The notes under the pieces are model-generated. The model ran no database searches. It had not been told where the DNA came from and was given only the letters and a program-made list of their open reading frames with translations. The translations under genes and the position numbers were made by a program. A DNA stretch of 64,000 nt from Shimia aestuarii. Lineage in GTDB: Bacteria > Pseudomonadota > Alphaproteobacteria > Rhodobacterales > Rhodobacteraceae. Location of the stretch: positions 124,001 to 188,000 of the forward strand of contig NZ_JAKVRD010000006.1 in NCBI RefSeq assembly GCF_022814865.1, given 5' to 3'. Within the stretch, counting starts at the first letter, position 1. Every line of letters starts with the position of its first letter. Shown here piece after piece: positions 1-64,000 of this stretch.

Positions 1-585
1 GATGGGGTCGAGTGCCGAGCAAGGTTCATCCATGAGGAGGACCTCCGGCTCGGTCGCGACCGCACGCGCGATGCAGAGGCGCTGTTGTTGGCCACCGGAG
101 AGGCCGGTGCCGGGCGCATGCAGGCGGTCCTTGACCTCGTCCCAGATTGCACCGCGGCGGAGCGATTTTTCGACAATCACGTCAAGGTCGGCCTTGTTCT
201 TCGCGAGGCCGTGGATACGCGGGCCATAGGCGATATTGTCGTAGATCGATTTGGGGAACGGGTTCGGTTTCTGGAACACCATGCCCACCTTGGCGCGCAG
301 TTGCACCGGGTCGACCTTTTTGTCGTAGATGTCCTCGCCATCAAGCAGGATATCGCCTTCGACACGGCACACATCGATCGTGTCGTTCATGCGGTTCAGG
401 CAGCGCAGGAAGGTCGACTTGCCACAGCCCGAGGGGCCGATGAAGGCGGTGACGGTCTTGTCTTCGACCTCGATATCCACGTCCTTGATGGCGTGCGTCT
501 CGCCATAATAGACCTGAACCTTGTTGGCGGAAATCTTGATGTCTTTCTGGTCCACGTTGGCCCCCGGGTTCGGTGCGTCGTACAT
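1..585 (-). CDS. pstB: Phosphate ABC transporter ATPase PstB (partial, 3' end outside window)
   Basis: This is the ATPase of the high-affinity phosphate importer PstSCAB and powers uptake from the cytoplasmic face of the inner membrane. The visible 195 residues start [15 protein letters not shown], which fits an ATG at 585-583. They carry the Walker A motif GPSGCGKST, the ABC signature [14 protein letters not shown] and the Walker B region [12 protein letters not shown], at the order and spacing of the family. The gene runs off the left edge soon after Walker B, so the C-terminal third is not seen. It lies 17 bp downstream of pstA in the same operon. phoU and phoB would be expected beyond the edge, but that is inference. 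Confidence 0.97.
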
Positions 586-602
586 TGGTTCGTTTTCCCG
601 TC

Positions 603-1967
603 TTACCAGCGGCGCTCGAAGCGGCGGCGCAGGAGGATGGCGATGATGTTCATAGTGATGAGGAACACCAGCAGGATGATGATACCGCCCCAGGCACGTT
701 CATAGAAGGCCGGGTCGGCGCGTTTGGCCCATTCGTAAATCTGGGCCGGCATGGCGGAGTTGGGCGAGACGAAGCCGTCCATGACGCCTTCGGGGTAGTT
801 CGAGGCGATGAAGCCCACCATCCCGATAAGGAGAAGCGGCGCGGTCTCACCAAGAGCTTGGGCCAAGCCGATGATGGTCCCGGTGAGAATTCCCGGCGCG
901 GCAAGCGGCAGCACATGGTGAAAGACCGATTGCATCTTCGAGGCCCCAACCCCAAGCGCGGCGTCGCGGATCGAGGGCGGCACAGCCTTGAGTGAGGCGC
1001 GGGTCGCGATGATGATTGTCGGCAAGGTCATCAGCGTCAGCACGAGGCCACCAACAAGCGGCGCCGATTGCGGCAGGTGCGCAAACTGGATGAAGACCGC
1101 GAGGCCAAGGATACCGAAGACAATCGACGGCACGGCCGCGAGGTTGGAGATGTTCACCTCGATCAGGTCGGTCCAGCGGTTCTGCGGCGCGAATTCCTCA
1201 AGGTAGATCGAGGCGGCCACGCCGATCGGCAGCGACAGGCCCAGCACGACAAGCATCATGAAGAGCGACCCGAGCATCGAGACCCCCATGCCGGCAGCTT
1301 CAGGACGAGTATCCGAGGCGTCCGAGCCGGTGATGAAGGACCAGTTGAAGGTCTTTTCGATGACACCAACCTCGAGCAGCGCGTCGACGAGATCGAGATG
1401 CGCCGCGTCGATGTTCTTGTCGCGGGCAATCGACTCGCGGGTGACACGGCCCTTGAGGTAGCCATCGACACGGCTCGACGCGAGGAAGCGGAATTCGACC
1501 GTTTCACCGATCTTGTCGGGGTTGGCGATCACATAGTCACGCAGTTGGGCAGCCGCAGAGGCCGACAGGATCGGCTTCATGTCCTTGCCTTTGGACAGCG
1601 GCGTTTCGGCACCGCTTTGGTCCACCGCGCTCAGGAGACCGTTTTGCACCAACGGGCTATAGCCGAAGGTCGAGACCTTCTTGATATCCTCGAGATTGCG
1701 ATTGCCGTTCTTGTCGAGCTTGCTTTCGAGCAGCTCGACCTGAACCGACACAAAGGTCTGGCTAAAGGCCTGCGCGCCGTTGGTGATAATCGCCCACAGC
1801 AGCACGAGCAGGAAAAGCAGCCCCGTGCCGACGGCCAGAACGCCGTAGAACTTAAAGCGAGATTCGGCGGCATTGCGGCGTTTGGTGCGCGCGTCCTGCT
1901 GAAGGAGCGAGCCCTTCTTGGAGCCGGACGGCTGCGGCGCGGCGGTACCTGCGGTTGCGTCACTCAT
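603..1967 (-). CDS. pstA: Phosphate ABC transporter permease PstA
   Basis: This is one of the two membrane subunits of the PstSCAB phosphate importer. The 454-residue product has a soluble N-terminal stretch, a first membrane segment near residues 45-65, a long periplasmic insert of about 150 residues, and then five or six hydrophobic helices. The C-terminal half holds the permease loop around [21 protein letters not shown], the usual contact site for the ATPase. It is longer than E. coli PstA (about 296 residues) because of the N-terminal extension and periplasmic insert, a form common in alphaproteobacteria. Its start overlaps the pstC stop by 4 bp (ATGA), which indicates translational coupling. 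Confidence 0.96.
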
Positions 1968-3460
1968 TCGTACTGCTCCCGGTATTTGCGCACGATATAG
2001 AGCGCGAAGATGTTGAGACCGAGCGTGACGATGAAGAGCGTCATGCCCAAGGCAAAGGCGACCAGAGCTTCGGGCGAGGCGAAATCGGCGTCGCCCGTGA
2101 GCTGGCTTACGATCTTGGCGGTGACCGTGGTCATCGCGTCAAAGGGATTGAGGCTCAGGCGGGCCGCGGCCCCTGCCCCGAGGACAACAATCATCGTCTC
2201 ACCAATGGCGCGCGAGGCCGCCAGAAGAATGGCGCCGACGATCCCCGGAAGTGCGGCCGGAAGGACCACCTGGCGGATGGTTTCCGATTTCGTCGCGCCA
2301 AGGCCGAGCGAGCCATCCCGCATGGCCTGCGGCACGGCGTTGATGATGTCGTCAGACAGAGACGAGACGAAGGGGATCAGCATGATCCCCATCACGAGAC
2401 CGGCGGTCATGACGGCCGTGCCGCCCTGCATCCAGCCAACGCCGAGCATACCACCCTCACCGAAGATATCGACCAGAAGCGGCCCGACCGTCAGCAGCGC
2501 GAAGAGACCGTAAACGATGGTCGGGATACCGGCGAGCACCTCGATCAGCGGCTTGGCGATGGCGCGGGTATGCGCCCCGGCATATTCCGACAGGAAGATC
2601 GCGGCAAAGAGACCAATCGGCACCGCGACAGCGAGCGCGATCAGCGAGATATAGAGCGTGCCCCACAAAAGCGGCAGGATACCGAGCTTCGACAGCGGGT
2701 TGCCATCGCTATCAGTGCCGCCGCCGAAGGACGGAAGCCACGTCGGCTCAAAAAAGAAGCTCGTCACCGGGTAGAGGCGGAAGAACTCGACCGTGTTGAA
2801 GATCAGGGACAGCACGATGCCGACCGTGGTCAGGATGGCGATGGTCGATGCCATGACCAGAAGCGACTTGATGGCTGATTCAACCACGTTGCGCGCGCGG
2901 AAATCCTTGTGGCTGCGGGCCCACGCATAGGCGAGCCCTGCGAGCGACAGGCCGATGGCCGCGATCGTCAGGAAAAGCGTGTAGCGCCCACTGAGGACGC
3001 GGTAGCGTTGTGCGGCCTTGAGCACTTCCGGGCGCACGTCGGAGCCAAGCGCAACGCCGACTTCGCCAAGGCGCTGACGAATGTCGGAAAACTCGGCGCG
3101 GATCGACCCGGCCTGTTCCTGTGTCATCGCGCCGGCGGTGACGGCGGCATCAAGGCCATCCGCGACGCGCCGCACATCTGCCATGACGAGGCCGATGCTC
3201 GAGCCTTCGGAGACCGCTTCGGCGGGGATCATGTGAGACACCTGGCTATTGATGACCAGCGGCTGCACCAACAGCCAGATCACCAGCAGGAGAAGCGACG
3301 GCACCGTCGCAGCAAGAAAGACATGCGCCCCGTAATAATTGGGGAGTGAATGCAAGTGACGGGCATCACCATCCGCAGACGCCAAGGCGCGCATCCGCCC
3401 CAAGACATAGCCCGCGCCCCCAAGCGCAAGCACGACAGCAACGATCCAAAGCACAGGCAT
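1964..3460 (-). CDS. pstC: Phosphate ABC transporter permease PstC
   Basis: This is the second membrane subunit of the phosphate importer. It is 498 residues long, against about 320 in E. coli, and the extra length is an N-terminal region with its own helices (VLWIVAVVLALGGAGYVLG and FLAATVPSLLLLVIWLLV) and a periplasmic domain before the core permease. The core carries the permease loop LGLGATKSETIRQVVLPAALPGI near residues 380-405. The gene follows pstS after an attenuator hairpin and overlaps pstA by 4 bp. Function is clear from the family, from co-location with pstS, pstA and pstB, and from the Pho box upstream of pstS. Confidence 0.96.
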   Translation of the reverse strand: MPVLWIVAVVLALGGAGYVLGRMRALASADGDARHLHSLPNYYGAHVFLAATVPSLLLLVIWLLVQPLVINSQVSHMIPAEAVSEGSSIGLVMADVRRVADGLDAAVTAGAMTQEQAGSIRAEFSDIRQRLGEVGVALGSDVRPEVLKAAQRYRVLSGRYTLFLTIAAIGLSLAGLAYAWARSHKDFRARNVVESAIKSLLVMASTIAILTTVGIVLSLIFNTVEFFRLYPVTSFFFEPTWLPSFGGGTDSDGNPLSKLGILPLLWGTLYISLIALAVAVPIGLFAAIFLSEYAGAHTRAIAKPLIEVLAGIPTIVYGLFALLTVGPLLVDIFGEGGMLGVGWMQGGTAVMTAGLVMGIMLIPFVSSLSDDIINAVPQAMRDGSLGLGATKSETIRQVVLPAALPGIVGAILLAASRAIGETMIVVLGAGAAARLSLNPFDAMTTVTAKIVSQLTGDADFASPEALVAFALGMTLFIVTLGLNIFALYIVRKYREQYE

Positions 3461-3499
3461 CAGCGCCCCTCTTGTTTCTTGGAAAAGGTTCTAAAAGCA

Positions 3500-3529
3500 G
3501 AAGAAAGACGGCGCGAAACCCGCGCCGTC
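3500..3529 (-). terminator. Attenuating hairpin between pstS and pstC
   Basis: On the minus strand the arms GACGGCGCG (3529-3521) and CGCGCCGTC (3515-3507) pair perfectly over 9 bp around a 5-nt loop and are followed by TTTCTT. The hairpin lies just after the pstS stop and before pstC. It is the usual arrangement for making more binding protein than permease from one transcript. The T-tract is short, so partial read-through is likely. Confidence 0.75.
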
Positions 3530-3547
3530 CCTGGTAAGGCGGGGGCC

Positions 3548-4576
3548 TTACTTCATGGTCTCTTCAGCGGAAACAGCCGCCTGAGTTGCCGCGAGTTCCG
3601 GGTCCGACACGAGGCCATACTCGGAGAGCGGGCCATCGGGGCCTGCGATCTCGTCTGCAACGAAGAACTCAGCATACTCTTTGAGGCCCGGGATCACGCC
3701 GATATGAGCTTTCTTCACGTAGAAGAACAGCGGGCGGGACACAGGGTATTCGCCGGTCGCGATGGTTTCGGTCGACGGAGCAACGCCACCCATGGTCGCA
3801 ACTTTGAGCTTGTCGGTGTTGTTCTCGTAGAAGGCGAGACCGAAGACGCCGACACCGTTCGGGTTGGCGTCGATGCGTGCGAGGGTTTCGGTGTAGTCGC
3901 CGTCGATGTCGACCGACACGCCGTCGGTGCGCACTTCGTAGCAGGCTTTTCCAGCGGCTTTCTTGTCGCCACCGTTCTCGGCCATGTAGATGTCGAATGC
4001 GCCAGCTTCTTTACAGCCTTCAACCATCACTTTTTCTTCGAAGACTTCACGGGTGCCGTGCTTGGTGCCCGGGATGAACGCGGCGATGTCCGCGGCGGGA
4101 AGGTCGCCGTTGAAATCGGCCCACTGTTTGTGGGTGTTCTCGACGAGCGCGCCGTCTTTGACAACTTTCGCCGACAGAGCGTTGAAGATGTCGACCGGCT
4201 GGAATGCGGTGTAGGCCGGGCCGTTGATCTGCGATGCGAACACGATGCCGTCATAGCCGATGCGGACTTCGATGATGTCGGTCACGCCAGCTTCGGCGCA
4301 GGCTTTGACTTCTTTGTCCTTGATCTTGCGCGATGCGTTGGCGACGTCGATGGTGTTCTCGCCCACGCCTTCGCAGAAGCGCTTGAGACCTGCCGAGGAG
4401 CCACCGGATTCAACAACCGGGGTCGGGAAGTCAAAGTTTTCACCGAAGGCTTCGGCAACGATCGACGCGTAGGGAAGAACGGTCGAGGACCCGGCGACCT
4501 GAACCTGGTCACGAGCGGCAGCGGTGGTGGCGACGGCTGCGATAGCCAGTGCCGATGCGGTCAGTTTGACGGACAT
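3548..4576 (-). CDS. pstS: Phosphate ABC transporter substrate-binding protein PstS
   Basis: This periplasmic phosphate receptor delivers its ligand to PstCA. The 342-residue product begins with a cleavable signal peptide (MSVKLTASALAIAAVATTAAARD, likely cut after the alanine run). It shows the phosphate-loop motifs GSSTVLPYA near residue 30 and SGGSSAGLKRFCEG near residue 60, typical of PstS. It is the first gene of the pst operon, 77 bp downstream of a tandem Pho box and just after phoR. The C-terminal part fits a PBP-like fold of the usual length. Expression should rise on phosphate starvation through PhoB, judged from the operator. Confidence 0.97.
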   Translation of the reverse strand: MSVKLTASALAIAAVATTAAARDQVQVAGSSTVLPYASIVAEAFGENFDFPTPVVESGGSSAGLKRFCEGVGENTIDVANASRKIKDKEVKACAEAGVTDIIEVRIGYDGIVFASQINGPAYTAFQPVDIFNALSAKVVKDGALVENTHKQWADFNGDLPAADIAAFIPGTKHGTREVFEEKVMVEGCKEAGAFDIYMAENGGDKKAAGKACYEVRTDGVSVDIDGDYTETLARIDANPNGVGVFGLAFYENNTDKLKVATMGGVAPSTETIATGEYPVSRPLFFYVKKAHIGVIPGLKEYAEFFVADEIAGPDGPLSEYGLVSDPELAATQAAVSAEETMK

Positions 4577-4653
4577 ATGATTAACTCCATTGGTGTTGAC
4601 CGTCTGAGCATGACGGTCTCAGCGGGGTGCTACGGACCCGGCGCGAACCTTTT

Positions 4654-4682
4654 GTGACACCAACGTAACGCTTTTATGACAC
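4654..4682 (-). promoter_or_regulatory. Tandem Pho box upstream of pstS
   Basis: Three 7-bp half-sites lie at 11-bp spacing on the minus strand: GTGTCAT (4682-4676), GCGTTAC (4671-4665) and GTGTCAC (4660-4654), separated by AAAA and GTTG. The known PhoB site is CTGTCAT repeated every 11 bp with an A/T-rich 4-bp spacer. The outer units match at 6 of 7 positions and the middle one at 4 of 7. The site lies between the phoR stop and pstS. Confidence 0.85.
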
Positions 4683-4704
4683 CCGAGAGTGAGGCGCAGA
4701 TTCT

Positions 4705-5739
4705 TTAGCTGAGCGGCAGGATCACCGTGAAAACCGACCCCTCTCCTACCGTGCTTTCGACGGCCAAACGGCCACGATGGCGGTTGAGGATGTGTTTCAC
4801 GATGGCGAGGCCCAGCCCCGTACCGCCCATCTCACGCGAACGGTGAGAATCGATGCGATAGAATCGCTCGGTCAGGCGCGGGATATGAGTCGGGGCGATG
4901 CCGGGCCCTGTGTCTTCTACGCTGATGCGTAGGACCGGCACGCGCAACACGTGGTCGTGGGGCGATTTGGCGATGCGCAGCGTCACCTGCGTGCCTTTGC
5001 CGCCGTATTTGAGCGCGTTCTCGATCAGATTGGTGAACACCTGAAAGAGCTGATCGGAATCAGCCGCGAGCTTGTGCGGTTCCTCGGGGGCATCGAAGAT
5101 CAGCGCGCCGCCGACCTCCTCGGCCACGGGTTCGAGATTGCGCACGGTCGAGCGGATCAGTTGCACAAGGTCCACCATGGTGGTCGGGCGCACCCGCGCC
5201 TCTTCCTCGACCCGGCTTAGCGACAGCAGATCCCCAACAAGGCGGTTCATCCGCCCGGCTTCGGCCGCCATGGTCGACAAAAAGCGATCCTGCGCCTTCT
5301 GGTCGCCGCGCGCCGGGCCTTGCAAAGTCTCGATAAAGCCAAGGATCGCGGTCAGTGGCGTGCGCAATTCGTGGCTCACATTGGCGACGAAATCACGCCG
5401 CATCTGATCGGCTTGCTTGAGGTGCGTGGTGTCATTGAAACACAGCAGACAGCCATCAATCTCTCCCCCCTGCACGCGGCTCAATGTGACCTCGTAGCGG
5501 ATTTCATGCGGACCGTCGGTATGATGATAGATCGCACGCTGCGCGGCACCCGAGGCAAGGCAGGTCTCAAGCGCGGACCCAAGCGACGGCTGACGAAAAA
5601 CGAGGACGAAGGGGCGCGTTTCTTTGGCGTTCGGATTGAGCGCAAGCGCCCTGTCATTGGCGCCGACAATACGCATTTGCGTCTCGACGAAGACCGCGGG
5701 CATGGGAATGGCGTCGAGAAAGGACTGGACGGATTTCAT
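4705..5739 (-). CDS. phoR: Phosphate-regulon sensor histidine kinase PhoR (soluble form)
   Basis: This is the sensor kinase expected to phosphorylate PhoB in response to phosphate limitation. The 344-residue product has an N-terminal PAS-like domain (about residues 1-105), a HisKA domain with phospho-acceptor His123 in NVSHELRTPL, and a HATPase domain with an N box (NLIENALKYG), a G1 box (EDTGPGIAP) and a G2 box (GGTGLGLAIV). Unlike E. coli PhoR, no membrane segment is visible, so it probably works in the cytoplasm or through the Pst/PhoU complex. Its position directly upstream of the Pho box and pstS supports the name. Its partner PhoB is not in the window. Confidence 0.9.
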   Translation of the reverse strand: MKSVQSFLDAIPMPAVFVETQMRIVGANDRALALNPNAKETRPFVLVFRQPSLGSALETCLASGAAQRAIYHHTDGPHEIRYEVTLSRVQGGEIDGCLLCFNDTTHLKQADQMRRDFVANVSHELRTPLTAILGFIETLQGPARGDQKAQDRFLSTMAAEAGRMNRLVGDLLSLSRVEEEARVRPTTMVDLVQLIRSTVRNLEPVAEEVGGALIFDAPEEPHKLAADSDQLFQVFTNLIENALKYGGKGTQVTLRIAKSPHDHVLRVPVLRISVEDTGPGIAPTHIPRLTERFYRIDSHRSREMGGTGLGLAIVKHILNRHRGRLAVESTVGEGSVFTVILPLS

Positions 5740-5789
5740 GGATGTCTCACACGCAAGATATCGTTGCGCGCAAGAGTTTCCGAGCCGGT

Positions 5790-5876
5790 CCGTTTTGTAA
5801 ACGGTTTATTCAGAGAGCGGGTATTTATCAAACACTCCATGCAAAACCAAAGACTTACATGGAGTATCTAATGTAA
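5790..5876. promoter_or_regulatory. Cluster of short inverted repeats upstream of phoR
   Basis: The interval between the carbonic-anhydrase-like gene and phoR is AT-rich and holds three inverted repeats: CCGTTT/AAACGG (5790-5795 and 5799-5804), ACTCCATG/CATGGAGT (5834-5841 and 5858-5865), and TTACAT/ATGTAA (5855-5860 and 5871-5876), which overlaps the second. The 8-bp pair could terminate the upstream minus-strand genes (GTTTGATAAA follows it) or serve as an operator. No clear promoter boxes were identified. Confidence 0.4.
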
Positions 5877-5890
5877 AACCTAGTTGAGGA

Positions 5891-6412
5891 TCACACCTGC
5901 TTTAGCCCTGCGCGAAAGCGGCGCATGTTTTCCTGGTAGTGTAACGCGCTTGCCCGTAGGCCTTGAATCGCGGCCTCGTCGAGTGTCCGCACAACCTTGC
6001 CCGGCGCGCCCATGACGAGCGCACCATCTGGGATTTCCTTGCCCTCGGTGACAAGCGCCCCTGCCCCGATCAGGCAGTTCTTGCCGATCTTCGCCCCGTT
6101 CAGAACCGTCGCGCCCATGCCGATGAGGCTATTGTCGCCAATGGTGCAGCCGTGCAGCATAGCCTTGTGCCCAATGGTGCACCCCGCGCCGATGGAGAGC
6201 GGGAAACCCAAATCAGTATGCATGACGGTGTTTTCCTGCACGTTGGACCCCGCGCCAATGCGAATCTCTTCGTTGTCGCCGCGCAGCGTCGCGCCAAACC
6301 AGACCGACGCCCCCTCTTCGAGGACAATCCGCCCGATCAAATTTGCATCGGGCGCGACCCAGCTATCTTCGGCGATCTCGGGGCGCACCCCGTCAAGCTC
6401 ATATATCGGCAT
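5891..6412 (-). CDS. Gamma-carbonic-anhydrase-like hexapeptide-repeat protein
   Basis: A 173-residue left-handed beta-helix protein of the gamma-carbonic anhydrase/YrdA/PaaY group. Hexapeptide repeats of the (I/V/L)GxxxxI type fill residues 15-150. The three zinc-ligand histidines of the family are present, in VMHTDLG, TIGHKAM and MLHGCTI. These proteins either hydrate CO2 or are metal-binding thioesterase-like enzymes; sequence alone does not decide between the two. The start codon overlaps the gmk stop (TGATG), so the gene is translationally coupled to guanylate kinase. That gives no functional hint beyond co-expression. Confidence 0.88.
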
Positions 6413-7053
6413 CAGGACATCTCCTCGAATTCAGTTTGTAGCGTGCGCACATGGTCTTGCAGCATTGGCTGTTGTTCACGGCGCATACGTTCGGCCGTGA
6501 TGATGGTCTTGAGCTGAGACTCGGTCGCGTCGAGATCGTCGTTGATCAACACATAATCATAAGCGCCCCAGTGGCTTATCTCGTCCCAGCTTTTGTTCAT
6601 GCGCCGCGTGATGACCTCTTCGCTATCTTGGGCGCGGGTCACGAGACGGCGATGCAATTCCTTGATCGAGGGCGGCAGGATGAAGATCGAAAGCGCATGC
6701 TTGCCGAGGTCAGAGTTGCGAATTTGCTGTTCGCCTTGCCAATCGACATCAAAGAGCACGTCATTGCCCGCGTCGATCGTCTCTTTGACCGGGCCTGCCG
6801 GAGAACCATAGAAATTGCCGAAGACATGCGCATGTTCGAGCATTCCCCCATTGCCCACTTCGCGCTTAAACGCCTCTTCGGAGAGAAAGAAATACTCGCG
6901 CCCGTGCTCTTCGCCGGGGCGCGGTTTGCGCGTGGTGGCAGAGATTGAAAACCGCAACCCCGCGTCCCACTGCATCAGGCGGCGGGCGAGTGTCGATTTC
7001 CCGGCACCGGAGGGCGAGGACAGGATGATAAGAAGGCCGCGTCGGTTGGTCAT
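6412..7053 (-). CDS. gmk: Guanylate kinase
   Basis: Converts GMP and ATP to GDP and ADP in the cytoplasm, feeding GTP synthesis. The 213-residue product shows the P-loop [11 protein letters not shown] near residue 11, the GMP-binding segment [21 protein letters not shown] near residues 37-57, and the central WQGEQQI region. Length and order match bacterial Gmk (about 207 residues). It sits 9 bp downstream of yicC and overlaps the next gene by 1 bp. The yicC-gmk pair is conserved in many proteobacteria. Confidence 0.96.
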
Positions 7054-7062
7054 GTCTGTCCC

Positions 7063-7953
7063 CTACTCTACGTTCTGAACCTGTTCACGCATTTGGTCGA
7101 TCACCGCCTTAAGGTCCAGCCCGATCCGCGTCAGCGCGACAGATTGCGACTTGGAGCAGAGCGTATTGGCCTCGCGATTGAACTCTTGCATGAGGAAATC
7201 GAGTTTGCGGCCCACCGGACTTCCGCCTGCGAGGAGGTCACGCGCTGCATCCACATGAGCGCGTAGCCGGTCAAGCTCTTCCGTCACATCCTGTTTCACG
7301 GCAAGCATGGCCAGCTCTTGGGCGATGCGGGCCTCATCGACGTTATCGGCATTCTCGAGCACGCGGGCGAGATTGGCTTGCAGCGTGGCGCGGGCCTCGC
7401 CCTTGCGCGCCTCGGCTTCCTTCGCGGCGGCTTCGGTCAGCCGGGCGATCTGTCCGAGTTGATCCTTGAGCACTGAATCGAGCGCCTCGCCTTCAGCCCG
7501 GCGCATGTCTGCAAAAGCCCCGAGAAGATCGGGCAGGTCTTTCAAGAGCGCCTCGCGCAGGGCTTTGGTGTCGGTCTCGCGTGCTGTGACGTCAAGGATT
7601 CCCCGCAAGGAGAGAAGATCGCTCGCCTTGGAAGGCGCGAGTGTAACGCCGTGTTCGGCGGCATGGTGTTCCACGGCTGCAAGCGCGGTGAGCACGGGGG
7701 CAAGCTGTGTCTTGTTGAGCGCGAGGGAGGCCTCTTCCTCGCCCTTCTGCAGGCGGAGAGAGAGGTTGACCGAACCTCGGTCAAGCGCCTTGGTCAATGT
7801 CGCGCGCACGGCGGGTTCCAAGCCTTCGACCCAATCCGGTACACGAAGACGCAGATCAAGCCCCTTGGCATTCACGCTGCGCAAATCCCAGACCCAGTCG
7901 AAACCGAGGGCTTCACCCTTCATTGTGGCAAAGCCCGTCATCGAATTCAGCAC
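7063..7953 (-). CDS. yicC: YicC family protein (putative endoribonuclease)
   Basis: The 296-residue product begins MLNSMTGFATMKGE and ends in the family signature KLDFLMQEFNREANTLCSKS, with the YicC N-terminal domain and a DUF1732-like C-terminal domain in normal order. E. coli YicC is reported to act in RNA (RhyB) turnover; that role is carried over only by family. The middle third is strongly helical and charged, rich in Glu and Ala, and may be a coiled coil. It is the first gene of yicC-gmk-carbonic-anhydrase-like and is divergent from the PAS protein, with about 200 bp between them. Confidence 0.93.
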   Translation of the reverse strand: MLNSMTGFATMKGEALGFDWVWDLRSVNAKGLDLRLRVPDWVEGLEPAVRATLTKALDRGSVNLSLRLQKGEEEASLALNKTQLAPVLTALAAVEHHAAEHGVTLAPSKASDLLSLRGILDVTARETDTKALREALLKDLPDLLGAFADMRRAEGEALDSVLKDQLGQIARLTEAAAKEAEARKGEARATLQANLARVLENADNVDEARIAQELAMLAVKQDVTEELDRLRAHVDAARDLLAGGSPVGRKLDFLMQEFNREANTLCSKSQSVALTRIGLDLKAVIDQMREQVQNVE

Positions 7954-8157
7954 ATGCGCCTCCCATCTTTCCTTTTGTCACCTAAAGCCATTGCAGGGGG
8001 GCGTGCAAGCCATCGCCCTGACCGCGTCCGGGGCAACGGTTAACCATTCCTGACGAAAGAGCGCCGTATTTGCCCTTAATGTGAGATGATTTTTCTGTGG
8101 TTTGGAGAAAAGAGTCGCTGGCCTGCCCCTGTGGGCCAACGGCGGGAGATTGGGGAA

Positions 8158-8769
8158 ATGTTTGGACAGAAAAGATCGGGCGGGTCCGAGGGCACATCGC
8201 TACGGGCCTTTGCCCCGATAAACCGGATCGAGGCCTATTGGCAGGGCCTCCGCGATGGGACCGCGGGCGGATTGGGCCTTCCGACGCGCAGCGAGATAGA
8301 TCCGCGGGGCATCGGGCACGACCTGCGACATGCTTTTGTGCTTGAGCGCATTGGGCCTGACCTTTGCCGTATCCGCGTGTCCGGTTCTGTGCTGAGCGAG
8401 GTGATGGGATGCGAGGCGCGCGGCCTACCTTTTTCGCGCGCCTTCGATACTGCCTCGCAGGCGAGCCTTGCGCAGGTGGTCGACGCGGTTTTTCGCGGCC
8501 CGGCCACCGCACGCTTGACGCTCCGCACAGTGCGCCGCGGGCTGCACCCCGGCGGTATTGGTGAAATTCGTCTCTTGCCGCTGGTGGATCGTGACGGCGC
8601 GGTGTCGCGGTTGCTTGGGGCGATTGCCTTTGCCGGGCGGGTATCGCCAGTGGCGCAGGCGGTTACACTTAGCGGCTCTTTCGGTCGGACCTTGCGGTTT
8701 GATCCCCACGCGGGACAAATGCGCGAGACCCAAGTGCCATATCTCAGGCTGGTGGCCACAGAGGCCTAG
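8158..8769 (+). CDS. PAS-domain (PAS_5 type) protein
   Basis: A 203-residue protein of the single-PAS family widespread in Rhodobacterales (PF07310-like), recognised from RIEAYWQGLRDG near the N-terminus, RSEIDPRGIGHDLRHAFVLERI in the middle and the later IRLLPLVDRDG strand. No kinase, cyclase or DNA-binding domain follows, so it is a stand-alone sensor or adaptor of unknown signal. An upstream in-frame ATG exists at 8086, but the ATG at 8158 is preceded by GGGAGATTGGGGAA and the upstream 24 codons look non-coding. It converges on the DAHP synthase gene through a shared terminator. Confidence 0.8.
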   Translation: MFGQKRSGGSEGTSLRAFAPINRIEAYWQGLRDGTAGGLGLPTRSEIDPRGIGHDLRHAFVLERIGPDLCRIRVSGSVLSEVMGCEARGLPFSRAFDTASQASLAQVVDAVFRGPATARLTLRTVRRGLHPGGIGEIRLLPLVDRDGAVSRLLGAIAFAGRVSPVAQAVTLSGSFGRTLRFDPHAGQMRETQVPYLRLVATEA

Positions 8770-8781
8770 AGCAAGGAAGAA

Positions 8782-8813
8782 AAGGCGGATTGCCCTACAG
8801 AGCAATCCGCCTT
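8782..8813. terminator. Bidirectional terminator between PAS protein and DAHP synthase
   Basis: A perfect 12-bp stem, AAGGCGGATTGC (8782-8793) against GCAATCCGCCTT (8802-8813), encloses an 8-nt loop between two convergent genes. The minus-strand side is followed by TTCTTCC, and the plus-strand side by CCCTATTAC. It is therefore stronger as a terminator of the minus-strand gene. Confidence 0.8.
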
Positions 8814-8845
8814 CCCTATTACTTTCAAAGCTTTAAGCGGTCCTA

Positions 8846-10213
8846 TTAACCCGCTGCAACCTGACGTGCTTCGCGCAAGTCCGACAGTTCCTCGGCCACG
8901 AGGAACGCCAGCTCGAGCGATTGCGACGCGTTGAGGCGCGGATCGCACGCCGTGTGGTAGCGGGCCGAGAGGTCGCCCTCGGTTACCGCACGCACGCCGC
9001 CGGTGCATTCGGTCACGTCCTGACCGGTCATCTCGAAATGAACACCGCCCGGGATCGTGCCCTCGGCTTTGTGCACGCCAAAGAACTCGCGCACTTCGCG
9101 CAGCACGCTGTCGAAGGGACGCGTCTTGTAGCCGCTGGCCGATTTGATCGTGTTGCCATGCATCGGATCGCACACCCAAAGGACTTTCGCGCCCTCTTCC
9201 TGCACCGTCTTGATGAGACGCGGCAGATGCTCCGAGACCTTGCCCGCACCGAAACGCGCGATGAGCGTCAGACGGCCTTCTTCGTTTTCGGGGTTGAGCT
9301 TGTTCAAGAGAACCTTGAGATCTTCCGAGGTCATCGACGGGCCGCATTTGAGGCCAATCGGGTTCAAAACGCCCCGGCAGAATTCAACATGCGCGCCGTC
9401 GGGCTGACGGGTGCGGTCGCCGATCCAGATCATGTGGCCCGAACCAGCAAGCCAGTTGCCGGAGGTCGAGTCGAGACGGGTGAGCGCCTCTTCATATTCA
9501 AGAAGCAGGCTCTCGTGGCTTGTATAGAAATCCACGGTCCGCAGTGCAGCAGACGACGCCGAGTTGATGCCCGCCGATTTCATGAAATCGAGCGCGTCGG
9601 AAATCCGGTTCGCCATATCGCGGTATTGCGTGGCTTTTTCGCCTTCGGTGAAGCCAAGCGTCCAGCTATGAACCTGATGCACATCAGCATAGCCCCCGGT
9701 CGAGAACGCGCGCAGGAGGTTCAGCGTTGCGGCGGCCTGAGTATAGGCCTGCAGCATCTTGCGCGGGTCCGGAATGCGGGCATTCGGGGTGAAGTCCAGC
9801 TCGTTGATGATGTCACCACGGTAGCTCGGCAGTTCAACACCATCGACCGTCTCGGTCGGGGCGGAGCGCGGCTTGGCAAATTGGCCCGCCATGCGCCCGA
9901 CCTTCACCACAGGCACCTTGGCACCATAGGTCAGGACCATGGCCATCTGCAGCATGACCTTGAATGTGTCGCGGATCGCGTCGGCCGAGAATTGCTCAAA
10001 GCTCTCGGCGCAATCGCCGCCTTGAAGAAGGAACGCCTCGCCGCGTGCGGCGGCCCCGAGATCGGCCTTCAGGCGGCGCGCCTCACCGGCAAAGACGAGC
10101 GGCGGATAGCTGGCAAGCTGGGCCTCCACGGCCTTCAGCGCGTCCTCATCCGTATACTCAGGCATCTGGATCCGCGGTTTGTTCCGCCAGCCAGATTTTA
10201 CCCATTCTGCCAT
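8846..10213 (-). CDS. Class II 3-deoxy-7-phosphoheptulonate (DAHP) synthase
   Basis: Condenses phosphoenolpyruvate with erythrose 4-phosphate, the first step of the shikimate pathway. The 455-residue product belongs to the plant-type class II family, unrelated in sequence to E. coli AroF/G/H. Recognisable segments include [11 protein letters not shown] near residue 80, [37 protein letters not shown] and [18 protein letters not shown]. The aspartate, cysteine and histidine metal-site segments are intact. The length fits plant-type enzymes without a transit peptide. It is monocistronic, with a strong terminator downstream and a divergent regulator upstream. Confidence 0.96.
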
Positions 10214-10372
10214 TGTCTTTGCTCCGGTCTATATCTCCATGAATGGCCCTTATACAAAACCACTGCCACAAGGACCATATCTGAATTATCGCTCTTGACC
10301 TTGGTGTCGTGAAAAGCGCTAACATCACCGGATCAGCGAAATGGACCCAGCAATCAGCAAGGATTCGTGCCT

Positions 10373-11377
10373 ATGGCCCAGCCGGCAAGATCAGGCGAAA
10401 CCACAGAAACCCACACGAAGCCCATCCGCTTTGTGTTTGTTTTGCTTGATAATTTTACTCTTTTGTCCTTTGCCTCTGCACTGGACTGCCTAAGGCTGGC
10501 CAATCGGAACACCGCGACCCCACGCTATGAATGGATCCTTGTCGGCGAAGGCGGTGACACGGTCTCCTGCTCGACGAATACCGAGTTCAAGCTCGATGAC
10601 GACCTGATTGAACTGCATCGTGATGATCGCGTGATGCTGTGCGGCGGGATTGAAATCCAGAAGGCCACGAGCAAACGACTCATCTCTTGGCTGCGGCGCG
10701 AGGCCCGAAAAGGGATCAAGATCGGCGGTCTGTGCACCGCGGCCTATGTCCTTGCCAAGGCAGGGTTGCTTGATGGCAAGAAGGCCACGATCCATTGGGA
10801 AAACCAAGATAGTTTCTCGGAGGATTTTCCGGAGGTCGACCTGAGCAAGTCTGTCTACAAGATCGACGGCAACCGGATGACCACGGCGGGCGGCACCTCG
10901 TCCATCGACATGTTCCTCCAGATCATCTCGGATGATTTCGGGGAAGATATCGCCAACTGGGTCGCGGATCAGCAGATTTACTCCTCGATCCGGACCGATC
11001 AGGATACTCAACGTCTTTCCGTGCCGACACGGATCGGCGTGCGTCACCCAAAGCTCAGCCAAGTGATCCAGATGATGGAAGGCAATATCGAAGAGCCGAT
11101 CAGCCCCTCGATCCTTGCCAAGGACGTGGGCATGTCCACACGCCAGCTTGAACGGTTGTTCAGACGCTATCTCAACCGGTCGCCGAAGCGCTACTACATG
11201 GAGTTGCGGCTCCAGAAAGCGCGCAACCTGCTGATGCAAACGGATATGAGCGTGATCAATGTGGCGCTGGCCTGTGGTTTTGCCTCGCCCTCGCATTTCT
11301 CGAAATGCTACCGCGCGCATTATGACACCACGCCCTATCGCGAGCGTGGCAGTCAATCGACCCGCCTTTCGATCTAG
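10373..11377 (+). CDS. GlxA-family AraC-type transcriptional regulator
   Basis: A 334-residue regulator with two domains. The N-terminal DJ-1/PfpI-like domain (about residues 15-190) has the segments FVFVLLDNFTLLSF and GGLCTAAYVLAKAGLLDGKKATIHWE. The C-terminal AraC double helix-turn-helix (about residues 225-325) ends in the signature NVALACGFASPSHFSKCYRAHYDTTP. The ATG at 10373 is chosen over the GTG at 10367 because the AAGGA site lies 9 nt before it. The architecture matches GbdR/CdhR regulators of betaine or carnitine catabolism, but no such target gene lies nearby and the ligand is unknown. Its stop overlaps the 3' end of the convergent broken dehydrogenase gene by 4 bp. Confidence 0.9.
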   Translation: MAQPARSGETTETHTKPIRFVFVLLDNFTLLSFASALDCLRLANRNTATPRYEWILVGEGGDTVSCSTNTEFKLDDDLIELHRDDRVMLCGGIEIQKATSKRLISWLRREARKGIKIGGLCTAAYVLAKAGLLDGKKATIHWENQDSFSEDFPEVDLSKSVYKIDGNRMTTAGGTSSIDMFLQIISDDFGEDIANWVADQQIYSSIRTDQDTQRLSVPTRIGVRHPKLSQVIQMMEGNIEEPISPSILAKDVGMSTRQLERLFRRYLNRSPKRYYMELRLQKARNLLMQTDMSVINVALACGFASPSHFSKCYRAHYDTTPYRERGSQSTRLSI

Positions 11378-12456
11378 TTCGGGACAAGCCGGTAAATCGT
11401 GCCGCGTGGCTCGGAAAGGAAGTAGAGGTTTCCGTCCGGCCCCTCGCGCACATCACGCACGCGCTCTGTCTCGGAAAGTTCGATTTGTGCAACTTCTGAG
11501 AGCGGTTTTCTCTTCAGGACTGCAATATAGTCGTATTTTAGACTGCCAACGAGGATTGCGCCGCGCTAGTCGGGGATGCTTTTGCCGCTATGGAACGCCA
11601 TGCCAGAGGGCGCGATGGACGGATCCCAGTAGAAAACAGGCTGCGCCATACCGTCCTTGGCGGTGCCTTCCCCGATCTTGAGACCGCTATAGTGTCGGCC
11701 ATAAGAAATCACCGGCCAGCCATAGTTGGTGCCGGGGCGAATACGGTTGACCTCATCGCCACCGCGCGCGCCATGCTCCACGGCCCAGAGATTGCCATCA
11801 GAATCGAGCGCCGCGCCCTGCGGATTGCGGTGGCCATAGGTCCAGATTTCCGGCTCTGCGCCATCTTGTCCGACGAAAGGATTGTCGGCAGGCACTGATC
11901 CGTCGCGGTTGAGGCGCACGATACTGCCATTGTGGCGTGTGAGGTCTTGCGCCGAGGGGCGATCCCCGCGTTCTCCGATGGTCATGAAGAGCGTGCCGTC
12001 CGGGGCCTCGACGATCCGACTGCCGAAATGGCGCCCACCGCTCGATCCAGGGGTCATCTCAAAGAGGATGCGGCCTTTTTCCAGCCGCGTCCGCCCCTCG
12101 GGCAATAGCGCACGATAGAGCGCCGTGCCGAGGCCACCGCGCTGGGGTTTTGAATAGCTTAGGAAGATTTCCCGGCTTTGCAGAAAATCACGCGGCACGA
12201 GCACATCGAGAAGACCGCCCTGCCCGCGCACCCTGATATCCGGCAGGCCGGCGATCTCTTCCCGGCTTCCATCGGCCTTCACATGCCAAAGCGCGCCGGG
12301 CCGTTCCGTCACAAGCATCCCTCCGTCCGGCAGGAACGCAAAGCTCCAGGGCTCTACGAATCCCTCTGCGACCGGCTCGGCACGCAGGCTCGGCGCGGTT
12401 TGCGACAGGGCCGCAATCGGGGTGAAAATCAGGACAAGCAGGGCAATCAAACGCAT
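11374..12456 (-). pseudogene. PQQ-dependent aldose sugar dehydrogenase (YliI type), interrupted by an in-frame TAG
   Basis: The first 296 codons encode a secreted beta-propeller protein with a signal peptide (MRLIALLVLIFTPIAALSQ) and the family landmarks VEPWSFAFLPDGG, GQGGLLDV, YGHRNPQG and HGARGGDEVN. Translation hits TAG at 11568-11566 after SGKSIPD. The same frame then continues with RGAILVGSLKYDYIAVL and ELSETERVRDVREGPDGNLYFLSEPRGTIYRLVPN up to a normal stop at 11374. That tail is the expected last propeller blade. Relatives commonly have Trp in the sequence PxWRG at the stop position, so a TGG-to-TAG change is the simplest explanation. A truncated product would lack a blade and is probably inactive; a sequencing error is the main alternative. 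Confidence 0.88.
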
Positions 12457-12625
12457 CTCGGGCTCCTTTCAAAGGCAAGGGGTCTTCGACTTTTCTTCAA
12501 ATATAGGGCATCCGCCCCAATTTGCTTTCTTTCCTTTGCGCGACCTCCCGCTCAAGCCCCCTTTTCTTTTGAAAATTCCGCGCTAGGCTACGTCCGGATA
12601 ACAACACTATTTTGGGAGTGAACCG

Positions 12626-13810
12626 ATGAAAAAACTGCTGATGGCATCTGCTGCCACCGCACTTATGGCTGGCGCTGCGTCGGCCGAGGACATCAAGCTT
12701 GGCGTGATCCTTGGCTTTACCGGCCCGATCGAATCCCTGACCCCGGCAATGGCTGGCGGTGCAGAAGTCGCGATGCAAGAAGTCACCGAGTCGGGCAAAC
12801 TGCTCGGCGGTTCGACCGTGACCCCGGTGCGCGCTGACTCGACCTGTATCGACGCAGGTGCAGCCACCGCAGCGGCGGAACGCCTGATCACCAGCGAAGG
12901 TGTCAAAGGTATCATGGGCGCCGACTGTTCCGGTGTGACGGGCGCGGTTCTCGCCAACGTCGCCGTGCCGAACGGCGTCGTGATGATTTCGCCCTCCGCA
13001 ACCTCGCCCGCGCTCTCGAGCGCCGAGGACAACGGCCTGTTCTTCCGCACCGCCCCGTCGGATGCGCGTCAAGGTCAGGTTCTCGCAGAGGTACTGATGG
13101 AGCGCGGCTTCAAGTCGGCAGCGATCACCTACACCAACAACGACTACGGCAAGGGCCTTGCAGACAGCATCGCCGCCGCATTCGAAGGCGCTGGCGGTGA
13201 AATCACCACCGTGGCGGCACACGAAGACGGCAAAGCCGACTACTCGGCCGAAGTTGGCGCACTGGCCGCAGCCGGCGGCGATATCCTCATCGTTGCGGGC
13301 TATGTTGACCAAGGTGGCCCCGGTGTGATCCGTGCTGCGCTCGACACTGGCGCGTTCGACACTTTCGCCCTGCCCGACGGGATGATCGGCTCGGCGCTTG
13401 AAGAAGCGTTCGGCGACGAGATCGAAGGCTCGATCGGCACGGTTCCGGGCAGCGAAGCGGCAGATGCTTCCATGGTCAAGGAAAAGGTCGCCGCCACTGG
13501 CGCGGATGCCTCTGGCCCCTATGTTGGCGAAAGCTATGACGCCGCAGCGCTCATCATGCTCGCCATGCAGGCGGCTGGGTCGTCGAACTCCTCGGACTAC
13601 GCGGGCAAGATCATGGACGTGGCCAACGCGCCGGGCGAGAAAATCATGGCCGGTGAACTCGACAAGGCGCTCGAGCTGCTCGCGAACGGCACCGACATCG
13701 ACTATGTCGGCGCAACTGCGGTTGAACTGATCGGCCCCGGCGAAGCCGCAGGCGGCTACCGTGAGATCGTCATCGAAGGTGGCAAGATGACCACGGCGCA
13801 GTACCGCTAA
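12626..13810 (+). CDS. Branched-chain amino acid type ABC transporter substrate-binding protein (LivK-like)
   Basis: The periplasmic receptor of the five-gene importer that follows. The 394-residue product has a signal peptide (MKKLLMASAATALMAGAASAED) and a type I periplasmic-binding fold of the Peripla_BP_6 family. The opening KLGVILGFTGPIESLTPAMAGGAEVAMQEV and the central AITYTNNDYGKGLAD are typical. Two cysteines (STCIDAG and GADCSGV) probably form a disulfide. The start is supported by GGGAG upstream. The ligand could be a hydrophobic amino acid, urea, an amide or another small organic compound, and sequence does not decide. A hairpin follows the gene and probably lowers expression of the downstream subunits. 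Confidence 0.92.
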   Translation: MKKLLMASAATALMAGAASAEDIKLGVILGFTGPIESLTPAMAGGAEVAMQEVTESGKLLGGSTVTPVRADSTCIDAGAATAAAERLITSEGVKGIMGADCSGVTGAVLANVAVPNGVVMISPSATSPALSSAEDNGLFFRTAPSDARQGQVLAEVLMERGFKSAAITYTNNDYGKGLADSIAAAFEGAGGEITTVAAHEDGKADYSAEVGALAAAGGDILIVAGYVDQGGPGVIRAALDTGAFDTFALPDGMIGSALEEAFGDEIEGSIGTVPGSEAADASMVKEKVAATGADASGPYVGESYDAAALIMLAMQAAGSSNSSDYAGKIMDVANAPGEKIMAGELDKALELLANGTDIDYVGATAVELIGPGEAAGGYREIVIEGGKMTTAQYR

Positions 13811-13831
13811 GTCAGCGCTTGAACATTGGAG

Positions 13832-13860
13832 CAGCCCGGAGTATCCGCTCCGGGCTGTTT
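13832..13860 (+). terminator. Attenuating hairpin after the substrate-binding protein gene
   Basis: CAGCCCGGAG (13832-13841) pairs perfectly with CTCCGGGCTG (13848-13857) around a 6-nt loop and is followed by only three T residues. A weak terminator in this place, between binding protein and ATPase, fits the need for excess receptor and mirrors the pstS-pstC case. Confidence 0.7.
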
Positions 13861-13903
13861 CGTATAGAAAAGACGCGGAAAACGCGCTTTCGGGGGAAAA
13901 GAC

Positions 13904-14686
13904 ATGATCGTTGTCGAGGACGTGCACAAGCATTTCGGCGGGTTTCACGCGGTGGATGGCGCAAGCCTTTCGATCGAGCCGGGCTCTATCACCGGGCTGA
14001 TCGGGCCGAATGGCGCGGGTAAGACCACCCTTTTCAACGTGATCGCAGGCGTGCTCAAGCCGACCTCTGGCCGTGTCACCATGGCAGGCGAAGACATCAC
14101 CGGACTGCCGCCGCACGAACTGTTCCACAAAGGTCTTCTGCGCACGTTCCAGATCGCGCATGAGTTCTCTTCGATGACCTGCCGCGAGAACCTGATGATG
14201 GTGCCGGGCGCGCAATCGGGCGAAAAGCTCTGGAATACCTGGTTCGGTCGCAAGCGCATTGCCGATGAAGAGCGGGCCCTGCGTGCCAAGGCGGACGAAG
14301 TGCTTGAATTCCTGACCGTGGAACACCTTGCCGACCACAAGGCCGGGCAGGTTTCTGGCGGCCAGAAGAAACTTCTCGAGCTTGGCCGCACGATGATGGT
14401 CGATGCCAAGATCGTCTTTCTCGACGAAGTGGGCGCAGGCGTGAACCGCACCCTTCTCAACACCATTGGCGACGCGATCCTGCGGCTCAACAAGGAACGC
14501 AACTACACGTTCGTTGTCATCGAGCATGACATGGATTTCATCGGCAAGATTTGTGACCCTGTCATCTGTATGGCCGAGGGCAAGGTTCTTGCCGAGGGCA
14601 CATTGGCTGAGATCAAGGCCAATGAACAGGTGATCGAGGCCTATCTCGGCACCGGCCTGAAGAACAAAGACATGATGGAGGCCTGA
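13904..14686 (+). CDS. ABC transporter ATP-binding protein (LivG-like)
   Basis: One of two ATPases of the Liv-type importer, acting on the cytoplasmic side of the inner membrane. The 260-residue product shows Walker [13 protein letters not shown] near residue 38, the signature [13 protein letters not shown] near residue 150 and Walker [13 protein letters not shown], followed by the switch histidine in [10 protein letters not shown]. Two differences from most LivG proteins are visible: the signature ends GGQKKLLE and Walker B has EVGAG rather than EPxAG. These are seen in subsets of the family and need not impair ATP hydrolysis. The gene lies 48 bp upstream of the second ATPase gene. Confidence 0.92.
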
Positions 14687-14734
14687 TCCGGCCCCGTCTT
14701 CCGTGACACGGATCATTCAAGAGGATTGCATAGT

Positions 14735-15442
14735 ATGAGCTTTCTCACAGGCGCCAATATGACCGGCGGGTACGGCAAGGGGCCGGATATCCTGCATGAC
14801 TGTACGGTGGCCGTCGACAAGGGCGAAATCGCCGTGATCGTCGGACCGAACGGCGCCGGTAAATCCACCGCCATGAAGGCCGTGTTCGGGATGCTCAATA
14901 TCCACTCGGGCCATGTGACGCTTGATGGTGAGGACATCACCAAGCTCAGCCCGCAGCAGCGTGTGGTCAAGGGCATGGGCTTTGTCCCGCAGACCCAGAA
15001 CATCTTTACCTCGATGACGGTCGAGGAAAACCTCGAGATGGGCGCCTTCATCCGCACCGACGATTTCTCGGACACGATGGCACAGGTCTATGACCTGTTC
15101 CCGATCCTCAAGGAAAAGCGGCATCAGCACGCAGGCGAGCTTTCTGGCGGTCAGCGCCAGCAAGTCGCCGTGGGCCGGGCGCTGATGACCAAACCGAAGG
15201 TCTTGATGCTCGACGAACCGACAGCAGGCGTCTCGCCTATCGTCATGGACGAGCTGTTCGACCGGATCATCGAGGTCAGCCGCACAGGCATTCCGATCCT
15301 GATGGTCGAGCAGAACGCGCGCCAGGCGCTCGAGATCGCCGACAAGGGCTATGTGCTCGTGCAAGGGCGCAACGCTTATTCCGGCACCGGCAAAGAACTT
15401 CTGGCCGACCCGGAAGTGCGCAAGTCCTTCCTTGGCGGGTGA
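14735..15442 (+). CDS. ABC transporter ATP-binding protein (LivF-like)
   Basis: The second ATPase of the Liv-type importer, 235 residues. Walker A is GPNGAGKSTAMKA near residue 34, the signature LSGGQRQQVAVGRAL near residue 137 and Walker B VLMLDEPTAGVSP. The C-terminus follows the LivF pattern (ILMVEQNARQALEIADKGYVL). The ATG at 14735 has a GAGGA site 9 nt upstream and is preferred to a TTG at 14726. The gene is part of the operon with the same order as the E. coli liv ATPases (G, then F). Confidence 0.93.
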   Translation: MSFLTGANMTGGYGKGPDILHDCTVAVDKGEIAVIVGPNGAGKSTAMKAVFGMLNIHSGHVTLDGEDITKLSPQQRVVKGMGFVPQTQNIFTSMTVEENLEMGAFIRTDDFSDTMAQVYDLFPILKEKRHQHAGELSGGQRQQVAVGRALMTKPKVLMLDEPTAGVSPIVMDELFDRIIEVSRTGIPILMVEQNARQALEIADKGYVLVQGRNAYSGTGKELLADPEVRKSFLGG

Positions 15443-15530
15443 TCCGAATGACACGCTCTGACACCTCTCAATTCGGCCGCGCCCCGCGCGGCGGCACGGA
15501 ACCGACCCACTCACCAGCGAGGTCAGCTTG

Positions 15531-16541
15531 ATGGACTTTCTCAACGGCTTTGTCGCCCTCTCCAACTTTGTGCTGATCCCCGCGATCGCCTATGGCAGCC
15601 AGCTCGCGCTTGGCGCGCTCGGTGTCACCCTGATCTATGGCATCCTGCGGTTCTCAAACTTTGCCCACGGCGACACGATGGCCTTTGGCTCGATGATCGC
15701 AGTGCTCGTGACCTGGTGGTTTCAGGGTATGGGCCTTAGCCTCGGGCCGCTTCCGACGGCGCTTCTTGCCCTGCCCTTCGCGATCCTTGGCACCATCGCG
15801 CTTTTGCTCATCACGGACCGGACCGTCTATCGCTTTTATCGGGCGCAGAAGGCCAAGCCGGTGATCCTCGTAATCGTGTCGATGGGTGTGATGTTCATCA
15901 TGAACGGCCTCGTGCGGTTCATCATCGGACCGAACGATCAGAAGTTCCTCGACGGGGAACGCTTCATCATTTCGGTGCGCGAATTCAAACAGATGACCGG
16001 CCTGCGCGAAGGTCTTGCGATCAAGACCACCCAAGGCCTAACCGTCGTCGTAGCCGTGATCTGTGTTATCGCCCTGTTCTGGTTCCTGAACCGCACGCGC
16101 ACCGGTAAATCCATGCGCGCCTATTCCGACAACGAGGATCTTGCGCTCCTGTCGGGGATCAACCCCGAGCGCGTGGTGATGTACACATGGATGATCGTCG
16201 GCGCGCTCACCGCCATTGCCGGGACGCTCTACGGTCTCGACAAGACCTTCAAACCCTTCGTCTATTTCATGCTGCTGCTGCCGATCTTTGCCTCGGCCAT
16301 CGTCGGCGGCCTTGGTAGCCCGCTTGGCGCCATCGCGGGTGGCTTCATCGTCGCCTTCTCGGAAGTGACGATCACCTATGCGTGGAAGAAGGTTCTCACA
16401 TACTGGATGCCAGAATCGCTCGAGCCTGACGGGCTCGTGCAACTTCTGAGCACGGACTACAAATTCGCGGTGAGCTTCGTGATCCTGATCGTCGTGCTCC
16501 TGTTCAAGCCCACCGGCATTTTCAAGGGGAAATCGGTATGA
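15531..16541 (+). CDS. ABC transporter permease (LivH-like)
   Basis: An inner-membrane permease of the importer, 336 residues with about eight hydrophobic segments. LivH hallmarks include ALGALGVTLIYGILRFSNFAHGDTMAFGSM near the N-terminus and GKSMRAYSDNEDLALLSGINPERVVMYTW, the cytoplasmic coupling loop. The ATG at 15531 directly follows a TTG and has GAGGT upstream. The 3' end overlaps the next permease gene by 4 bp (ATGA), indicating translational coupling of the two membrane subunits. Confidence 0.93.
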   Translation: MDFLNGFVALSNFVLIPAIAYGSQLALGALGVTLIYGILRFSNFAHGDTMAFGSMIAVLVTWWFQGMGLSLGPLPTALLALPFAILGTIALLLITDRTVYRFYRAQKAKPVILVIVSMGVMFIMNGLVRFIIGPNDQKFLDGERFIISVREFKQMTGLREGLAIKTTQGLTVVVAVICVIALFWFLNRTRTGKSMRAYSDNEDLALLSGINPERVVMYTWMIVGALTAIAGTLYGLDKTFKPFVYFMLLLPIFASAIVGGLGSPLGAIAGGFIVAFSEVTITYAWKKVLTYWMPESLEPDGLVQLLSTDYKFAVSFVILIVVLLFKPTGIFKGKSV

Positions 16542-17839
16542 GCGATACGGTCAAAAATACCCTTCTCTTCGCCTGCATGGCGCTGCTCATCCTTGGCACA
16601 GGCTTTGTGCAGAGCTGGAACAGCGCGTTGTTCATCCTCAACATGGGACTGATCTCGGCGATCATGGCTTTGGGGGTCAACCTTCAATGGGGCTTTGCCG
16701 GCCTGTTCAACGTCGGTGTCATGGGCTTTGTCGCGCTTGGTGGTCTAGCCGTTGTCCTGACCTCCATGCCGCCCGTGGGCGAGGCTTGGGCCGCTGGCGG
16801 TCTGCGCGTCCTTGGCGGGCTGGTGATCGGCGCAGCGACCATTGTCGGTGCAGTGTTCCTCAACAAACGCCTTTCGGGACGTGCGCGCCTCATCGGCTTG
16901 CCGCTCTTCCTGATCGTGGGCTTCTTCGTCTATCGCTTTGTCTTTGACCCGGCGGTTGAGGCCATCGAAGCGGTGAACCCGGCAGGCACAGGCTATCTCG
17001 GCGGGCTTGGCCTTCCGGTGCTCCTGGCTTGGCCGATGGGCGGTCTTCTGGCCGCAGGCGCAGCCTGGCTGATCGGCAAGACCGCGCTTGGTCTGCGCTC
17101 GGACTATCTTGCCATTGCAACGCTCGGCATCGCGGAAATCATCATTGCCGTTCTCAAGAACGAAGACTGGCTTGGCCGCGGCGTGAAGAACGTCAACGGC
17201 CTGCCCCGCCCCGTGCCCTATGAGATCGACCTCCAGAAAAGCGAAAGCTTCATCAAGAGCGCCGAAGGCTTCGGGCTTGATCCTGTCACCGCCTCGACCC
17301 TCTTCGTCAAGCTTGGCTACTCTGTCCTGTTCACCATCGTGCTGGTGGTGATTTTCGTCATGGCGCAGGCCGCTCTGAAGAGCCCCTGGGGCCGGATGAT
17401 GCGCGCGATCCGAGACAACGAAGTGGCCGCCGAAGCGATGGGCAAGAACGTGACCCGACGCCATTTGCAGATCTTCGTTCTGGGGTCGGCCGTCTGCGGG
17501 ATCGCAGGCGCCATGCTGACCACGCTCGATGGTCAGTTGACCCCCGGCACCTACCAGCCGCTGCGCTTTACCTTCCTGATCTGGGTGATGGTCATCGTCG
17601 GAGGTTCCGGCAACAACCTTGGCGCAGTGCTTGGCGGGTTCCTGATCTGGTGGCTTTGGGTCGAGGTGGAACCGCTCGGGCATTGGGCGATGGAATTCGT
17701 GACCTCCGGCATGGCTGAGGATAGCGCGCTTCGCAACCACCTGATCGACAGCGCCGCGCATATGCGCCTGTTGACGATGGGTGTGATCCTGCTGCTCGTC
17801 CTGCGCTTTAGCCCACGCGGGCTCATCCCAGAAAGATAG
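16538..17839 (+). CDS. ABC transporter permease (LivM-like)
   Basis: The second permease of the importer, 433 residues with roughly ten hydrophobic segments. The coupling loop RMMRAIRDNEVAAEAMGKNVTRRHLQIFVLGSAVCGIAGAML is typical of LivM. The segment around ALGLRSDYLAIATLGIAEII is the conserved family core. A hydrophobic region at about residues 80-185 makes it longer than many LivM proteins. It is the last gene of the operon and is followed by a strong bidirectional terminator. Confidence 0.93.
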   Translation: MSDTVKNTLLFACMALLILGTGFVQSWNSALFILNMGLISAIMALGVNLQWGFAGLFNVGVMGFVALGGLAVVLTSMPPVGEAWAAGGLRVLGGLVIGAATIVGAVFLNKRLSGRARLIGLPLFLIVGFFVYRFVFDPAVEAIEAVNPAGTGYLGGLGLPVLLAWPMGGLLAAGAAWLIGKTALGLRSDYLAIATLGIAEIIIAVLKNEDWLGRGVKNVNGLPRPVPYEIDLQKSESFIKSAEGFGLDPVTASTLFVKLGYSVLFTIVLVVIFVMAQAALKSPWGRMMRAIRDNEVAAEAMGKNVTRRHLQIFVLGSAVCGIAGAMLTTLDGQLTPGTYQPLRFTFLIWVMVIVGGSGNNLGAVLGGFLIWWLWVEVEPLGHWAMEFVTSGMAEDSALRNHLIDSAAHMRLLTMGVILLLVLRFSPRGLIPER

Positions 17840-17853
17840 GCCGAGGCGCGACA

Positions 17854-17885
17854 AAAAAGGCCCGCTCAAACGAGCGGGCCTTTTT
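17854..17885. terminator. Strong bidirectional terminator after livM
   Basis: AAAAAGGCCCGCTC (17854-17867) pairs with GAGCGGGCCTTTTT (17872-17885) around the tetraloop AAAC. T-runs are present on both strands, so it can end both the importer operon and the convergent HerA-like gene. Confidence 0.92.
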
Positions 17886-17903
17886 GTTTGCGTTGGGATT
17901 TGA

Positions 17904-19445
17904 TCAACGGCCCCGAAACAGCCCACCTAAGATTCCGCGCACGATCTTGCGCCCGGTGGTGCCCGTGAGTTCTTTCATCACCATTTTCCCCATAGCCTCG
18001 CCAAAACTATCGCCCCGGCGAGTGCTGCGCGACGTAGAGCGTGTCACCCGCGTTCCGGAATAGCGCCGCCCTGCGCTGTATTCGCGCGCAGCCGTCTCCA
18101 TCTCCTCTTCGCGGGCCTCTGCCGCTTCGGCCTCTGCAGCGGCCTTCTCGGCGCGGTCCTTGAGCATCTCATAGGCAGAGCGGCGATCCTTGAGCGCCTC
18201 GTATTTTCCGGCCACAGGAGAGGCGTTGATAACCGTCTTGCGAAGGCTCGGCTCGATCGGGCCAAGACGCGAGGACGGCGGACGGATCAGCGTGCGTTCG
18301 ACGACCCCCGGAATACCTTTCTTCATCAGGAAGGACGTGACCGCCTCACCGACCCCAACCTCACGGATCGCGGTTTCTGTGCTGAAACGCGGGTTTTCGC
18401 GATAGGTCTCGGCAGCGAGACGCAACGCCCGCCGATCCCGCGCGGTAAAAGCGCGGAGGGCATGCTGTACACGGTTGCCAAGCTGGCCAAGGATATCCTC
18501 GGGAATGTCGTCAGGGTTCTGTGTCACGAAATAGATACCGACCCCCTTGGAGCGGATCAGGCGCGCCACCTGTTCAACCTTATCGACGAGCGCCTTGGGC
18601 GCACCGTCGAACAGGAGATGCGCCTCATCGAAGAAGAAAACAAGGCGCGGCTTGTCCGGGTCTCCGACCTCGGGCAGTTCCTCGAACAGTTCGGACAGGA
18701 GCCAGAGCAGAAACGTTGCATAAAGCCGTGGCGACCCCATGAGCTTGTCCGAGGCGAGGATATTGATCCGCCCGCGACCATCAGTATCCGTCCGTATGAT
18801 ATCCGACAACTCAAGCGCGGGTTCACCAAAGAGCTTCGCACCGCCTTGGTTCTCGAGCACGAGAAGCCGACGCTGGATCGCGCCGATCGAGGAGACCGAG
18901 ACGTTGCCATATCGCAGCGAAAGATCGTCCTTGTTTTCACCGACCCAGACCAGAAGCGCCTGCAAGTCCTTGAGATCAAGAAGCGGCAGCCCCTCTTCAT
19001 CGGCGAGCCGGAAGGCAATGTTGAGGATACCTTCCTGCGCTTCGGTCAACTCCATCAGCCGGGACAGGAGAAGCGGCCCCATTTCGGCGACGGTCGTGCG
19101 AATCGGGTGGCCTTGTTCCCCGAAGAGATCCCAGAACGTGACTGGAAAACTCTCGTACCTATAGTCGTCAAACCCGATCTTGCCGGCCCGATCCATGAAG
19201 GCCTCGTGCAGCTTGAACTCGGCGCTGCCCGCATCGGCGAGCCCCGAGAGATCGCCTTTCACATCCGACAGGAAGACCGGAACGCCCGCCTTGGAAAAAC
19301 CTTCGGCCAAGATCTGAAGCGTGACCGTCTTGCCGGTGCCTGTCGCCCCCGCGACGAGGCCATGACGGTTGGCATATTCGAGTTTCAGCCCCTGTTTGGT
19401 GCCATAGTCTTCTCCGCCGCCACCGACAAAAATTGCATCTTCCAA
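17904..19445 (-). CDS. HerA-like (DUF853) ATPase/helicase
   Basis: A 513-residue ATPase of the bacterial HerA-like DUF853 family, related to DNA-translocating FtsK/HerA motors; its substrate in bacteria is not settled. After the opening [20 protein letters not shown] come Walker [10 protein letters not shown], Walker [12 protein letters not shown] and later sensor/arginine segments such as [10 protein letters not shown] and [13 protein letters not shown]. The C-terminal 100 residues are highly charged (Glu/Ala-rich coiled coil, then Arg/Ser-rich). An open frame continues upstream to an ATG at 19616. However, the TTG at 19445 has AAGGAG 7 nt before it and coincides with the family N-terminus, so the TTG is preferred. 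Confidence 0.85.
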
Positions 19446-19519
19446 ATACTTGCTCCTTGTAATCAGGCCGCCGTTCCGCATCAAAAATACATTGTTAACC
19501 CCCTCGTGCCAGTATTGAT

Positions 19520-19604
19520 TTCGTTCTGATCGCTGCGGTGATCGCAAAGAACGGTTTTCCTCCCTGTTGGACTTGGCCGCCCCTTTCTTGGAGCGGCCTT
19601 TTTT
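19520..19604 (+). ncRNA. Candidate small RNA A with C-rich anti-Shine-Dalgarno segment
   Basis: Three elements follow one another on the plus strand upstream of the divergent helicase gene. First comes a stem CGTTCT (19522-19527) with AGAACG (19548-19553), enclosing a smaller TGCG/CGCA hairpin. Next is an unpaired TTTTCCTCCC (19555-19564), complementary to ribosome binding sites. Last is a terminator stem GGCCGC (19575-19580) with GCGGCC (19593-19598) followed by six T residues. This is the layout of a trans-acting small RNA. No promoter was recognised and the 5' end is a guess. The stretch would be the N-terminus of the helicase only if its far-upstream ATG were used. Confidence 0.45.
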
Positions 19605-19641
19605 CAGGCTAAACATGCGGAAACCCGTGTATTTTTTCCTG

Positions 19642-19747
19642 TTGACGGGTCGTTGAAATCTTCGTAGCGTTCACGACAGAAAACAAGTCGGCCAGTCCGA
19701 CGGGGAGTGAAATGGGGAGGGAGCCGCAAGGCTCCTTCTTCTTTTTC
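19642..19747 (+). ncRNA. Candidate small RNA B with promoter and intrinsic terminator
   Basis: A promoter-like TTGACG (19642-19647) and a weaker TAGCGT (19665-19670) are spaced by 17 bp. About 7 bp later a predicted transcript of roughly 70 nt would contain a stem GTCGG (19687-19691) with CCGAC (19697-19701). A single-stranded GGGGAG-rich linker follows, then a terminator stem GGAGCC (19720-19725) with GGCTCC (19730-19735), capped by a GCAA tetraloop and followed by TTCTTCTTTTT. No open reading frame of note lies in it. The unit ends about 150 bp before the IalB-family gene, so it could alternatively be an attenuated leader. Confidence 0.45.
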
Positions 19748-19899
19748 GCGGGGTCGATTTCCGAATTGCCGCGCAGGCCCGGACCCCTTGAAGCGAAAAA
19801 CCGCCCTCTGCGGCCATTTTGCAAAGGGCTTTGCCTGACAAGCGGTTACGGGCATGGTAAGCGATATCTGACTCGCATACACAACGACGGGAACTCGAG

Positions 19900-20481
19900 A
19901 TGTCCAAGCACGTTAAACCCCTTTTCGCCGCCGCACTGATCGCACTGGCTGCTCCGCTTTCGGCGCAGGTGGGCTCTCTCTCGGATGGCTCCATCATGGA
20001 AGGCCAAGCCGCCGCTCCGGCCGCAAAGCCCGGTGAAGAGGTCAGCTCCGAGAAGATCGGTGCGTGGGATCTGCAATGCGCCAAGACGGGCCCCGAGCCG
20101 CGCCCCTGCCGCATGTATCAGCTCCTGACCGACTCCGAGGACACACCGGTGATCGAGATGACCATGTATCGTCTTCCCGAAGGTGCCCCGGCAGCGGCCG
20201 GCGCGACCTTTGTGGCACCGCTCAACACGCTCCTGACGGCTCAGCTCGCGGTCGCAATCGATGGTGTTCTGGTACAGCGCGTACCGTTCACGCTCTGCTA
20301 TGAAGCCGGGTGTGTTGCGCGCATGTTCATGTCGCCGATCGAAGTTCAGGCCTTCCAGAACGGCAAATCCTCGACGGTCTCGCTGGTTCCGGCGCTGGCC
20401 CCCGATCAGGTGGTGTCGGTGGAAATGAAACTCGATGGTCTGAAAGCGTCCTTCGAGAAGGCGAACCCCGTCAATCAATAA
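19900..20481 (+). CDS. IalB-family (invasion-associated locus B) exported protein
   Basis: A 193-residue periplasmic or outer-membrane-associated protein of the IalB family, named after Bartonella but widespread in free-living alphaproteobacteria, where its role is unknown. It has a signal peptide (MSKHVKPLFAAALIALAAPLSAQV), a short Ala/Pro-rich linker and the IalB domain starting IGAWDLQCAK. Four cysteines occur as the family pairs (LQCAKTGPEPRPC and LCYEAGC), likely forming disulfides. It is a single-gene unit ending at a strong terminator. Two candidate small RNAs lie upstream. Confidence 0.88.
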   Translation: MSKHVKPLFAAALIALAAPLSAQVGSLSDGSIMEGQAAAPAAKPGEEVSSEKIGAWDLQCAKTGPEPRPCRMYQLLTDSEDTPVIEMTMYRLPEGAPAAAGATFVAPLNTLLTAQLAVAIDGVLVQRVPFTLCYEAGCVARMFMSPIEVQAFQNGKSSTVSLVPALAPDQVVSVEMKLDGLKASFEKANPVNQ

Positions 20482-20502
20482 TCGATCAAAGACCGATCAA
20501 AC

Positions 20503-20534
20503 AAAAACGCCGCTCTCAATAGAGCGGCGTTTTT
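20503..20534. terminator. Bidirectional terminator between ialB-like and ketoacyl synthase genes
   Basis: AAAAACGCCGCTCT (20503-20516) pairs with AGAGCGGCGTTTTT (20521-20534) around CAAT. It has T-runs on both strands and lies between two convergent genes. Confidence 0.92.
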
Positions 20535-20552
20535 AGTTTCCGAGATAACCGC

Positions 20553-21761
20553 CTAGACCTTGCGCAGCGCAATCACCGCGTTCAAGCCGCCGAAGGCAAA
20601 GGCGTTGGACAGCGCCACATCGACCTTGGCCTCGCGCGCCTCGTTCGGCACCACGTCGAGTGCACATTCCGGATCCGGTTCTTCATAGCCAATGGTCGGC
20701 GCGATCACCCCGTCGCGTAGCGCCATGATACAGGCCAAAAGCTCGACCGCGCCGGTGCCGCCGATCAGGTGGCCGTGCATGGACTTGGTCGAGGAGATCA
20801 TCAACTCGTCTGCGTGCTGGCCGAAGACATCCGCCACCGCGGCGCACTCTGTCTTGTCATTCGCGGCCGTGCCCGTGCCATGCGCGTTGATATAGCCGAC
20901 TTCCTCGGTATTGATCCGGCCATCGGCCAGCGCCCCGGCAATGGCGCGCGCAGCGCCTTGCTTGGACGGCATGACGATATCTGAGGCGTCCGATGTCATG
21001 GCAAAGCCGACGACCTCGGCCAGAATCTCGGCTCCACGGGCGCGGGCGTGATCGTATTCCTCGAAGACGAACACCCCAGCCCCTTCGCCCTGTACCATGC
21101 CGTTGCGGTTGGCCGAGAACGGGCGGCAGGCGTCCTTGGACATGACGCGCAGGCCTTCCCAGGCCTTGATCCCGCCAAAGCACAGCATGGATTCCGCCCC
21201 ACCAGTGATCATCACAGGCGCAGCGCCGGCGCGCACGAGTTGAAAGGCCTGGCTCATGGCGTGGTTCGAGGAGGCACAAGCCGTTGCAACGGTAAAGCTC
21301 GGCCCCTTGAGATTGAACTCCATCGAGATATGGCTCGCGGCGGCGTTGTTCATGAGCTTCGGCACCACGAAGGGATGCACGCGGTTCTTGCCGTCCTCAT
21401 AGACCGAGCGGTAATTCTCGTCGAGGGTCTGCATACCGCCGCCCGATGTCCCGAGCACCACGCCACAGCGCGCCGCAAGATCCCCGGAGAAGGACAGGCC
21501 CGCCTGCCCGATCGCCTCGCGCGCCGCGACAAGCGCGAACTGCGTGAACCGGTCGTAAAGGGCGATCTGCTGGCGATTGAAAAGGCCTTCGCTTTCAAAG
21601 CCCCGCACTTGCCCGCCGATCTTGATCGCAAGGCGGTCCACATCGCGCACGTCCAAAGGTCCGATTCCGCAGCGCCCGTCTTTCATGGCGGAAAACGTCT
21701 CGGACACGTTGTGGCCAAGCGCATTGATCGTGCCGGCCCCTGTGATGACGACCCGTTTCAT
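20553..21761 (-). CDS. Beta-ketoacyl-ACP synthase (FabF/KAS II type)
   Basis: Elongates acyl chains by decarboxylative condensation with malonyl-ACP. The 402-residue product shows the intact thiolase-fold triad: Cys in VATACASSNHAMSQ, His in NAHGTGTAANDKTE and His in KSMHGHLIGGTGAVE. It begins MKRVVITGAGTINALG without leader. It is the last gene of an operon with an L,D-transpeptidase, an LpxD-like protein and a dedicated ACP, and lies 27 bp after the ACP gene. This context suggests a KAS serving an envelope lipid rather than bulk fatty acid synthesis. The housekeeping fabF is normally next to fabG/acpP, which are not here. Confidence 0.92.
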   Translation of the reverse strand: MKRVVITGAGTINALGHNVSETFSAMKDGRCGIGPLDVRDVDRLAIKIGGQVRGFESEGLFNRQQIALYDRFTQFALVAAREAIGQAGLSFSGDLAARCGVVLGTSGGGMQTLDENYRSVYEDGKNRVHPFVVPKLMNNAAASHISMEFNLKGPSFTVATACASSNHAMSQAFQLVRAGAAPVMITGGAESMLCFGGIKAWEGLRVMSKDACRPFSANRNGMVQGEGAGVFVFEEYDHARARGAEILAEVVGFAMTSDASDIVMPSKQGAARAIAGALADGRINTEEVGYINAHGTGTAANDKTECAAVADVFGQHADELMISSTKSMHGHLIGGTGAVELLACIMALRDGVIAPTIGYEEPDPECALDVVPNEAREAKVDVALSNAFAFGGLNAVIALRKV

Positions 21762-21788
21762 CCTATCCCCTCCACTTGCAGGCAGATG

Positions 21789-22046
21789 TCACGATTGGTC
21801 TGCGATGAGTTTGTCGATCCCGGCCACGATCGAGGCCACCGAAGAGATATCGAAGTCGCTATCGCTTGGATCATTGGCATTGAAGGGCACAGAGATATCA
21901 AAGGCCTCTTCGATGGCAAAAATGCTTTCCACGAGACCGAGGCTATCGATCCCGAGATCTTCAAGCGTGCTGTCCATGGTCACGTCCGAGGGGTCGAGAA
22001 CGGCTTGCTCCGCAATGATTTCGATCACCTTGTCCTTGACGCTCAT
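21789..22046 (-). CDS. Specialised acyl carrier protein (AcpXL-like)
   Basis: An 85-residue acyl carrier protein. The phosphopantetheine site is the serine in DLGIDSLGLVES near residue 36, and the following IFAIEEAFDISVPF segment resembles AcpXL of rhizobia more than AcpP (which has ADSLDTVELVMALEEEF). The ATG at 22046 is chosen because AGGAAG lies just upstream; an in-frame codon at 22064 lacks one. Lying between lpxD-like and KAS genes, it probably carries a special acyl chain for an outer-membrane lipid. That role is inference; the carrier function itself is clear. Confidence 0.9.
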   Translation of the reverse strand: MSVKDKVIEIIAEQAVLDPSDVTMDSTLEDLGIDSLGLVESIFAIEEAFDISVPFNANDPSDSDFDISSVASIVAGIDKLIADQS

Positions 22047-22077
22047 TTGTCTTCCTTTCGCCAATACTGGCTGTCAT

Positions 22078-23169
22078 TTAGTCCTTCGTCTCCAACTTGG
22101 AAACGGTTTTTTGCAGTGCCGCGAATTCTTTGAGAAGCCGGGGCAAACGCCGGAGACCCTTATACATCTCCAAATGTGACTCCATCTTGACAGCCGGGTA
22201 TCCGAGGACCACCCGTCCCGCTGGCACCTTGGAGAGCATCTTGGAGGCGCCACCCGCGATCACATTGTCGCCGATGGTGGTATTGTCGCTCACGCCGCAT
22301 TGCCCGCCCATCACGACATTGCGGCCGATCTTCGTCGAGCCAGCCACGCCCACCTGCCCGGCAAGCAGCGTATCATCGCCAATCTCGACATTGTGGGCAA
22401 TGTGCACGAGGTTATCGAGCTTCACGCCATTGCCGATTTTTGTGTCGCGTACCGTGCCGCAATCAATACAGGTATTGGCGCCGATCTCGACATCATCTCC
22501 GATGGTGACAGAGCCGAGGCTATGGATACGGGCCCAGGACTGCGATTTGACCTCGCCCTGATCGCCGAGGGTTTCGCGGGCGGCTTCGACGCCGGATTTC
22601 TCGGGCGTGACAAAAGAAAACCCGTCAGAGGCGATGCGTGCGCCCGGCTGGGCGATGAAACGCGCACCGATTGTGGCGCGGGCGCCGATCGACACCATTT
22701 CGCGCAGATAGGCCTTTTCCCCAAGCTTCACATCCGCGCCGATGACACAATGCGGCCCGATCAAAGACCCGTTGCCGATCCGGGCGCGCGGGCCCACGAC
22801 AGTCAGCGGACCGATCGTGACGCCTTCGCCGATCTCGGCACTGGGATCGATGACCGCACTTGGATGAATACCGGTGCCGAAATGCTGACCGGGGTCCATG
22901 ATCGCGGAAAGCCCGGACATGGCAAAGCGGCCGCGCGGCGAGGTGATCGCCGCCTCAAGGCCAAGCGCCTGCCAGTCAGCACCGGGCCATAGCATTGCAG
23001 CGCGTGCCCGGCCCTTGCTCAGCCCTTCGGCGTATTGTGGATTGGTCACCAACGCGAGGTCATCCGAGCCTGCCGATGCTGGCTCCGAAACCCGGCTCAC
23101 GATCAGTTTGGTGTTGCCAAAGGCCTCCGCCCCAAGGGCGTCGGCAATCTCTTGGATAGTATGGGCCAT
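22078..23169 (-). CDS. lpxD: LpxD-like UDP-3-O-acylglucosamine N-acyltransferase
   Basis: A 363-residue acyltransferase with the LpxD N-terminal domain ([37 protein letters not shown]) followed by a hexapeptide left-handed beta-helix from about residue 105. The catalytic histidine segment [17 protein letters not shown] is intact. The C-terminal helix is short and charged. In lipid A synthesis LpxD transfers a hydroxyacyl chain from ACP to the sugar amine. The usual partners bamA, fabZ, lpxA and lpxB are absent here, so this may be a second copy with a dedicated ACP and KAS. The ATG at 23169 is preferred because GGGGGA precedes it. Confidence 0.86.
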
Positions 23170-23196
23170 GTGTCCCCCGCGAATTGCGGGCAATAC

Positions 23197-24804
23197 CTAC
23201 CCCTGAACCGAGCGCAAAGCCACCCCTTCATTCACCATCGCCTGCCAGATCTTGGCATCGCGACCGTAAACGTCACGGCGGTATTGCACAGGGCCCTTCG
23301 CATTGGTGAAGGCGGTTCGGTAGATGATATGCACCGGGATCGGTTTCTGCAGGTCAACCTGCGTTTCACGGCCCGTCTTGAGCGTCGAATGGAAGAACCC
23401 TTTGGGATCGCTTTCCTGACGTGCGAGCAGCGCATAGGCGAACTCGAACGGCTTTTGCAGGCGGATACAGCCATGGCTGAAGGCACGCACTTCGCGGGCA
23501 AACAAGCTCTTGGACGGTGTGTCGTGCAGGTAGATGTTGTGACGGTTCGGGAACATGAACTTCACCAGACCAAGCGCGTTGCGAGCGCCCGGGGGTTGTT
23601 TGATATCAAACGGGAAGTTCCGGGTGCTGAACTGGGTGAAATCCACCGCGCCGCGATTGACCACGCGCCCGCGTCCGTCGATCAGCTTGAGATAGCTGAC
23701 CGCGTTCGGATTGCGCTGCAACATCGGCAGGTATTCCTTGGTCGCGATCGAGCGCGGGACGTTCCAAGTCGGGTTGATGACCATATGCTCCATCACGTCC
23801 GAAAATTCCGGGCTGCGATGGTCGTGGCGGTTCTTGCCGACAACAGAGCGGGTCATGAACGTCACACGATCATTGTCGACGATGCGAGCGTGGAAATCGG
23901 TCAGGTTCACAAGAACATGACGCTCGCCGCGCGGTTTGTTGAGCCAGCGCTCCCGCTCCATCGCCACCATGACGGACTTGACCCGGTCCACGGGAGAGCG
24001 GTTGATCTCGGAAATGGTCGACTCTCCGGCAACGCCATCCGCTTCAAGCCCATGATCAAGCTGAAACGCTTGCACGGCTTTCTCCAGCACGGAGTCATAT
24101 TCCGCGGTGGCGCTACGTCCCAGGTAGCCGAGCGCCACGAGACGATCGCGCAATGCGACGACCGCCGTGCCACGATCTCCGGGCTCGAGTTTGCGCGATT
24201 TGACCTCAGAGCCCCACCCTCCGGCAGTCGCCAGGTGTTCAAGACGCATCTTCTCTTTGAAGAGACGGACATACTCGGGTGTGCGCGGCGCAAGGCCACG
24301 CATGTAAGAATTCGGCTCGGAAGCAATAAGGTTTGTGAGATAACCGCGCCGATCACGACGCGGCGAGTCACGCTTGATGCCATCGTCAAGTTGGGTCGGA
24401 ACGAACATGCCGGTCTGGAGATCGCGGGCATAGCTCAGGAAAGCCTTGGAAAGCGCGACCTCTGCCATGCCGAGCGCGCGGGGCGTGTGCGCGGCGCGCA
24501 GTTGACCATAGAGCGCATCAAAATCGTAGCGGGCCACGGGAAGCCCATGGTCATCCGCCGTCTCGATGGCCTTCAGAAGCGCTTGTCGACGGGCAAGATC
24601 ATCGGCATCGGTGCCGGTCCAGATCGGTTGATAATTGGTGTCGCGGTAGAAGCCTGCGATGTCGGCGTCGCGGGCGGCGGCTTCGGCGACGGCTTGTTTG
24701 AAGGCGGTCACTTCGGCTTGGGCAGAGGGCGCAAACGCCCCGGTCGCAACCGTAAAGGCAAGGCCCGCTACGGTAAGAAATCGGCGAGTAATCATCCTAG
24801 GCAT
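23197..24804 (-). CDS. L,D-transpeptidase (YcbB/LdtD type)
   Basis: A periplasmic enzyme that forms 3-3 crosslinks in peptidoglycan. The 535-residue product begins with a signal peptide (MPRMITRRFLTVAGLAFTVATGAFAPSAQA) and has a helical scaffolding region. A peptidoglycan-binding domain follows (GDRGTAVVALRDRLVALGYLG ... AVQAFQLDHGLEADGVAGEST, about residues 200-265), then a YkuD catalytic domain with the active-site motif FSHGCIRLQ and its nucleophilic cysteine. Length and order match E. coli LdtD (YcbB). The gene heads the operon with lpxD-like, acp and KAS (27-bp gap to lpxD-like) and diverges from a MepK-like peptidase gene. Confidence 0.92.
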   Translation of the reverse strand: MPRMITRRFLTVAGLAFTVATGAFAPSAQAEVTAFKQAVAEAAARDADIAGFYRDTNYQPIWTGTDADDLARRQALLKAIETADDHGLPVARYDFDALYGQLRAAHTPRALGMAEVALSKAFLSYARDLQTGMFVPTQLDDGIKRDSPRRDRRGYLTNLIASEPNSYMRGLAPRTPEYVRLFKEKMRLEHLATAGGWGSEVKSRKLEPGDRGTAVVALRDRLVALGYLGRSATAEYDSVLEKAVQAFQLDHGLEADGVAGESTISEINRSPVDRVKSVMVAMERERWLNKPRGERHVLVNLTDFHARIVDNDRVTFMTRSVVGKNRHDHRSPEFSDVMEHMVINPTWNVPRSIATKEYLPMLQRNPNAVSYLKLIDGRGRVVNRGAVDFTQFSTRNFPFDIKQPPGARNALGLVKFMFPNRHNIYLHDTPSKSLFAREVRAFSHGCIRLQKPFEFAYALLARQESDPKGFFHSTLKTGRETQVDLQKPIPVHIIYRTAFTNAKGPVQYRRDVYGRDAKIWQAMVNEGVALRSVQG

Positions 24805-25111
24805 CGAAATAAGCTCTCTCTGTCTCGGCAGTCCACAACATGCTGACCCAGTGTGCCGATTTGCATCGGGCTGTCTATTCACAGTTTCATCAAATCCTCA
24901 CATCTGATGCAGGGAGGTCGCAGTTTCCCCTTAAGGGGATTGAAACGCATTTCAGCAAAATTCCGCCCAAATCCTTCATATAAAAGGAAAGGTCGGAAAT
25001 GAACGCTTGGTCGCCGAATCGTCTTGTGGCATAAAACGCGCATCTGGGGATGGATATGACGATCGCGAATAATCGCGGCTTGACGAACGAGACGGGACAG
25101 GCATTCGACCA
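24805..25111. promoter_or_regulatory. Divergent intergenic region between L,D-transpeptidase and MepK-like genes
   Basis: A 307-bp gene-free stretch that must hold both promoters. It contains a perfect 14-bp palindrome, TCCCCTTAAGGGGA (24926-24939), and beside it a TGAAA/TTTCA inverted repeat (24941-24945 and 24950-24954). An AT-rich TATAAA occurs at 24979-24984, but no well-spaced -35 partner was found on either strand. The palindrome is a plausible shared operator. Confidence 0.5.
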
Positions 25112-25678
25112 ATGAGTGACTCAACGCTGAATTTCACGCGGCGCGGCCTCTTGCGCGCCTTTGCGGCAACCACGGTAGCAGCAGCCCCCACATTCTCCCA
25201 CGCGGCAGGTTTCCTGCGAGGCTCCGGCGATATTCGCCGGATCCGCATGTATTCCGCCCGCACCGGGGAACGCATGGACACAATCTATTGGATCGAGGGC
25301 GAGTACATCAAGGAAGCCGTCAACGAAATCAATAGCTTCATGCGCGACTGGCGCACCAACGACGTGAAGAAAATCGACCTGCGCACCATCGATATCATGG
25401 CCGCATCGCACAACCTTCTCGACGTGCACGAACCCTATATGCTCCTGTCGGGCTACCGCAGCCCACAGACCAACGCGATGCTGCGCTCGCGCTCTCGCGG
25501 GGTGGCAAAGAACTCGCTGCACATGAAGGGCCAGGCGGCGGATTTGCGTCTCGCGAATCGCTCGGTCAACCAGATGGCCAAGGCAGCCCTTGCCTGTCAC
25601 GCGGGCGGTGTCGGGCGCTACTCGGGCTCCAATTTCGTCCATATGGATTGCGGCCCGGTCCGCAGCTGGGGCCGGTAA
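25112..25678 (+). CDS. MepK/YcbK-like murein endopeptidase (DUF882, M15_2)
   Basis: A 188-residue exported peptidase. A twin-arginine-like signal (NFTRRGLLRAFAATTVAAAPTFSHA) precedes the DUF882 domain. Zinc-ligand candidates are seen in SLHMKGQAADLR (His and Asp) and NFVHMDCGPVRSWG (His), as in the LAS peptidases. The E. coli homologue MepK cleaves the 3-3 crosslinks made by L,D-transpeptidases, and ycbB and ycbK are also neighbours there. Here the two genes are divergent. The TAT motif suggests export in folded form, perhaps with metal already bound. Confidence 0.88.
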   Translation: MSDSTLNFTRRGLLRAFAATTVAAAPTFSHAAGFLRGSGDIRRIRMYSARTGERMDTIYWIEGEYIKEAVNEINSFMRDWRTNDVKKIDLRTIDIMAASHNLLDVHEPYMLLSGYRSPQTNAMLRSRSRGVAKNSLHMKGQAADLRLANRSVNQMAKAALACHAGGVGRYSGSNFVHMDCGPVRSWGR

Positions 25679-25722
25679 AGCCAAAAACCTTAAGCTTGTC
25701 TTAAGAGATATGAACCGAATCG

Positions 25723-25752
25723 ACCGGCCTCATCGTGAGAGCCGGTTTTTTC
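25723..25752 (+). terminator. Terminator after the MepK-like gene
   Basis: The stem ACCGGCCTCA (25723-25732) pairs with TGAGAGCCGGT (25736-25746) with one unpaired A, around a TCG loop. It is followed by TTTTTTC and a further T-rich stretch. Confidence 0.85.
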
Positions 25753-25794
25753 TTTTTGGATCAACACGTTGCAGCGCGGCACGGCGCCAAAGTT

Positions 25795-25835
25795 CCGATG
25801 TAGGTATCACGTCGGTATTGCGTCTGTATTGCGTC
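25795..25835 (+). repeat. Tandem 11-bp repeat element, copy 1
   Basis: Three consecutive 11-bp units are seen: GGTATCACGTC (25803-25813), GGTATTGCGTC (25814-25824) and TGTATTGCGTC (25825-25835). The first two are identical to units on the opposite strand at 61401-61422. The 5' flank CCGATGT (25795-25801) can pair with ACGTCGG (25809-25815) as a 7-bp hairpin. The element lies between convergent genes and is outside any open frame that looks coding. Confidence 0.8.
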
Positions 25836-26028
25836 AGCGCGGCGCGAAACCGCCGATCCCCTTGCCCTGCCGCACGGTCCATGAACGGACACAGACCTTC
25901 GTCCTTCTGCCAGACATGGAAAAGGCGCCGCAGGGGCGACGCCTTTTCTTGAGAGGGAGGCTCCAAGGGAAGGAAGAAAAGAGCCACCGGTCTCTGCCGA
26001 AGAAGGGAACTGCGATCCCCCTCCTCCG

Positions 26029-26691
26029 TCAGCTCTCGATCGGTTTGAGCCGACCGGGTTCGTTTGTCTCGAGATAGGCCTCCTGCTCGGGCGTGAGGTC
26101 GATCTCGTCATAACCGGTGACCATCGGTCTCACATGTTCGCGGAAGCCATGGCCCACGGTGAGCAAGTAGATATGCACGATGATGAAGGCACCAATCACG
26201 TAGGCCGCGAAAAGATGCAGGTTCGCGATCAGGGTAATCGCCAGCACGCTATTGCTATCGGCCCAGAAATTATAGGTCAGGTAGAGCAGCCCCGTGACCC
26301 AGATCGCCGGGAAGATGAACCATTTCAGGACAAAGTAGGTCGCGGCCTGAAGCGGGTTATGCTTGCGCCAGAAGATCTTTTCGTAGGGGTGCTCTTCGCC
26401 CTTGAAGACGCCGTAGGCGTAGAAGCGGGCGACCGAGACCATGCCTTCGATCTTGGGAATGAACTGACGCCATGTGCCCGTGGTGAATAGCCAGAAGGTC
26501 GCGAAAATCCACAAGCCAAGCAACGCCAGCGCCGCCATCGTGTGCAGCATGACCGCCGGGCCGAAGGGGATCAGGGCATGCACCCCGTTGAGCCCCATGC
26601 CCGTCACCATCAGCGCCATGATGAGAAGCACCTGCATCCAATGCCAGAGGCGTTCGAAGCGGGGGTAAACCTTGACGATACGCTTAGTCAT
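26029..26691 (-). CDS. Membrane cytochrome b subunit (FdhC/cytochrome b561 type)
   Basis: A 220-residue integral membrane protein with four to five helices. Histidines placed to bind b-type haems occur in FERLWHWMQVLLI (helix 1), AVMLHTMAALALL, and ANLHLFAAYVIGAFIIVHIYLLTVGHG near the end. It would pass electrons from quinol to the octaheme cytochrome encoded just upstream. The two genes overlap by 8 bp, and the start (ATG at 26691) has AGGAGG upstream. The family also includes formate dehydrogenase gamma subunits and Ni/Fe hydrogenase cytochromes; the context favours service to the multihaem protein. Confidence 0.88.
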   Translation of the reverse strand: MTKRIVKVYPRFERLWHWMQVLLIMALMVTGMGLNGVHALIPFGPAVMLHTMAALALLGLWIFATFWLFTTGTWRQFIPKIEGMVSVARFYAYGVFKGEEHPYEKIFWRKHNPLQAATYFVLKWFIFPAIWVTGLLYLTYNFWADSNSVLAITLIANLHLFAAYVIGAFIIVHIYLLTVGHGFREHVRPMVTGYDEIDLTPEQEAYLETNEPGRLKPIES

Positions 26692-28306
26692 GATGGCCTC
26701 CTTCGGTTTTGCGCGAGAAGATACGGATGAGCGCGTGCGCCGCGACACCCAATAAGGTCAGAAGGATCAACGCCTTACCCAGAAGGCCGACCGGCCCGTT
26801 GGTATTGGTGCCGGGCATGAAGACACCCGCAACATTGGAAAGGCGGCCATCCTGCTGGTGACACTCGACGCAATCCACGGCGTTTTCGGCCGGGGCGACC
26901 ATGTGGGTAATCGGCCAGTACATGTAGGTGTCGACGAAATCGAACTCGCCCGAATAGGGCTTGTTCGCAGCTTTCATGCCCGCATCAATCGCCTTGCCCC
27001 AATCGAAATTGGTCCAGAAGGCGGTGTCGGTCGTCGGTCCCCAGACATGGGTATAGACGAGGTTGTTGTTGACCTTGTCATAGGCCTGCCGGCCTTCCAT
27101 GCGCTTGAAGGGCCAGATGCGCGAGGTGCCGTCTTCGCGGTCACCATGGATGCGGTTGACCTCGACGGTGTTTGCCGGGTCGATCTTGCGATCATAGGTG
27201 GTGTATTCCACCTGCCCGTCGAACCATGCGTAATAGGCCGTGGCGTCTTCCTGATAGGCGAAATTGCCCTTGGTCGACATATAGGTGTGCATGTGCTTGC
27301 CCTTCGAAGAGGTAAAGTTCTCTTCGCTGAACGGTTTGCCGTTCTCGTCAAGCTTGCCCGCAGTGGACCAGTCCCACATGGATTTCGTCGGTACACCGCC
27401 ACGGGCGTATTCCGGAATGTGACAGGACTGACAGGCGAGCGTGTCGGTATGGTCGTTGAGCTTCAGGCCCTTGATATTGGTCGGGTGCGGTTCTTGACCG
27501 TGGCAGGATTGGCAGGAGGCCGCATGTCGCGCCTCGCCCGGTTTGCCGGTGCCATGCGGATCGGAAGCCAGCACGTTATAGCGCGATCCGGCCCATTGGT
27601 GACGGTCCGAGACGTGGCAATCGGCGCAGACCATGCCCTCGCCGCCCTCTTCGACCGAGGACATATGCACGTCGACATCATGGGTCGGGTTGTAGAGCGC
27701 CGACGACAGATCGCCGTGTTTCACGTTATCGCCGCCACCGCCATAGAAGTGACAATTGCCGCAGTTGTCGCGGTCGGGCATGCCGACGCTCATCGCCGCT
27801 TTCTTGAGGTCTACGGCCCAGGCCTTGGCCCCGGTGATGGTCTTGCCCTTGGCCTCCATCGGTGGGTGGCCCGCCCCGGTGGCCAGCTTGGTATATTGGT
27901 CCGACTTGTCGTGACAGACGAGGCAGTCCTTTGCGTTGGCCTGTTGCGGCGGTTCCTGGCTCATGTCGTCCCAGCCATAGCCGGCGTGACAAGAGGTACA
28001 GCGCGGTTCATTGCCCGCGACCGAGCCGCAGAAGGCGTTGATCACGTTCTTCTTGCCAAGGCGCTGGCCGGTTTCGGGGTGCTCGTAATCCCACTTGAAG
28101 TGGATCGAGTGCATCATCTGATCGTCGGCCTCGGTATGACACTCGAGGCAGGCTTCGGTCACTTCCGGGCCCGATTGGAAATCCTTTTGCAGGCTCAGGA
28201 ACTTGGAGTGATCCGCCGTGGACTTGCTCACCTCATCCTGTGCCATGGCGAGCGTGGCGGATGAAAAGGCTATGGCAAGGCCGAATACGGCCCTTTTGAA
28301 ATACAT
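26684..28306 (-). CDS. Octaheme c-type cytochrome, tetrathionate reductase (OTR) family
   Basis: A 540-residue exported multihaem cytochrome with a signal peptide (MYFKRAVFGLAIAFSSATLAMAQ). There are eight CxxCH haem motifs in order: CLECH, CTSCH, CLVCH, CGNCH, CADCH, CQSCH, CQSCH and CVECH. The pattern fits the octaheme tetrathionate reductase family, whose Shewanella member reduces tetrathionate, nitrite and hydroxylamine in vitro. A C-terminal hydrophobic helix (LLGKALILLTLLGVAAHALIRIF) would anchor it to the membrane beside the cytochrome b. The ATG at 28306 has GGAGG 7 nt upstream. An FNR box lies 72 bp upstream, so expression is probably favoured at low oxygen. Confidence 0.9.
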   Translation of the reverse strand: MYFKRAVFGLAIAFSSATLAMAQDEVSKSTADHSKFLSLQKDFQSGPEVTEACLECHTEADDQMMHSIHFKWDYEHPETGQRLGKKNVINAFCGSVAGNEPRCTSCHAGYGWDDMSQEPPQQANAKDCLVCHDKSDQYTKLATGAGHPPMEAKGKTITGAKAWAVDLKKAAMSVGMPDRDNCGNCHFYGGGGDNVKHGDLSSALYNPTHDVDVHMSSVEEGGEGMVCADCHVSDRHQWAGSRYNVLASDPHGTGKPGEARHAASCQSCHGQEPHPTNIKGLKLNDHTDTLACQSCHIPEYARGGVPTKSMWDWSTAGKLDENGKPFSEENFTSSKGKHMHTYMSTKGNFAYQEDATAYYAWFDGQVEYTTYDRKIDPANTVEVNRIHGDREDGTSRIWPFKRMEGRQAYDKVNNNLVYTHVWGPTTDTAFWTNFDWGKAIDAGMKAANKPYSGEFDFVDTYMYWPITHMVAPAENAVDCVECHQQDGRLSNVAGVFMPGTNTNGPVGLLGKALILLTLLGVAAHALIRIFSRKTEGGHHD

Positions 28307-28378
28307 GACGTCTCCTCCCTGGCGTCGGCTGGGACTTTGCGCGTTCCCGTTAGGTAAACACACACTCGGGAGACATCT

Positions 28379-28392
28379 TTGACATATATCAA
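28379..28392 (-). promoter_or_regulatory. FNR/FnrL box upstream of the octaheme cytochrome operon
   Basis: On the minus strand TTGAT-ATAT-GTCAA matches the FNR consensus TTGAT-N4-ATCAA at 9 of 10 defined positions. It lies 72 bp before the cytochrome start, within the range of an activating site near -40. Confidence 0.82.
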
Positions 28393-28431
28393 TTTTGCGA
28401 TGTTAAGCGCCGCACGGGGCGAGATTCGCCT

Positions 28432-29073
28432 TCAAATGCGGAAGAACGGCTGAAGCAGGCGCGGCACAAGGCTCTTGAAGCGCAGGCGCGCATCGGTCGC
28501 GGCAAGGCAGATGCAATCCGGACCGGGATCGGCGACCGGCGTATGTTCGAGCGCGTCATGCCCGATCTCGACATCGCCGCGTCCGAAACGGCCCTCCTCG
28601 TCCGAGAAGCTCCCCTGCAGGACGAGGGTCATCTCAAGGCCGTTGTGGCCGTGTTCCGGCATCGCGCGGCCGGCAGGGATGTAGAGCAGGCGCAAGGAGT
28701 CCTCGGATGTGTCGCGCAGGATCGCCTGTTTGACGCCAAAGCCGAGCGATTTCCACGGTGCCTGCCCGTCGGGACCAAGAAGCGCGGCGACGGGGCCGGG
28801 ATAGATGCCGTTGCGCCGCGGCGGGGCGGGTTCGACGGGCGCAGGTGCATCAAGCATATCAAAGAGCCGGTTGCGCAGATCTTCCGAGACGGCCTCTTCC
28901 TTTTCGACCTCGAGAAGCGCGCCGCCAACGGCCTCATGCGCGGCCAGCGCGGCGCGGCATTCAGCACAGAGCGAGATATGCGCCGCGACCACGACCGCAT
29001 GGGCCTGCGGCAAGGTGCCAGCGGCATAGGCGACAAGAATCTCGTCGGGGATATGGTGCGCGATCTCGGTCAT
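28432..29073 (-). CDS. chrR: ChrR-family anti-sigma factor with cupin domain
   Basis: A zinc-dependent anti-sigma factor that holds RpoE inactive and releases it under singlet oxygen or organic peroxide stress, as known from Rhodobacter sphaeroides. The 213-residue product has the N-terminal zinc-binding domain with His in HHIPDEILVAY and the cluster HISLCAEC (His and two Cys), then a cupin-like C-terminal domain from about residue 105 containing PEHGHNGLEMTLVLQGSFSDEEG. Its start overlaps the rpoE stop by 4 bp, giving coupled synthesis of the pair. The gene lies upstream of the FNR-linked cytochrome operon on the same strand. Confidence 0.92.
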   Translation of the reverse strand: MTEIAHHIPDEILVAYAAGTLPQAHAVVVAAHISLCAECRAALAAHEAVGGALLEVEKEEAVSEDLRNRLFDMLDAPAPVEPAPPRRNGIYPGPVAALLGPDGQAPWKSLGFGVKQAILRDTSEDSLRLLYIPAGRAMPEHGHNGLEMTLVLQGSFSDEEGRFGRGDVEIGHDALEHTPVADPGPDCICLAATDARLRFKSLVPRLLQPFFRI

Positions 29074-29654
29074 GACGGGCGCATATCCTTCAACTCATGG
29101 CGCAGTTTGTCGAGGGCCAATCGAATCCGCGACTTGATCGTGCCGAGCGGCAGCCCGGTTTCGGCCTGAATCTCGCTATGGCTCAACTCGCCGAGATAGG
29201 CGCGTTCGACCATCTCGCGTTGATCGGGTTTCAGCCGGGAAAGCGCCTCGCGCAGGCCCGCGGCCTCTTGTTCAAGAGCCACCACCTGCCCCGCATCGGG
29301 CGCGGTGTCTTCCTCCGCCAAGAGCATCTCTGGTTCGGGACGGCGTTCCTTGCGGAAGCGGTCGATCTGTTGGTTGCGGGCGATACGGTAGATCCAGCCA
29401 GACACCTGCGCCTGTTCGGGATCGAACTGATGGGCGCGGTGCCAGACCTTGATCATCACGTCCTGCACAATGTCCTCGGCCTCGGCCGCGCTGGCCCCGC
29501 CCCGGATCGCGAATCCTTTCAGACGCGGCGCGTAGTGATCGAAGAGACAGGCAAAGGCCTCGCGGTCTCGCGTATCGCGCACCGCAAGCATCCATACTGT
29601 TTCCTGCGTGGGCGTTTGTGTCGTTTCGTCAGGCACGCTCGTGTCGTCTTTCAT
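29070..29654 (-). CDS. rpoE: ECF sigma factor RpoE (ChrR-controlled group)
   Basis: A 194-residue extracytoplasmic-function sigma factor. Region 2 (FDHYAPRLKGFAIRGGASAAEAEDIVQDVMIKVWHRA) and region 4 (LKPDQREMVERAYLGELSHSEIQAETGLPLGTIKSRIRLALDKLRHEL) are both complete, with a linker rich in acidic residues between them. It is encoded immediately before chrR, as in R. sphaeroides, where the pair controls the response to singlet oxygen. A TGATC-type autoregulated promoter was looked for in the 108 bp upstream but none convincing was found. Confidence 0.94.
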   Translation of the reverse strand: MKDDTSVPDETTQTPTQETVWMLAVRDTRDREAFACLFDHYAPRLKGFAIRGGASAAEAEDIVQDVMIKVWHRAHQFDPEQAQVSGWIYRIARNQQIDRFRKERRPEPEMLLAEEDTAPDAGQVVALEQEAAGLREALSRLKPDQREMVERAYLGELSHSEIQAETGLPLGTIKSRIRLALDKLRHELKDMRPS

Positions 29655-29762
29655 GGCTGCGCATCAAGACCCGCGCGGCCGATTGCTTCCCCCGAGCCTA
29701 GCCCGCCGCGGTGCAGCGGGCCAAGCAAATTCGTGGGTCAGAGGAAAATCTCCGCAGCGGCG

Positions 29763-30638
29763 TCATTCGTGACAGAGGGATTCAAGGTATCGCCCATAGC
29801 TGTTCTTGTGAAACAGGGCAGCGCGCTCTTGCAGGTGGGCGCGATTGATCCAGCCCGCGCGGAAGGCGATTTCATCCGGCGAGCCAACCTGTTGGCCTTG
29901 GCGTTCGGTCAGGGTTCGGACAAAGTTCCCGGCATCGAGCAAAGAGGCATGTGTACCGGTATCAAGCCAAGCATAGCCCCGTCCCATGATGCGCACCGAT
30001 AGCGCGCCGTCGGCGAGGTAACTTTCGAGAAGCGTGGTGATCTCCAATTCACTACGTGCCGAAGGTGCAACCTGCCGCGCCCGTTCCGGGGCACTTCCAT
30101 CGAGGAAATAAAGCCCCGTGACCGCATAGTTCGAGGGCGGTGTCGCGGGTTTCTCGACAAGGTGGCGCACATTGCCTTCGGCATCGAAATCCACCACACC
30201 ATAGCGTTGCGGATCAGCGACCCGATAGCCAAAGACCGTCGCCGCCCGGCCTGCCTGATCCGCTTCTTGCAGCAGCTCGGGAAAGCCGTGTCCAAAGAAG
30301 ATATTGTCGCCCAAAACCATCGCCGAAGGCGCGCCATCGAGGAATTCCTCGGCCAGAAGATAGGCCTGGGCAAGGCCATCGGGGCTTGGCTGTTCGATGT
30401 AGCTTAGGGAAAGGCCCCACTGGCTCCCGTCGCCAAGCGTGTCGATGAACTGCTGCTGATCCTGAGGCGTGGTGATGATCGCAATCTCTCGGATCCCGGC
30501 CAGCATCAGCGCGCTGAGTGGGTAGTAGATCATCGGCTTGTCATAGATCGGCAAGAGCTGTTTCGAGACGCCCATCGTGATCGGGTAGAGCCGCGTGCCG
30601 GAGCCACCAGCCAGAATGATCCCCTTGCGTTGCGTCAT
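29763..30638 (-). CDS. rfbA: Glucose-1-phosphate thymidylyltransferase
   Basis: Makes dTDP-glucose from glucose 1-phosphate and dTTP, the first step to dTDP-L-rhamnose. The 291-residue product starts [21 protein letters not shown], with the nucleotidyl-transferase signature at the N-terminus, and shows YDKPMIYYPLSALMLAGI and VLGDNIFFGHGF. An open frame continues 69 codons upstream, but this is inside rfbD and does not resemble the family. The gene overlaps rfbD by 4 bp and is the last of rfbCBDA. Confidence 0.96.
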   Translation of the reverse strand: MTQRKGIILAGGSGTRLYPITMGVSKQLLPIYDKPMIYYPLSALMLAGIREIAIITTPQDQQQFIDTLGDGSQWGLSLSYIEQPSPDGLAQAYLLAEEFLDGAPSAMVLGDNIFFGHGFPELLQEADQAGRAATVFGYRVADPQRYGVVDFDAEGNVRHLVEKPATPPSNYAVTGLYFLDGSAPERARQVAPSARSELEITTLLESYLADGALSVRIMGRGYAWLDTGTHASLLDAGNFVRTLTERQGQQVGSPDEIAFRAGWINRAHLQERAALFHKNSYGRYLESLCHE

Positions 30639-31486
30639 TTTTCGCTCTCCAATTCCTTGAGCACCCTGTCCAACGCCGCGCGCCAGTCGGGCCGTGCGAT
30701 GGCAAAGACCTCGTAGAGGCTCTGACAGTTCAGCCGCGAATTCAATGGGCGCATGGCAGGCGTCGGATAGTCGCGTGTCGGGATCGGCGTAAGCACCACC
30801 TTGCGCCCGGCGCGGTGAAAGATCGCTTCGGCAAAATCGCACCAACTGACCTCCGGTGCGCCACTCAGATGAAATATGCCGCTTTTCTTTTTATTATCAG
30901 TTAATTGCGCTGCGATACTCATGCAAGTTTCGGCAATGGCGCGCGCCGGGGTCGGGCCGCCGATCTGGTCCGAGACAACACTCAAGCGATCGCGATTGTC
31001 CGACAGGCGCAGCATGGTCTTGACGAAATTCGCCCCCTGCGCCGAGAACACCCAAGAGGTGCGCAGGATCGCATAGCGCCCGCCTGCGGCGACAACCGCA
31101 CGCTCGCCCGCCAATTTGGACCGCCCATAGGCGTTTTGCGGCGCAGTGGGATCGTCCGGCCGCCACGGCACCTCGCCTGCGCCAGAGAAAACGTAGTCCG
31201 TCGAGATGTGCACAAAGGGAATATCAAGTGCCGCGCAGGCCTCGGCCATGGCCCCCGGGGCATCTCCATTGATGATGGTCGCAAGCGCCTCGTCCTCTTC
31301 GGCGCGGTCGACGGCGGTATAGGCGGCGGCGTTGATAGCGGCGCGCGGCGCATGGGCGCGGATCGCAGCGGCGCAGGCGGCAGGGTCGCTCAGGTCCACC
31401 TCGGTTCGCGAAAGCGCAACCACCTCGGGGAAGCGGCGCAATTCGGTCGCGACCTGACCGTCATGACCAAAGACGAGCACCGTCAT
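30635..31486 (-). CDS. rfbD: dTDP-4-dehydrorhamnose reductase
   Basis: The NADPH-dependent last step of dTDP-L-rhamnose synthesis. The 283-residue short-chain reductase has the nucleotide-binding start [15 protein letters not shown], the Tyr-Lys pair in [12 protein letters not shown], and the substrate segment [24 protein letters not shown]. It overlaps rfbA and rfbB by 4 bp on each side. The opening reads GHDGQV, where GxxGQLG is more usual, a minor variation. Confidence 0.95.
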
Positions 31487-32535
31487 GGCGCGCCCGTCCC
31501 GAGGCGTTCGCCCACGCCCTTACGGTCTAGGAGCGGACACCACCAGGCCTCGTTGTCGAGATACCATTGCACCGTGCGCTCCAGCCCCTCATCCAGCGTC
31601 ACCAAGGGGCGCCAGCCAAGCTCGGATCGCATCCGGCGCGGATCAATCGCATAGCGTGCATCATGGCCGGGGCGGTCGGCGACGAAGGTGATGAGGTCGC
31701 CATAAGAGCCATCCGCGCGTGGGCGCAGGCGGTCGAGGATCGTGCAAATGCTCTTTACGAGGTCGAGATTGCTGCGCTCATTCTCGCCACCGATATTGTA
31801 GCTCTCCCCGACCCGGCCCTTTTCGACCACATGCAAAAGCGCATCGGCATGGTCCTCGACATAAAGCCAGTCACGGATATTGGAGCCATCGCCATAGATC
31901 GGCAGCTGTTTCCCTGCGAGCGCGTTGAGGATCACCACCGGGATAAGCTTTTCCGGAAAATGATAGGGGCCATAGTTGTTCGAGCAATTGGTGAGCAGCA
32001 CCGGCAGGCCATAGGTCTCGAACCATGCGCGCACGAGGTGATCCGAGCTTGCCTTGGAGGCAGCATAGGGGCTGCGCGGGGCGTAGGGCGTCTCTTCAGT
32101 GAACTTCTGCGCCGGATCGGGCGGCAGGGAGCCATAGACCTCATCGGTCGAGATATGATGAAAGCGAAAGCCTTCGGGTCGCCCCTGTCCCTCCCAGTAG
32201 CTGCGCGCGGCCTCGAGCATGGTGTAGGTGCCGGTGATATTGGTGTCGACGAAGGCGGCGGGGCCGTCGATCGAGCGATCCACATGGGTTTCCGCGGCGA
32301 GATGCATGACGACCTCGGGACGATGGGCGGCGAAGATCCGACCCAGCGCGGCGCGGTCGCGGATATCGGCCTTCTCGAAAACATAGAGCGGGCTATCCGC
32401 GACGGGCGCGACATTCTCAAGACAGGCGGCATAGGTCAGCGCGTCGAGGTTGATGACCTCATGGCCTCGCGCCACGGCAAGGCGCACCACAGCGGAGCCG
32501 ATGAACCCCGCCCCGCCCGTCACAAGGATCTTCAT
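31483..32535 (-). CDS. rfbB: dTDP-glucose 4,6-dehydratase
   Basis: Converts dTDP-glucose to dTDP-4-keto-6-deoxyglucose. The 350-residue product begins [18 protein letters not shown] (NAD-binding Rossmann motif) and contains the TDEVYG catalytic segment and the YxxxK pair in [16 protein letters not shown]. The [17 protein letters not shown] segment is a family signature. The ATG at 32535 is taken because the frame upstream lies inside rfbC and lacks homology. It overlaps rfbD and rfbC by 4 bp each. Confidence 0.96.
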
Positions 32536-33098
32536 ACCGCGCCCTCCCATCTGAAGGGGCTTTGCAGATCGGCCAGCGGAGGCGCGACGGCGTCCTTGTC
32601 GCTCAAGATCGCGTCGCCCGAAAGCGGCCAGTCGATGCCAAGCGCCGGATCGTTCCACAGAAGCGCGCCTTCGGTCTCGGGCGCGTAATAGTCCGAGCAC
32701 TTATAGACGATTTCGCTATTTGGCTGGAGCGTGGCGAAACCGTGGGCGAACCCAGCCGGGATGAAAAGCTGCGCGCCCGTCTCGGCGCTGAGCTCATAGC
32801 CGACCCATTGGCCGTAGGTCGGACTTCCCCGCCGGATATCAACGGCCACATCGAAGATCGCTCCGCGCCCACAACGCACGAGCTTGGCCTGCGCATGGGG
32901 TGGCGCCTGAAAATGCAGGCCGCGCACCGTCCCCACGTCGGTAGAGAGGGAATGGTTGTCCTGCACGAACTCGAGGTCGATGCCGATCTCGCGATAGGCG
33001 CGACGGCTATAGGTTTCGGCAAAGACCCCGCGATGATCGCCAAACCGGCGCGGCGTGATCAGGAGAACGCCGGGAAGCGTCGTCTCTTCATGGTCCAT
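32532..33098 (-). CDS. rfbC: dTDP-4-dehydrorhamnose 3,5-epimerase
   Basis: Epimerises the keto sugar at C3 and C5 in rhamnose synthesis. The 188-residue cupin-fold product shows the family motifs [64 protein letters not shown] and [10 protein letters not shown]. Both catalytic residues (His in RGLHFQ and Tyr in KCSDYYAPE) are present. It is the first gene of the four-gene rfb operon. Rhamnose made here would go to LPS or exopolysaccharide, whose transferases are not in the window. Confidence 0.96.
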
Positions 33099-33167
33099 AG
33101 CTGCTCTTCCACGGTTTTCCCAAGGTGTAACGCCCTTTGCCGCGCCGGGCCATGGTTTTGATCCGCC

Positions 33168-34085
33168 CTAGTCGACAGGCTTTCCACCTCTTTCTTCGAT
33201 CATGCGCACATCGACAGCTTCGCGGCTGCCGCCAAATCGCATCTCATCGTAGAACACGACTTGTGTCGGCAACTCGACCCCCCATTCGTAGTTGAACGGC
33301 TGCGATGCTGCGCTCTTGGATGTCTTGCTGCCACCGGTGCTTACGGCATGATTGTCGTTGAACGCCTTTGCCGAGACGGCCTGCGTCTTGCGGCGATCGA
33401 GCCAACGGCTCACATAGCTATTGTAGACGCCATATTTGAGATAAAGCTTTCCCTTGCTTTCATTGAGCATGCGCTGGGTGACCATGGTGCGTGACCGACG
33501 ACAAACCTGTTTGCCATCCAGATACATGAGAAAACTCGGTCCCTTGGGCGAGAGGCTATAGTCGGCAAAGATCGTCACATCGATCCATTTGCCGCGTAGC
33601 CTTGAGACACGTCCGACCGTACAACCGCCCTCATCCCCGAACCACATCATCGCCTTGCCGTCGCGCATGTTGAAATGCCAAAGCGGCGTGCGCCATCCCT
33701 GCATCTTCATTTGGCCCAATGTGGTATTCGCGGGTCCAACATCGACAAAGTCCGATTGCAAGAAGAAGGACCACCCGTACCAAACCTGCTGACCGACGCG
33801 TTGAATACGGTTCTTGGGGTCTTCCTTGCGCTCAACGCGCTGACGATCATTGGTGCAATCGTCCCAGTATTTATTGCCACCACAGTCGCCATGGCGAAGC
33901 TCAAACCGTTGAGCACGCCGACCAAGACGTGTGTGCTCGCGGATACGCGTAAAGCCATATCGCTTGTTTGCACTGACCTCTTTTTCTATTCGGGTCATGC
34001 CAAGAATGGATTTGCCGTTATCCGCTGCGATGGCCGGAAGCGCCATGGCAGTGATGATCGCTGCAGAAGCAAGAACACGTTTCAT
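33168..34085 (-). CDS. Secreted polysaccharide-lyase-like protein
   Basis: A 305-residue exported protein with a signal peptide (MKRVLASAAIITAMALPAIAADN). The body resembles the heparin-lyase-like jelly-roll family (Polysacc_lyase, PF14099-like), with segments RFELRHGDCGG, WYGWSFFLQSDF, TPLWHFNMRDGKAMMWF and KWIDVTIFADYSLSPKGPSFLMYLDGK. Such proteins cleave or bind acidic glycans; no substrate can be named. It lies 69 bp upstream of rfbC on the same strand and may be linked to rhamnose-containing surface glycans. An upstream in-frame start at 34190 would add 35 residues that hide the signal peptide and is rejected. Confidence 0.72.
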   Translation of the reverse strand: MKRVLASAAIITAMALPAIAADNGKSILGMTRIEKEVSANKRYGFTRIREHTRLGRRAQRFELRHGDCGGNKYWDDCTNDRQRVERKEDPKNRIQRVGQQVWYGWSFFLQSDFVDVGPANTTLGQMKMQGWRTPLWHFNMRDGKAMMWFGDEGGCTVGRVSRLRGKWIDVTIFADYSLSPKGPSFLMYLDGKQVCRRSRTMVTQRMLNESKGKLYLKYGVYNSYVSRWLDRRKTQAVSAKAFNDNHAVSTGGSKTSKSAASQPFNYEWGVELPTQVVFYDEMRFGGSREAVDVRMIEERGGKPVD

Positions 34086-34285
34086 GTCTATCAATACCTC
34101 GTCGAAATCACTGGTCCTGACTTTAGGCATCGGACCAGAAGCGCACAAGTTTCTCGCAATCCGTGAAACGGCCCGCCAGCTCGGGCGCATCGGGGGGCGT
34201 TAGGGAAACAGGCGCTCCCGCCGAACGCGCGCCACGTTTCAAGGCGCGAAAAAGTCCGAAACACATCAACAGTATAAGAGAAAAG

Positions 34286-34362
<77 letters not shown>

Positions 34363-34459
34363 GTCTTGGGCGGGGTATATCCAGAGGCGCGCGCTGCCGC
34401 AATCGGAAAAATCACGCCGGGTTGGGGATTCCGGAGGACAGGGCGCGGCGTGGCCTTGG

Positions 34460-35476
34460 TCAGCCGGGCTTCTGGCCGATGGCGAGCATGGTCATCTCGG
34501 GGATCATTTCCGAGACACTTACCCCATCAAACCCTTTCTCGGTCAGAGCCGCCTTGAGCCAGCCCTTATCAAGCGAGACGGCGCGTGGGGTAAAGGCGGT
34601 GTGCTGGAGTTGCCAGAGGGCGGCGAGCTTGGGGCCGTCGCGGCTTTCCTCGACGACGAAATCATGCACGAGGAGCCGCCCGCCGGGGTTGAGACAGGCA
34701 TAGGCCTGCGCCAAGAGGCGATCATGGGTTTCACCGGGCACGCCGGAGAAGAGATAAGACATCAGGATCAGGTCTTGCCCGCCCGGCCAGTCGGTCTCGA
34801 GCGCGTTGCCCTCAATGTAGGAAATCCGCTCGGAGAGGCCTGCCTCGGCGACATAATCCCGGCCAAGCGCGGCCACGTTGGGAAAATCGACGATGGTCGC
34901 GGAAAGCCCTTCGACCGCGTGACAAAGCGTGATGGCAAAGGCCCCGGTGCCGCCGCCCACGTCGAGCATCGTCTTGGCGCCAGAAAGGTCCATCGACTTC
35001 ACAAGTTGACGCGCCGGACCGAGAGAGCCCGCATGTTGCGAGGCCGAGTAGAGCCGCGCCTCGTCTGGGTCCGAGAACCATTCCGCATAAGAGGCCGTCG
35101 CCTCGGGCGGCAGACGGTTCATCAGCGCATCATCAATCTGGTCGAGAAGGCCATACATCTGGCGCCCCACCTGTAGGCGCAGGTAGTCGCCAAAATCGTA
35201 TTTCGCGCCCTTCACAAGGAACATTTCCGCCGCCGGACCATTGGCGAACTTACCCGCCTCCACCGTCACAAGGCCAAGCCCCGCCAGTGCCGTCAGAAGC
35301 GTCTCGGCGCGGTCGGCATCGAGGGGGACGAAATTGGCCAGTTCCCGTGCGCTCATCGGTCCCTTCTCGGAGAGCTGCGAAAAGGTATCCGCCTCAAGCG
35401 CCGCGAAAAGCGCCTTGGATCCCATGAACCCGAAGGCGATATCGGAAATCTGGTCGGCGGTGGTCAGGGCGGTCAT
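34460..35476 (-). CDS. SAM-dependent O-/S-methyltransferase (Methyltransf_2 type)
   Basis: A 338-residue methyltransferase with an N-terminal winged-helix dimerisation domain (residues about 10-85) and a C-terminal SAM-binding domain. The latter carries motif I LDVGGGTGAFAITLCH near residue 170, then ATIVDFPNVAALG and the late motif LNPGGRLLVHDFVVEE. The family includes acetylserotonin and hydroxyneurosporene O-methyltransferases and also DsyB, the methylthiohydroxybutyrate methyltransferase of DMSP synthesis found in some Rhodobacterales. Which one this is cannot be fixed by eye. It is a single gene behind two inverted repeats, between tRNA-Arg and the suf operon. Confidence 0.82.
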   Translation of the reverse strand: MTALTTADQISDIAFGFMGSKALFAALEADTFSQLSEKGPMSARELANFVPLDADRAETLLTALAGLGLVTVEAGKFANGPAAEMFLVKGAKYDFGDYLRLQVGRQMYGLLDQIDDALMNRLPPEATASYAEWFSDPDEARLYSASQHAGSLGPARQLVKSMDLSGAKTMLDVGGGTGAFAITLCHAVEGLSATIVDFPNVAALGRDYVAEAGLSERISYIEGNALETDWPGGQDLILMSYLFSGVPGETHDRLLAQAYACLNPGGRLLVHDFVVEESRDGPKLAALWQLQHTAFTPRAVSLDKGWLKAALTEKGFDGVSVSEMIPEMTMLAIGQKPG

Positions 35477-35530
35477 ACTGGTCTCCTTGCTGATTTAGCC
35501 GGAGACTAGCCGCCGCAGGCGGGAATGGCC

Positions 35531-35571
35531 AGAAAGCGACATGAAGAAGTCGCTTTCTGACGTCATGTCAG
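35531..35571. promoter_or_regulatory. Two adjacent inverted repeats upstream of the methyltransferase gene
   Basis: AGAAAGCGAC (35531-35540) is perfectly complementary to GTCGCTTTCT (35549-35558), with an 8-nt spacer. Overlapping the end of that arm is CTGAC/GTCAG (35557-35561 and 35567-35571). No T-run follows on the minus strand, so this is more likely an operator or leader structure for the methyltransferase gene (start at 35476) than a terminator of sufS. Confidence 0.5.
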
Positions 35572-35596
35572 GCTGAACGCCCGTTTTCTCAGCAAA

Positions 35597-36817
35597 TCAG
35601 GCGAAAAGCTCGTGCGCCAGTTCAAGCGCGTCGATCAGCGTGTCGACCTCTTCGGTCGTGTTGTAGAGGCCGAAAGAGGCGCGGCAGGTGGCCGAAACGC
35701 CCAAGTGATCCATCAGGGGACCGGCGCAATGGTGGCCCGCGCGCACGGCGACGCCCTTCTTGTCAAGAATGGTCGAGATGTCGTGCGGATGCCCTGCCCC
35801 GTCGAGCGTGAAGGAAAAGATCGCCGCCTTGTCAGAGGTCGTCCCCTGCACCTGAAGCCAGTTGAGGCCGGTGAGACGCTGCATGGCATAGTCGCGCAAC
35901 CCCGCCTCATGAGCGGCGATGTTCGCCATCCCGAGATCCATCATGTAGTCGAGCGCGACGCCAAGGCCGATGGTTTGAACGATGCCCGGCGTGCCAGCCT
36001 CGAACATCATTGGCGGGTCGTTATAGACCACGGCGTCCTTGGAGACTTCCTTGATCATGTCGCCACCGCCAAGGAAGGGGCGCATCTCGGCCATGCGCTC
36101 GGATTTGCAATAGATCGCGCCAGAGCCGGAGGGACCATAGAGCTTGTGCCCGGTGATGGCATAGAAATCGCAATCGAGATCCTGCACATCGACGGGCGCG
36201 TGCACCGCGCCTTGCGACCCATCGACGAGGACCGGCACGCCCTTGGCATGGGCGCCTGCGGCAATCGCCTTTACGTCGACCATCGTGCCAAGCACGTTGG
36301 AGCACTGAGTCACGGCGACAAGCTTTGTCTTGGGACCGATGGCGTCGATCACGGCCTGCGGATCAAGCGCACCCGTGGCATCCACGTCGACCCACTTGAG
36401 CACAACGCCTTGACGTTCGCGCAGGAAATGCCAGGGCACGATATTGGCGTGGTGTTCCATCACCGAAAGCACGATCTCATCGCCCGGCTCCATGCGCGGC
36501 ATGGCCCAGCCATAGGCGACCATGTTGATCCCTTCGGTGGTGCCGGAGTTGAGCACGATCTCATCTTCGCTCGCGGCATTGAGAAAGCGCGCGATGGTGC
36601 CGCGCACGGCCTCATATTTGTCGGTCGCAAGGTTCGACAAGTAGTGCAGCCCGCGATGCACATTGGCATATTCGTTGGCATAGGCATTGGTGATCGCGTC
36701 GATCACCACCTGCGGTTTTTGCGCCGAGGCCCCATTGTCGAGATAGACCAAGGGCTTGCCGTTGACCTCACGCGAGAGGATCGGGAAATCGGCGCGGATT
36801 TTCGCGATGTCATACAT
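35597..36817 (-). CDS. sufS: Cysteine desulfurase SufS
   Basis: Supplies sulfur for Fe-S cluster assembly by removing it from cysteine. The 406-residue PLP enzyme shows the group II features: NGKPLVYLDNGASAQKP, VMEHHANIVPW, DGSQGAVHAPVDVQDLDCDFYAITGHKLYGPSG with the PLP lysine, and the active-site cysteine in VRAGHHCAGPLMDHLGVSATCRAS. The ATG at 36817 overlaps the stop of the YIP1-like gene (TGATG). A much longer upstream frame exists but is non-homologous. It is the last gene of the suf operon; no sufE or sufU was seen nearby. Confidence 0.95.
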   Translation of the reverse strand: MYDIAKIRADFPILSREVNGKPLVYLDNGASAQKPQVVIDAITNAYANEYANVHRGLHYLSNLATDKYEAVRGTIARFLNAASEDEIVLNSGTTEGINMVAYGWAMPRMEPGDEIVLSVMEHHANIVPWHFLRERQGVVLKWVDVDATGALDPQAVIDAIGPKTKLVAVTQCSNVLGTMVDVKAIAAGAHAKGVPVLVDGSQGAVHAPVDVQDLDCDFYAITGHKLYGPSGSGAIYCKSERMAEMRPFLGGGDMIKEVSKDAVVYNDPPMMFEAGTPGIVQTIGLGVALDYMMDLGMANIAAHEAGLRDYAMQRLTGLNWLQVQGTTSDKAAIFSFTLDGAGHPHDISTILDKKGVAVRAGHHCAGPLMDHLGVSATCRASFGLYNTTEEVDTLIDALELAHELFA

Positions 36818-37398
36818 CAGTTCACTCCAGTCACCGCCACGCCCAGAAACGAGAGCGTGAGGGAAAGCATCATGACAAGGGCCACCATGGTCAGGATCAC
36901 GTTCATCACCGCCTTGCCGATAGAAGCATAGGCTTGGGCGACGTTGACGAACTGGATCAAGATCCAGATGCCGTAGATTCCCGCCCCGAAGGCCAAAAGC
37001 GCGCCGATGAAGGGGGCAACGAGGCTCAGGACAATCGTCACCACCTGCACCGCGACGCGCATGATCTGAAGCCAAGCGATCATGGCCAGAATGTCGCCAA
37101 AGCGCGCCTTGCCGTCGAGGATACGGCCGCTCCAGTAGAGCGCGACAACAGACATCGCCACGGCAACGAACATCGTCAGGGCAACGCGCCAAGGCACGCT
37201 CAGAAAGACAAAGGGCATGGCGTTGGGCGCCGGGAACATGGCGCTCATGGCAAAGAACAAAAGCGTGTTCAGAACCGTGGCGAGGCCAAGCAGCATCCAG
37301 CCCGTGTTGGGCGCGATATCAAGCGCCACGATGCGCCGCCCGGCCCCGGCCGGGTCAAAGATCGTTTCGCGGAACAGGTTCTTGGCGAAATCCATCAT
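36817..37398 (-). CDS. YIP1-family membrane protein in suf operon
   Basis: A 193-residue integral membrane protein with about five hydrophobic segments from residue 30 on, resembling the YIP1 family. It starts MMDFAKNLFRETIFDPAGAGRRIVALD. Its function in bacteria is unknown. The ATG at 37398 has GGAGAA upstream and overlaps the preceding gene by 4 bp (ATGA). The tight coupling with sufD and sufS on either side suggests co-expression under iron or sulfur control, but no catalytic motif is visible. Confidence 0.78.
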   Translation of the reverse strand: MMDFAKNLFRETIFDPAGAGRRIVALDIAPNTGWMLLGLATVLNTLLFFAMSAMFPAPNAMPFVFLSVPWRVALTMFVAVAMSVVALYWSGRILDGKARFGDILAMIAWLQIMRVAVQVVTIVLSLVAPFIGALLAFGAGIYGIWILIQFVNVAQAYASIGKAVMNVILTMVALVMMLSLTLSFLGVAVTGVN

Positions 37399-37880
37399 GC
37401 CGGCGTTCTCCCTGCTTGTTGAAGCCCTGCGATCCAGAACCATCCGAAGACAAGAATCCAGATCAGACCGACGACGCTCAGCGCGAGTCCCGGCCCGGCA
37501 AACCCCGCCACAAGACCGTTCAGAAGCACGAGCGGCGACGCCGCCAGCAAGGCCCAGAAAAGCGCGATGCGACTGCCATAGCCGCCGCCTTTCCAGCCCA
37601 GAACCCCGAGGATCACCCCAAGGAGCCACGAGAGCGTATAGAAGGCCAAGGGCGCGATGAAGATCCAGCCGAGCAGCGAGCCGCCCAAGAGCGGGTTCAG
37701 CTCTTTGTCTTCAAGGTGCGCAATGCGCGCAAGACGCGGCCAACTCGAGATGAAGAACACCACACAGGCCGCCATGAGGATCACGAGCGCGCGGTCTTCG
37801 CGCGCGCCCGTGGCGAGATGACGTGCCACGACAGGCTGCGGTCCGCGATAGCTGACCGCGATGTCGCGCAGAACCGACAT
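37395..37880 (-). CDS. Small YIP1-like membrane protein in suf operon
   Basis: A 161-residue membrane protein with four hydrophobic segments: VILMAACVVFFISSW, GWIFIAPLAFYTLSWLLGVILGVLGW, IALFWALLAASPLVLLNGLVAGF and ALSVVGLIWILVFGWFWIAGL. It looks like a distant partner of the next gene product. The start ATG at 37880 overlaps the sufD stop (TGATG), and the stop overlaps the next start by 4 bp. No known motif identifies its function. The two membrane genes may form a heteromeric unit. Confidence 0.72.
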   Translation of the reverse strand: MSVLRDIAVSYRGPQPVVARHLATGAREDRALVILMAACVVFFISSWPRLARIAHLEDKELNPLLGGSLLGWIFIAPLAFYTLSWLLGVILGVLGWKGGGYGSRIALFWALLAASPLVLLNGLVAGFAGPGLALSVVGLIWILVFGWFWIAGLQQAGRTPA

Positions 37881-39175
37881 CAGCCCTTGCGCCGCCGCGT
37901 GAGCCACGCATCGAGACGCGACACGATCTCTTCGGCCAGCGCCTCGTCCTCGATTTCCTCGACCGCTTCGGCAAGGAAGGCGAGCGTCAGAAGGTCGGTG
38001 GCGATGCCTTCGGGAAGACCGCGCGAGCGCAGGTAGAACAGCGCCTCATCGTCGATCGCGCCCGAGGTGGAGCCGTGCGAACAGGCCACGTCATCGGCGT
38101 AGATCTCAAGCTCTGGCTTGGCGTAGAACTGGCTATCGTCGTCGAGAAGGAGCGATTGGCTGATCTGGTAGCCGTCGGTGCGCTGGGCCTTGTTCTTGAC
38201 GAGGATCTTGCCCTGGAACACGCCGGTTGCACCGTTGCGAAGCACCTTTTTATAGACCTGACGGCTTTCGCAATTCTCGGCGTCATGGGTGATGAACACC
38301 GTGTCGTCGTGATGGAAATCACCGTCACCAAGACAGGCGCCTGCCACATGGGCCACCGCGTCATCGCCCGTGAGTTCGAGGATCGCTTCGTTGCGCGTCA
38401 TCTGGCCGTTGACCGTCAGGGTGAAGGATTTGAACGTGCTTTCGGCGCCGAGACGACCAAAGATATGCGTCACAGCGCGGCGTTCATGATCGCGACCTTG
38501 GGCGCGCACATGATGAAAGCCTGCCTTGTCGGCCACATCCACCTCAAGCACCTTGTTGAAACGCGCCGCCGCCGGACCATTCTCGAGAAGGGTGAAATCC
38601 GCACCTTCCTCAAGCTTGATCACGTGGTGGAGCATCGCATCAGAAGCCTCTGATTCATGGACATAAATCAGGCTAACAGGGCGCGAGACCTTGCCGGTGA
38701 CGCGGATCACGACACCATCATAGGCAAAGGCGGTGTTGAGCGCCGCGAGCGGGCGTTTGACAGGATCCTGACCGTTGGTTTCAAGCGTGCCATAAAGGTC
38801 TTTGGCCCAGTGAATGTCCTTATCGGCCACGTCGCTCAGGCGTTCGATGGTAAAGCCCTCGCCCTCGAGCGGGTCAGAGAGGTCACTGCTGAAGACGCCA
38901 TCGACAAAGACGACCTTGAGACGATCGACCGTATCGAACACCGGCGCCTCTTCGCCATGATCGAACACCGCCGCCGTGGGGGCTTCGGGTTGGACCAGCG
39001 TGTCGGGACGGGTGTATTTCCAATACTCGTCCCGGCGTCCCGGCAGACCAGCGGCCCGCACGCGCGTCAGAGCGGCTTCGCGCGCTTCGGCAAGCCAAGG
39101 CGCGGACTCGGGAAGGTCAAGCGTCGCAAGGCGCGCTTCGGTGGCGTCCATTTTCTGTTGCGTCACGGCAGCCAT
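37880..39175 (-). CDS. sufD: Fe-S cluster assembly protein SufD
   Basis: Part of the SufBC2D scaffold complex on which Fe-S clusters are built. The 431-residue product has the SufB/SufD beta-helix core, with the C-terminal signature DDVACSHGSTSGAIDDEALFYLRSRGLPEGIATDLLTLAFLAE. The conserved histidine in the ACSHGSTSG motif is present. An alternative GTG lies one codon upstream (39178), giving a 4-bp rather than a 1-bp overlap with sufC. The N-terminus is helical and charged, as in other SufD proteins. Confidence 0.95.
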   Translation of the reverse strand: MAAVTQQKMDATEARLATLDLPESAPWLAEAREAALTRVRAAGLPGRRDEYWKYTRPDTLVQPEAPTAAVFDHGEEAPVFDTVDRLKVVFVDGVFSSDLSDPLEGEGFTIERLSDVADKDIHWAKDLYGTLETNGQDPVKRPLAALNTAFAYDGVVIRVTGKVSRPVSLIYVHESEASDAMLHHVIKLEEGADFTLLENGPAAARFNKVLEVDVADKAGFHHVRAQGRDHERRAVTHIFGRLGAESTFKSFTLTVNGQMTRNEAILELTGDDAVAHVAGACLGDGDFHHDDTVFITHDAENCESRQVYKKVLRNGATGVFQGKILVKNKAQRTDGYQISQSLLLDDDSQFYAKPELEIYADDVACSHGSTSGAIDDEALFYLRSRGLPEGIATDLLTLAFLAEAVEEIEDEALAEEIVSRLDAWLTRRRKG

Positions 39176-39930
39176 CACGCGGTCTCCGCGAGAATGTCGG
39201 CATACCCGTTCTGTTCCACCTCAAGCGCGAGCTCGGGGCCACCGGTTTTGACGATGCGGCCATCGGCCATGATGTGCACAACGTCCGGTTTGATGTGGTC
39301 GAGAAGACGCTGATAGTGGGTGATGACAAGGAAGCCACGGCCCGCATCGCGCAGCGCGTTCACACCTTCGGAGACAAGCTTCATTGCGTCCACGTCGAGG
39401 CCCGAGTCGGTCTCGTCGAGGATGCACATCTTCGGCTCGAGCATCGCCATCTGGAGGATCTCGTTGCGTTTCTTCTCACCGCCGGAAAAGCCGACATTGA
39501 CCGGACGCTTGAGCATCTCGGCGTCAATCTTGAGCGTCTTGGCTTTCTCGCGGATGAGCTTGAGGAAATCGCCGGCGCTGATCTCGTCTTCGCCGCGCGC
39601 CTTGCGTTGCGCGTTCACGGCGGTGCGCAGGAAGGTCATGTTGCCGACGCCGGGAATTTCAACCGGGTATTGGAACGCCAGGAAAAGGCCCGCCGCGGCG
39701 CGCTCTTCCGGCTCCATGTCGAGCAGGTCTTCGCCCTCAAGCGACGCTTCGCCGCCCGTCACCTCATAGCCGTCACGGCCCGAGAGCACATAGGACAGCG
39801 TCGATTTACCCGAGCCATTCGGGCCCATGATCGCATGCACCTTGCCAGCCTCGACTGTGAGGTTGACGCCTTTGAGGATTTGCTTGTCCTCTTCTTCAAG
39901 TTTGACCTTCAGGTCTTTGATCTCAAGCAT
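39175..39930 (-). CDS. sufC: Fe-S cluster assembly ATPase SufC
   Basis: The ABC-type ATPase of the SufBC2D complex. The 251-residue product has Walker A GPNGSGKSTLSYVLSG near residue 35, the SufC-type signature FSGGEKKRNEILQMAMLEP near residue 150, Walker B MCILDETDSGLDVDA and the switch histidine in LVITHYQRLLDHI. It carries no membrane partner, as expected for SufC. The start is preceded by GAAAGG. It is 45 bp downstream of the methyltransferase-like gene and overlaps sufD. Confidence 0.96.
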   Translation of the reverse strand: MLEIKDLKVKLEEEDKQILKGVNLTVEAGKVHAIMGPNGSGKSTLSYVLSGRDGYEVTGGEASLEGEDLLDMEPEERAAAGLFLAFQYPVEIPGVGNMTFLRTAVNAQRKARGEDEISAGDFLKLIREKAKTLKIDAEMLKRPVNVGFSGGEKKRNEILQMAMLEPKMCILDETDSGLDVDAMKLVSEGVNALRDAGRGFLVITHYQRLLDHIKPDVVHIMADGRIVKTGGPELALEVEQNGYADILAETA

Positions 39931-39975
39931 ATTTCTGCCTTTCGCGCGTTTACTGTGCTGCTATCGGAGCAGCCG

Positions 39976-40587
39976 TCAGAAGGATTTCGTATAAAGCGTC
40001 AGGATCTCGGTCAGATCCTTTCGCGGGAGGTCTGTTGGGGTGATGTCAAAACGGGCCATGCGGCCCTTGATTTCTACCGGTTCGAGCCAGCGTTCGACCC
40101 GCGTATACTGTCGCCGACCGACATAATCGTCGAACAAGAGTGTCACGGGCTTCTCGGTCCTGAGCATCGTGGTGACAAAGCACGCAGGCCGGAACCGCCC
40201 ATCCACGAGCACAAGATCCGGGGCCTCGAACCCCTCGAGATCCCAGATACCGTTCGGGTAGCGGTGATACTTGCGCCAAGCGGTTTCATTTTCGGGTTTG
40301 CCCCATTTGCCGACCTTGCCGATATTGGAATAGTGCAACGTCACTGGCGACGTCATGCCCGCATGATCGAAATAACGCTGCATCATGGCACACCAGTGTT
40401 TGCTGGACTCGACCGAAAAGATGCGTTTGCCTTCCATCTCGGAGCCCATAACGGTCGACCCGCCGGAGCCGTATTCAAGGATGACATTCGCGGCCTCATA
40501 GTGGCCACGCACCCAATCGGCAACGTCCTTCGGAAAGGTGAGTTGCGGGCGGTCGATGATCTCGGGGGTGTTATCCTTGGGCGCCAT
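39976..40587 (-). CDS. Class I methyltransferase-like protein in suf operon
   Basis: A 203-residue protein with a Rossmann-type arrangement. The segment NVILEYGSGGSTVMGSEM (near residues 35-52) is in the place of SAM motif I, IFSVESSKHWCAMM (near 56-70) follows as motif II, and PDLVLVDGRFRPACFVTTML is a later strand. The acidic residue ending motif II is Glu in SVESS. The substrate is unknown. The gene ends 1 bp before the YbjQ-like gene's region begins on the transcript and lies 45 bp before sufC. Its presence inside a suf operon is unexplained. It could modify a Suf protein, a tRNA or a small molecule; nothing decides. Confidence 0.68.
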   Translation of the reverse strand: MAPKDNTPEIIDRPQLTFPKDVADWVRGHYEAANVILEYGSGGSTVMGSEMEGKRIFSVESSKHWCAMMQRYFDHAGMTSPVTLHYSNIGKVGKWGKPENETAWRKYHRYPNGIWDLEGFEAPDLVLVDGRFRPACFVTTMLRTEKPVTLLFDDYVGRRQYTRVERWLEPVEIKGRMARFDITPTDLPRKDLTEILTLYTKSF

Positions 40588-40908
40588 CTAGATCTTCTCC
40601 ACGCTCACGGCGGTGCCGCTCGCTGACACCATCAACATGGACTGGCCGACCACCTCATAGTCGAGATCAACACCGACCACGGCATTGGCCCCGGCCGCCG
40701 TGGCGCGCTCTTCAAGCTCACGCAGGGCAGTGTCGCGAGCGTCCTGAAGCTTGCTCTCATAAGCGCCGGAACGACCACCGACAATATCGGTGATCTGGGC
40801 AAACACATCACGGACCACATTGGCCCCCATGATCGCCTCGCCCACAACGATGCCACGGTAGGCGGTGATGGTGTGGCCCTCGATGCTGTTGGTGGTGGTG
40901 ACGATCAT
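40588..40908 (-). CDS. YbjQ family (UPF0145) heavy-metal-binding-domain protein
   Basis: A 106-residue protein matching the YbjQ/UPF0145 family: [54 protein letters not shown], then [32 protein letters not shown]. The fold is a small pentameric alpha/beta assembly with unclear function, sometimes labelled metal-binding. The ATG at 40908 overlaps the small membrane protein gene by 4 bp. A longer upstream frame is non-homologous. Co-expression with suf genes is the only functional hint. Confidence 0.88.
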
Positions 40909-41111
40909 TGGCCAAACCCCAGGTAGGTGACGAGCATATGCACCGCCATGGCAAGAAAGCCGACAAGCGCCGCGGTGATGAACACGGAATCCGCCACCAA
41001 CGCCTTGGAGTTGCCGCGTTTCTTGGCAATGGACAGCCCGACAAGCGCGCCGAGCGTCACGCCCGCGCCAATGCCTGCCGATTGCTGCATCAAGTGGTGG
41101 AGGGTTTCCAT
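40905..41111 (-). CDS. Small two-helix membrane protein in suf operon
   Basis: A 68-residue protein beginning [34 protein letters not shown] and ending [27 protein letters not shown], with two hydrophobic helices joined by a basic loop. It lies 30 bp downstream of sufB, and its stop overlaps the YbjQ-like start (ATGA). No family was recognised. The tight coupling on the 3' side supports it as a real gene rather than a chance frame. Confidence 0.68.
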
Positions 41112-41141
41112 GATCTTCCTTTCCCACAGGTTGGGGCCCTA

Positions 41142-42665
41142 TTAGCCGACGGACCCTTCGAGCGAGATCGCCACAAGTTGCTGGGCTTCCATGGCGAATT
41201 CCATGGGAAGCGCCTGAAGCACTTCCTTGGCAAAGCCGTTGACGATGAGCGCCACGGCTTCTTCCTCGTCCATGCCCCGCTGGCGGCAGTAGAACATCTG
41301 CTCGTCATCCACCTTGGACGTGGTCGCCTCGTGTTCACAACGCGACGAGTTGTTGCGGATCTCAATATACGGCACCGTGTGCGCCCCGCATTTGTCACCA
41401 ATGAGAAGCGAGTCGCATTGGGTATAGTTGCGGCTTTCCTTGGCCTTGGGGTGCATCGAGACGAGACCGCGATAGGTATTTTGCGACTTACCCGCCGAGA
41501 TGCCCTTAGAGACGATCCGGCTCTTGGTGTTCTTGCCAAGGTGGGTCATCTTGGTGCCGGTATCGGCCTGCTGGTGGTTGTTGGTGATGGCGATCGAGTA
41601 GAACTCGCCCTGGCTCTCGTCACCGCGCAGGATGCAGGACGGGTATTTCCAAGTCACGGCAGAGCCGGTTTCGACCTGCGTCCACATCACCTTGGCCCGA
41701 TCACCGCGGCAATCGGCGCGTTTGGTGACGAAGTTGTAGATACCGCCCTTGCCGTTCTCGTCGCCGGGATACCAGTTCTGAACGGTGGAGTATTTCACCT
41801 CGGCATCTTCCTCGATGATGATTTCCACCACTGCGGCGTGAAGCTGCGAGGTGTCGCGCTGGGGCGCGGTGCAGCCTTCGAGATAGGACACGTAAGAGCC
41901 CTTGTCGGCGATGATGAGCGTGCGCTCGAACTGGCCGGTGTTCTCGGCGTTGATGCGGAAATAGGTCGAAAGCTCCATCGGGCAGCGCACGCCCGGCGGC
42001 ACATAGACGAACGAGCCATCCGAGAACACGGCCGAGTTCAGCGTCGCATAGAAGTTGTCCGACACCGGCACGACCGAGCCGAGGTATTTCTTCACAAGCT
42101 CCGGGTGGTTTTTGATCGCCTCGGAGATCGAGCAAAAGATCACGCCCGCCTCCTGAAGCTCTTTCTGGAAGGTGGTGCCAACCGAGACGGAATCGAACAC
42201 CGCATCGACGGCGACCTTGCGGCCTTCTGCGGGCGCGGCATCGGCGCCTTCGACACCGGCAAGGATCATCTGTTCCTTGAGCGGAATACCAAGCTTTTCA
42301 TAGGTCGCGAGAAGCTTGGGATCGACCTCGTCGAGGGATTTCGGCTTTTCTTCCATGCTCTTGGGACGGGCATAGTAATACTGGTCCTGGAAATCGACCT
42401 CGGGGTAGTCGAGCATCGCCCAGTCCGGCTCTTTGAGCTGCACCCAGCGTTGATAGGCCTGAAGGCGCCATTCGGTCATCCACTCCGGCTCTTCGTTCTT
42501 GTCCGAGATGAGGCGCACGATATCCTCGGTCAGCCCTTTCGGGGCATATTCCATCTCGATCTCGGTTTCCCAGCCGTATTTGTACTTGCCACCGACTTCG
42601 CGCACGGCGTCGACGGTTTCCTGGTCGACCCCTTCCTTGACTTGCGTCTGGTCCATACTGGCCAT
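41142..42665 (-). CDS. sufB: Fe-S cluster assembly protein SufB
   Basis: The cluster-carrying subunit of the SufBC2D scaffold. The 507-residue product has the SufB beta-helix core with [66 protein letters not shown] near the C-terminus. That region includes the conserved cysteine (TQCDS) and the glutamate/histidine segment (CEHEAT) used as ligands. The ATG at 42665 has AGGAG upstream. It is 17 bp from the preceding desulfurase gene. Confidence 0.97.
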
Positions 42666-42682
42666 GGTGTTCTCCTGTTCGC

Positions 42683-43723
42683 TTACGCCGCGCGGGCGCG
42701 GTGTTTCCTGAGACGTTCAAGCCAGGCTTCTGCAAAGCCGAGCACGTCCTGTTGCTTCGTCTCGGGGCCAAGCGAGACGCGAATTGCGCCAGCCGCCGTG
42801 GCCTCGTCATATCCCATCGCGCGCAAGACCCGGCTTGCCCGCACTTTTCCGCTGGAACAGGCAGAGCCCGCAGAAATCGCGTAGCCCGCAAGATCCATCT
42901 GCATCACCTGTGTCTCGCCTTTCCAACCCGGAGTCGCGAGGCAGAGCGTGTTCGGCAGGCGCATTGCGCCCTTCCCTACGAAAATGGTGCCATCCGCCTC
43001 GGCTGCAAGGGTGTCTTCCAGCAAATCACGCAAGGATGCAACCTCATCCCAAACCCCATCGGCCAGATCGCGCGCCGCAGCCGTCGCAGCGGCGGCAAAG
43101 CCGGCCGCGCCGAGGATATTCTCGGTGCCTGCACGGCGGCCCATCTCCTGCCCACCGCCCTTGAGCTGGGCCGCGAGATCGGTGCCGCGCTTGACGATGA
43201 GCGCGCCAATCCCCTTGGGACCGCCAATCTTATGCGCCGAGGCGAGCGCCATGGTCGCACCGGACCAGTTAAAGGCCACCGGCAGCTTGCCAAAGCCCTG
43301 CGTCATATCGCTCACGGCAAGGCCCTCGGGCAGGGCTTGCACCACGCCGGTCTCAGAATTGGCAAGTTGCAGCGCGGTCTGGCCCGGATCGGTGACCCGC
43401 ACCTGACCCTGCCCGTCAACGGCAAGATCATCCGTGATCCACGCATCCACCGCATCATGCTCGATCCCGCCGCCATGCAGGCCCCGCCCCGCAAGTGCCA
43501 ATGCCGCCGCCTCGGTCGCGCCGGAGGTAAAGACCACATCCGCCCCGTCCGCACCAAAGGCGGTCGCGAATTCGGCGCGGGCCTTCTCAAGCAGGGCCTT
43601 GGCCGCACGGCCCTCAGCATGAACAGACGACGGATTCCCAACCACATCCATCGCCGCGATCATCGCGGCGCGGGCCTCTGCGCGCAGCGGCGCCGTGGCG
43701 TTATGGTCGAGATAGGTCCGCAT
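42683..43723 (-). CDS. IscS/NifS-type cysteine desulfurase in suf operon
   Basis: A second, group I type desulfurase of 346 residues. It begins [21 protein letters not shown] and shows [31 protein letters not shown], the PLP-lysine segment [20 protein letters not shown] and a short active-site loop [23 protein letters not shown]. IscS proteins usually run to about 400 residues, and this one is trimmed in the middle. It overlaps the iscR stop (TGATG). The operon therefore carries two desulfurases, this one and SufS, which could serve different acceptors. Confidence 0.9.
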
Positions 43724-44184
43724 CAATCGGCATCCACCACGGCAAAAATGTTCGGGATCGCCGGGCACGGCGCGAGATCGTTCTCAATCACATCCGACAG
43801 GCGCGTCTGATGCAGGAACACATACACATGCGCCGAAAGCCCTTCCCATAGACGGTTGGCCAGTGATTGCGCGCGCGAGCCGGACGAGCCGCCCGTCGCC
43901 CCTGCGCCGGTATGCAGCGCCGAGACGGTTTCATCGACCGCCGCAAGCACATCAACGATGCGAATTTCCGATGCCGGGCGCGCAAGACGATACCCGCCCC
44001 CTGGGCCGCGCACCGAATCCACAAGCGCGGCACGACGCAATTTTACGAACAACTGTTCAAGATAGGGCAACGAGATGTTCTGGCGTCCGGAAATCTCGGC
44101 CAGCGTCACCAGCTTGTCGCCTTTCTGCAGCGCGATATCGGCCAGCGCAACGACAGCATAACGCCCTTTGGTTGAAAGTTTCAT
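43723..44184 (-). CDS. iscR: Rrf2-family regulator IscR (single-cysteine Rhodobacterales type)
   Basis: The regulator of the Fe-S assembly operon and its first gene. The 153-residue product has a winged helix-turn-helix at the N-terminus (MKLSTKGRYAVVALADIAL ... ISLPYLEQLFVKLRRAALVDSVRGPGGGYRLARP). The three cysteines that bind [2Fe-2S] in E. coli IscR (around residues 92-106) are missing: that loop reads HTGAGATGGSSGSRAQ. The only cysteine is Cys140. A similar situation has been reported for R. sphaeroides IscR, which still binds a cluster. The ATG at 44184 is preferred over an upstream frame that lacks homology. Confidence 0.93.
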   Translation of the reverse strand: MKLSTKGRYAVVALADIALQKGDKLVTLAEISGRQNISLPYLEQLFVKLRRAALVDSVRGPGGGYRLARPASEIRIVDVLAAVDETVSALHTGAGATGGSSGSRAQSLANRLWEGLSAHVYVFLHQTRLSDVIENDLAPCPAIPNIFAVVDAD

Positions 44185-44211
44185 GCGGCACCCCCCGCGA
44201 ATAGATTGACG

Positions 44212-44261
44212 TTGCGCGTCGCAAGGCATACATCGCTTGCACCGCAACCGGTGGAAACCGG
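44212..44261. promoter_or_regulatory. Palindromes in the iscR leader
   Basis: Between the suf promoter and iscR lie TTGCG-CGT-CGCAA (44212-44224) and CCGGT-GGAA-ACCGG (44248-44261). Both are downstream of the -10 in the predicted leader. Either could bind a second regulator, such as IscR for autoregulation, or fold in the RNA. Confidence 0.4.
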
Positions 44262-44266
44262 CCAAG

Positions 44267-44303
44267 TTAGAATTGTTCTAAAGTGACCAAGCATATTCGT
44301 CAA
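44267..44303 (-). promoter_or_regulatory. iscR-suf promoter with Irr/ICE box overlapping the -10
   Basis: On the minus strand TTGACG (44303-44298) and TAGAAC (44280-44275) form a -35/-10 pair with a 17-bp spacer. A perfect 15-bp palindrome, TTAGAA-TTG-TTCTAA (44267-44281), covers the -10. This is the iron control element (ICE) recognised by Irr in alphaproteobacteria. The geometry means bound Irr would block RNA polymerase, giving repression under iron limitation. Confidence 0.85.
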
Positions 44304-44342
44304 GAATAGACTCGGCACGACGCGCAGGAGACACGGACGCCC

Positions 44343-44999
44343 ATGCCCGAGGTGATTTTTCCCGGACCCGAAGGACGGCTTGAAGGCCGCTACCATCCGC
44401 AAAAGGAAAAGGACGCACCAATTGCCATCGTGCTCCATCCGCACCCGCAATTTGGCGGGACCATGAACAACAAGGTTGTCTATAACCTGCATTACGCCTT
44501 TTTCAACATGGGCTTTACCGTGCTGCGGTTTAATTTCCGCGGTGTCGGCCGGAGCCAGGGCGAATACGACCAAGGCGTCGGAGAGCTCTCGGATGCGGCC
44601 TCGGCGCTGGACTACCTTCAGTCGATGAACACCAACTCCAAGCATTGCTGGGTGGCTGGGTTCTCCTTTGGGGCTTGGATCGGCATGCAGCTCTTGATGC
44701 GTCGCCCCGAGATCACCGGATTCATCTCGGTCGCACCGCCTGCGAACATGTATGATTTCTCGTTCCTCGCGCCCTGCCCGTCCTCGGGCCTTATCATCAA
44801 CGGCACCGCCGACCGCGTTGCGCCCCCGGCGGATACGGAATCTCTGGTGAGCAAGCTGCACGAGCAGAAAGGCATCACGATCACCCACGAACAGATCGAC
44901 GGCGCCGGACATTTCTTTGAAACCGAAGACTACATGGACACGATGGTGGGCAATGTGACGGACTACGTCAAACGCCGCCTGACCGAAACCTCGCGCTAA
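44343..44999 (+). CDS. Alpha/beta hydrolase (COG2945-like)
   Basis: A 218-residue cytoplasmic hydrolase. It begins MPEVIFPGPEGRLEGRYHPQ and has the HPHPQFGGTMNNKVV oxyanion region, NFRGVGRSQGEYDQGVGE, the nucleophile elbow GFSFGAW (Ser), and Asp and His candidates in NGTADRVAPP and IDGAGHFFE. No lid domain is evident. The substrate is unknown. It is divergent from the iscR-suf operon, so the ICE box could in principle affect both. The ATG has GGAGACACGGACGCCC upstream, and the next small gene follows after 9 bp. Confidence 0.88.
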   Translation: MPEVIFPGPEGRLEGRYHPQKEKDAPIAIVLHPHPQFGGTMNNKVVYNLHYAFFNMGFTVLRFNFRGVGRSQGEYDQGVGELSDAASALDYLQSMNTNSKHCWVAGFSFGAWIGMQLLMRRPEITGFISVAPPANMYDFSFLAPCPSSGLIINGTADRVAPPADTESLVSKLHEQKGITITHEQIDGAGHFFETEDYMDTMVGNVTDYVKRRLTETSR

Positions 45000-45008
45000 G
45001 GGAGCGGC

Positions 45009-45239
45009 ATGGCCTATTACGACGATATCGCCAACCGCCTTGCCCTCGACGTGATCGAAGCGCAGAAAGCCACAGGCGATCTGCAACTCATTCAGGACAT
45101 CACCAATACCATCGAGGCCACGTCCTCGACCCTGCATGAGGCCTTCATGACGGCGGTGCGCGTCCACACCGCCGAGGAACGCGCCCGCAAACAGCTTGAG
45201 GACCGGCTCAAGGCCAAGGGATTCGAGCTCAAGCGATGA
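45009..45239 (+). CDS. Small conserved-looking helical protein, unknown
   Basis: A 76-residue protein (MAYYDDIANRLALDVIEAQKATGDLQLIQDITNTIEATSSTLHEAFMTAVRVHTAEERARKQLEDRLKAKGFELKR) predicted to be almost wholly helical. The C-terminal half is Arg/Glu/Lys-rich. It has GGGAG just upstream, and its stop overlaps the start of the HD hydrolase gene by 4 bp. Coupling on both sides supports it as a real gene. No family was recognised. Confidence 0.72.
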   Translation: MAYYDDIANRLALDVIEAQKATGDLQLIQDITNTIEATSSTLHEAFMTAVRVHTAEERARKQLEDRLKAKGFELKR

Positions 45240-45817
45240 GCGACCGGCTCGACGCACAGCTTGCCTTCCTCGACGAGGCCGACCGACTGAAATCCGTGCT
45301 GCGCGCCTCAACGCTTCTGGACCGGTCGCGTAAGGAAAACTCTGCCGAGCATAGCTGGCATATCGCGCTCTATGCGATGATCCTTGCCGAACATGCCAAC
45401 CGCCCCGTCAATATCGACCGGGTGATCCGCATGCTTCTTTTGCATGATCTGGTCGAGATCGACGCCGGCGACACCCCCATTCATGGCGCCCATGACGCGG
45501 CAGCGAAAGAGGCCGAGGAAATCGCCGCGGCGGACCGCCTCTTTGCGCTCTTGCCCGAGGATCAGGGCGCGGAGTTGCGCGCGCTCTGGAATGAGTTCGA
45601 GGCAGGCGAAAGCGACGACGCGATCTTTGCCCGTGCGATCGACCGGGCGCAGCCCTGCCATGGCAATCTGATGACCGGCGGCGGATCGTGGATCGAATAT
45701 GACGTGACCGAAGAGCAACTCGAGGCCCGCGTCGGCACCAAGGTCAAGCGCGGCGCGCCTGCACTTTGGGATCATATCCAGCGCCGTGTGCGGGCATGGT
45801 TTGCGGACAAAAGGTAG
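45236..45817 (+). CDS. HD-domain hydrolase (YfbR/HD_3-like)
   Basis: A 193-residue metal-dependent phosphohydrolase. The HD ligands are visible in ENSAEHSWHIALYAMILAEHA (first His), RMLLLHDLVEIDAGD (the HD pair) and AIDRAQPCHGNLMT (late Asp). The closest known group is the 5'-deoxynucleotidase YfbR family, about 199 residues in E. coli, but other HD_3 proteins of unknown substrate are as likely. It is translationally coupled to the small helical protein before it. Confidence 0.85.
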   Translation: MSDRLDAQLAFLDEADRLKSVLRASTLLDRSRKENSAEHSWHIALYAMILAEHANRPVNIDRVIRMLLLHDLVEIDAGDTPIHGAHDAAAKEAEEIAAADRLFALLPEDQGAELRALWNEFEAGESDDAIFARAIDRAQPCHGNLMTGGGSWIEYDVTEEQLEARVGTKVKRGAPALWDHIQRRVRAWFADKR

Positions 45818-45933
45818 AAATACCTCACCTTTTCAACTGCCTAATGATCACTCCTAAAGCGCGACACTTGGCAGCAGCCGTGTGACGCCGCGCCTTCTGG
45901 ACAAACCTGGCCCGCGCGGTAAGAACCGGGCGC

Positions 45934-46554
45934 ATGGCATTTCTTCTCGAAACACCCCCCGCCGATCGGCATTCGAAGTTCGAAGACCTTCAGGGCCTCG
46001 CCACCGGCACGCTTCTCATGGCGCTCTCGGTGCAGTTCCTGCAAGCCTCCGACCTCATCACCGGACAGGTCGCGGGCCTCTCGCTCCTCGTCTCTTATTG
46101 GGGCGGCTGGAGTTTCGGTGTGGTGTTCTTCCTCATCAACCTGCCCTTCTACGCGGTGGCGATTTACCGGATGGGCCTTGTCTTCACGCTCAAAACCTTT
46201 GCCGCGGTCGCGATCCTCACCGGCTGGACCTTCCTGTTGCCGCAGGGCATGAGCTTTGCCTTTCTGCATCCGCTGGCTGGTGCGGTCCTCGGTGGGGTGA
46301 GCGCGGGTGCAGGCCTTCTCATCCTGTTTCGCCACGGCGCCACGCTCGGCGGGGTCGGGATCGTTGCCGTCTGGCTTCAGGACACGCGCGGTATCAAGGC
46401 GGGCAAGGTGCAGCTTGGCTTTGACGTTTGCGTCTTTGCCCTCGCCCTTGCCCTCTTTCCGGTGGTGACGGTGTTCTATGCGCTCATCGGCGCCGCAGTC
46501 ACCAATCTCGTGATCCTCACCAACCACCGCCGCGACCGCTATATCGCGCGCTAG
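45934..46554 (+). CDS. YitT-family membrane protein
   Basis: A 206-residue integral membrane protein with about five hydrophobic segments, including GTLLMALSVQFLQASDLITGQVAGLSLLVSYW, FGVVFFLINLPFYAVAIYRMG, LAGAVLGGVSAGAGLLILFRHGATLGGVGIVAVWL and VCVFALALALFPVVTVFYALIGAAVTNLVIL. The GGVSAGAGL pattern is typical of YitT/DUF161 proteins, whose substrate is unknown. It is a short single-gene unit between the HD hydrolase and the SMR transporter. Confidence 0.84.
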   Translation: MAFLLETPPADRHSKFEDLQGLATGTLLMALSVQFLQASDLITGQVAGLSLLVSYWGGWSFGVVFFLINLPFYAVAIYRMGLVFTLKTFAAVAILTGWTFLLPQGMSFAFLHPLAGAVLGGVSAGAGLLILFRHGATLGGVGIVAVWLQDTRGIKAGKVQLGFDVCVFALALALFPVVTVFYALIGAAVTNLVILTNHRRDRYIAR

Positions 46555-46620
46555 AGCCTGCGGATTGCGCCAAAGGCCGCGACAGGCTAGGACCGTCTCA
46601 GCCCCGACAGGAGACGCGCC

Positions 46621-46956
46621 ATGGCCAAGGTCTATGCCATTCTCATGCTCGCCGTTCTAAGCGAGACCATCGCCACCTCGGCGCTTCATGCAAGCCAGCA
46701 GTTTACCCGGCTTTGGCCCTCGGTGATCGTTGTCATCGGATACGCGATTTCCTTCTACCTCCTGAGCCTCACACTCAAGACACTGCCGGTCGGCATCATG
46801 TATGCGATCTGGTGCGGCCTCGGCATCGTCTTTGTCGCCATTATCGGCTATTTTGCCTTTCAACAACGACTCGACCTGCCCGCGATCCTCGGCATCGGGC
46901 TGATCCTGTGCGGCATTGTGGTCATTAACCTGTTTTCCGAAAGCGCAGGCCATTAA
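46621..46956 (+). CDS. Small multidrug resistance (SMR) family transporter
   Basis: A 111-residue protein with four helices and the conserved membrane glutamate in [15 protein letters not shown] (Glu14 in EmrE numbering). The helix 3 segment [26 protein letters not shown] matches the family. SMR proteins exchange protons for cationic compounds, polyamines or guanidinium. The Ala-Thr-Ser-Ala after the glutamate fits the EmrE-like (quaternary cation) side rather than SugE/Gdx, but this is a weak call. Confidence 0.88.
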
Positions 46957-47016
46957 GGGGCTAGCCTTTTCCGTGTCCGCGCTATAGGCGAAGCTCGAAC
47001 AGGAAAGGCATATCTG

Positions 47017-48837
47017 ATGGACCTTCGTAATATTGCGATTATCGCGCACGTTGACCACGGCAAGACGACCCTTGTCGATGAGCTTCTGAAACAGTCCGGC
47101 GCGTTTCGCGAAAACCAGGAAGTGGCCGAACGGGCCATGGACAGCAATGATCTCGAGCGCGAACGCGGGATCACCATTTTCGCCAAGCCGACCTCGGTCG
47201 AGTGGAAAGACACGCGGATCAACATCGTCGACACCCCCGGCCACGCCGATTTCGGCGGCGAAGTCGAGCGCATCCTGTCGATGGTTGATGGCGTTGTCCT
47301 GCTCGTCGATGCCGCCGAAGGCCCGATGCCGCAGACCAAATTCGTGACCTCCAAGGCGCTGGCGCTTGGCCTGCGCCCGATTGTGGTCCTCAACAAGGTC
47401 GACAAACCCGACGCCGAACCCGACCGCGCGCTGGACGAGTGTTTTGACCTCTTCGCCTCGCTCGATGCCAACGAAGATCAGCTCGACTTCCCGCATATGT
47501 ATGCCTCGGGCCGCAATGGCTGGGCCGATGCCGAGCTGGACGGGCCGCGCAAAGACCTGCACGCACTGTTCAACCTCATCGTGAACCACGTGCCCGCGCC
47601 GAAACAGGTCGCGCACCAAAAAGACGATTTCCGTATGCTGGCGACGACGCTTGGCTCGGATCCCTTCGTGGGCCGCATCCTGACCGGCCGCGTCGAGAGC
47701 GGCACGCTCAAGGTTGGCGCGACGGTGCAGGCGATCTCGCGCATTGGCCAGAAGATCGAGCAATTCCGCGTCACCAAGATCCAAGCCTTCCGTGGCCTTG
47801 CCCAACAAGACATCGAAGAAGCTCAGGCCGGCGACATCGTGTCCATCGCGGGCATGTCCAAGGCAACCGTGGCCGATACGATCTGTGCGCTGGCCGTTGA
47901 TACGCCGCTTGAGGCACAGCCGATCGACCCGCCGACGATCACCGTCACCTTCGGCATCAACGACAGCCCCCTTGCGGGCCGTGATGGCAAAAAGGTTCAG
48001 AGCCGCGTGATCCGCGACCGCCTCTACAAAGAGGCCGAATCCAACGTCGCAATCAAGATCGCCGACACGCCGGGCGGCGAGGCTTTCGAGGTTTCGGGCC
48101 GTGGCGAACTCCAGATGGGCGTTCTGATCGAGAACATGCGCCGCGAAGGCTTTGAGCTTTCGATTTCGCGCCCGCAGGTCATCATGCGCGAAGAAGACGG
48201 CCAGAAGATGGAGCCGGTCGAAGAAGCCACCATCGACGTGGACGACGAATATTCCGGCGCAGTGATCGAAAAACTCACCGGCGCGCGCAAAGGCGAGCTT
48301 GTCGAGATGCGCCCTGCAGGCGCAGGCAAGACCCGCATCATCGCCCATGTGCCGTCGCGCGGGTTGATCGGCTATCACGGCGAATTCCTCACCGATACGC
48401 GCGGCACCGGTGTTCTCAACCGCGTGTTCCACGGCTGGACCCCCTATAAGGGCGCGATCCCGGGCCGTCGCGCTGGCGTGCTGATCTCGATGGAAGATGG
48501 CGAGGCCGTGGCCTACGCACTCTGGAACCTCGAAGATCGCGGCAAGATGATGATCGGCGCACAAGAGAAGGTCTATCAGGGCATGATCATCGGCGAACAT
48601 AGCCGTGAAAATGACCTCGAGGTGAACCCGCTCAAGGGCAAGAAGCTCACCAACGTGCGCGCCTCTGGCACGGACGAAGCGGTGCGCCTGACGACGCCGA
48701 TGACGCTTAGCCTCGAAGAGGCCATCGCCTATATCAACGATGACGAGCTTGTCGAAGTCACCCCAAATAGCATCCGCCTGCGCAAACGCTATCTCGACCC
48801 GCACGAGCGCAAGCGCATGTCGAAGGCGCAGGGATAA
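47017..48837 (+). CDS. typA: Translational GTPase TypA/BipA
   Basis: A ribosome-associated GTPase of the EF-G family involved in stress adaptation and ribosome assembly. The 606-residue product opens [28 protein letters not shown] (G1), then [10 protein letters not shown] (switch I), [12 protein letters not shown] (G3) and VLNKVDKP (G4). Domain II, domain V and the BipA-specific C-terminal domain follow in normal length. AGGAAAGG precedes the start. Two hairpins lie downstream, one of them a strong terminator shared with the convergent DUF1330 gene. Confidence 0.97.
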
Positions 48838-48844
48838 GAAAATC

Positions 48845-48880
48845 TTCTAGAAGAGTCTGCCTCTGGCCTCTTTTCTAGAA
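48845..48880. repeat. Paired TTCTAGAA palindromes downstream of typA
   Basis: TTCTAGAA occurs at 48845-48852 and again at 48873-48880, flanking GAG...CTC. Together they can fold into an imperfect hairpin with a 2-nt bulge, just before the main terminator. Each copy is itself an 8-bp palindrome. Confidence 0.5.
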
Positions 48881-48895
48881 AAAGCGACACCATGA

Positions 48896-48930
48896 AAAAG
48901 CCCCGGATCATTGATCCGGGGCTTTATTTT
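48896..48930. terminator. Bidirectional terminator after typA
   Basis: AAAAGCCCCGGAT (48896-48908) faces ATCCGGGGCTTTATTTTT around a short loop. T-rich tails lie on both strands, between typA and the convergent DUF1330 gene. Confidence 0.92.
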
Positions 48931-48948
48931 TGCCGTGTAAGGCGTTGT

Positions 48949-49236
48949 TTATTCGTTTATTTCCACAACCATGAGCTCACGCTCAGAAGCATCGCGCGCA
49001 TGGCTCAACGCTTGTTGGTAGTCGTCGCTATTGTAGCAGTCGACTGCCGCCTCGACGCTCGGGAACCGCGCCACAACATTGCGCGGCCGTTCCTGTCCCT
49101 CAAGCTGTACGAAACGGCCACCGCGGGCAATGAAATGCCCGCCATGTTTGGCAATCGCCGGTCCGGCCAATTCGGCATATTTGCCATAGGCCTCGGCGTC
49201 GGTCACGGTCACATGGGCGATCCAGAGTGCGGGCAT
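48949..49236 (-). CDS. DUF1330 family protein
   Basis: A 95-residue ferredoxin-like-fold protein: MPALWIAHVTVTDAEAYGKYAELAGPAIAKHGGHFIARGGRFVQLEG, then RNVVARFPSVEAAVDCYNSDDYQQALSHARDASERELMVVE. The fold resembles dimeric alpha/beta-barrel enzymes, but the function is unknown. It is a single gene 78 bp downstream of alaS and probably has its own promoter. It ends at the terminator shared with typA. Confidence 0.9.
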   Translation of the reverse strand: MPALWIAHVTVTDAEAYGKYAELAGPAIAKHGGHFIARGGRFVQLEGQERPRNVVARFPSVEAAVDCYNSDDYQQALSHARDASERELMVVEINE

Positions 49237-49314
49237 CGGGTATCCTCCGAGTTAGAGATTTTCCGACAGTGTAAATCCCCTGCCGGAAAACCCAAGCCCT
49301 TATTGACCAAATGG

Positions 49315-51987
49315 TCAGCCAGCGATCACCGCTTCAGCAGCGGCAATGGCCGCGTCTGAATTGGTGGAATCCTTGGCGCCGCCCTGCGCCATGTCGGGAC
49401 GGCCACCGCCGCCCTTGCCGCCAAGCGCCTCTACCGCCGCCTTGACGAGATCGACCGCCGAGACGGTATCGGTCAGATCATCGGTCACGCCCGCAGCCAC
49501 GGCGACCTTGCCGCCATCATCGGCAATAAGCAGCACCGCGCCGCTCTCAAGGCGGGTCTTGTGCTCGTCGATGAGCGGGCGCAGGTCTTTGCCGGACACG
49601 CCGGTCAGAAGCTGTGCGAAATATTTGACGCCGTTCACGTCCTTCGCCTCTGCGCCGCCGCCCTGCCCCGCGCCACCGGCCATCGCCAGCTCGCGGCGCA
49701 ACTGCGCGACCTCGTTTTGAAGCGACTTGCGTTCATCCAGAAGCGCCTTCAGTCGATCCGCGACATCCGCCGGCTGCGCCTTGAGCGTCGCCGCAACCTC
49801 GGCCATGCGGTTGGCCTGATCCTCAAGATAGGCAAAGGCCGCCTCGCCCGTCAGCGCCTCGATCCGGCGCACACCCGCCGAAGACGCGCTATCGCCCAGA
49901 AGGACAAACACGCCGATATCGCCGGTCTGTTTCACATGCGTGCCGCCGCAAAGCTCGATCGAATAAGTGTTGCCGTCAAAGCCCTTGCCGGTATTGGCGC
50001 GCCCCATGGACACGACCCGCACCTCGTCGCCGTATTTCTCGCCAAAGAGCGCCTGCGCCCCGATCTCGCGCGCGTCATCCGGCGTCATGATCCGGGTTTC
50101 CACCGCGCTGTTCTGGCGGATATAGGCGTTCACATCGGTCGCAACCTTGTGAATTTCCTCGGCCGAAAGCGCCTTGGCATGGCTGAAATCAAAGCGCAGG
50201 CGGTCGGCCGCATTGAGCGAGCCGCGCTGTGCCACGTGATCGCCAAGCGTCTCGCGCAGCGCCTCATGCAACAGGTGCGTCGCCGAGTGGTTCGCCCGGA
50301 TCGCGCCACGGCGGCTATGGTCAACCTCCATCAGCACCGGATCGCCCTTGGAGATCGTGCCGCGCGCGACAGTGACCTTATGCGCCAGAAGCTTGCCATC
50401 CGCGAATTTCTGCGTGTCCGCAACATTGGCAACCTCGTCGCGGTTCTCAAGCCGACTCACGATGCCGGTATCGCCAACTTGGCCCCCGGATTCGCCATAA
50501 AACGGCGTCTGGTTCATCACCAGCCAGCCCTCGGCGCCCTCGGCAAGCGTATCCACCCGCGCGCCATCGGCGATGATCGCGACGACCTGCCCCTCGGCGC
50601 TCTCGGTGTCATACCCGAGGAATTCGCTCGAACCCTGCTCTTCGGCAATGTCGAACCAGATCGCATTGTCCGCCGCATCGCCCGATCCGGACCAGGCGGC
50701 GCGCGCCTTAGCCTTTTGCTCGGCCATGGCCGCGTCAAACCCGTCTGTATCGACCGCGCGGCCCTTTTCGCGGAGCGCGTCCTGCGTCAGGTCAAGCGGG
50801 AAGCCATACGTATCATAGAGCTTGAAGGCCGCCTCGCCCGGCAGCGGCGCATCTTCGGCCAGCCCGTCAAGCTCGTCATCCAGAAGCTTCAAACCGCGAT
50901 CAAGCGTCTGCTTGAACCGGGTTTCTTCAAGTTTCAGCGTCTCTTCGATCAACGCCTGCGCACGACCAAGCTCCGGATAGGCTTGCCCCATCTGGCTTAC
51001 GAGCGAGGGCACAAGCTGGTGCATGACCGGGTCTTTCGCACCAAGAAGATGCGCGTGTCGCATGGCGCGCCGCATGATCCGGCGCAGCACATAGCCACGG
51101 CCATCATTGGACGGCATCACGCCATCGGCAATCAGGAACGAGGTCGAACGCAGGTGATCCGCGATCACCCGGTGATGCACATTCTTGTCGCCAAACGGAT
51201 CGGTCGAGGTCACGCCCGCCGACGCCTCGATCAGCGATTTAAACAGGTCGGTGTCATAGTTGTCATGGCTGCCTTGCAGAAGCGCGCCAATCCGTTCCAG
51301 CCCCATGCCGGTGTCGATCGACTGCATGTCGAGATCGACCATAGAGCCGTCCTCGAACTGTTCGTTCTGCATGAAAACGATGTTCCAGATTTCGATGAAC
51401 CGGTCGCCGTCCTCTTCCGGGCTGCCCGGAGGGCCACCCCAGATATGGTCACCGTGGTCATAGAAAATCTCGGTGCAGGGACCGCAAGGACCGGTCGGGC
51501 CCATCTGCCAGAAGTTGTCGGAGGTCGCGATGCGGATGATCCGGTCTTCGGGCACACCGACCTTTTTCCAGATTTCAAACGCCTCGTCATCGGTATGGTA
51601 GACGGTCGTGTAGAGCTTCTCTTTCGGAATTTCGAATTCCTTGGTGATGAGCTCCCATGCAAACGGGATCGCCTCTTCCTTGAAATAATCACCAAAGGAA
51701 AAGTTGCCGAGCATCTCGAAGAACGTGTGGTGACGCGCGGTATAGCCGACATTGTCGAGGTCGTTGTGCTTGCCCCCGGCGCGCACGCATTTCTGCGCCG
51801 TGGTGGCGCGCACATAGTCGCGCTTGTCGACCCCGGTAAAGCAGTTCTTGAACTGCACCATGCCCGAGTTCACGAACATCAGCGTCGGGTCATTGCGCGG
51901 CACGAGCGGGCTCGACGGCACGACCTCGTGACCCTGCTTGGCAAAATAGTTGAGAAAGGTCGACCGGATGTCGTTCAGGCTTGGCAT
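49315..51987 (-). CDS. alaS: Alanyl-tRNA synthetase
   Basis: Charges tRNA-Ala and edits mischarged serine or glycine. The 890-residue product begins [47 protein letters not shown] (class II aminoacylation domain). It includes the editing-domain zinc motif in [14 protein letters not shown] ... [16 protein letters not shown] and a C-terminal oligomerisation/C-Ala region with [12 protein letters not shown] and the [15 protein letters not shown] glycine-rich tail. Length is normal (E. coli 876). It is 160 bp downstream of recA, with a terminator in between. Confidence 0.98.
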
Positions 51988-52089
51988 GTGCGGCGTCTCT
52001 CGCGTGTGTTTTCAAGGCGTTTCAAGGGGGTTTACTCCCCTCAAACGCCCCTGTCCACAGCACTTGCACCGCACCAGAGCGGTGCCGCC

Positions 52090-52122
52090 AAAGAAAAGGC
52101 CGCCCCGCTGAACGGGACGGCC
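52090..52122 (-). terminator. recA terminator
   Basis: On the minus strand GGCCGTCCCG (52122-52113) pairs with CGGGGCGGCC (52107-52098), with one wobble pair. The loop is 5 nt, and TTTTCTTT follows. It lies just after recA and before alaS. Confidence 0.85.
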
Positions 52123-52147
52123 CTTGTCAGTGTCGCAGGCGAGAGGC

Positions 52148-53230
<1,083 letters not shown>

Positions 53231-53281
53231 TGCGTCGCTTCCTTATTCCATAGACCGCCGAGGGCGGCAATGATCGCGTTT

Positions 53282-53296
53282 GTTCTCGCCTTGTTC
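53282..53296. promoter_or_regulatory. Alphaproteobacterial LexA (SOS) box upstream of recA
   Basis: GTTC (53282-53285) and GTTC (53293-53296) are separated by exactly 7 bp, matching the GTTC-N7-GTTC direct-repeat operator of alphaproteobacterial LexA. It lies 52 bp upstream of the recA start. Confidence 0.88.
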
Positions 53297-53424
53297 TCAC
53301 ATTGTATGAGATCAAAAGGAGAACATTTCAATAGAAATTTATGCAAAACAACTTTTGCCGGAACCGGTTAAGGGGTAGTTTACAAGCAGAAAAAACGAAT
53401 AATTGAGTGATTTGAGGCGTATAG

Positions 53425-54021
53425 ATGCTTGTCTTTTGGAACGAGAAACTCGTCTTCCTGTCGGTTCCCAAGACGGGAACAACAGCGATTGAAAAGGCGC
53501 TTGCGCCGCGGGCGGCGATGGTGATCTCGAATCCCCCCGAACTCAAGCACGCGCCGGTCTATCGCTATAACCGGTTTTTCCGCCCCATGTTCGAGAAGGC
53601 CTGTCGCGAGGAAAACATGGAAACCATGGCGGTGATGCGCGAACCGATAAGCTGGCTCGGGAGCTGGTATCGTTATCGCCAACGCGATTTTCTCAAGGGG
53701 AAGGCCAATTCGACCTTCGGCAAGAGCTTTGACGAGTTCGTCGATGCCTATTGCAAGGGCGACAAGCCCCCTTTCGCCAATGTCGGCAGCCAGGCGAAAT
53801 TCCTCGAACCGCGCCCCAATGGCACCAAGGTCACGCATCTGTTCCGCTACGAGGATCAGGACCGGATCATCGGGTTCCTCGAAGATCGCCTCAACACCAA
53901 GATCTCGCTCGGACAGGAAAACGTCTCGCCGCGCATGGCGCTTGAGATTTCGCCCAAGGTAGAGGCCAAGCTGCGCCGAAAATGCGCCGAGGAATTCGAA
54001 CTTTACGAGAGTATTTCCTGA
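53425..54021 (+). CDS. Sulfotransferase-family protein
   Basis: A 198-residue protein with the PAPS-binding P-loop-like motif LSVPKTGTTAIEKALA near residue 13 and the 3'-phosphate-binding segment MAVMREPISWLGSWYRYRQRD near residues 69-89. Both are typical of carbohydrate or lipid sulfotransferases of the Sulfotransfer family. The catalytic region is shorter than in many members. The substrate is unknown. The gene is alone, and its last 19 bp overlap the 3' end of cckA on the other strand. A short AT-rich upstream region separates it from recA. Confidence 0.84.
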   Translation: MLVFWNEKLVFLSVPKTGTTAIEKALAPRAAMVISNPPELKHAPVYRYNRFFRPMFEKACREENMETMAVMREPISWLGSWYRYRQRDFLKGKANSTFGKSFDEFVDAYCKGDKPPFANVGSQAKFLEPRPNGTKVTHLFRYEDQDRIIGFLEDRLNTKISLGQENVSPRMALEISPKVEAKLRRKCAEEFELYESIS

Positions 54022-56375
54022 GTCTCCGGCATCGGCTCGGGCGGCGCGGGTCGTGGCAGGTCCGGTGGCGTGTCCGGCACCGGCTCGGGCAACTGCGCCA
54101 GCACCAGGCTCGTAAGGTCGGTGAGCGAGAACGGCTTGGGCAGAAAGACCGACTGCGAGATTCGCGCCTGCTTGTCGGCAAAGCTCTCCTCGGCATATCC
54201 CGACATGAAAACGACCTTCACGTGTGGCCGCGATTTGCGCGCCTTGGCGACCCAGCTTGGCCCGTCCATGCCCGGCATGACCACGTCCGACACAAACAGA
54301 TCGATCACCAGATCGGGATCGTCGAGCAACTCCAGCGCCTCTTCGCCCGACCCGGCCTCGAGCACGGTAAGCCCGCGCAGGCGCAAGGCACGCGAGGCAA
54401 AGCTGCGCACCGGGGCCTCGTCCTCGACCAATAGCACAACCCCACCCTTCGGCGCTGCGATCCGGGTATCCTGCCCACTTGGTTTTTGCGGGATGGCAGC
54501 ATCGTAGAGGTCATGTTTGGGGAAGATCAGGGTAAAGCACGTCCCCGCCCCCGCCTCGCTATCAACAAAGATGTAGCCGCCGGTCTGTTTCACGATGCCA
54601 TAGGCCGTCGACAGACCAAGCCCAGTCCCCTCGCCCGTGCGCTTTGTGGTAAAGAAGGGTTCGAACACCTTCTGTAGCTTGTCGGGCGGGATGCCGACGC
54701 CCTCATCCTTGACCCGGACACAGACATAGTCCCCCGGCGGCACCGTGGCACGGTCGCGTTCGAGCGGATCGCGCAGGCGCAGCCGTTCGGTCTGGATCGT
54801 GACCTCGCCGCCGTCGGGCATGGCGTCGCGCGCGTTGACCACGAGGTTCATCAACACCTGCTCAAGCTGGCGCTTGTCGGCACGCACGGCTTCAAGCTTT
54901 GGGTCGTGAATGAGGCTAAGGCGGACCTTCTCGCCCACGAGCCGATTGAGCAGATGCGTCAGATCGGCCAGCGTGTCGCGCAGGTCAAGCACCTCGGGGC
55001 GCAGGTTCTGCTTTCTCGAAAAGGCCAGAAGCTGCCCGACGAGCGCCGCCGCACGGTTGGTGTTCTGGTTGATCTGCATAAGGTCGCCGTAGTCCGGGTC
55101 GCCCTGATCGTGTCGCAGCAAGAGAAGATCGCAATGCCCCGAAATCGCGGTCAGCAGATTGTTGAAATCATGCGCAACCCCCCCGGCAAGCTGTCCGATG
55201 GCCTGCATTTTCTGGCTCTGGACGAATTGCGCCTCGAGTGATTTCAGCTCGGTCGCGTCGCTTAGGACGGCGATGAGCACGATCTCCCCCTCTTCGACCG
55301 CGCGGCTCAGGTTGACCTGAACAAAGACCTCGCGGTCCTTGCGCGTCAGGCGCAGGAATTCCGAATGATGCTTGCCATGGCCCGCCGCCGCCTCGGCGAG
55401 CCAGTCCTGGATCGACCGACCAAGCCCCTCCATCAGGGTTGAAATCTCCGTGTCGCGACCGGCCGGAAGGTGCACCAAGTCGCGCGCCGCGCGGTTGGCG
55501 CTGCGCACCCGACCATCAACAGCGATCTTCAACAGCGCCACAGGAAGGCCCTCGAACTGCGCCTCGCCGCCCGCCGGGGTTGGCGCGTCGGTCGGCAAGA
55601 GATAGATCTCGCGACGTCCGGCCCCGATGGAGAATTCGGCCACGAGGCAATGCTGGCCGCCGCGTTCTGTCACCACGGTATTGATCTCGCCGACCCGCGG
55701 ACCGTCGTCGCCAAAAACATCGCGCAGCGCGGTGCGCCGTCCGCCGATCACATCGCGCGCCGCGGCATTCATGAACAGGATCGCACCCTTGGCGCTTACG
55801 GTGAGCATCGGCAGGCGCGGCACCCCGGCGCTTTCCCGCTCGGCAAGCGATACCTCGCGCGCGATCTGCCATTGAAAATACCCCTTGGGAAGACGTGTGA
55901 CATGAAGGTCAAGCCGCCCATCACGGCGCGGGATCGCCTCTTGCGCGCTGCCGTCCTGCGCGGCGCGTTGCAACAGTGTGGTGACAAGTGCCTCGGCATC
56001 GGCCACCTCACGCTCTAGGCAAGCCGCGAGCGTCCCGGCCCCATTGGCCGAGGTCGTACCAGCGCGGTTCGCGGCGAGGACTTCACCGCTGCGATTGCTT
56101 AGGTATTGTTGGTGCGGGCCAAGCGCCACCATCGCGCCAAGCGCCTCGGACAGAAGCCGCGCCGTGCGACGACGCCACCGCCCCACGACCCAACTCAGCC
56201 CACCAGCGCAAAGGATGACAAGACCACCGACCGCCAAGATCAACCGCAACTCGTCATGGACGAGGAGCGCTGCACAGAGAAACAGCGCCGCCGCCAGGCC
56301 CCAGAGCAATCCCGAACGCACTTCACGACGCACGACCTGCGTCTCGCAACCAGAGTCCAGTGCCGTAAGCGCCAC
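54003..56375 (-). CDS. cckA: Cell-cycle hybrid histidine kinase CckA
   Basis: The sensor kinase that feeds phosphate through ChpT to CtrA; in Rhodobacterales the pathway governs motility and gene transfer agent production. The 790-residue product has two N-terminal membrane helices (about residues 22-40 and 46-64) and two PAS-like regions. It then has a HisKA domain with phospho-His in [16 protein letters not shown], a HATPase domain ([40 protein letters not shown]) and a C-terminal receiver with Asp in [13 protein letters not shown] Pro-rich tail ends the protein. The GTG at 56375 has AGGAGG 6 nt upstream and is preferred over a TTG 30 bp earlier. A CtrA-type box lies 47 bp upstream. Confidence 0.93.
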
Positions 56376-56421
56376 CGCGGCCCTCCTATGCCAATCCTTG
56401 CCCAAGCATCAGGCGAAAAGA

Positions 56422-56436
56422 TTAACACCGGATTAA
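56422..56436. promoter_or_regulatory. CtrA-type box upstream of cckA
   Basis: TTAA (56422-56425) and TTAA (56433-56436) are separated by 7 bp, matching the CtrA consensus TTAA-N7-TTAA. It lies 47 bp before the cckA start codon in the 100-bp gap after rsmB. Confidence 0.65.
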
Positions 56437-56474
56437 GCTGAAAACTACTTAAAGTTGAAATTTATGATCGACAA

Positions 56475-57634
56475 TCACGCCCGGCACAACTGCGCAACAA
56501 AGAAGCCATCACAGCCATCGGCCAGCGTCCAGTGTCGCGAGAGGTCAAGCTGCCAATCCGGGTGGTCCGCTAGGAAGGCATCGACCTGCGCGCTATTTTC
56601 TTCAGGCAAGAGCGAACAGGTCGCATAGACGAGCCGCCCCCCCTCGGACACCAGCCCCGCCGCCTCCCGAAGGATCGTCGCCTGCACCGGCAAAAGCGCC
56701 GCGAGATCGGCTTCGGAAAACCGCCATTTCGCATCCGGCGTACGTCGCCATGTGCCACTCCCGGAACACGGCACATCGCAGAACACGAGGTCATAAGGCG
56801 CCTTGGCCCGCACATCCGGCGCCTCAAGACAGGCCACAGTCACCCCGGCCCGTTTGGCGCGGTCCGGTAGGTCGCGCATCCGCCGCGGCTCAATATCATG
56901 GGCAAAGAACGTGCCCTGACAGCGCCCTGCCATGGCGAGCGTCTTGCCCCCGCCCCCGGCGCAATAGTCGAGCACGCGCGCACCATCCGACAGGGAAAGC
57001 GCGGCAATCGCCGCTTGGCTCGACGCGTCCTGCAATTCCACCAGACCGTCGCGATAGGCCGCGCTTTGCGCCACGCGCCGCGCGCCTTCCGTGACTTCGA
57101 GCGCGGTTTCGGCCAGCGGCGAGGTGACGGTCTCGATCCCGTCTTTCTGCAATGCTATGGCGGCTTTTTGCGGTGTCGTCTTGCGCAGGTTCACGCGCAG
57201 AAAGACCGGGGCACGATGGCGCATGGCCTCCGCATTGGCTGCGAAATCCTCTCCGAGCGCCGCTTCCAAGCGCGGGATGATCCAGTCCGGCAAATCGACC
57301 GCCACAGGCCGGGATGCAGCCAGCGCGGCACGCTCGTCCTCGCTTAGGGGGGCAGGCCCATAGGGGCGACCGTCAAACAGCGGTTCGAGATCGGCCCCGT
57401 CCTGCGCCAACAGCCCAAGCATCAAGGCCCGGCCTGTTTCGGCAAGGCCTTCAGGCATCACAGAGCGCCGCCGCCGCAACACGTCATAGACATGATCGCG
57501 CACCGCCGCCCGGTCCTTGGACCCGGCAAAGCGCGACGCGCGCGCCCAACGGGTCAGAACCTGCTCGGCAGGGGCCCCTGCGAGGATCTCGTCAAGGCAC
57601 TCTGCCGCCGTCTGAACCCGTGCCGCCGGTGTCA

Positions 57635-57635
<1 letters not shown>
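56475..57635 (-). CDS. rsmB: 16S rRNA m5C methyltransferase RsmB
   Basis: A 386-residue RNA cytosine-5 methyltransferase, likely for C967 of 16S rRNA. It has an N-terminal NusB-like helical domain (about 1-120) and then the SAM domain with VLDYCAGGGGKTLAMAG. The two catalytic cysteines lie in FCDVPCSGSGTWRRTPDAKWR and LVYATCSLLPEENSAQVDAFL. Other NOL1/NOP2/Sun proteins such as RsmF are possible, but the NusB-like part supports RsmB. Its start overlaps the guaB stop (TGATG). Confidence 0.9.
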
Positions 57636-59119
<1,484 letters not shown>

Positions 59120-59323
59120 CTATTACATGGCTGGACCCCGTGCGAAACCCCCAATTTCACCACGCGCCGCAATCCAGCAGGTTCTGACGCCCCGCGCAGC
59201 TGCCACATTGTGCACCGAACAGGCAGACGTGCCGCAAGCGGACAAGATCATGCCGCACCTTGCCTTTCCCGTCGCGCCACGCCAGTTATTCTGACATGCG
59301 CGCGAACAAGGAAAACAGGTAGC

Positions 59324-61381
59324 ATGACGATGAGCGACCAGAGCAGCGATCCCCTCGTGATCTTCACCCCCTCGGGCAAACGCGGACATTTCCCGGTCGG
59401 CACGCCCGTATTGACCGCTGCGCGACAGCTCGGGGTCGATCTCGATTCCGTGTGTGGCGGACGCGGCATCTGCTCCAAATGCCAGATCACCCCCTCCTAT
59501 GGCGAGTTCTCCAAACATGGCGTGACCGTCAAGGACGATGCGCTTTCGGAATGGAACGCCGTCGAACAACGCTATGACGACAAACGCGGCCTCGCCAAGG
59601 GCCGGCGTCTGGGATGTCAGGCGACGGTGCAAGGCGACGTGGTGATTGACGTGCCCCCCGAAAGCCAGGTGCACCGCCAGGTCGTGCGCAAGGCCGCCTC
59701 TGCGCGCGAAATCATCATGGATCCCGCGACGCATCTCTATTTTGTCGAGGTTGATGAGCCCGACATGCACGAGCCCACCGGCGATTTCGAACGGCTCGAG
59801 CGTGCGCTGCGCGAACAATGGCAGATCGAAGAGATCTCCGCTGACCTCACCCTGCTCTCGCGTCTGCAAGAAGTGCTGCGCCGGGGCAAATGGTCGGCGA
59901 CCGTCGCGCTGCATCAATCCCATAAGGACGAGATCCCGAAACTGGTCGAGATATGGCCCGGTCTGACCGAAGACCGTATCTATGGCCTCGCCATCGACCT
60001 CGGTTCGACCACCATCGCCGCGCATCTCTGTGATCTGCGCAACGGCGAGGTCAAGGTCTCCTCCGGCGTCATGAACCCGCAGATTCGCTTTGGCGAAGAC
60101 CTGATGAGCCGGGTTTCCTACGCGATGATGAACCCCGGCGGCGAGGTCGAGATGACCACCGCCGTGCGCACCGCGATCAATGGCCTCACGGAATCCATCG
60201 CCACCGAGGCCGGTATCCGACCGTTCCAGATCCTTGAAACGGTCTTTGTCTGCAACCCGGTGATGCATCACCTTCTCATGGGGATGAACCCGGTCGAGCT
60301 TGGCCAGGCGCCCTTTGCGCTGGTGACCTCGGAATCGATGTCCCTGCCCGCCCGCGACCTTGACCTCACCGCGATGAACCCCAACGCACAGGTCTATGTC
60401 CTGCCCTGCATCGCGGGCCATGTCGGGGCCGACGCCGCCGCCGTGACGCTTGCCGAAGCGCCGGACAAATCCGAAGACCTCGTGCTTGTCGTCGATGTCG
60501 GCACCAACGCGGAAATTCAGCTTGGCAACAAGAGCCGCGTCCTTGCCTGCTCCTCGCCCACTGGCCCGGCTTTCGAGGGCGCACAAATCTCCTCAGGCCA
60601 GCGCGCCGCCCCCGGCGCCATCGAGCGGATTGAAATCAACCCCGAGACCAAGGAACCCCGCTTCCGCGTCATCGGCTCTGACCTCTGGTCGGACGAGGAC
60701 GGCTTTGACCTCGCCATCGCCACCACCGGCATCACCGGAATCTGTGGCTCTGGCATCATCGAGGCCGTCGCGGAAATGCGTATGGCCGGGCTTCTCGACT
60801 CGCGCGGCCTCATCGGCTCTGCCGCGCAGACCGGCACCGAGCGATCCGTCCCCGAGGGGCGCACCCATGCCTACCTGATCCATGACGGCACCGCCGAAGG
60901 CGGCCCCAAGATCATGGTGACCCAAGGCGATATCCGCGCCATTCAACTTGCCAAATCCGCGCTTTACGCAGGTGCGCGCCTCCTGATGGACGAGATGGGC
61001 GTGGATAAGGTCGACCGCGTGGTCCTCGCCGGCGCGTTCGGCGCACATATCTCGACCAAACACGCCATGGTGCTTGGCATGATCCCCGATGCGCCGCTCG
61101 ACAAGGTGACCTCGGCGGGCAACGCTGCGGGCACCGGCGCGCGGATCGCGCTCTGCAATGTCGGCGCGCGGCGCGAGATCGAGACCACGGTGCGCAAGAT
61201 CACCAAGGTCGAGACCGCGATCGAGCCGAAATTCCAAGAGCATTTCGTCAACGCCAACGCCATCCCGCATGCCACCGATCCCTTCCCGGAGCTGGCCAAG
61301 GTGGTGACCCTCGCCGATCTCGACTTCAATACGGGCGGCGGCGGTGAAGGCGGCGGGCGTCGTCGGCGGCGCCGGGGCTAA
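59324..61381 (+). CDS. RamA/RACo-like corrinoid reductive activator (ferredoxin + DUF4445 ASKHA)
   Basis: A 685-residue protein with an N-terminal [2Fe-2S] domain (cysteines in DSVCGGRGICSKCQ and LGCQA), a linker domain, and a C-terminal ASKHA ATPase core of the DUF4445 type. ASKHA segments include YGLAIDLGSTTIAAHL, VLVVDVGTNAEIQLGN and VVLAGAFGAHISTKHAMVLGM. Proteins of this type reduce inactive cob(II)alamin. In several Rhodobacterales a RamA-like protein is needed for B12-dependent methionine synthase. The last residues are GGGGEGGGRRRRRRG, an unusual glycine-arginine tail. A long upstream frame exists, but the ATG at 59324 coincides with the ferredoxin start. Confidence 0.88.
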   Translation: MTMSDQSSDPLVIFTPSGKRGHFPVGTPVLTAARQLGVDLDSVCGGRGICSKCQITPSYGEFSKHGVTVKDDALSEWNAVEQRYDDKRGLAKGRRLGCQATVQGDVVIDVPPESQVHRQVVRKAASAREIIMDPATHLYFVEVDEPDMHEPTGDFERLERALREQWQIEEISADLTLLSRLQEVLRRGKWSATVALHQSHKDEIPKLVEIWPGLTEDRIYGLAIDLGSTTIAAHLCDLRNGEVKVSSGVMNPQIRFGEDLMSRVSYAMMNPGGEVEMTTAVRTAINGLTESIATEAGIRPFQILETVFVCNPVMHHLLMGMNPVELGQAPFALVTSESMSLPARDLDLTAMNPNAQVYVLPCIAGHVGADAAAVTLAEAPDKSEDLVLVVDVGTNAEIQLGNKSRVLACSSPTGPAFEGAQISSGQRAAPGAIERIEINPETKEPRFRVIGSDLWSDEDGFDLAIATTGITGICGSGIIEAVAEMRMAGLLDSRGLIGSAAQTGTERSVPEGRTHAYLIHDGTAEGGPKIMVTQGDIRAIQLAKSALYAGARLLMDEMGVDKVDRVVLAGAFGAHISTKHAMVLGMIPDAPLDKVTSAGNAAGTGARIALCNVGARREIETTVRKITKVETAIEPKFQEHFVNANAIPHATDPFPELAKVVTLADLDFNTGGGGEGGGRRRRRRG

Positions 61382-61389
61382 GGCGCACC

Positions 61390-61435
61390 ACCGCGATACG
61401 GACGCAATACCGACGTGATACCGACGTTGGTTTTT
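61390..61435 (-). repeat. Tandem 11-bp repeat element, copy 2
   Basis: Read on the minus strand, units GGTATCACGTC (61422-61412), GGTATTGCGTC (61411-61401) and a diverged CGTATCGCGGT (61400-61390) follow each other. The first two units equal those at 25803-25824. On the plus strand CCGACGT (61410-61416) pairs with ACGTTGG (61424-61430), and TTTTT follows. This copy can therefore also act as the terminator of the RamA-like gene. Confidence 0.8.
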
Positions 61436-61447
61436 CGTCCATTTCGC

Positions 61448-61476
61448 TTGACGCGCCCCGGCGGTTTGACTACCTC
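61448..61476 (+). promoter_or_regulatory. Promoter of tRNA-Gly
   Basis: TTGACG (61448-61453), a 17-bp spacer and TACCTC (61471-61476) lie about 11 bp before the mature tRNA end. The -35 is strong and the -10 weak. Spacing and position fit a stable-RNA promoter. Confidence 0.6.
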
Positions 61477-61487
61477 AGCGGTCGAGC

Positions 61488-61561
61488 GCGGGTATGGTGA
61501 AAAGGTATCACGCGAGCTTCCCAAGCTTAAGTTACGGGTTCGATTCCCGTTACCCGCTCCA
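61488..61561 (+). tRNA. tRNA-Gly (anticodon CCC)
   Basis: Acceptor stem GCGGGTA pairs with TACCCGC. The anticodon loop TTCCCAA gives anticodon CCC, and the T arm contains GGGTTCGATTCCC. The discriminator is T and the CCA end is encoded (61559-61561). The gene ends only 8 bp before the pgi stop on the other strand. Confidence 0.94.
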
Positions 61562-61569
61562 TCGCCTCC

Positions 61570-63192
61570 CTAGCCCTTTCGACAGGTCCGGATATAGTCC
61601 AACAGCGCCGCTGTGGACCCGCTCGCCCCTTGCGGCAGCGCCCCACCTTCAACCGCCGGGATCAGCATGCCTGCAAGCTCTTTGCCAAGCTCGACACCCC
61701 ATTGATCATAGGGGTTGAGACCAAGGATCACGCCCTCGACAAACACCCGATGCTCATAAAGCGCGATGATCTGGCCAAGGACAAACGGGGTCAGTTTCGG
61801 ATAGAGCAACGTGGTCGAGGGACGGTTGCCTGAAAAGACCTTGTGCGGCGCGAGCTCATCCGCCTCACCTTCACTCTTTCCCTTATCCATCAACTGTTTG
61901 CGCGCCACTTCTAAACTCCGCCCCTGCAACAGGGCCTCGGACTGCGCAAGGCAATTTGCCACCAGCGCATCATGATGCGCCTGTAGCTCCGGTTCGTGCC
62001 CCTCGGCCCCAAGCAGGAACTCGCAAGGCACAATATCGCGGCCTTGATGGATCAATTGGAAAAAGGCGTGCTGTCCGTTCGTGCCCGGCTCACCCCAGAC
62101 GACCGGCCCACCGCCATGCGGCAATGGGGTGCCATCCGTCCCGACGCTCTTGCCGTTCGATTCCATCTCAAGCTGTTGAAGATAGGCCGGAAGCCGCGCC
62201 AACCGTTGCTCATAGGGAATCACGGCCCGGGTCGCATAGCCACAGAATTTCTGATGCCAAAGCCCCACCAGCGCGAGCAGGACCGGCAGGTTCTCCGCCA
62301 AGGGCGCAGAGGCGAAATGCGCATCCATCGCAGCCCCCCCCTTGAGGAATGCCTCCCAATCCTCTTCCCCCACCGCCAACATCACAGCAAGCCCGATCGG
62401 GCTCCAGACCGAATAGCGCCCACCGATGTATTCGCCAAAGCCAAAGACGTTTTCATCTTTGATTCCAAAGCGTTTCGTCTCGTCCAATGCAGTCGAAAGC
62501 GCCACGAACCGATCCAGCGGCGCGTCACAGCCAGCCGCCATCCAGCGCAGCGCCGTACGCGCATTCATCATCGTCTCGAGCGTCGTAAAGGTCTTGGAGG
62601 CGACAATCACAAGGGTTGTTTCGGGATCAAGCGGTTGCAATGTGTCATGGATATCGGCGCCATCCACGTTCGACACGAAATGACACCGCGGCCCATCTGC
62701 ATAGGGCGCAAGCGCCTGCGCCACCATGGCCGGGCCAAGGTCTGAGCCACCGATACCGATATTGACCACATCGGTGATCCGCCTGCCTCCTCCGGGCCAC
62801 TCCCCGCTCCGCACGGCGTTCACGAACCGGACAAGCCGGTCATGCGTAGCCCGCGCCTCGGCGATGACATCGTGATCCTCAAGCAGGATCGCGCCGTCCG
62901 GTGCACCTGTCGCCATGGCCCGCAACGCGGTGTGCAACACTGCCCGATCCTCCGTGCGGTTGATGCGGACACCGCTCATCATCGCCTCACGCCGCGCCAC
63001 CACACCTGCCTCTTCCGCGAGCTTCAGGAGCGTTGCAAGACATTCTACATCAAGGTTCGTCTTGGAGAAATCAAAGTGCAGCCCGTCCACATCAAGGGAG
63101 AACGCCTCTGCCCGCGTCGGGTCTGCGAACAACACTTCAGAGATCGAGCGTGTCTTGACCTTGCCGTGCAATGCTTGAAGTTTTGCCCACAT
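61570..63192 (-). CDS. pgi: Glucose-6-phosphate isomerase
   Basis: Interconverts glucose 6-phosphate and fructose 6-phosphate. The 540-residue product shows the family signatures VVNIGIGGSDLGPAMVAQAL, VIVASKTFTTLETMMNARTA, GGRYSVWSPIGLAVML and the catalytic region GQHAFFQLIHQGRD, with a normal C-terminus GVELGKELAGMLIPAVE. It is 18 bp downstream of pgl and ends the zwf-pgl-pgi operon. Ribosome binding at the start is weak (AAAG only), which may mean coupling to pgl translation. Confidence 0.97.
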   Translation of the reverse strand: MWAKLQALHGKVKTRSISEVLFADPTRAEAFSLDVDGLHFDFSKTNLDVECLATLLKLAEEAGVVARREAMMSGVRINRTEDRAVLHTALRAMATGAPDGAILLEDHDVIAEARATHDRLVRFVNAVRSGEWPGGGRRITDVVNIGIGGSDLGPAMVAQALAPYADGPRCHFVSNVDGADIHDTLQPLDPETTLVIVASKTFTTLETMMNARTALRWMAAGCDAPLDRFVALSTALDETKRFGIKDENVFGFGEYIGGRYSVWSPIGLAVMLAVGEEDWEAFLKGGAAMDAHFASAPLAENLPVLLALVGLWHQKFCGYATRAVIPYEQRLARLPAYLQQLEMESNGKSVGTDGTPLPHGGGPVVWGEPGTNGQHAFFQLIHQGRDIVPCEFLLGAEGHEPELQAHHDALVANCLAQSEALLQGRSLEVARKQLMDKGKSEGEADELAPHKVFSGNRPSTTLLYPKLTPFVLGQIIALYEHRVFVEGVILGLNPYDQWGVELGKELAGMLIPAVEGGALPQGASGSTAALLDYIRTCRKG

Positions 63193-63210
63193 ATCTTTGT
63201 TTTACAAACC

Positions 63211-63882
63211 TTATTCTGACCAGTGTATCTTCGCATCCTGCAAGATGACCCGGATCGGGGCCTCTTGCGGCGGCAAATGCCGTGCCGCCTCGATCGCGTT
63301 GCGTTTTTGTGCCCCGGTGATCAAGACATGTTTGGAAAGCGCCCCATCAAGAATCCGCGCCGAAAGCGACAAGCGCGTTTCCTCAAGGTCTGCGCGCCGG
63401 ATCGGCACAAGGATCGGCGCCTTGGCCGCAAGCGCCTCTTCCAGCCCGTCCGCGCCGGGAAAAAGCGATGCCGTATGCATATCATCCCCCATCCCCAGAA
63501 TGGCGACGGCAAGCGGCAGTTCCGGCGCGATCATTGATTCCAACTCGGCCAGAACCTCTTCTGGTTCATGCGCCGGGGTATAGAGCGGCAGGAACCGGGC
63601 CTTCGCCGCACGATCCACAAGAAGCCGATCCTTGATCAGCCGCGCATTGGAGCGCGGGCTGTCTTCCTCCACCCAACGCTCATCCGTCGGCACCACGTCG
63701 ACCCGCGCCCAGTCGATATCCGCCGCACAGAGCGCATCAAAAACAGGCCCCGGCGTCGTCCCGCCCGGCACAGCAAGGCAGACCCGCTTTTCATGGTGAA
63801 GCGCCTCGGCAAGTTCATCTGCGATCTGGTTGGCAACGTCGATCGCCATCATATCGCGGTCGGAATAGGGTGTGATCTTCAT
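63211..63882 (-). CDS. pgl: 6-phosphogluconolactonase
   Basis: Hydrolyses 6-phosphogluconolactone made by glucose-6-phosphate dehydrogenase. The 223-residue DevB-type product begins MKITPYSDRDMMAIDVANQIADEL and shows LAVPGGTTPGPVFDALCAADIDWARVDVVPTDERWVEEDSPRSNARLIKDRLL and LGMGDDMHTASLFPG. The aspartate-glutamate-arginine segment and the GDDMHTASLFPG loop are intact; most DevB proteins have GxDGHTASLFP here. The ATG at 63882 overlaps the zwf stop by 4 bp (ATGA). Confidence 0.94.
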   Translation of the reverse strand: MKITPYSDRDMMAIDVANQIADELAEALHHEKRVCLAVPGGTTPGPVFDALCAADIDWARVDVVPTDERWVEEDSPRSNARLIKDRLLVDRAAKARFLPLYTPAHEPEEVLAELESMIAPELPLAVAILGMGDDMHTASLFPGADGLEEALAAKAPILVPIRRADLEETRLSLSARILDGALSKHVLITGAQKRNAIEAARHLPPQEAPIRVILQDAKIHWSE

Positions 63883-64000
63883 GGATGGATCCCCCGCCAT
63901 TCGCGCCGGTCCCGCCGCGTGAGTTGCACCGCGCCATCCGGCCCTGTGGTAAAGGCGTCATAGGGTTTCGGCACGTCGCCGCGCGATTCCCAGCCGCGGA
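63879..64000 (-). CDS. zwf: Glucose-6-phosphate 1-dehydrogenase, C-terminal fragment (partial)
   Basis: Only the last 39 residues are inside the window: RGWESRGDVPKPYDAF, then TTGPDGAVQLTRRDRREWRGIHP and a TGA stop. This resembles the C-terminal tail of alphaproteobacterial glucose-6-phosphate dehydrogenases. The 4-bp overlap with pgl supports the zwf-pgl-pgi order typical of Rhodobacterales. The gene starts beyond the right edge. Confidence 0.8.
   Translation of the reverse strand, partial: RGWESRGDVPKPYDAFTTGPDGAVQLTRRDRREWRGIHP

Follow-up and report, generated by a model that had tools for sequence, protein, structure and literature searches.

Direct repeats with an 11-bp period form the Pho box, and the direct repeats of clt are spaced near 11-12 bp. 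Other motifs are dispersed along chromosomes and carry a direction: KOPS are described as oriented from origin to terminus (PMC2680272), and AIMS as octamers that become more abundant and more strongly biased on approaching the terminus (PMC5993296). The clt of Streptomyces is made up of short repeats that an FtsK-like hexamer recognizes, and clt-like copies are reported on chromosomes (PMC4170104). REP elements, extragenic, present in many copies and 21-65 nt long, are described as hairpins, mostly with a GTAG/GTGG foot (PMC6006769). The element presented here is also dispersed and built on an 11-bp period. No description of it was found in the titles and abstract openings of part of the matching open-access papers.

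Architecture of the element

The window, i.e., the whole 64-kb stretch of DNA analyzed, carries a 22-bp tandem of GGTATCACGTC and GGTATTGCGTC at 25803-25824 on the plus strand, and an identical one at 61422-61401 on the minus strand. Positions and identity are exactly those of the original prediction, and the third, diverged unit that it described is present in both copies, as TGTATTGCGTC at 25825-25835 (plus strand) and CGTATCGCGGT at 61400-61390 (minus strand). The whole element is longer than that description, with the following parts:

25791-25842, plus strand: element copy 1, whole, ~52 bp, W-tract degenerate (weight-matrix score 58.8; R1 45.9 bits at 25794-25840)
25803-25813, plus strand: copy 1, unit 1, GGTATCACGTC
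25814-25824, plus strand: copy 1, unit 2, GGTATTGCGTC
25825-25835, plus strand: copy 1, unit 3, TGTATTGCGTC, first base diverged
25836-25842, plus strand: copy 1, 3' tail, degenerate (AGCGCGG vs. GGTGCGG)
61383-61434, minus strand: element copy 2, whole, ~52 bp (weight-matrix score 72.0; R1 54.3 bits at 61382-61435)
61423-61434, minus strand: copy 2, 5' flank AAAACCAACGTC (A-tract, GTC end)
61412-61422, minus strand: copy 2, unit 1, GGTATCACGTC
61401-61411, minus strand: copy 2, unit 2, GGTATTGCGTC
61390-61400, minus strand: copy 2, unit 3, CGTATCGCGGT
61383-61389, minus strand: copy 2, 3' tail, GGTGCGC

The 11-bp unit has four matches in the window, where 0.22 are expected (100 shuffles). R1, a sequence-only model built from 63 elements, recovers exactly two elements in the window, copies 1 and 2; its training set holds close kin of copy 2 and neither of the window copies.

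The full element is ordered as a W-tract, ~7 bp, GTC, usually three 11-bp units of the form kGTATNNCGTC, and GGTGCG. Over the 65 three-unit elements of the own genome, the information content climbs steeply at -12 and drops at +39. The 5' tract is an A-tract in this genome, and T-tracts occur as well in others. Exactly three units are present in 65/71 own-genome elements, two in three and four in three; among 259 elements pooled across several genera, 200 have three units, 56 have four and three have five. A subset of this pool bears outer boxes: GAATC at -43/-42 (37 cases), GTTAAC at -34 or -22 (+/-1; 67 cases) and again near +25, and GCGYGCG near +34. The chance expectation for GTTAAC is ~1 per 90-bp flank set, and in the own genome, gaps with an element hold it at 14-fold the density of the remaining gaps (28 in 14.3 kb vs. 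10 in 70.8 kb). None of the outer boxes is found at either window copy.

The analysis detected no RNA structure in the element. The folding of single copies is unremarkable (z from -0.1 to -1.4 in six folds), and among 120 sampled elements per strand, the mean z is -0.6 and -0.3, with 17-20% below -1.5. Hairpin or cruciform arms, hinted at by single copies, are not upheld across 265 elements: their alignment yields no consensus structure, and pairing between an element's own arms is no stronger than with shuffled arms (-14.1 vs. -13.8 +- 0.2). None of the six loci searched has an Rfam match at an element; the single match there, a SAM_alpha riboswitch (L142:6306-6383; 65.2 bits) in a Roseovarius record, lies more than 1 kb from the element. 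A function at the RNA level, one of the options left by the original prediction, could account for the copies that come after stop codons; against it stand this lack of structure and the fact that elements point both ways with respect to their neighboring genes, and such a role is very improbable. Also in Roseovarius, a palindrome (GAAACGTACG...CGTACGTTTC region) recurs downstream of the elements in L142, L234, L238 and L239.

Distribution, constraint and turnover

The original prediction had proposed a search for the repeat across the genome and its relatives. In the own genome (G000; 3.97 Mb in 70 contigs), the strict pattern GGTATNNCGTCGGTATNNCGTC has 79 exact matches, representing 71 distinct elements, and its reversed control has none. 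A weight-matrix scan over 200 kb of this genome finds six elements, two of them strict matches; extrapolating the density of this one stretch suggests ~120 elements per genome. Chance or a local duplication, which the original prediction would have seen in two isolated copies without conservation in relatives, is ruled out by the counts in the window (4 vs. 0.22) and genome-wide (79 vs. 0), and the repeat is clearly not limited in that way.

Among 60 genomes, 18 (the own one included) are positive for the strict pattern, all within the 25 genus members. Across the family, the strict pattern occurs in 22/394 genomes, nearly all of different genera. With R1 at E <= 1e-4, at least 34/394 are positive, a lower bound, as ~14 candidates were scored per genome under strict filters and the counts saturate; they include G004, which has a strict count of zero and at least 14 R1 matches. 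Shimia, Roseovarius, Pseudooceanicola, Salinihabitans, Silicimonas, Boseongicola and others are among the matches listed. When two mismatches are allowed, G017 and G022, with only two and four strict matches, yield 64 and 63 (controls 0 and 1); their consensus has drifted, and the third unit is often TGTTTTGCGGA. The strict pattern is therefore misleading for such seemingly poor genomes. A genus-limited, fast-expanding repeat, suggested by the genus-bound strict matches and their unequal counts in sister species, was withdrawn in view of these 64 and 63 matches in sister genomes and those of G004, and the apparent expansion in G019 is an artefact of the strict pattern. The distribution across the family is patchy, which counts against a polar signal.

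Plasmid and phage records contain no match at E <= 0.01, which is weak evidence since short diverged copies could escape. The single match in a viral collection (L240:7472-7529) adjoins genes orthologous, on both flanks, to a host locus (L091), and this contig is probably host DNA. Matches also occur in Bacteroidales-type genomes (L151, L174, L191, L226); those listed for G071 have another NN (CT, CC, GT) and resemble codon repeats rather than the element.

Elements at orthologous positions were compared in 98 pairs, 29 matched by both flanking genes and 69 by one, with some elements recurring across pairs. Per-site differences amount to 0.61-0.66 in the flanks, 0.51 at NN and 0-0.12 at most fixed positions. 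The GT at +34/+35 differs at 0.01; it was no part of the DNA pattern used to retrieve most loci but forms a weight-matrix column, and its conservation is not wholly free of ascertainment. Constraint is strong on the fixed bases and slight on NN, an effect that is partly ascertainment because the elements were found by those same bases. In 740 kb around ftsK from five genus members, every one of the 18 elements scores 55 or more and the range from 12 to 55 is empty; no shuffled sequence exceeds 0. In the 3.38 Mb of fetched DNA, 63/297 matches score 5-50; on visual inspection, most of them represent a shifted register or another genus, with one two-unit copy from the own genome (L064).

An element is present at the orthologous place for 28/72 own-genome elements, in a partial sample of other genomes. 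Copy 1 is one of these cases: its counterpart lies in L150, a record of the isolate of G021, between flanking proteins that are both 92% identical. When the strict elements of G023 are compared with G000, both flanking genes are common to 3/40, which is a lower bound, and one flanking gene to four more. The element at 61074 of G006 is absent from G001, where a gap of ~75 bp stands; gain and loss both fit. Turnover of the element between genomes is real, and the low number shared between G023 and G000 counts against a direction-marking signal.

Placement among genes and orientation to replication

The elements are intergenic in 68 of 71 cases in the own genome according to an ad-hoc gene finder, or 69 with looser margins. 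The position relative to gene ends, which the original prediction had suggested tabulating along with strand bias, is far from even. Convergent gaps are enriched (21/65 elements vs. 44/367 control gaps, p = 1e-4) and divergent gaps depleted (4/65 vs. 100/367, p = 1e-4). The control gaps come from the same loci and measure 60 bp or more; the tally omits six elements that fall within a called gene or lie at the end of a contig. Between co-directional genes, there is a mild preference for the strand opposing the genes (27 vs. 13, p = 0.04; controls 111 vs. 112). Some copies start ~10-20 bp past a stop codon, one conserved copy sits just upstream of a gene start, and a simple scan places an ordinary terminator-like hairpin between gene and element in 7/21 convergent cases.

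Both window copies had been placed between convergent transcription units. This holds for copy 1, flanked by genes for an M15-type peptidase (plus strand, 25112-25678) and a cytochrome b561 (minus strand, 26029-26691), and fails for copy 2, located between a RACo-type gene (ending at 61381) and a tRNA-Gly (61488-61561), both on the plus strand, with phosphoglucose isomerase on the minus strand beyond. Beside the cytochrome b561 gene, the translation of 26684-28306 shows a multihaem cytochrome-like protein with many CxxCH motifs.

The strand bias is pronounced. Judged by GC skew in loci of up to 12 kb, the element strand is the G-rich strand at 63/71 own-genome loci (p = 1e-11, assuming independent loci, a few of which overlap). 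A regression of skew gives an intercept of 0.086 +- 0.006, and the slope for gene orientation, 0.007 +- 0.013, amounts to no effect. Within the own genome, the bias holds whichever way the flanking genes point (+E+ 13/13, -E- 24/27, +E- 19/21, -E+ 3/4). It recurs in G023 (37/40) and in the genome_contigs set (98/113), which partly repeats the G023 genome and contains some codon repeats; the three skew sets overlap and were not pooled. KOPS words in the own loci are found 131 times on the element strand vs. 41 times on the opposite one.

G333, a single contig of 3.60 Mb, has 26/37 elements on the leading strand (p = 0.02) when the origin is taken as the parS-like pair at 2.93 Mb and the terminus is set at 0.95 Mb, and 25/37 with the terminus exactly opposite the origin. 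In 20 sampled stretches of this genome, KOPS switch strand between 0.90 and 1.01 Mb, in broad agreement with the GC skew; no credible dif site was found at 1.01-1.09 Mb, the best match having five mismatches. On contig C18 of G023, 17/22 elements are on the leading strand. Some observations count against a direction-marking role: in P. spongiae (G060), just 7/13 elements are on the leading strand, and the element at 251786 of G000:C2 is oriented against its neighbors yet conserved in G001. An increase in polarity towards the terminus, which had looked strong by eye, falls short of significance (p = 0.22 over 72 sites), and this too counts against such a role. Strict matches are not clearly denser near the terminus, and their spacing in G333 is near random (CV 0.89).

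Elements lie within ~2 kb of dnaA in G281, G333, G023 and G060, at differing places (e.g., L281:2557-2586, L282:848-883, L284:198-245), and not in G000. The distance from dnaA to the parS-like pair is ~73 kb in G281 and ~169 kb in G060; on G333:C1, the two are ~1.6 Mb apart (1348960-1349445 and 2931339-2933262).

Possible functions and known systems

The alternation of fixed with nearly free bases at the period of a helical turn, the usual number of three units and the lineage-wide drift point to a protein that binds double-stranded DNA with one protomer per unit. The polarity to replication, together with the indifference to gene direction, points to a role tied to the direction of the chromosome rather than to neighboring genes. 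Our best reading, put forward tentatively and at somewhat less than even chances, is a chromosome-wide, direction-marking signal in double-stranded DNA, selectively kept and recognized by a putative protein reader. It is slightly weakened by the place of the GT at +34/+35 in the weight matrix and by the overlap of the skew sets. Protomers of one protein would line up on one face of the DNA, each occupying one 11-bp turn, and so give the site a head and a tail. Some machine that travels with the fork or moves on DNA (a translocase, a segregation factor or a restart factor) would then read this polarity as origin to terminus, and co-evolution of the reader and the units would produce a lineage-specific consensus. 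Two suggestions of the original prediction, several protein molecules on one DNA face and a part in chromosome organization, gain as inferences: the former from the three units, their 11-bp period, the two nearly free bases per unit and the lack of RNA structure, the latter from the polarity to replication.

The principal alternative is an interspersed repeat that has a strand bias and became domesticated. A short sequence would have been copied preferentially into the lagging-strand template, in the manner of IS200/IS605 or perhaps of REP/TnpA-REP, and copies would later have been kept since hosts use them, or insertions elsewhere purged. Such copying would produce the polarity to replication, and it fits the location next to gene 3' ends rather than in divergent promoter regions, the outer boxes at fixed spacing in some copies and the one clean empty-site comparison (the G006 element and the gap in G001), in which loss would do as well as gain. 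Insertion also offers a route to a 52-bp site that would be hard to gain through point mutation. However, the element has no strong palindrome or hairpin of the kind described for REP and IS200 ends (PMC6006769), relics are absent from the 740 kb around ftsK, a scarcity that this explanation leaves unaccounted for, positions are common to members within the genus, and the only apparent expansion proved an artefact. We consider this origin rather unlikely. A transcription-linked 3'-end element, i.e., a protein-bound roadblock or insulator against read-through between neighbors, is a weaker candidate still and looks improbable. The enrichment in convergent gaps, the copies shortly after stop codons and the mild opposite-strand preference agree with it, but the orientation tracks replication and not genes, a third of the convergent cases already show a terminator-like hairpin, one conserved copy precedes a gene start, and a consensus structure is lacking.

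Operators of a direct-repeat regulator of the PhoB/OmpR type, with CtrA perhaps acting at the GTTAAC boxes, would explain the 11-bp period, usual for such regulators. The GTTAAC boxes at fixed distance in a subset of elements also resemble CtrA half-sites of the TTAAC-N5-GTTAAC type (PMC7232146). Both the polarity to replication and the avoidance of divergent promoter regions speak against operators, which makes this a long shot, and the Pho-box-like function of the original prediction is not supported on the latter ground.

A direction-marking docking site invites comparison with KOPS. In G333, GGGNAGGG is separately present and strongly strand-biased (L289-L308, 20 sampled stretches), and KOPS look conventional there. 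In 25/25 genus members, FtsK gamma occurs once and is nearly identical. The element is not KOPS itself, as the ordinary polar GGGNAGGG coexists with it and FtsK gamma shows no difference between strict-rich and strict-poor genomes. This sameness also makes FtsK gamma a less likely reader, an argument weakened since the two classes reflect consensus drift. That KOPS already show the expected polarity counts against the element as a further signal. It is conceivable, though we hold it with reserve, that the element forms a second, lineage-specific direction code beside KOPS, in which a machine not yet described would use phased docking sites, ~100 of them drifting together in each genome.

To our knowledge, few long signals kept at orthologous positions are replication-polarized, and the known readers are chromosome machines. 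A site of ~52 bp with high information content makes its reader easy to isolate, and the lineage-wide drift amounts to a natural experiment on how a protein and dispersed sites co-evolve. If the element is a mobile repeat instead, it would lack the hairpins seen in the known strand-biased kinds.

Compared with described systems, the element is, like KOPS, non-palindromic, dispersed and oriented with the leading strand (63/71 in the own genome by GC skew, 26/37 in G333, although not in G060, 7/13). KOPS, however, are 8 bp long, while the element spans ~52 bp in phased units, with a consensus unlike GGGNAGGG. With AIMS, it shares a leading-strand bias of at least 70% in G000 and G333, but not a significant gradient towards the terminus (p = 0.22, 72 sites). 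It shares the 11-bp direct-repeat period with the Pho box, which serves as a promoter operator, whereas the element avoids divergent promoter regions. Many extragenic copies and the size range recall REPs; unlike REPs and IS200 ends, it has no such hairpin, judging by folding energies. The clt system differs in its 8-bp TRS, read by TraB, and in its role in conjugation. By analogy, the mode of action may resemble that of KOPS with FtsK gamma, or of clt with TraB, through another sequence and a putative reader.
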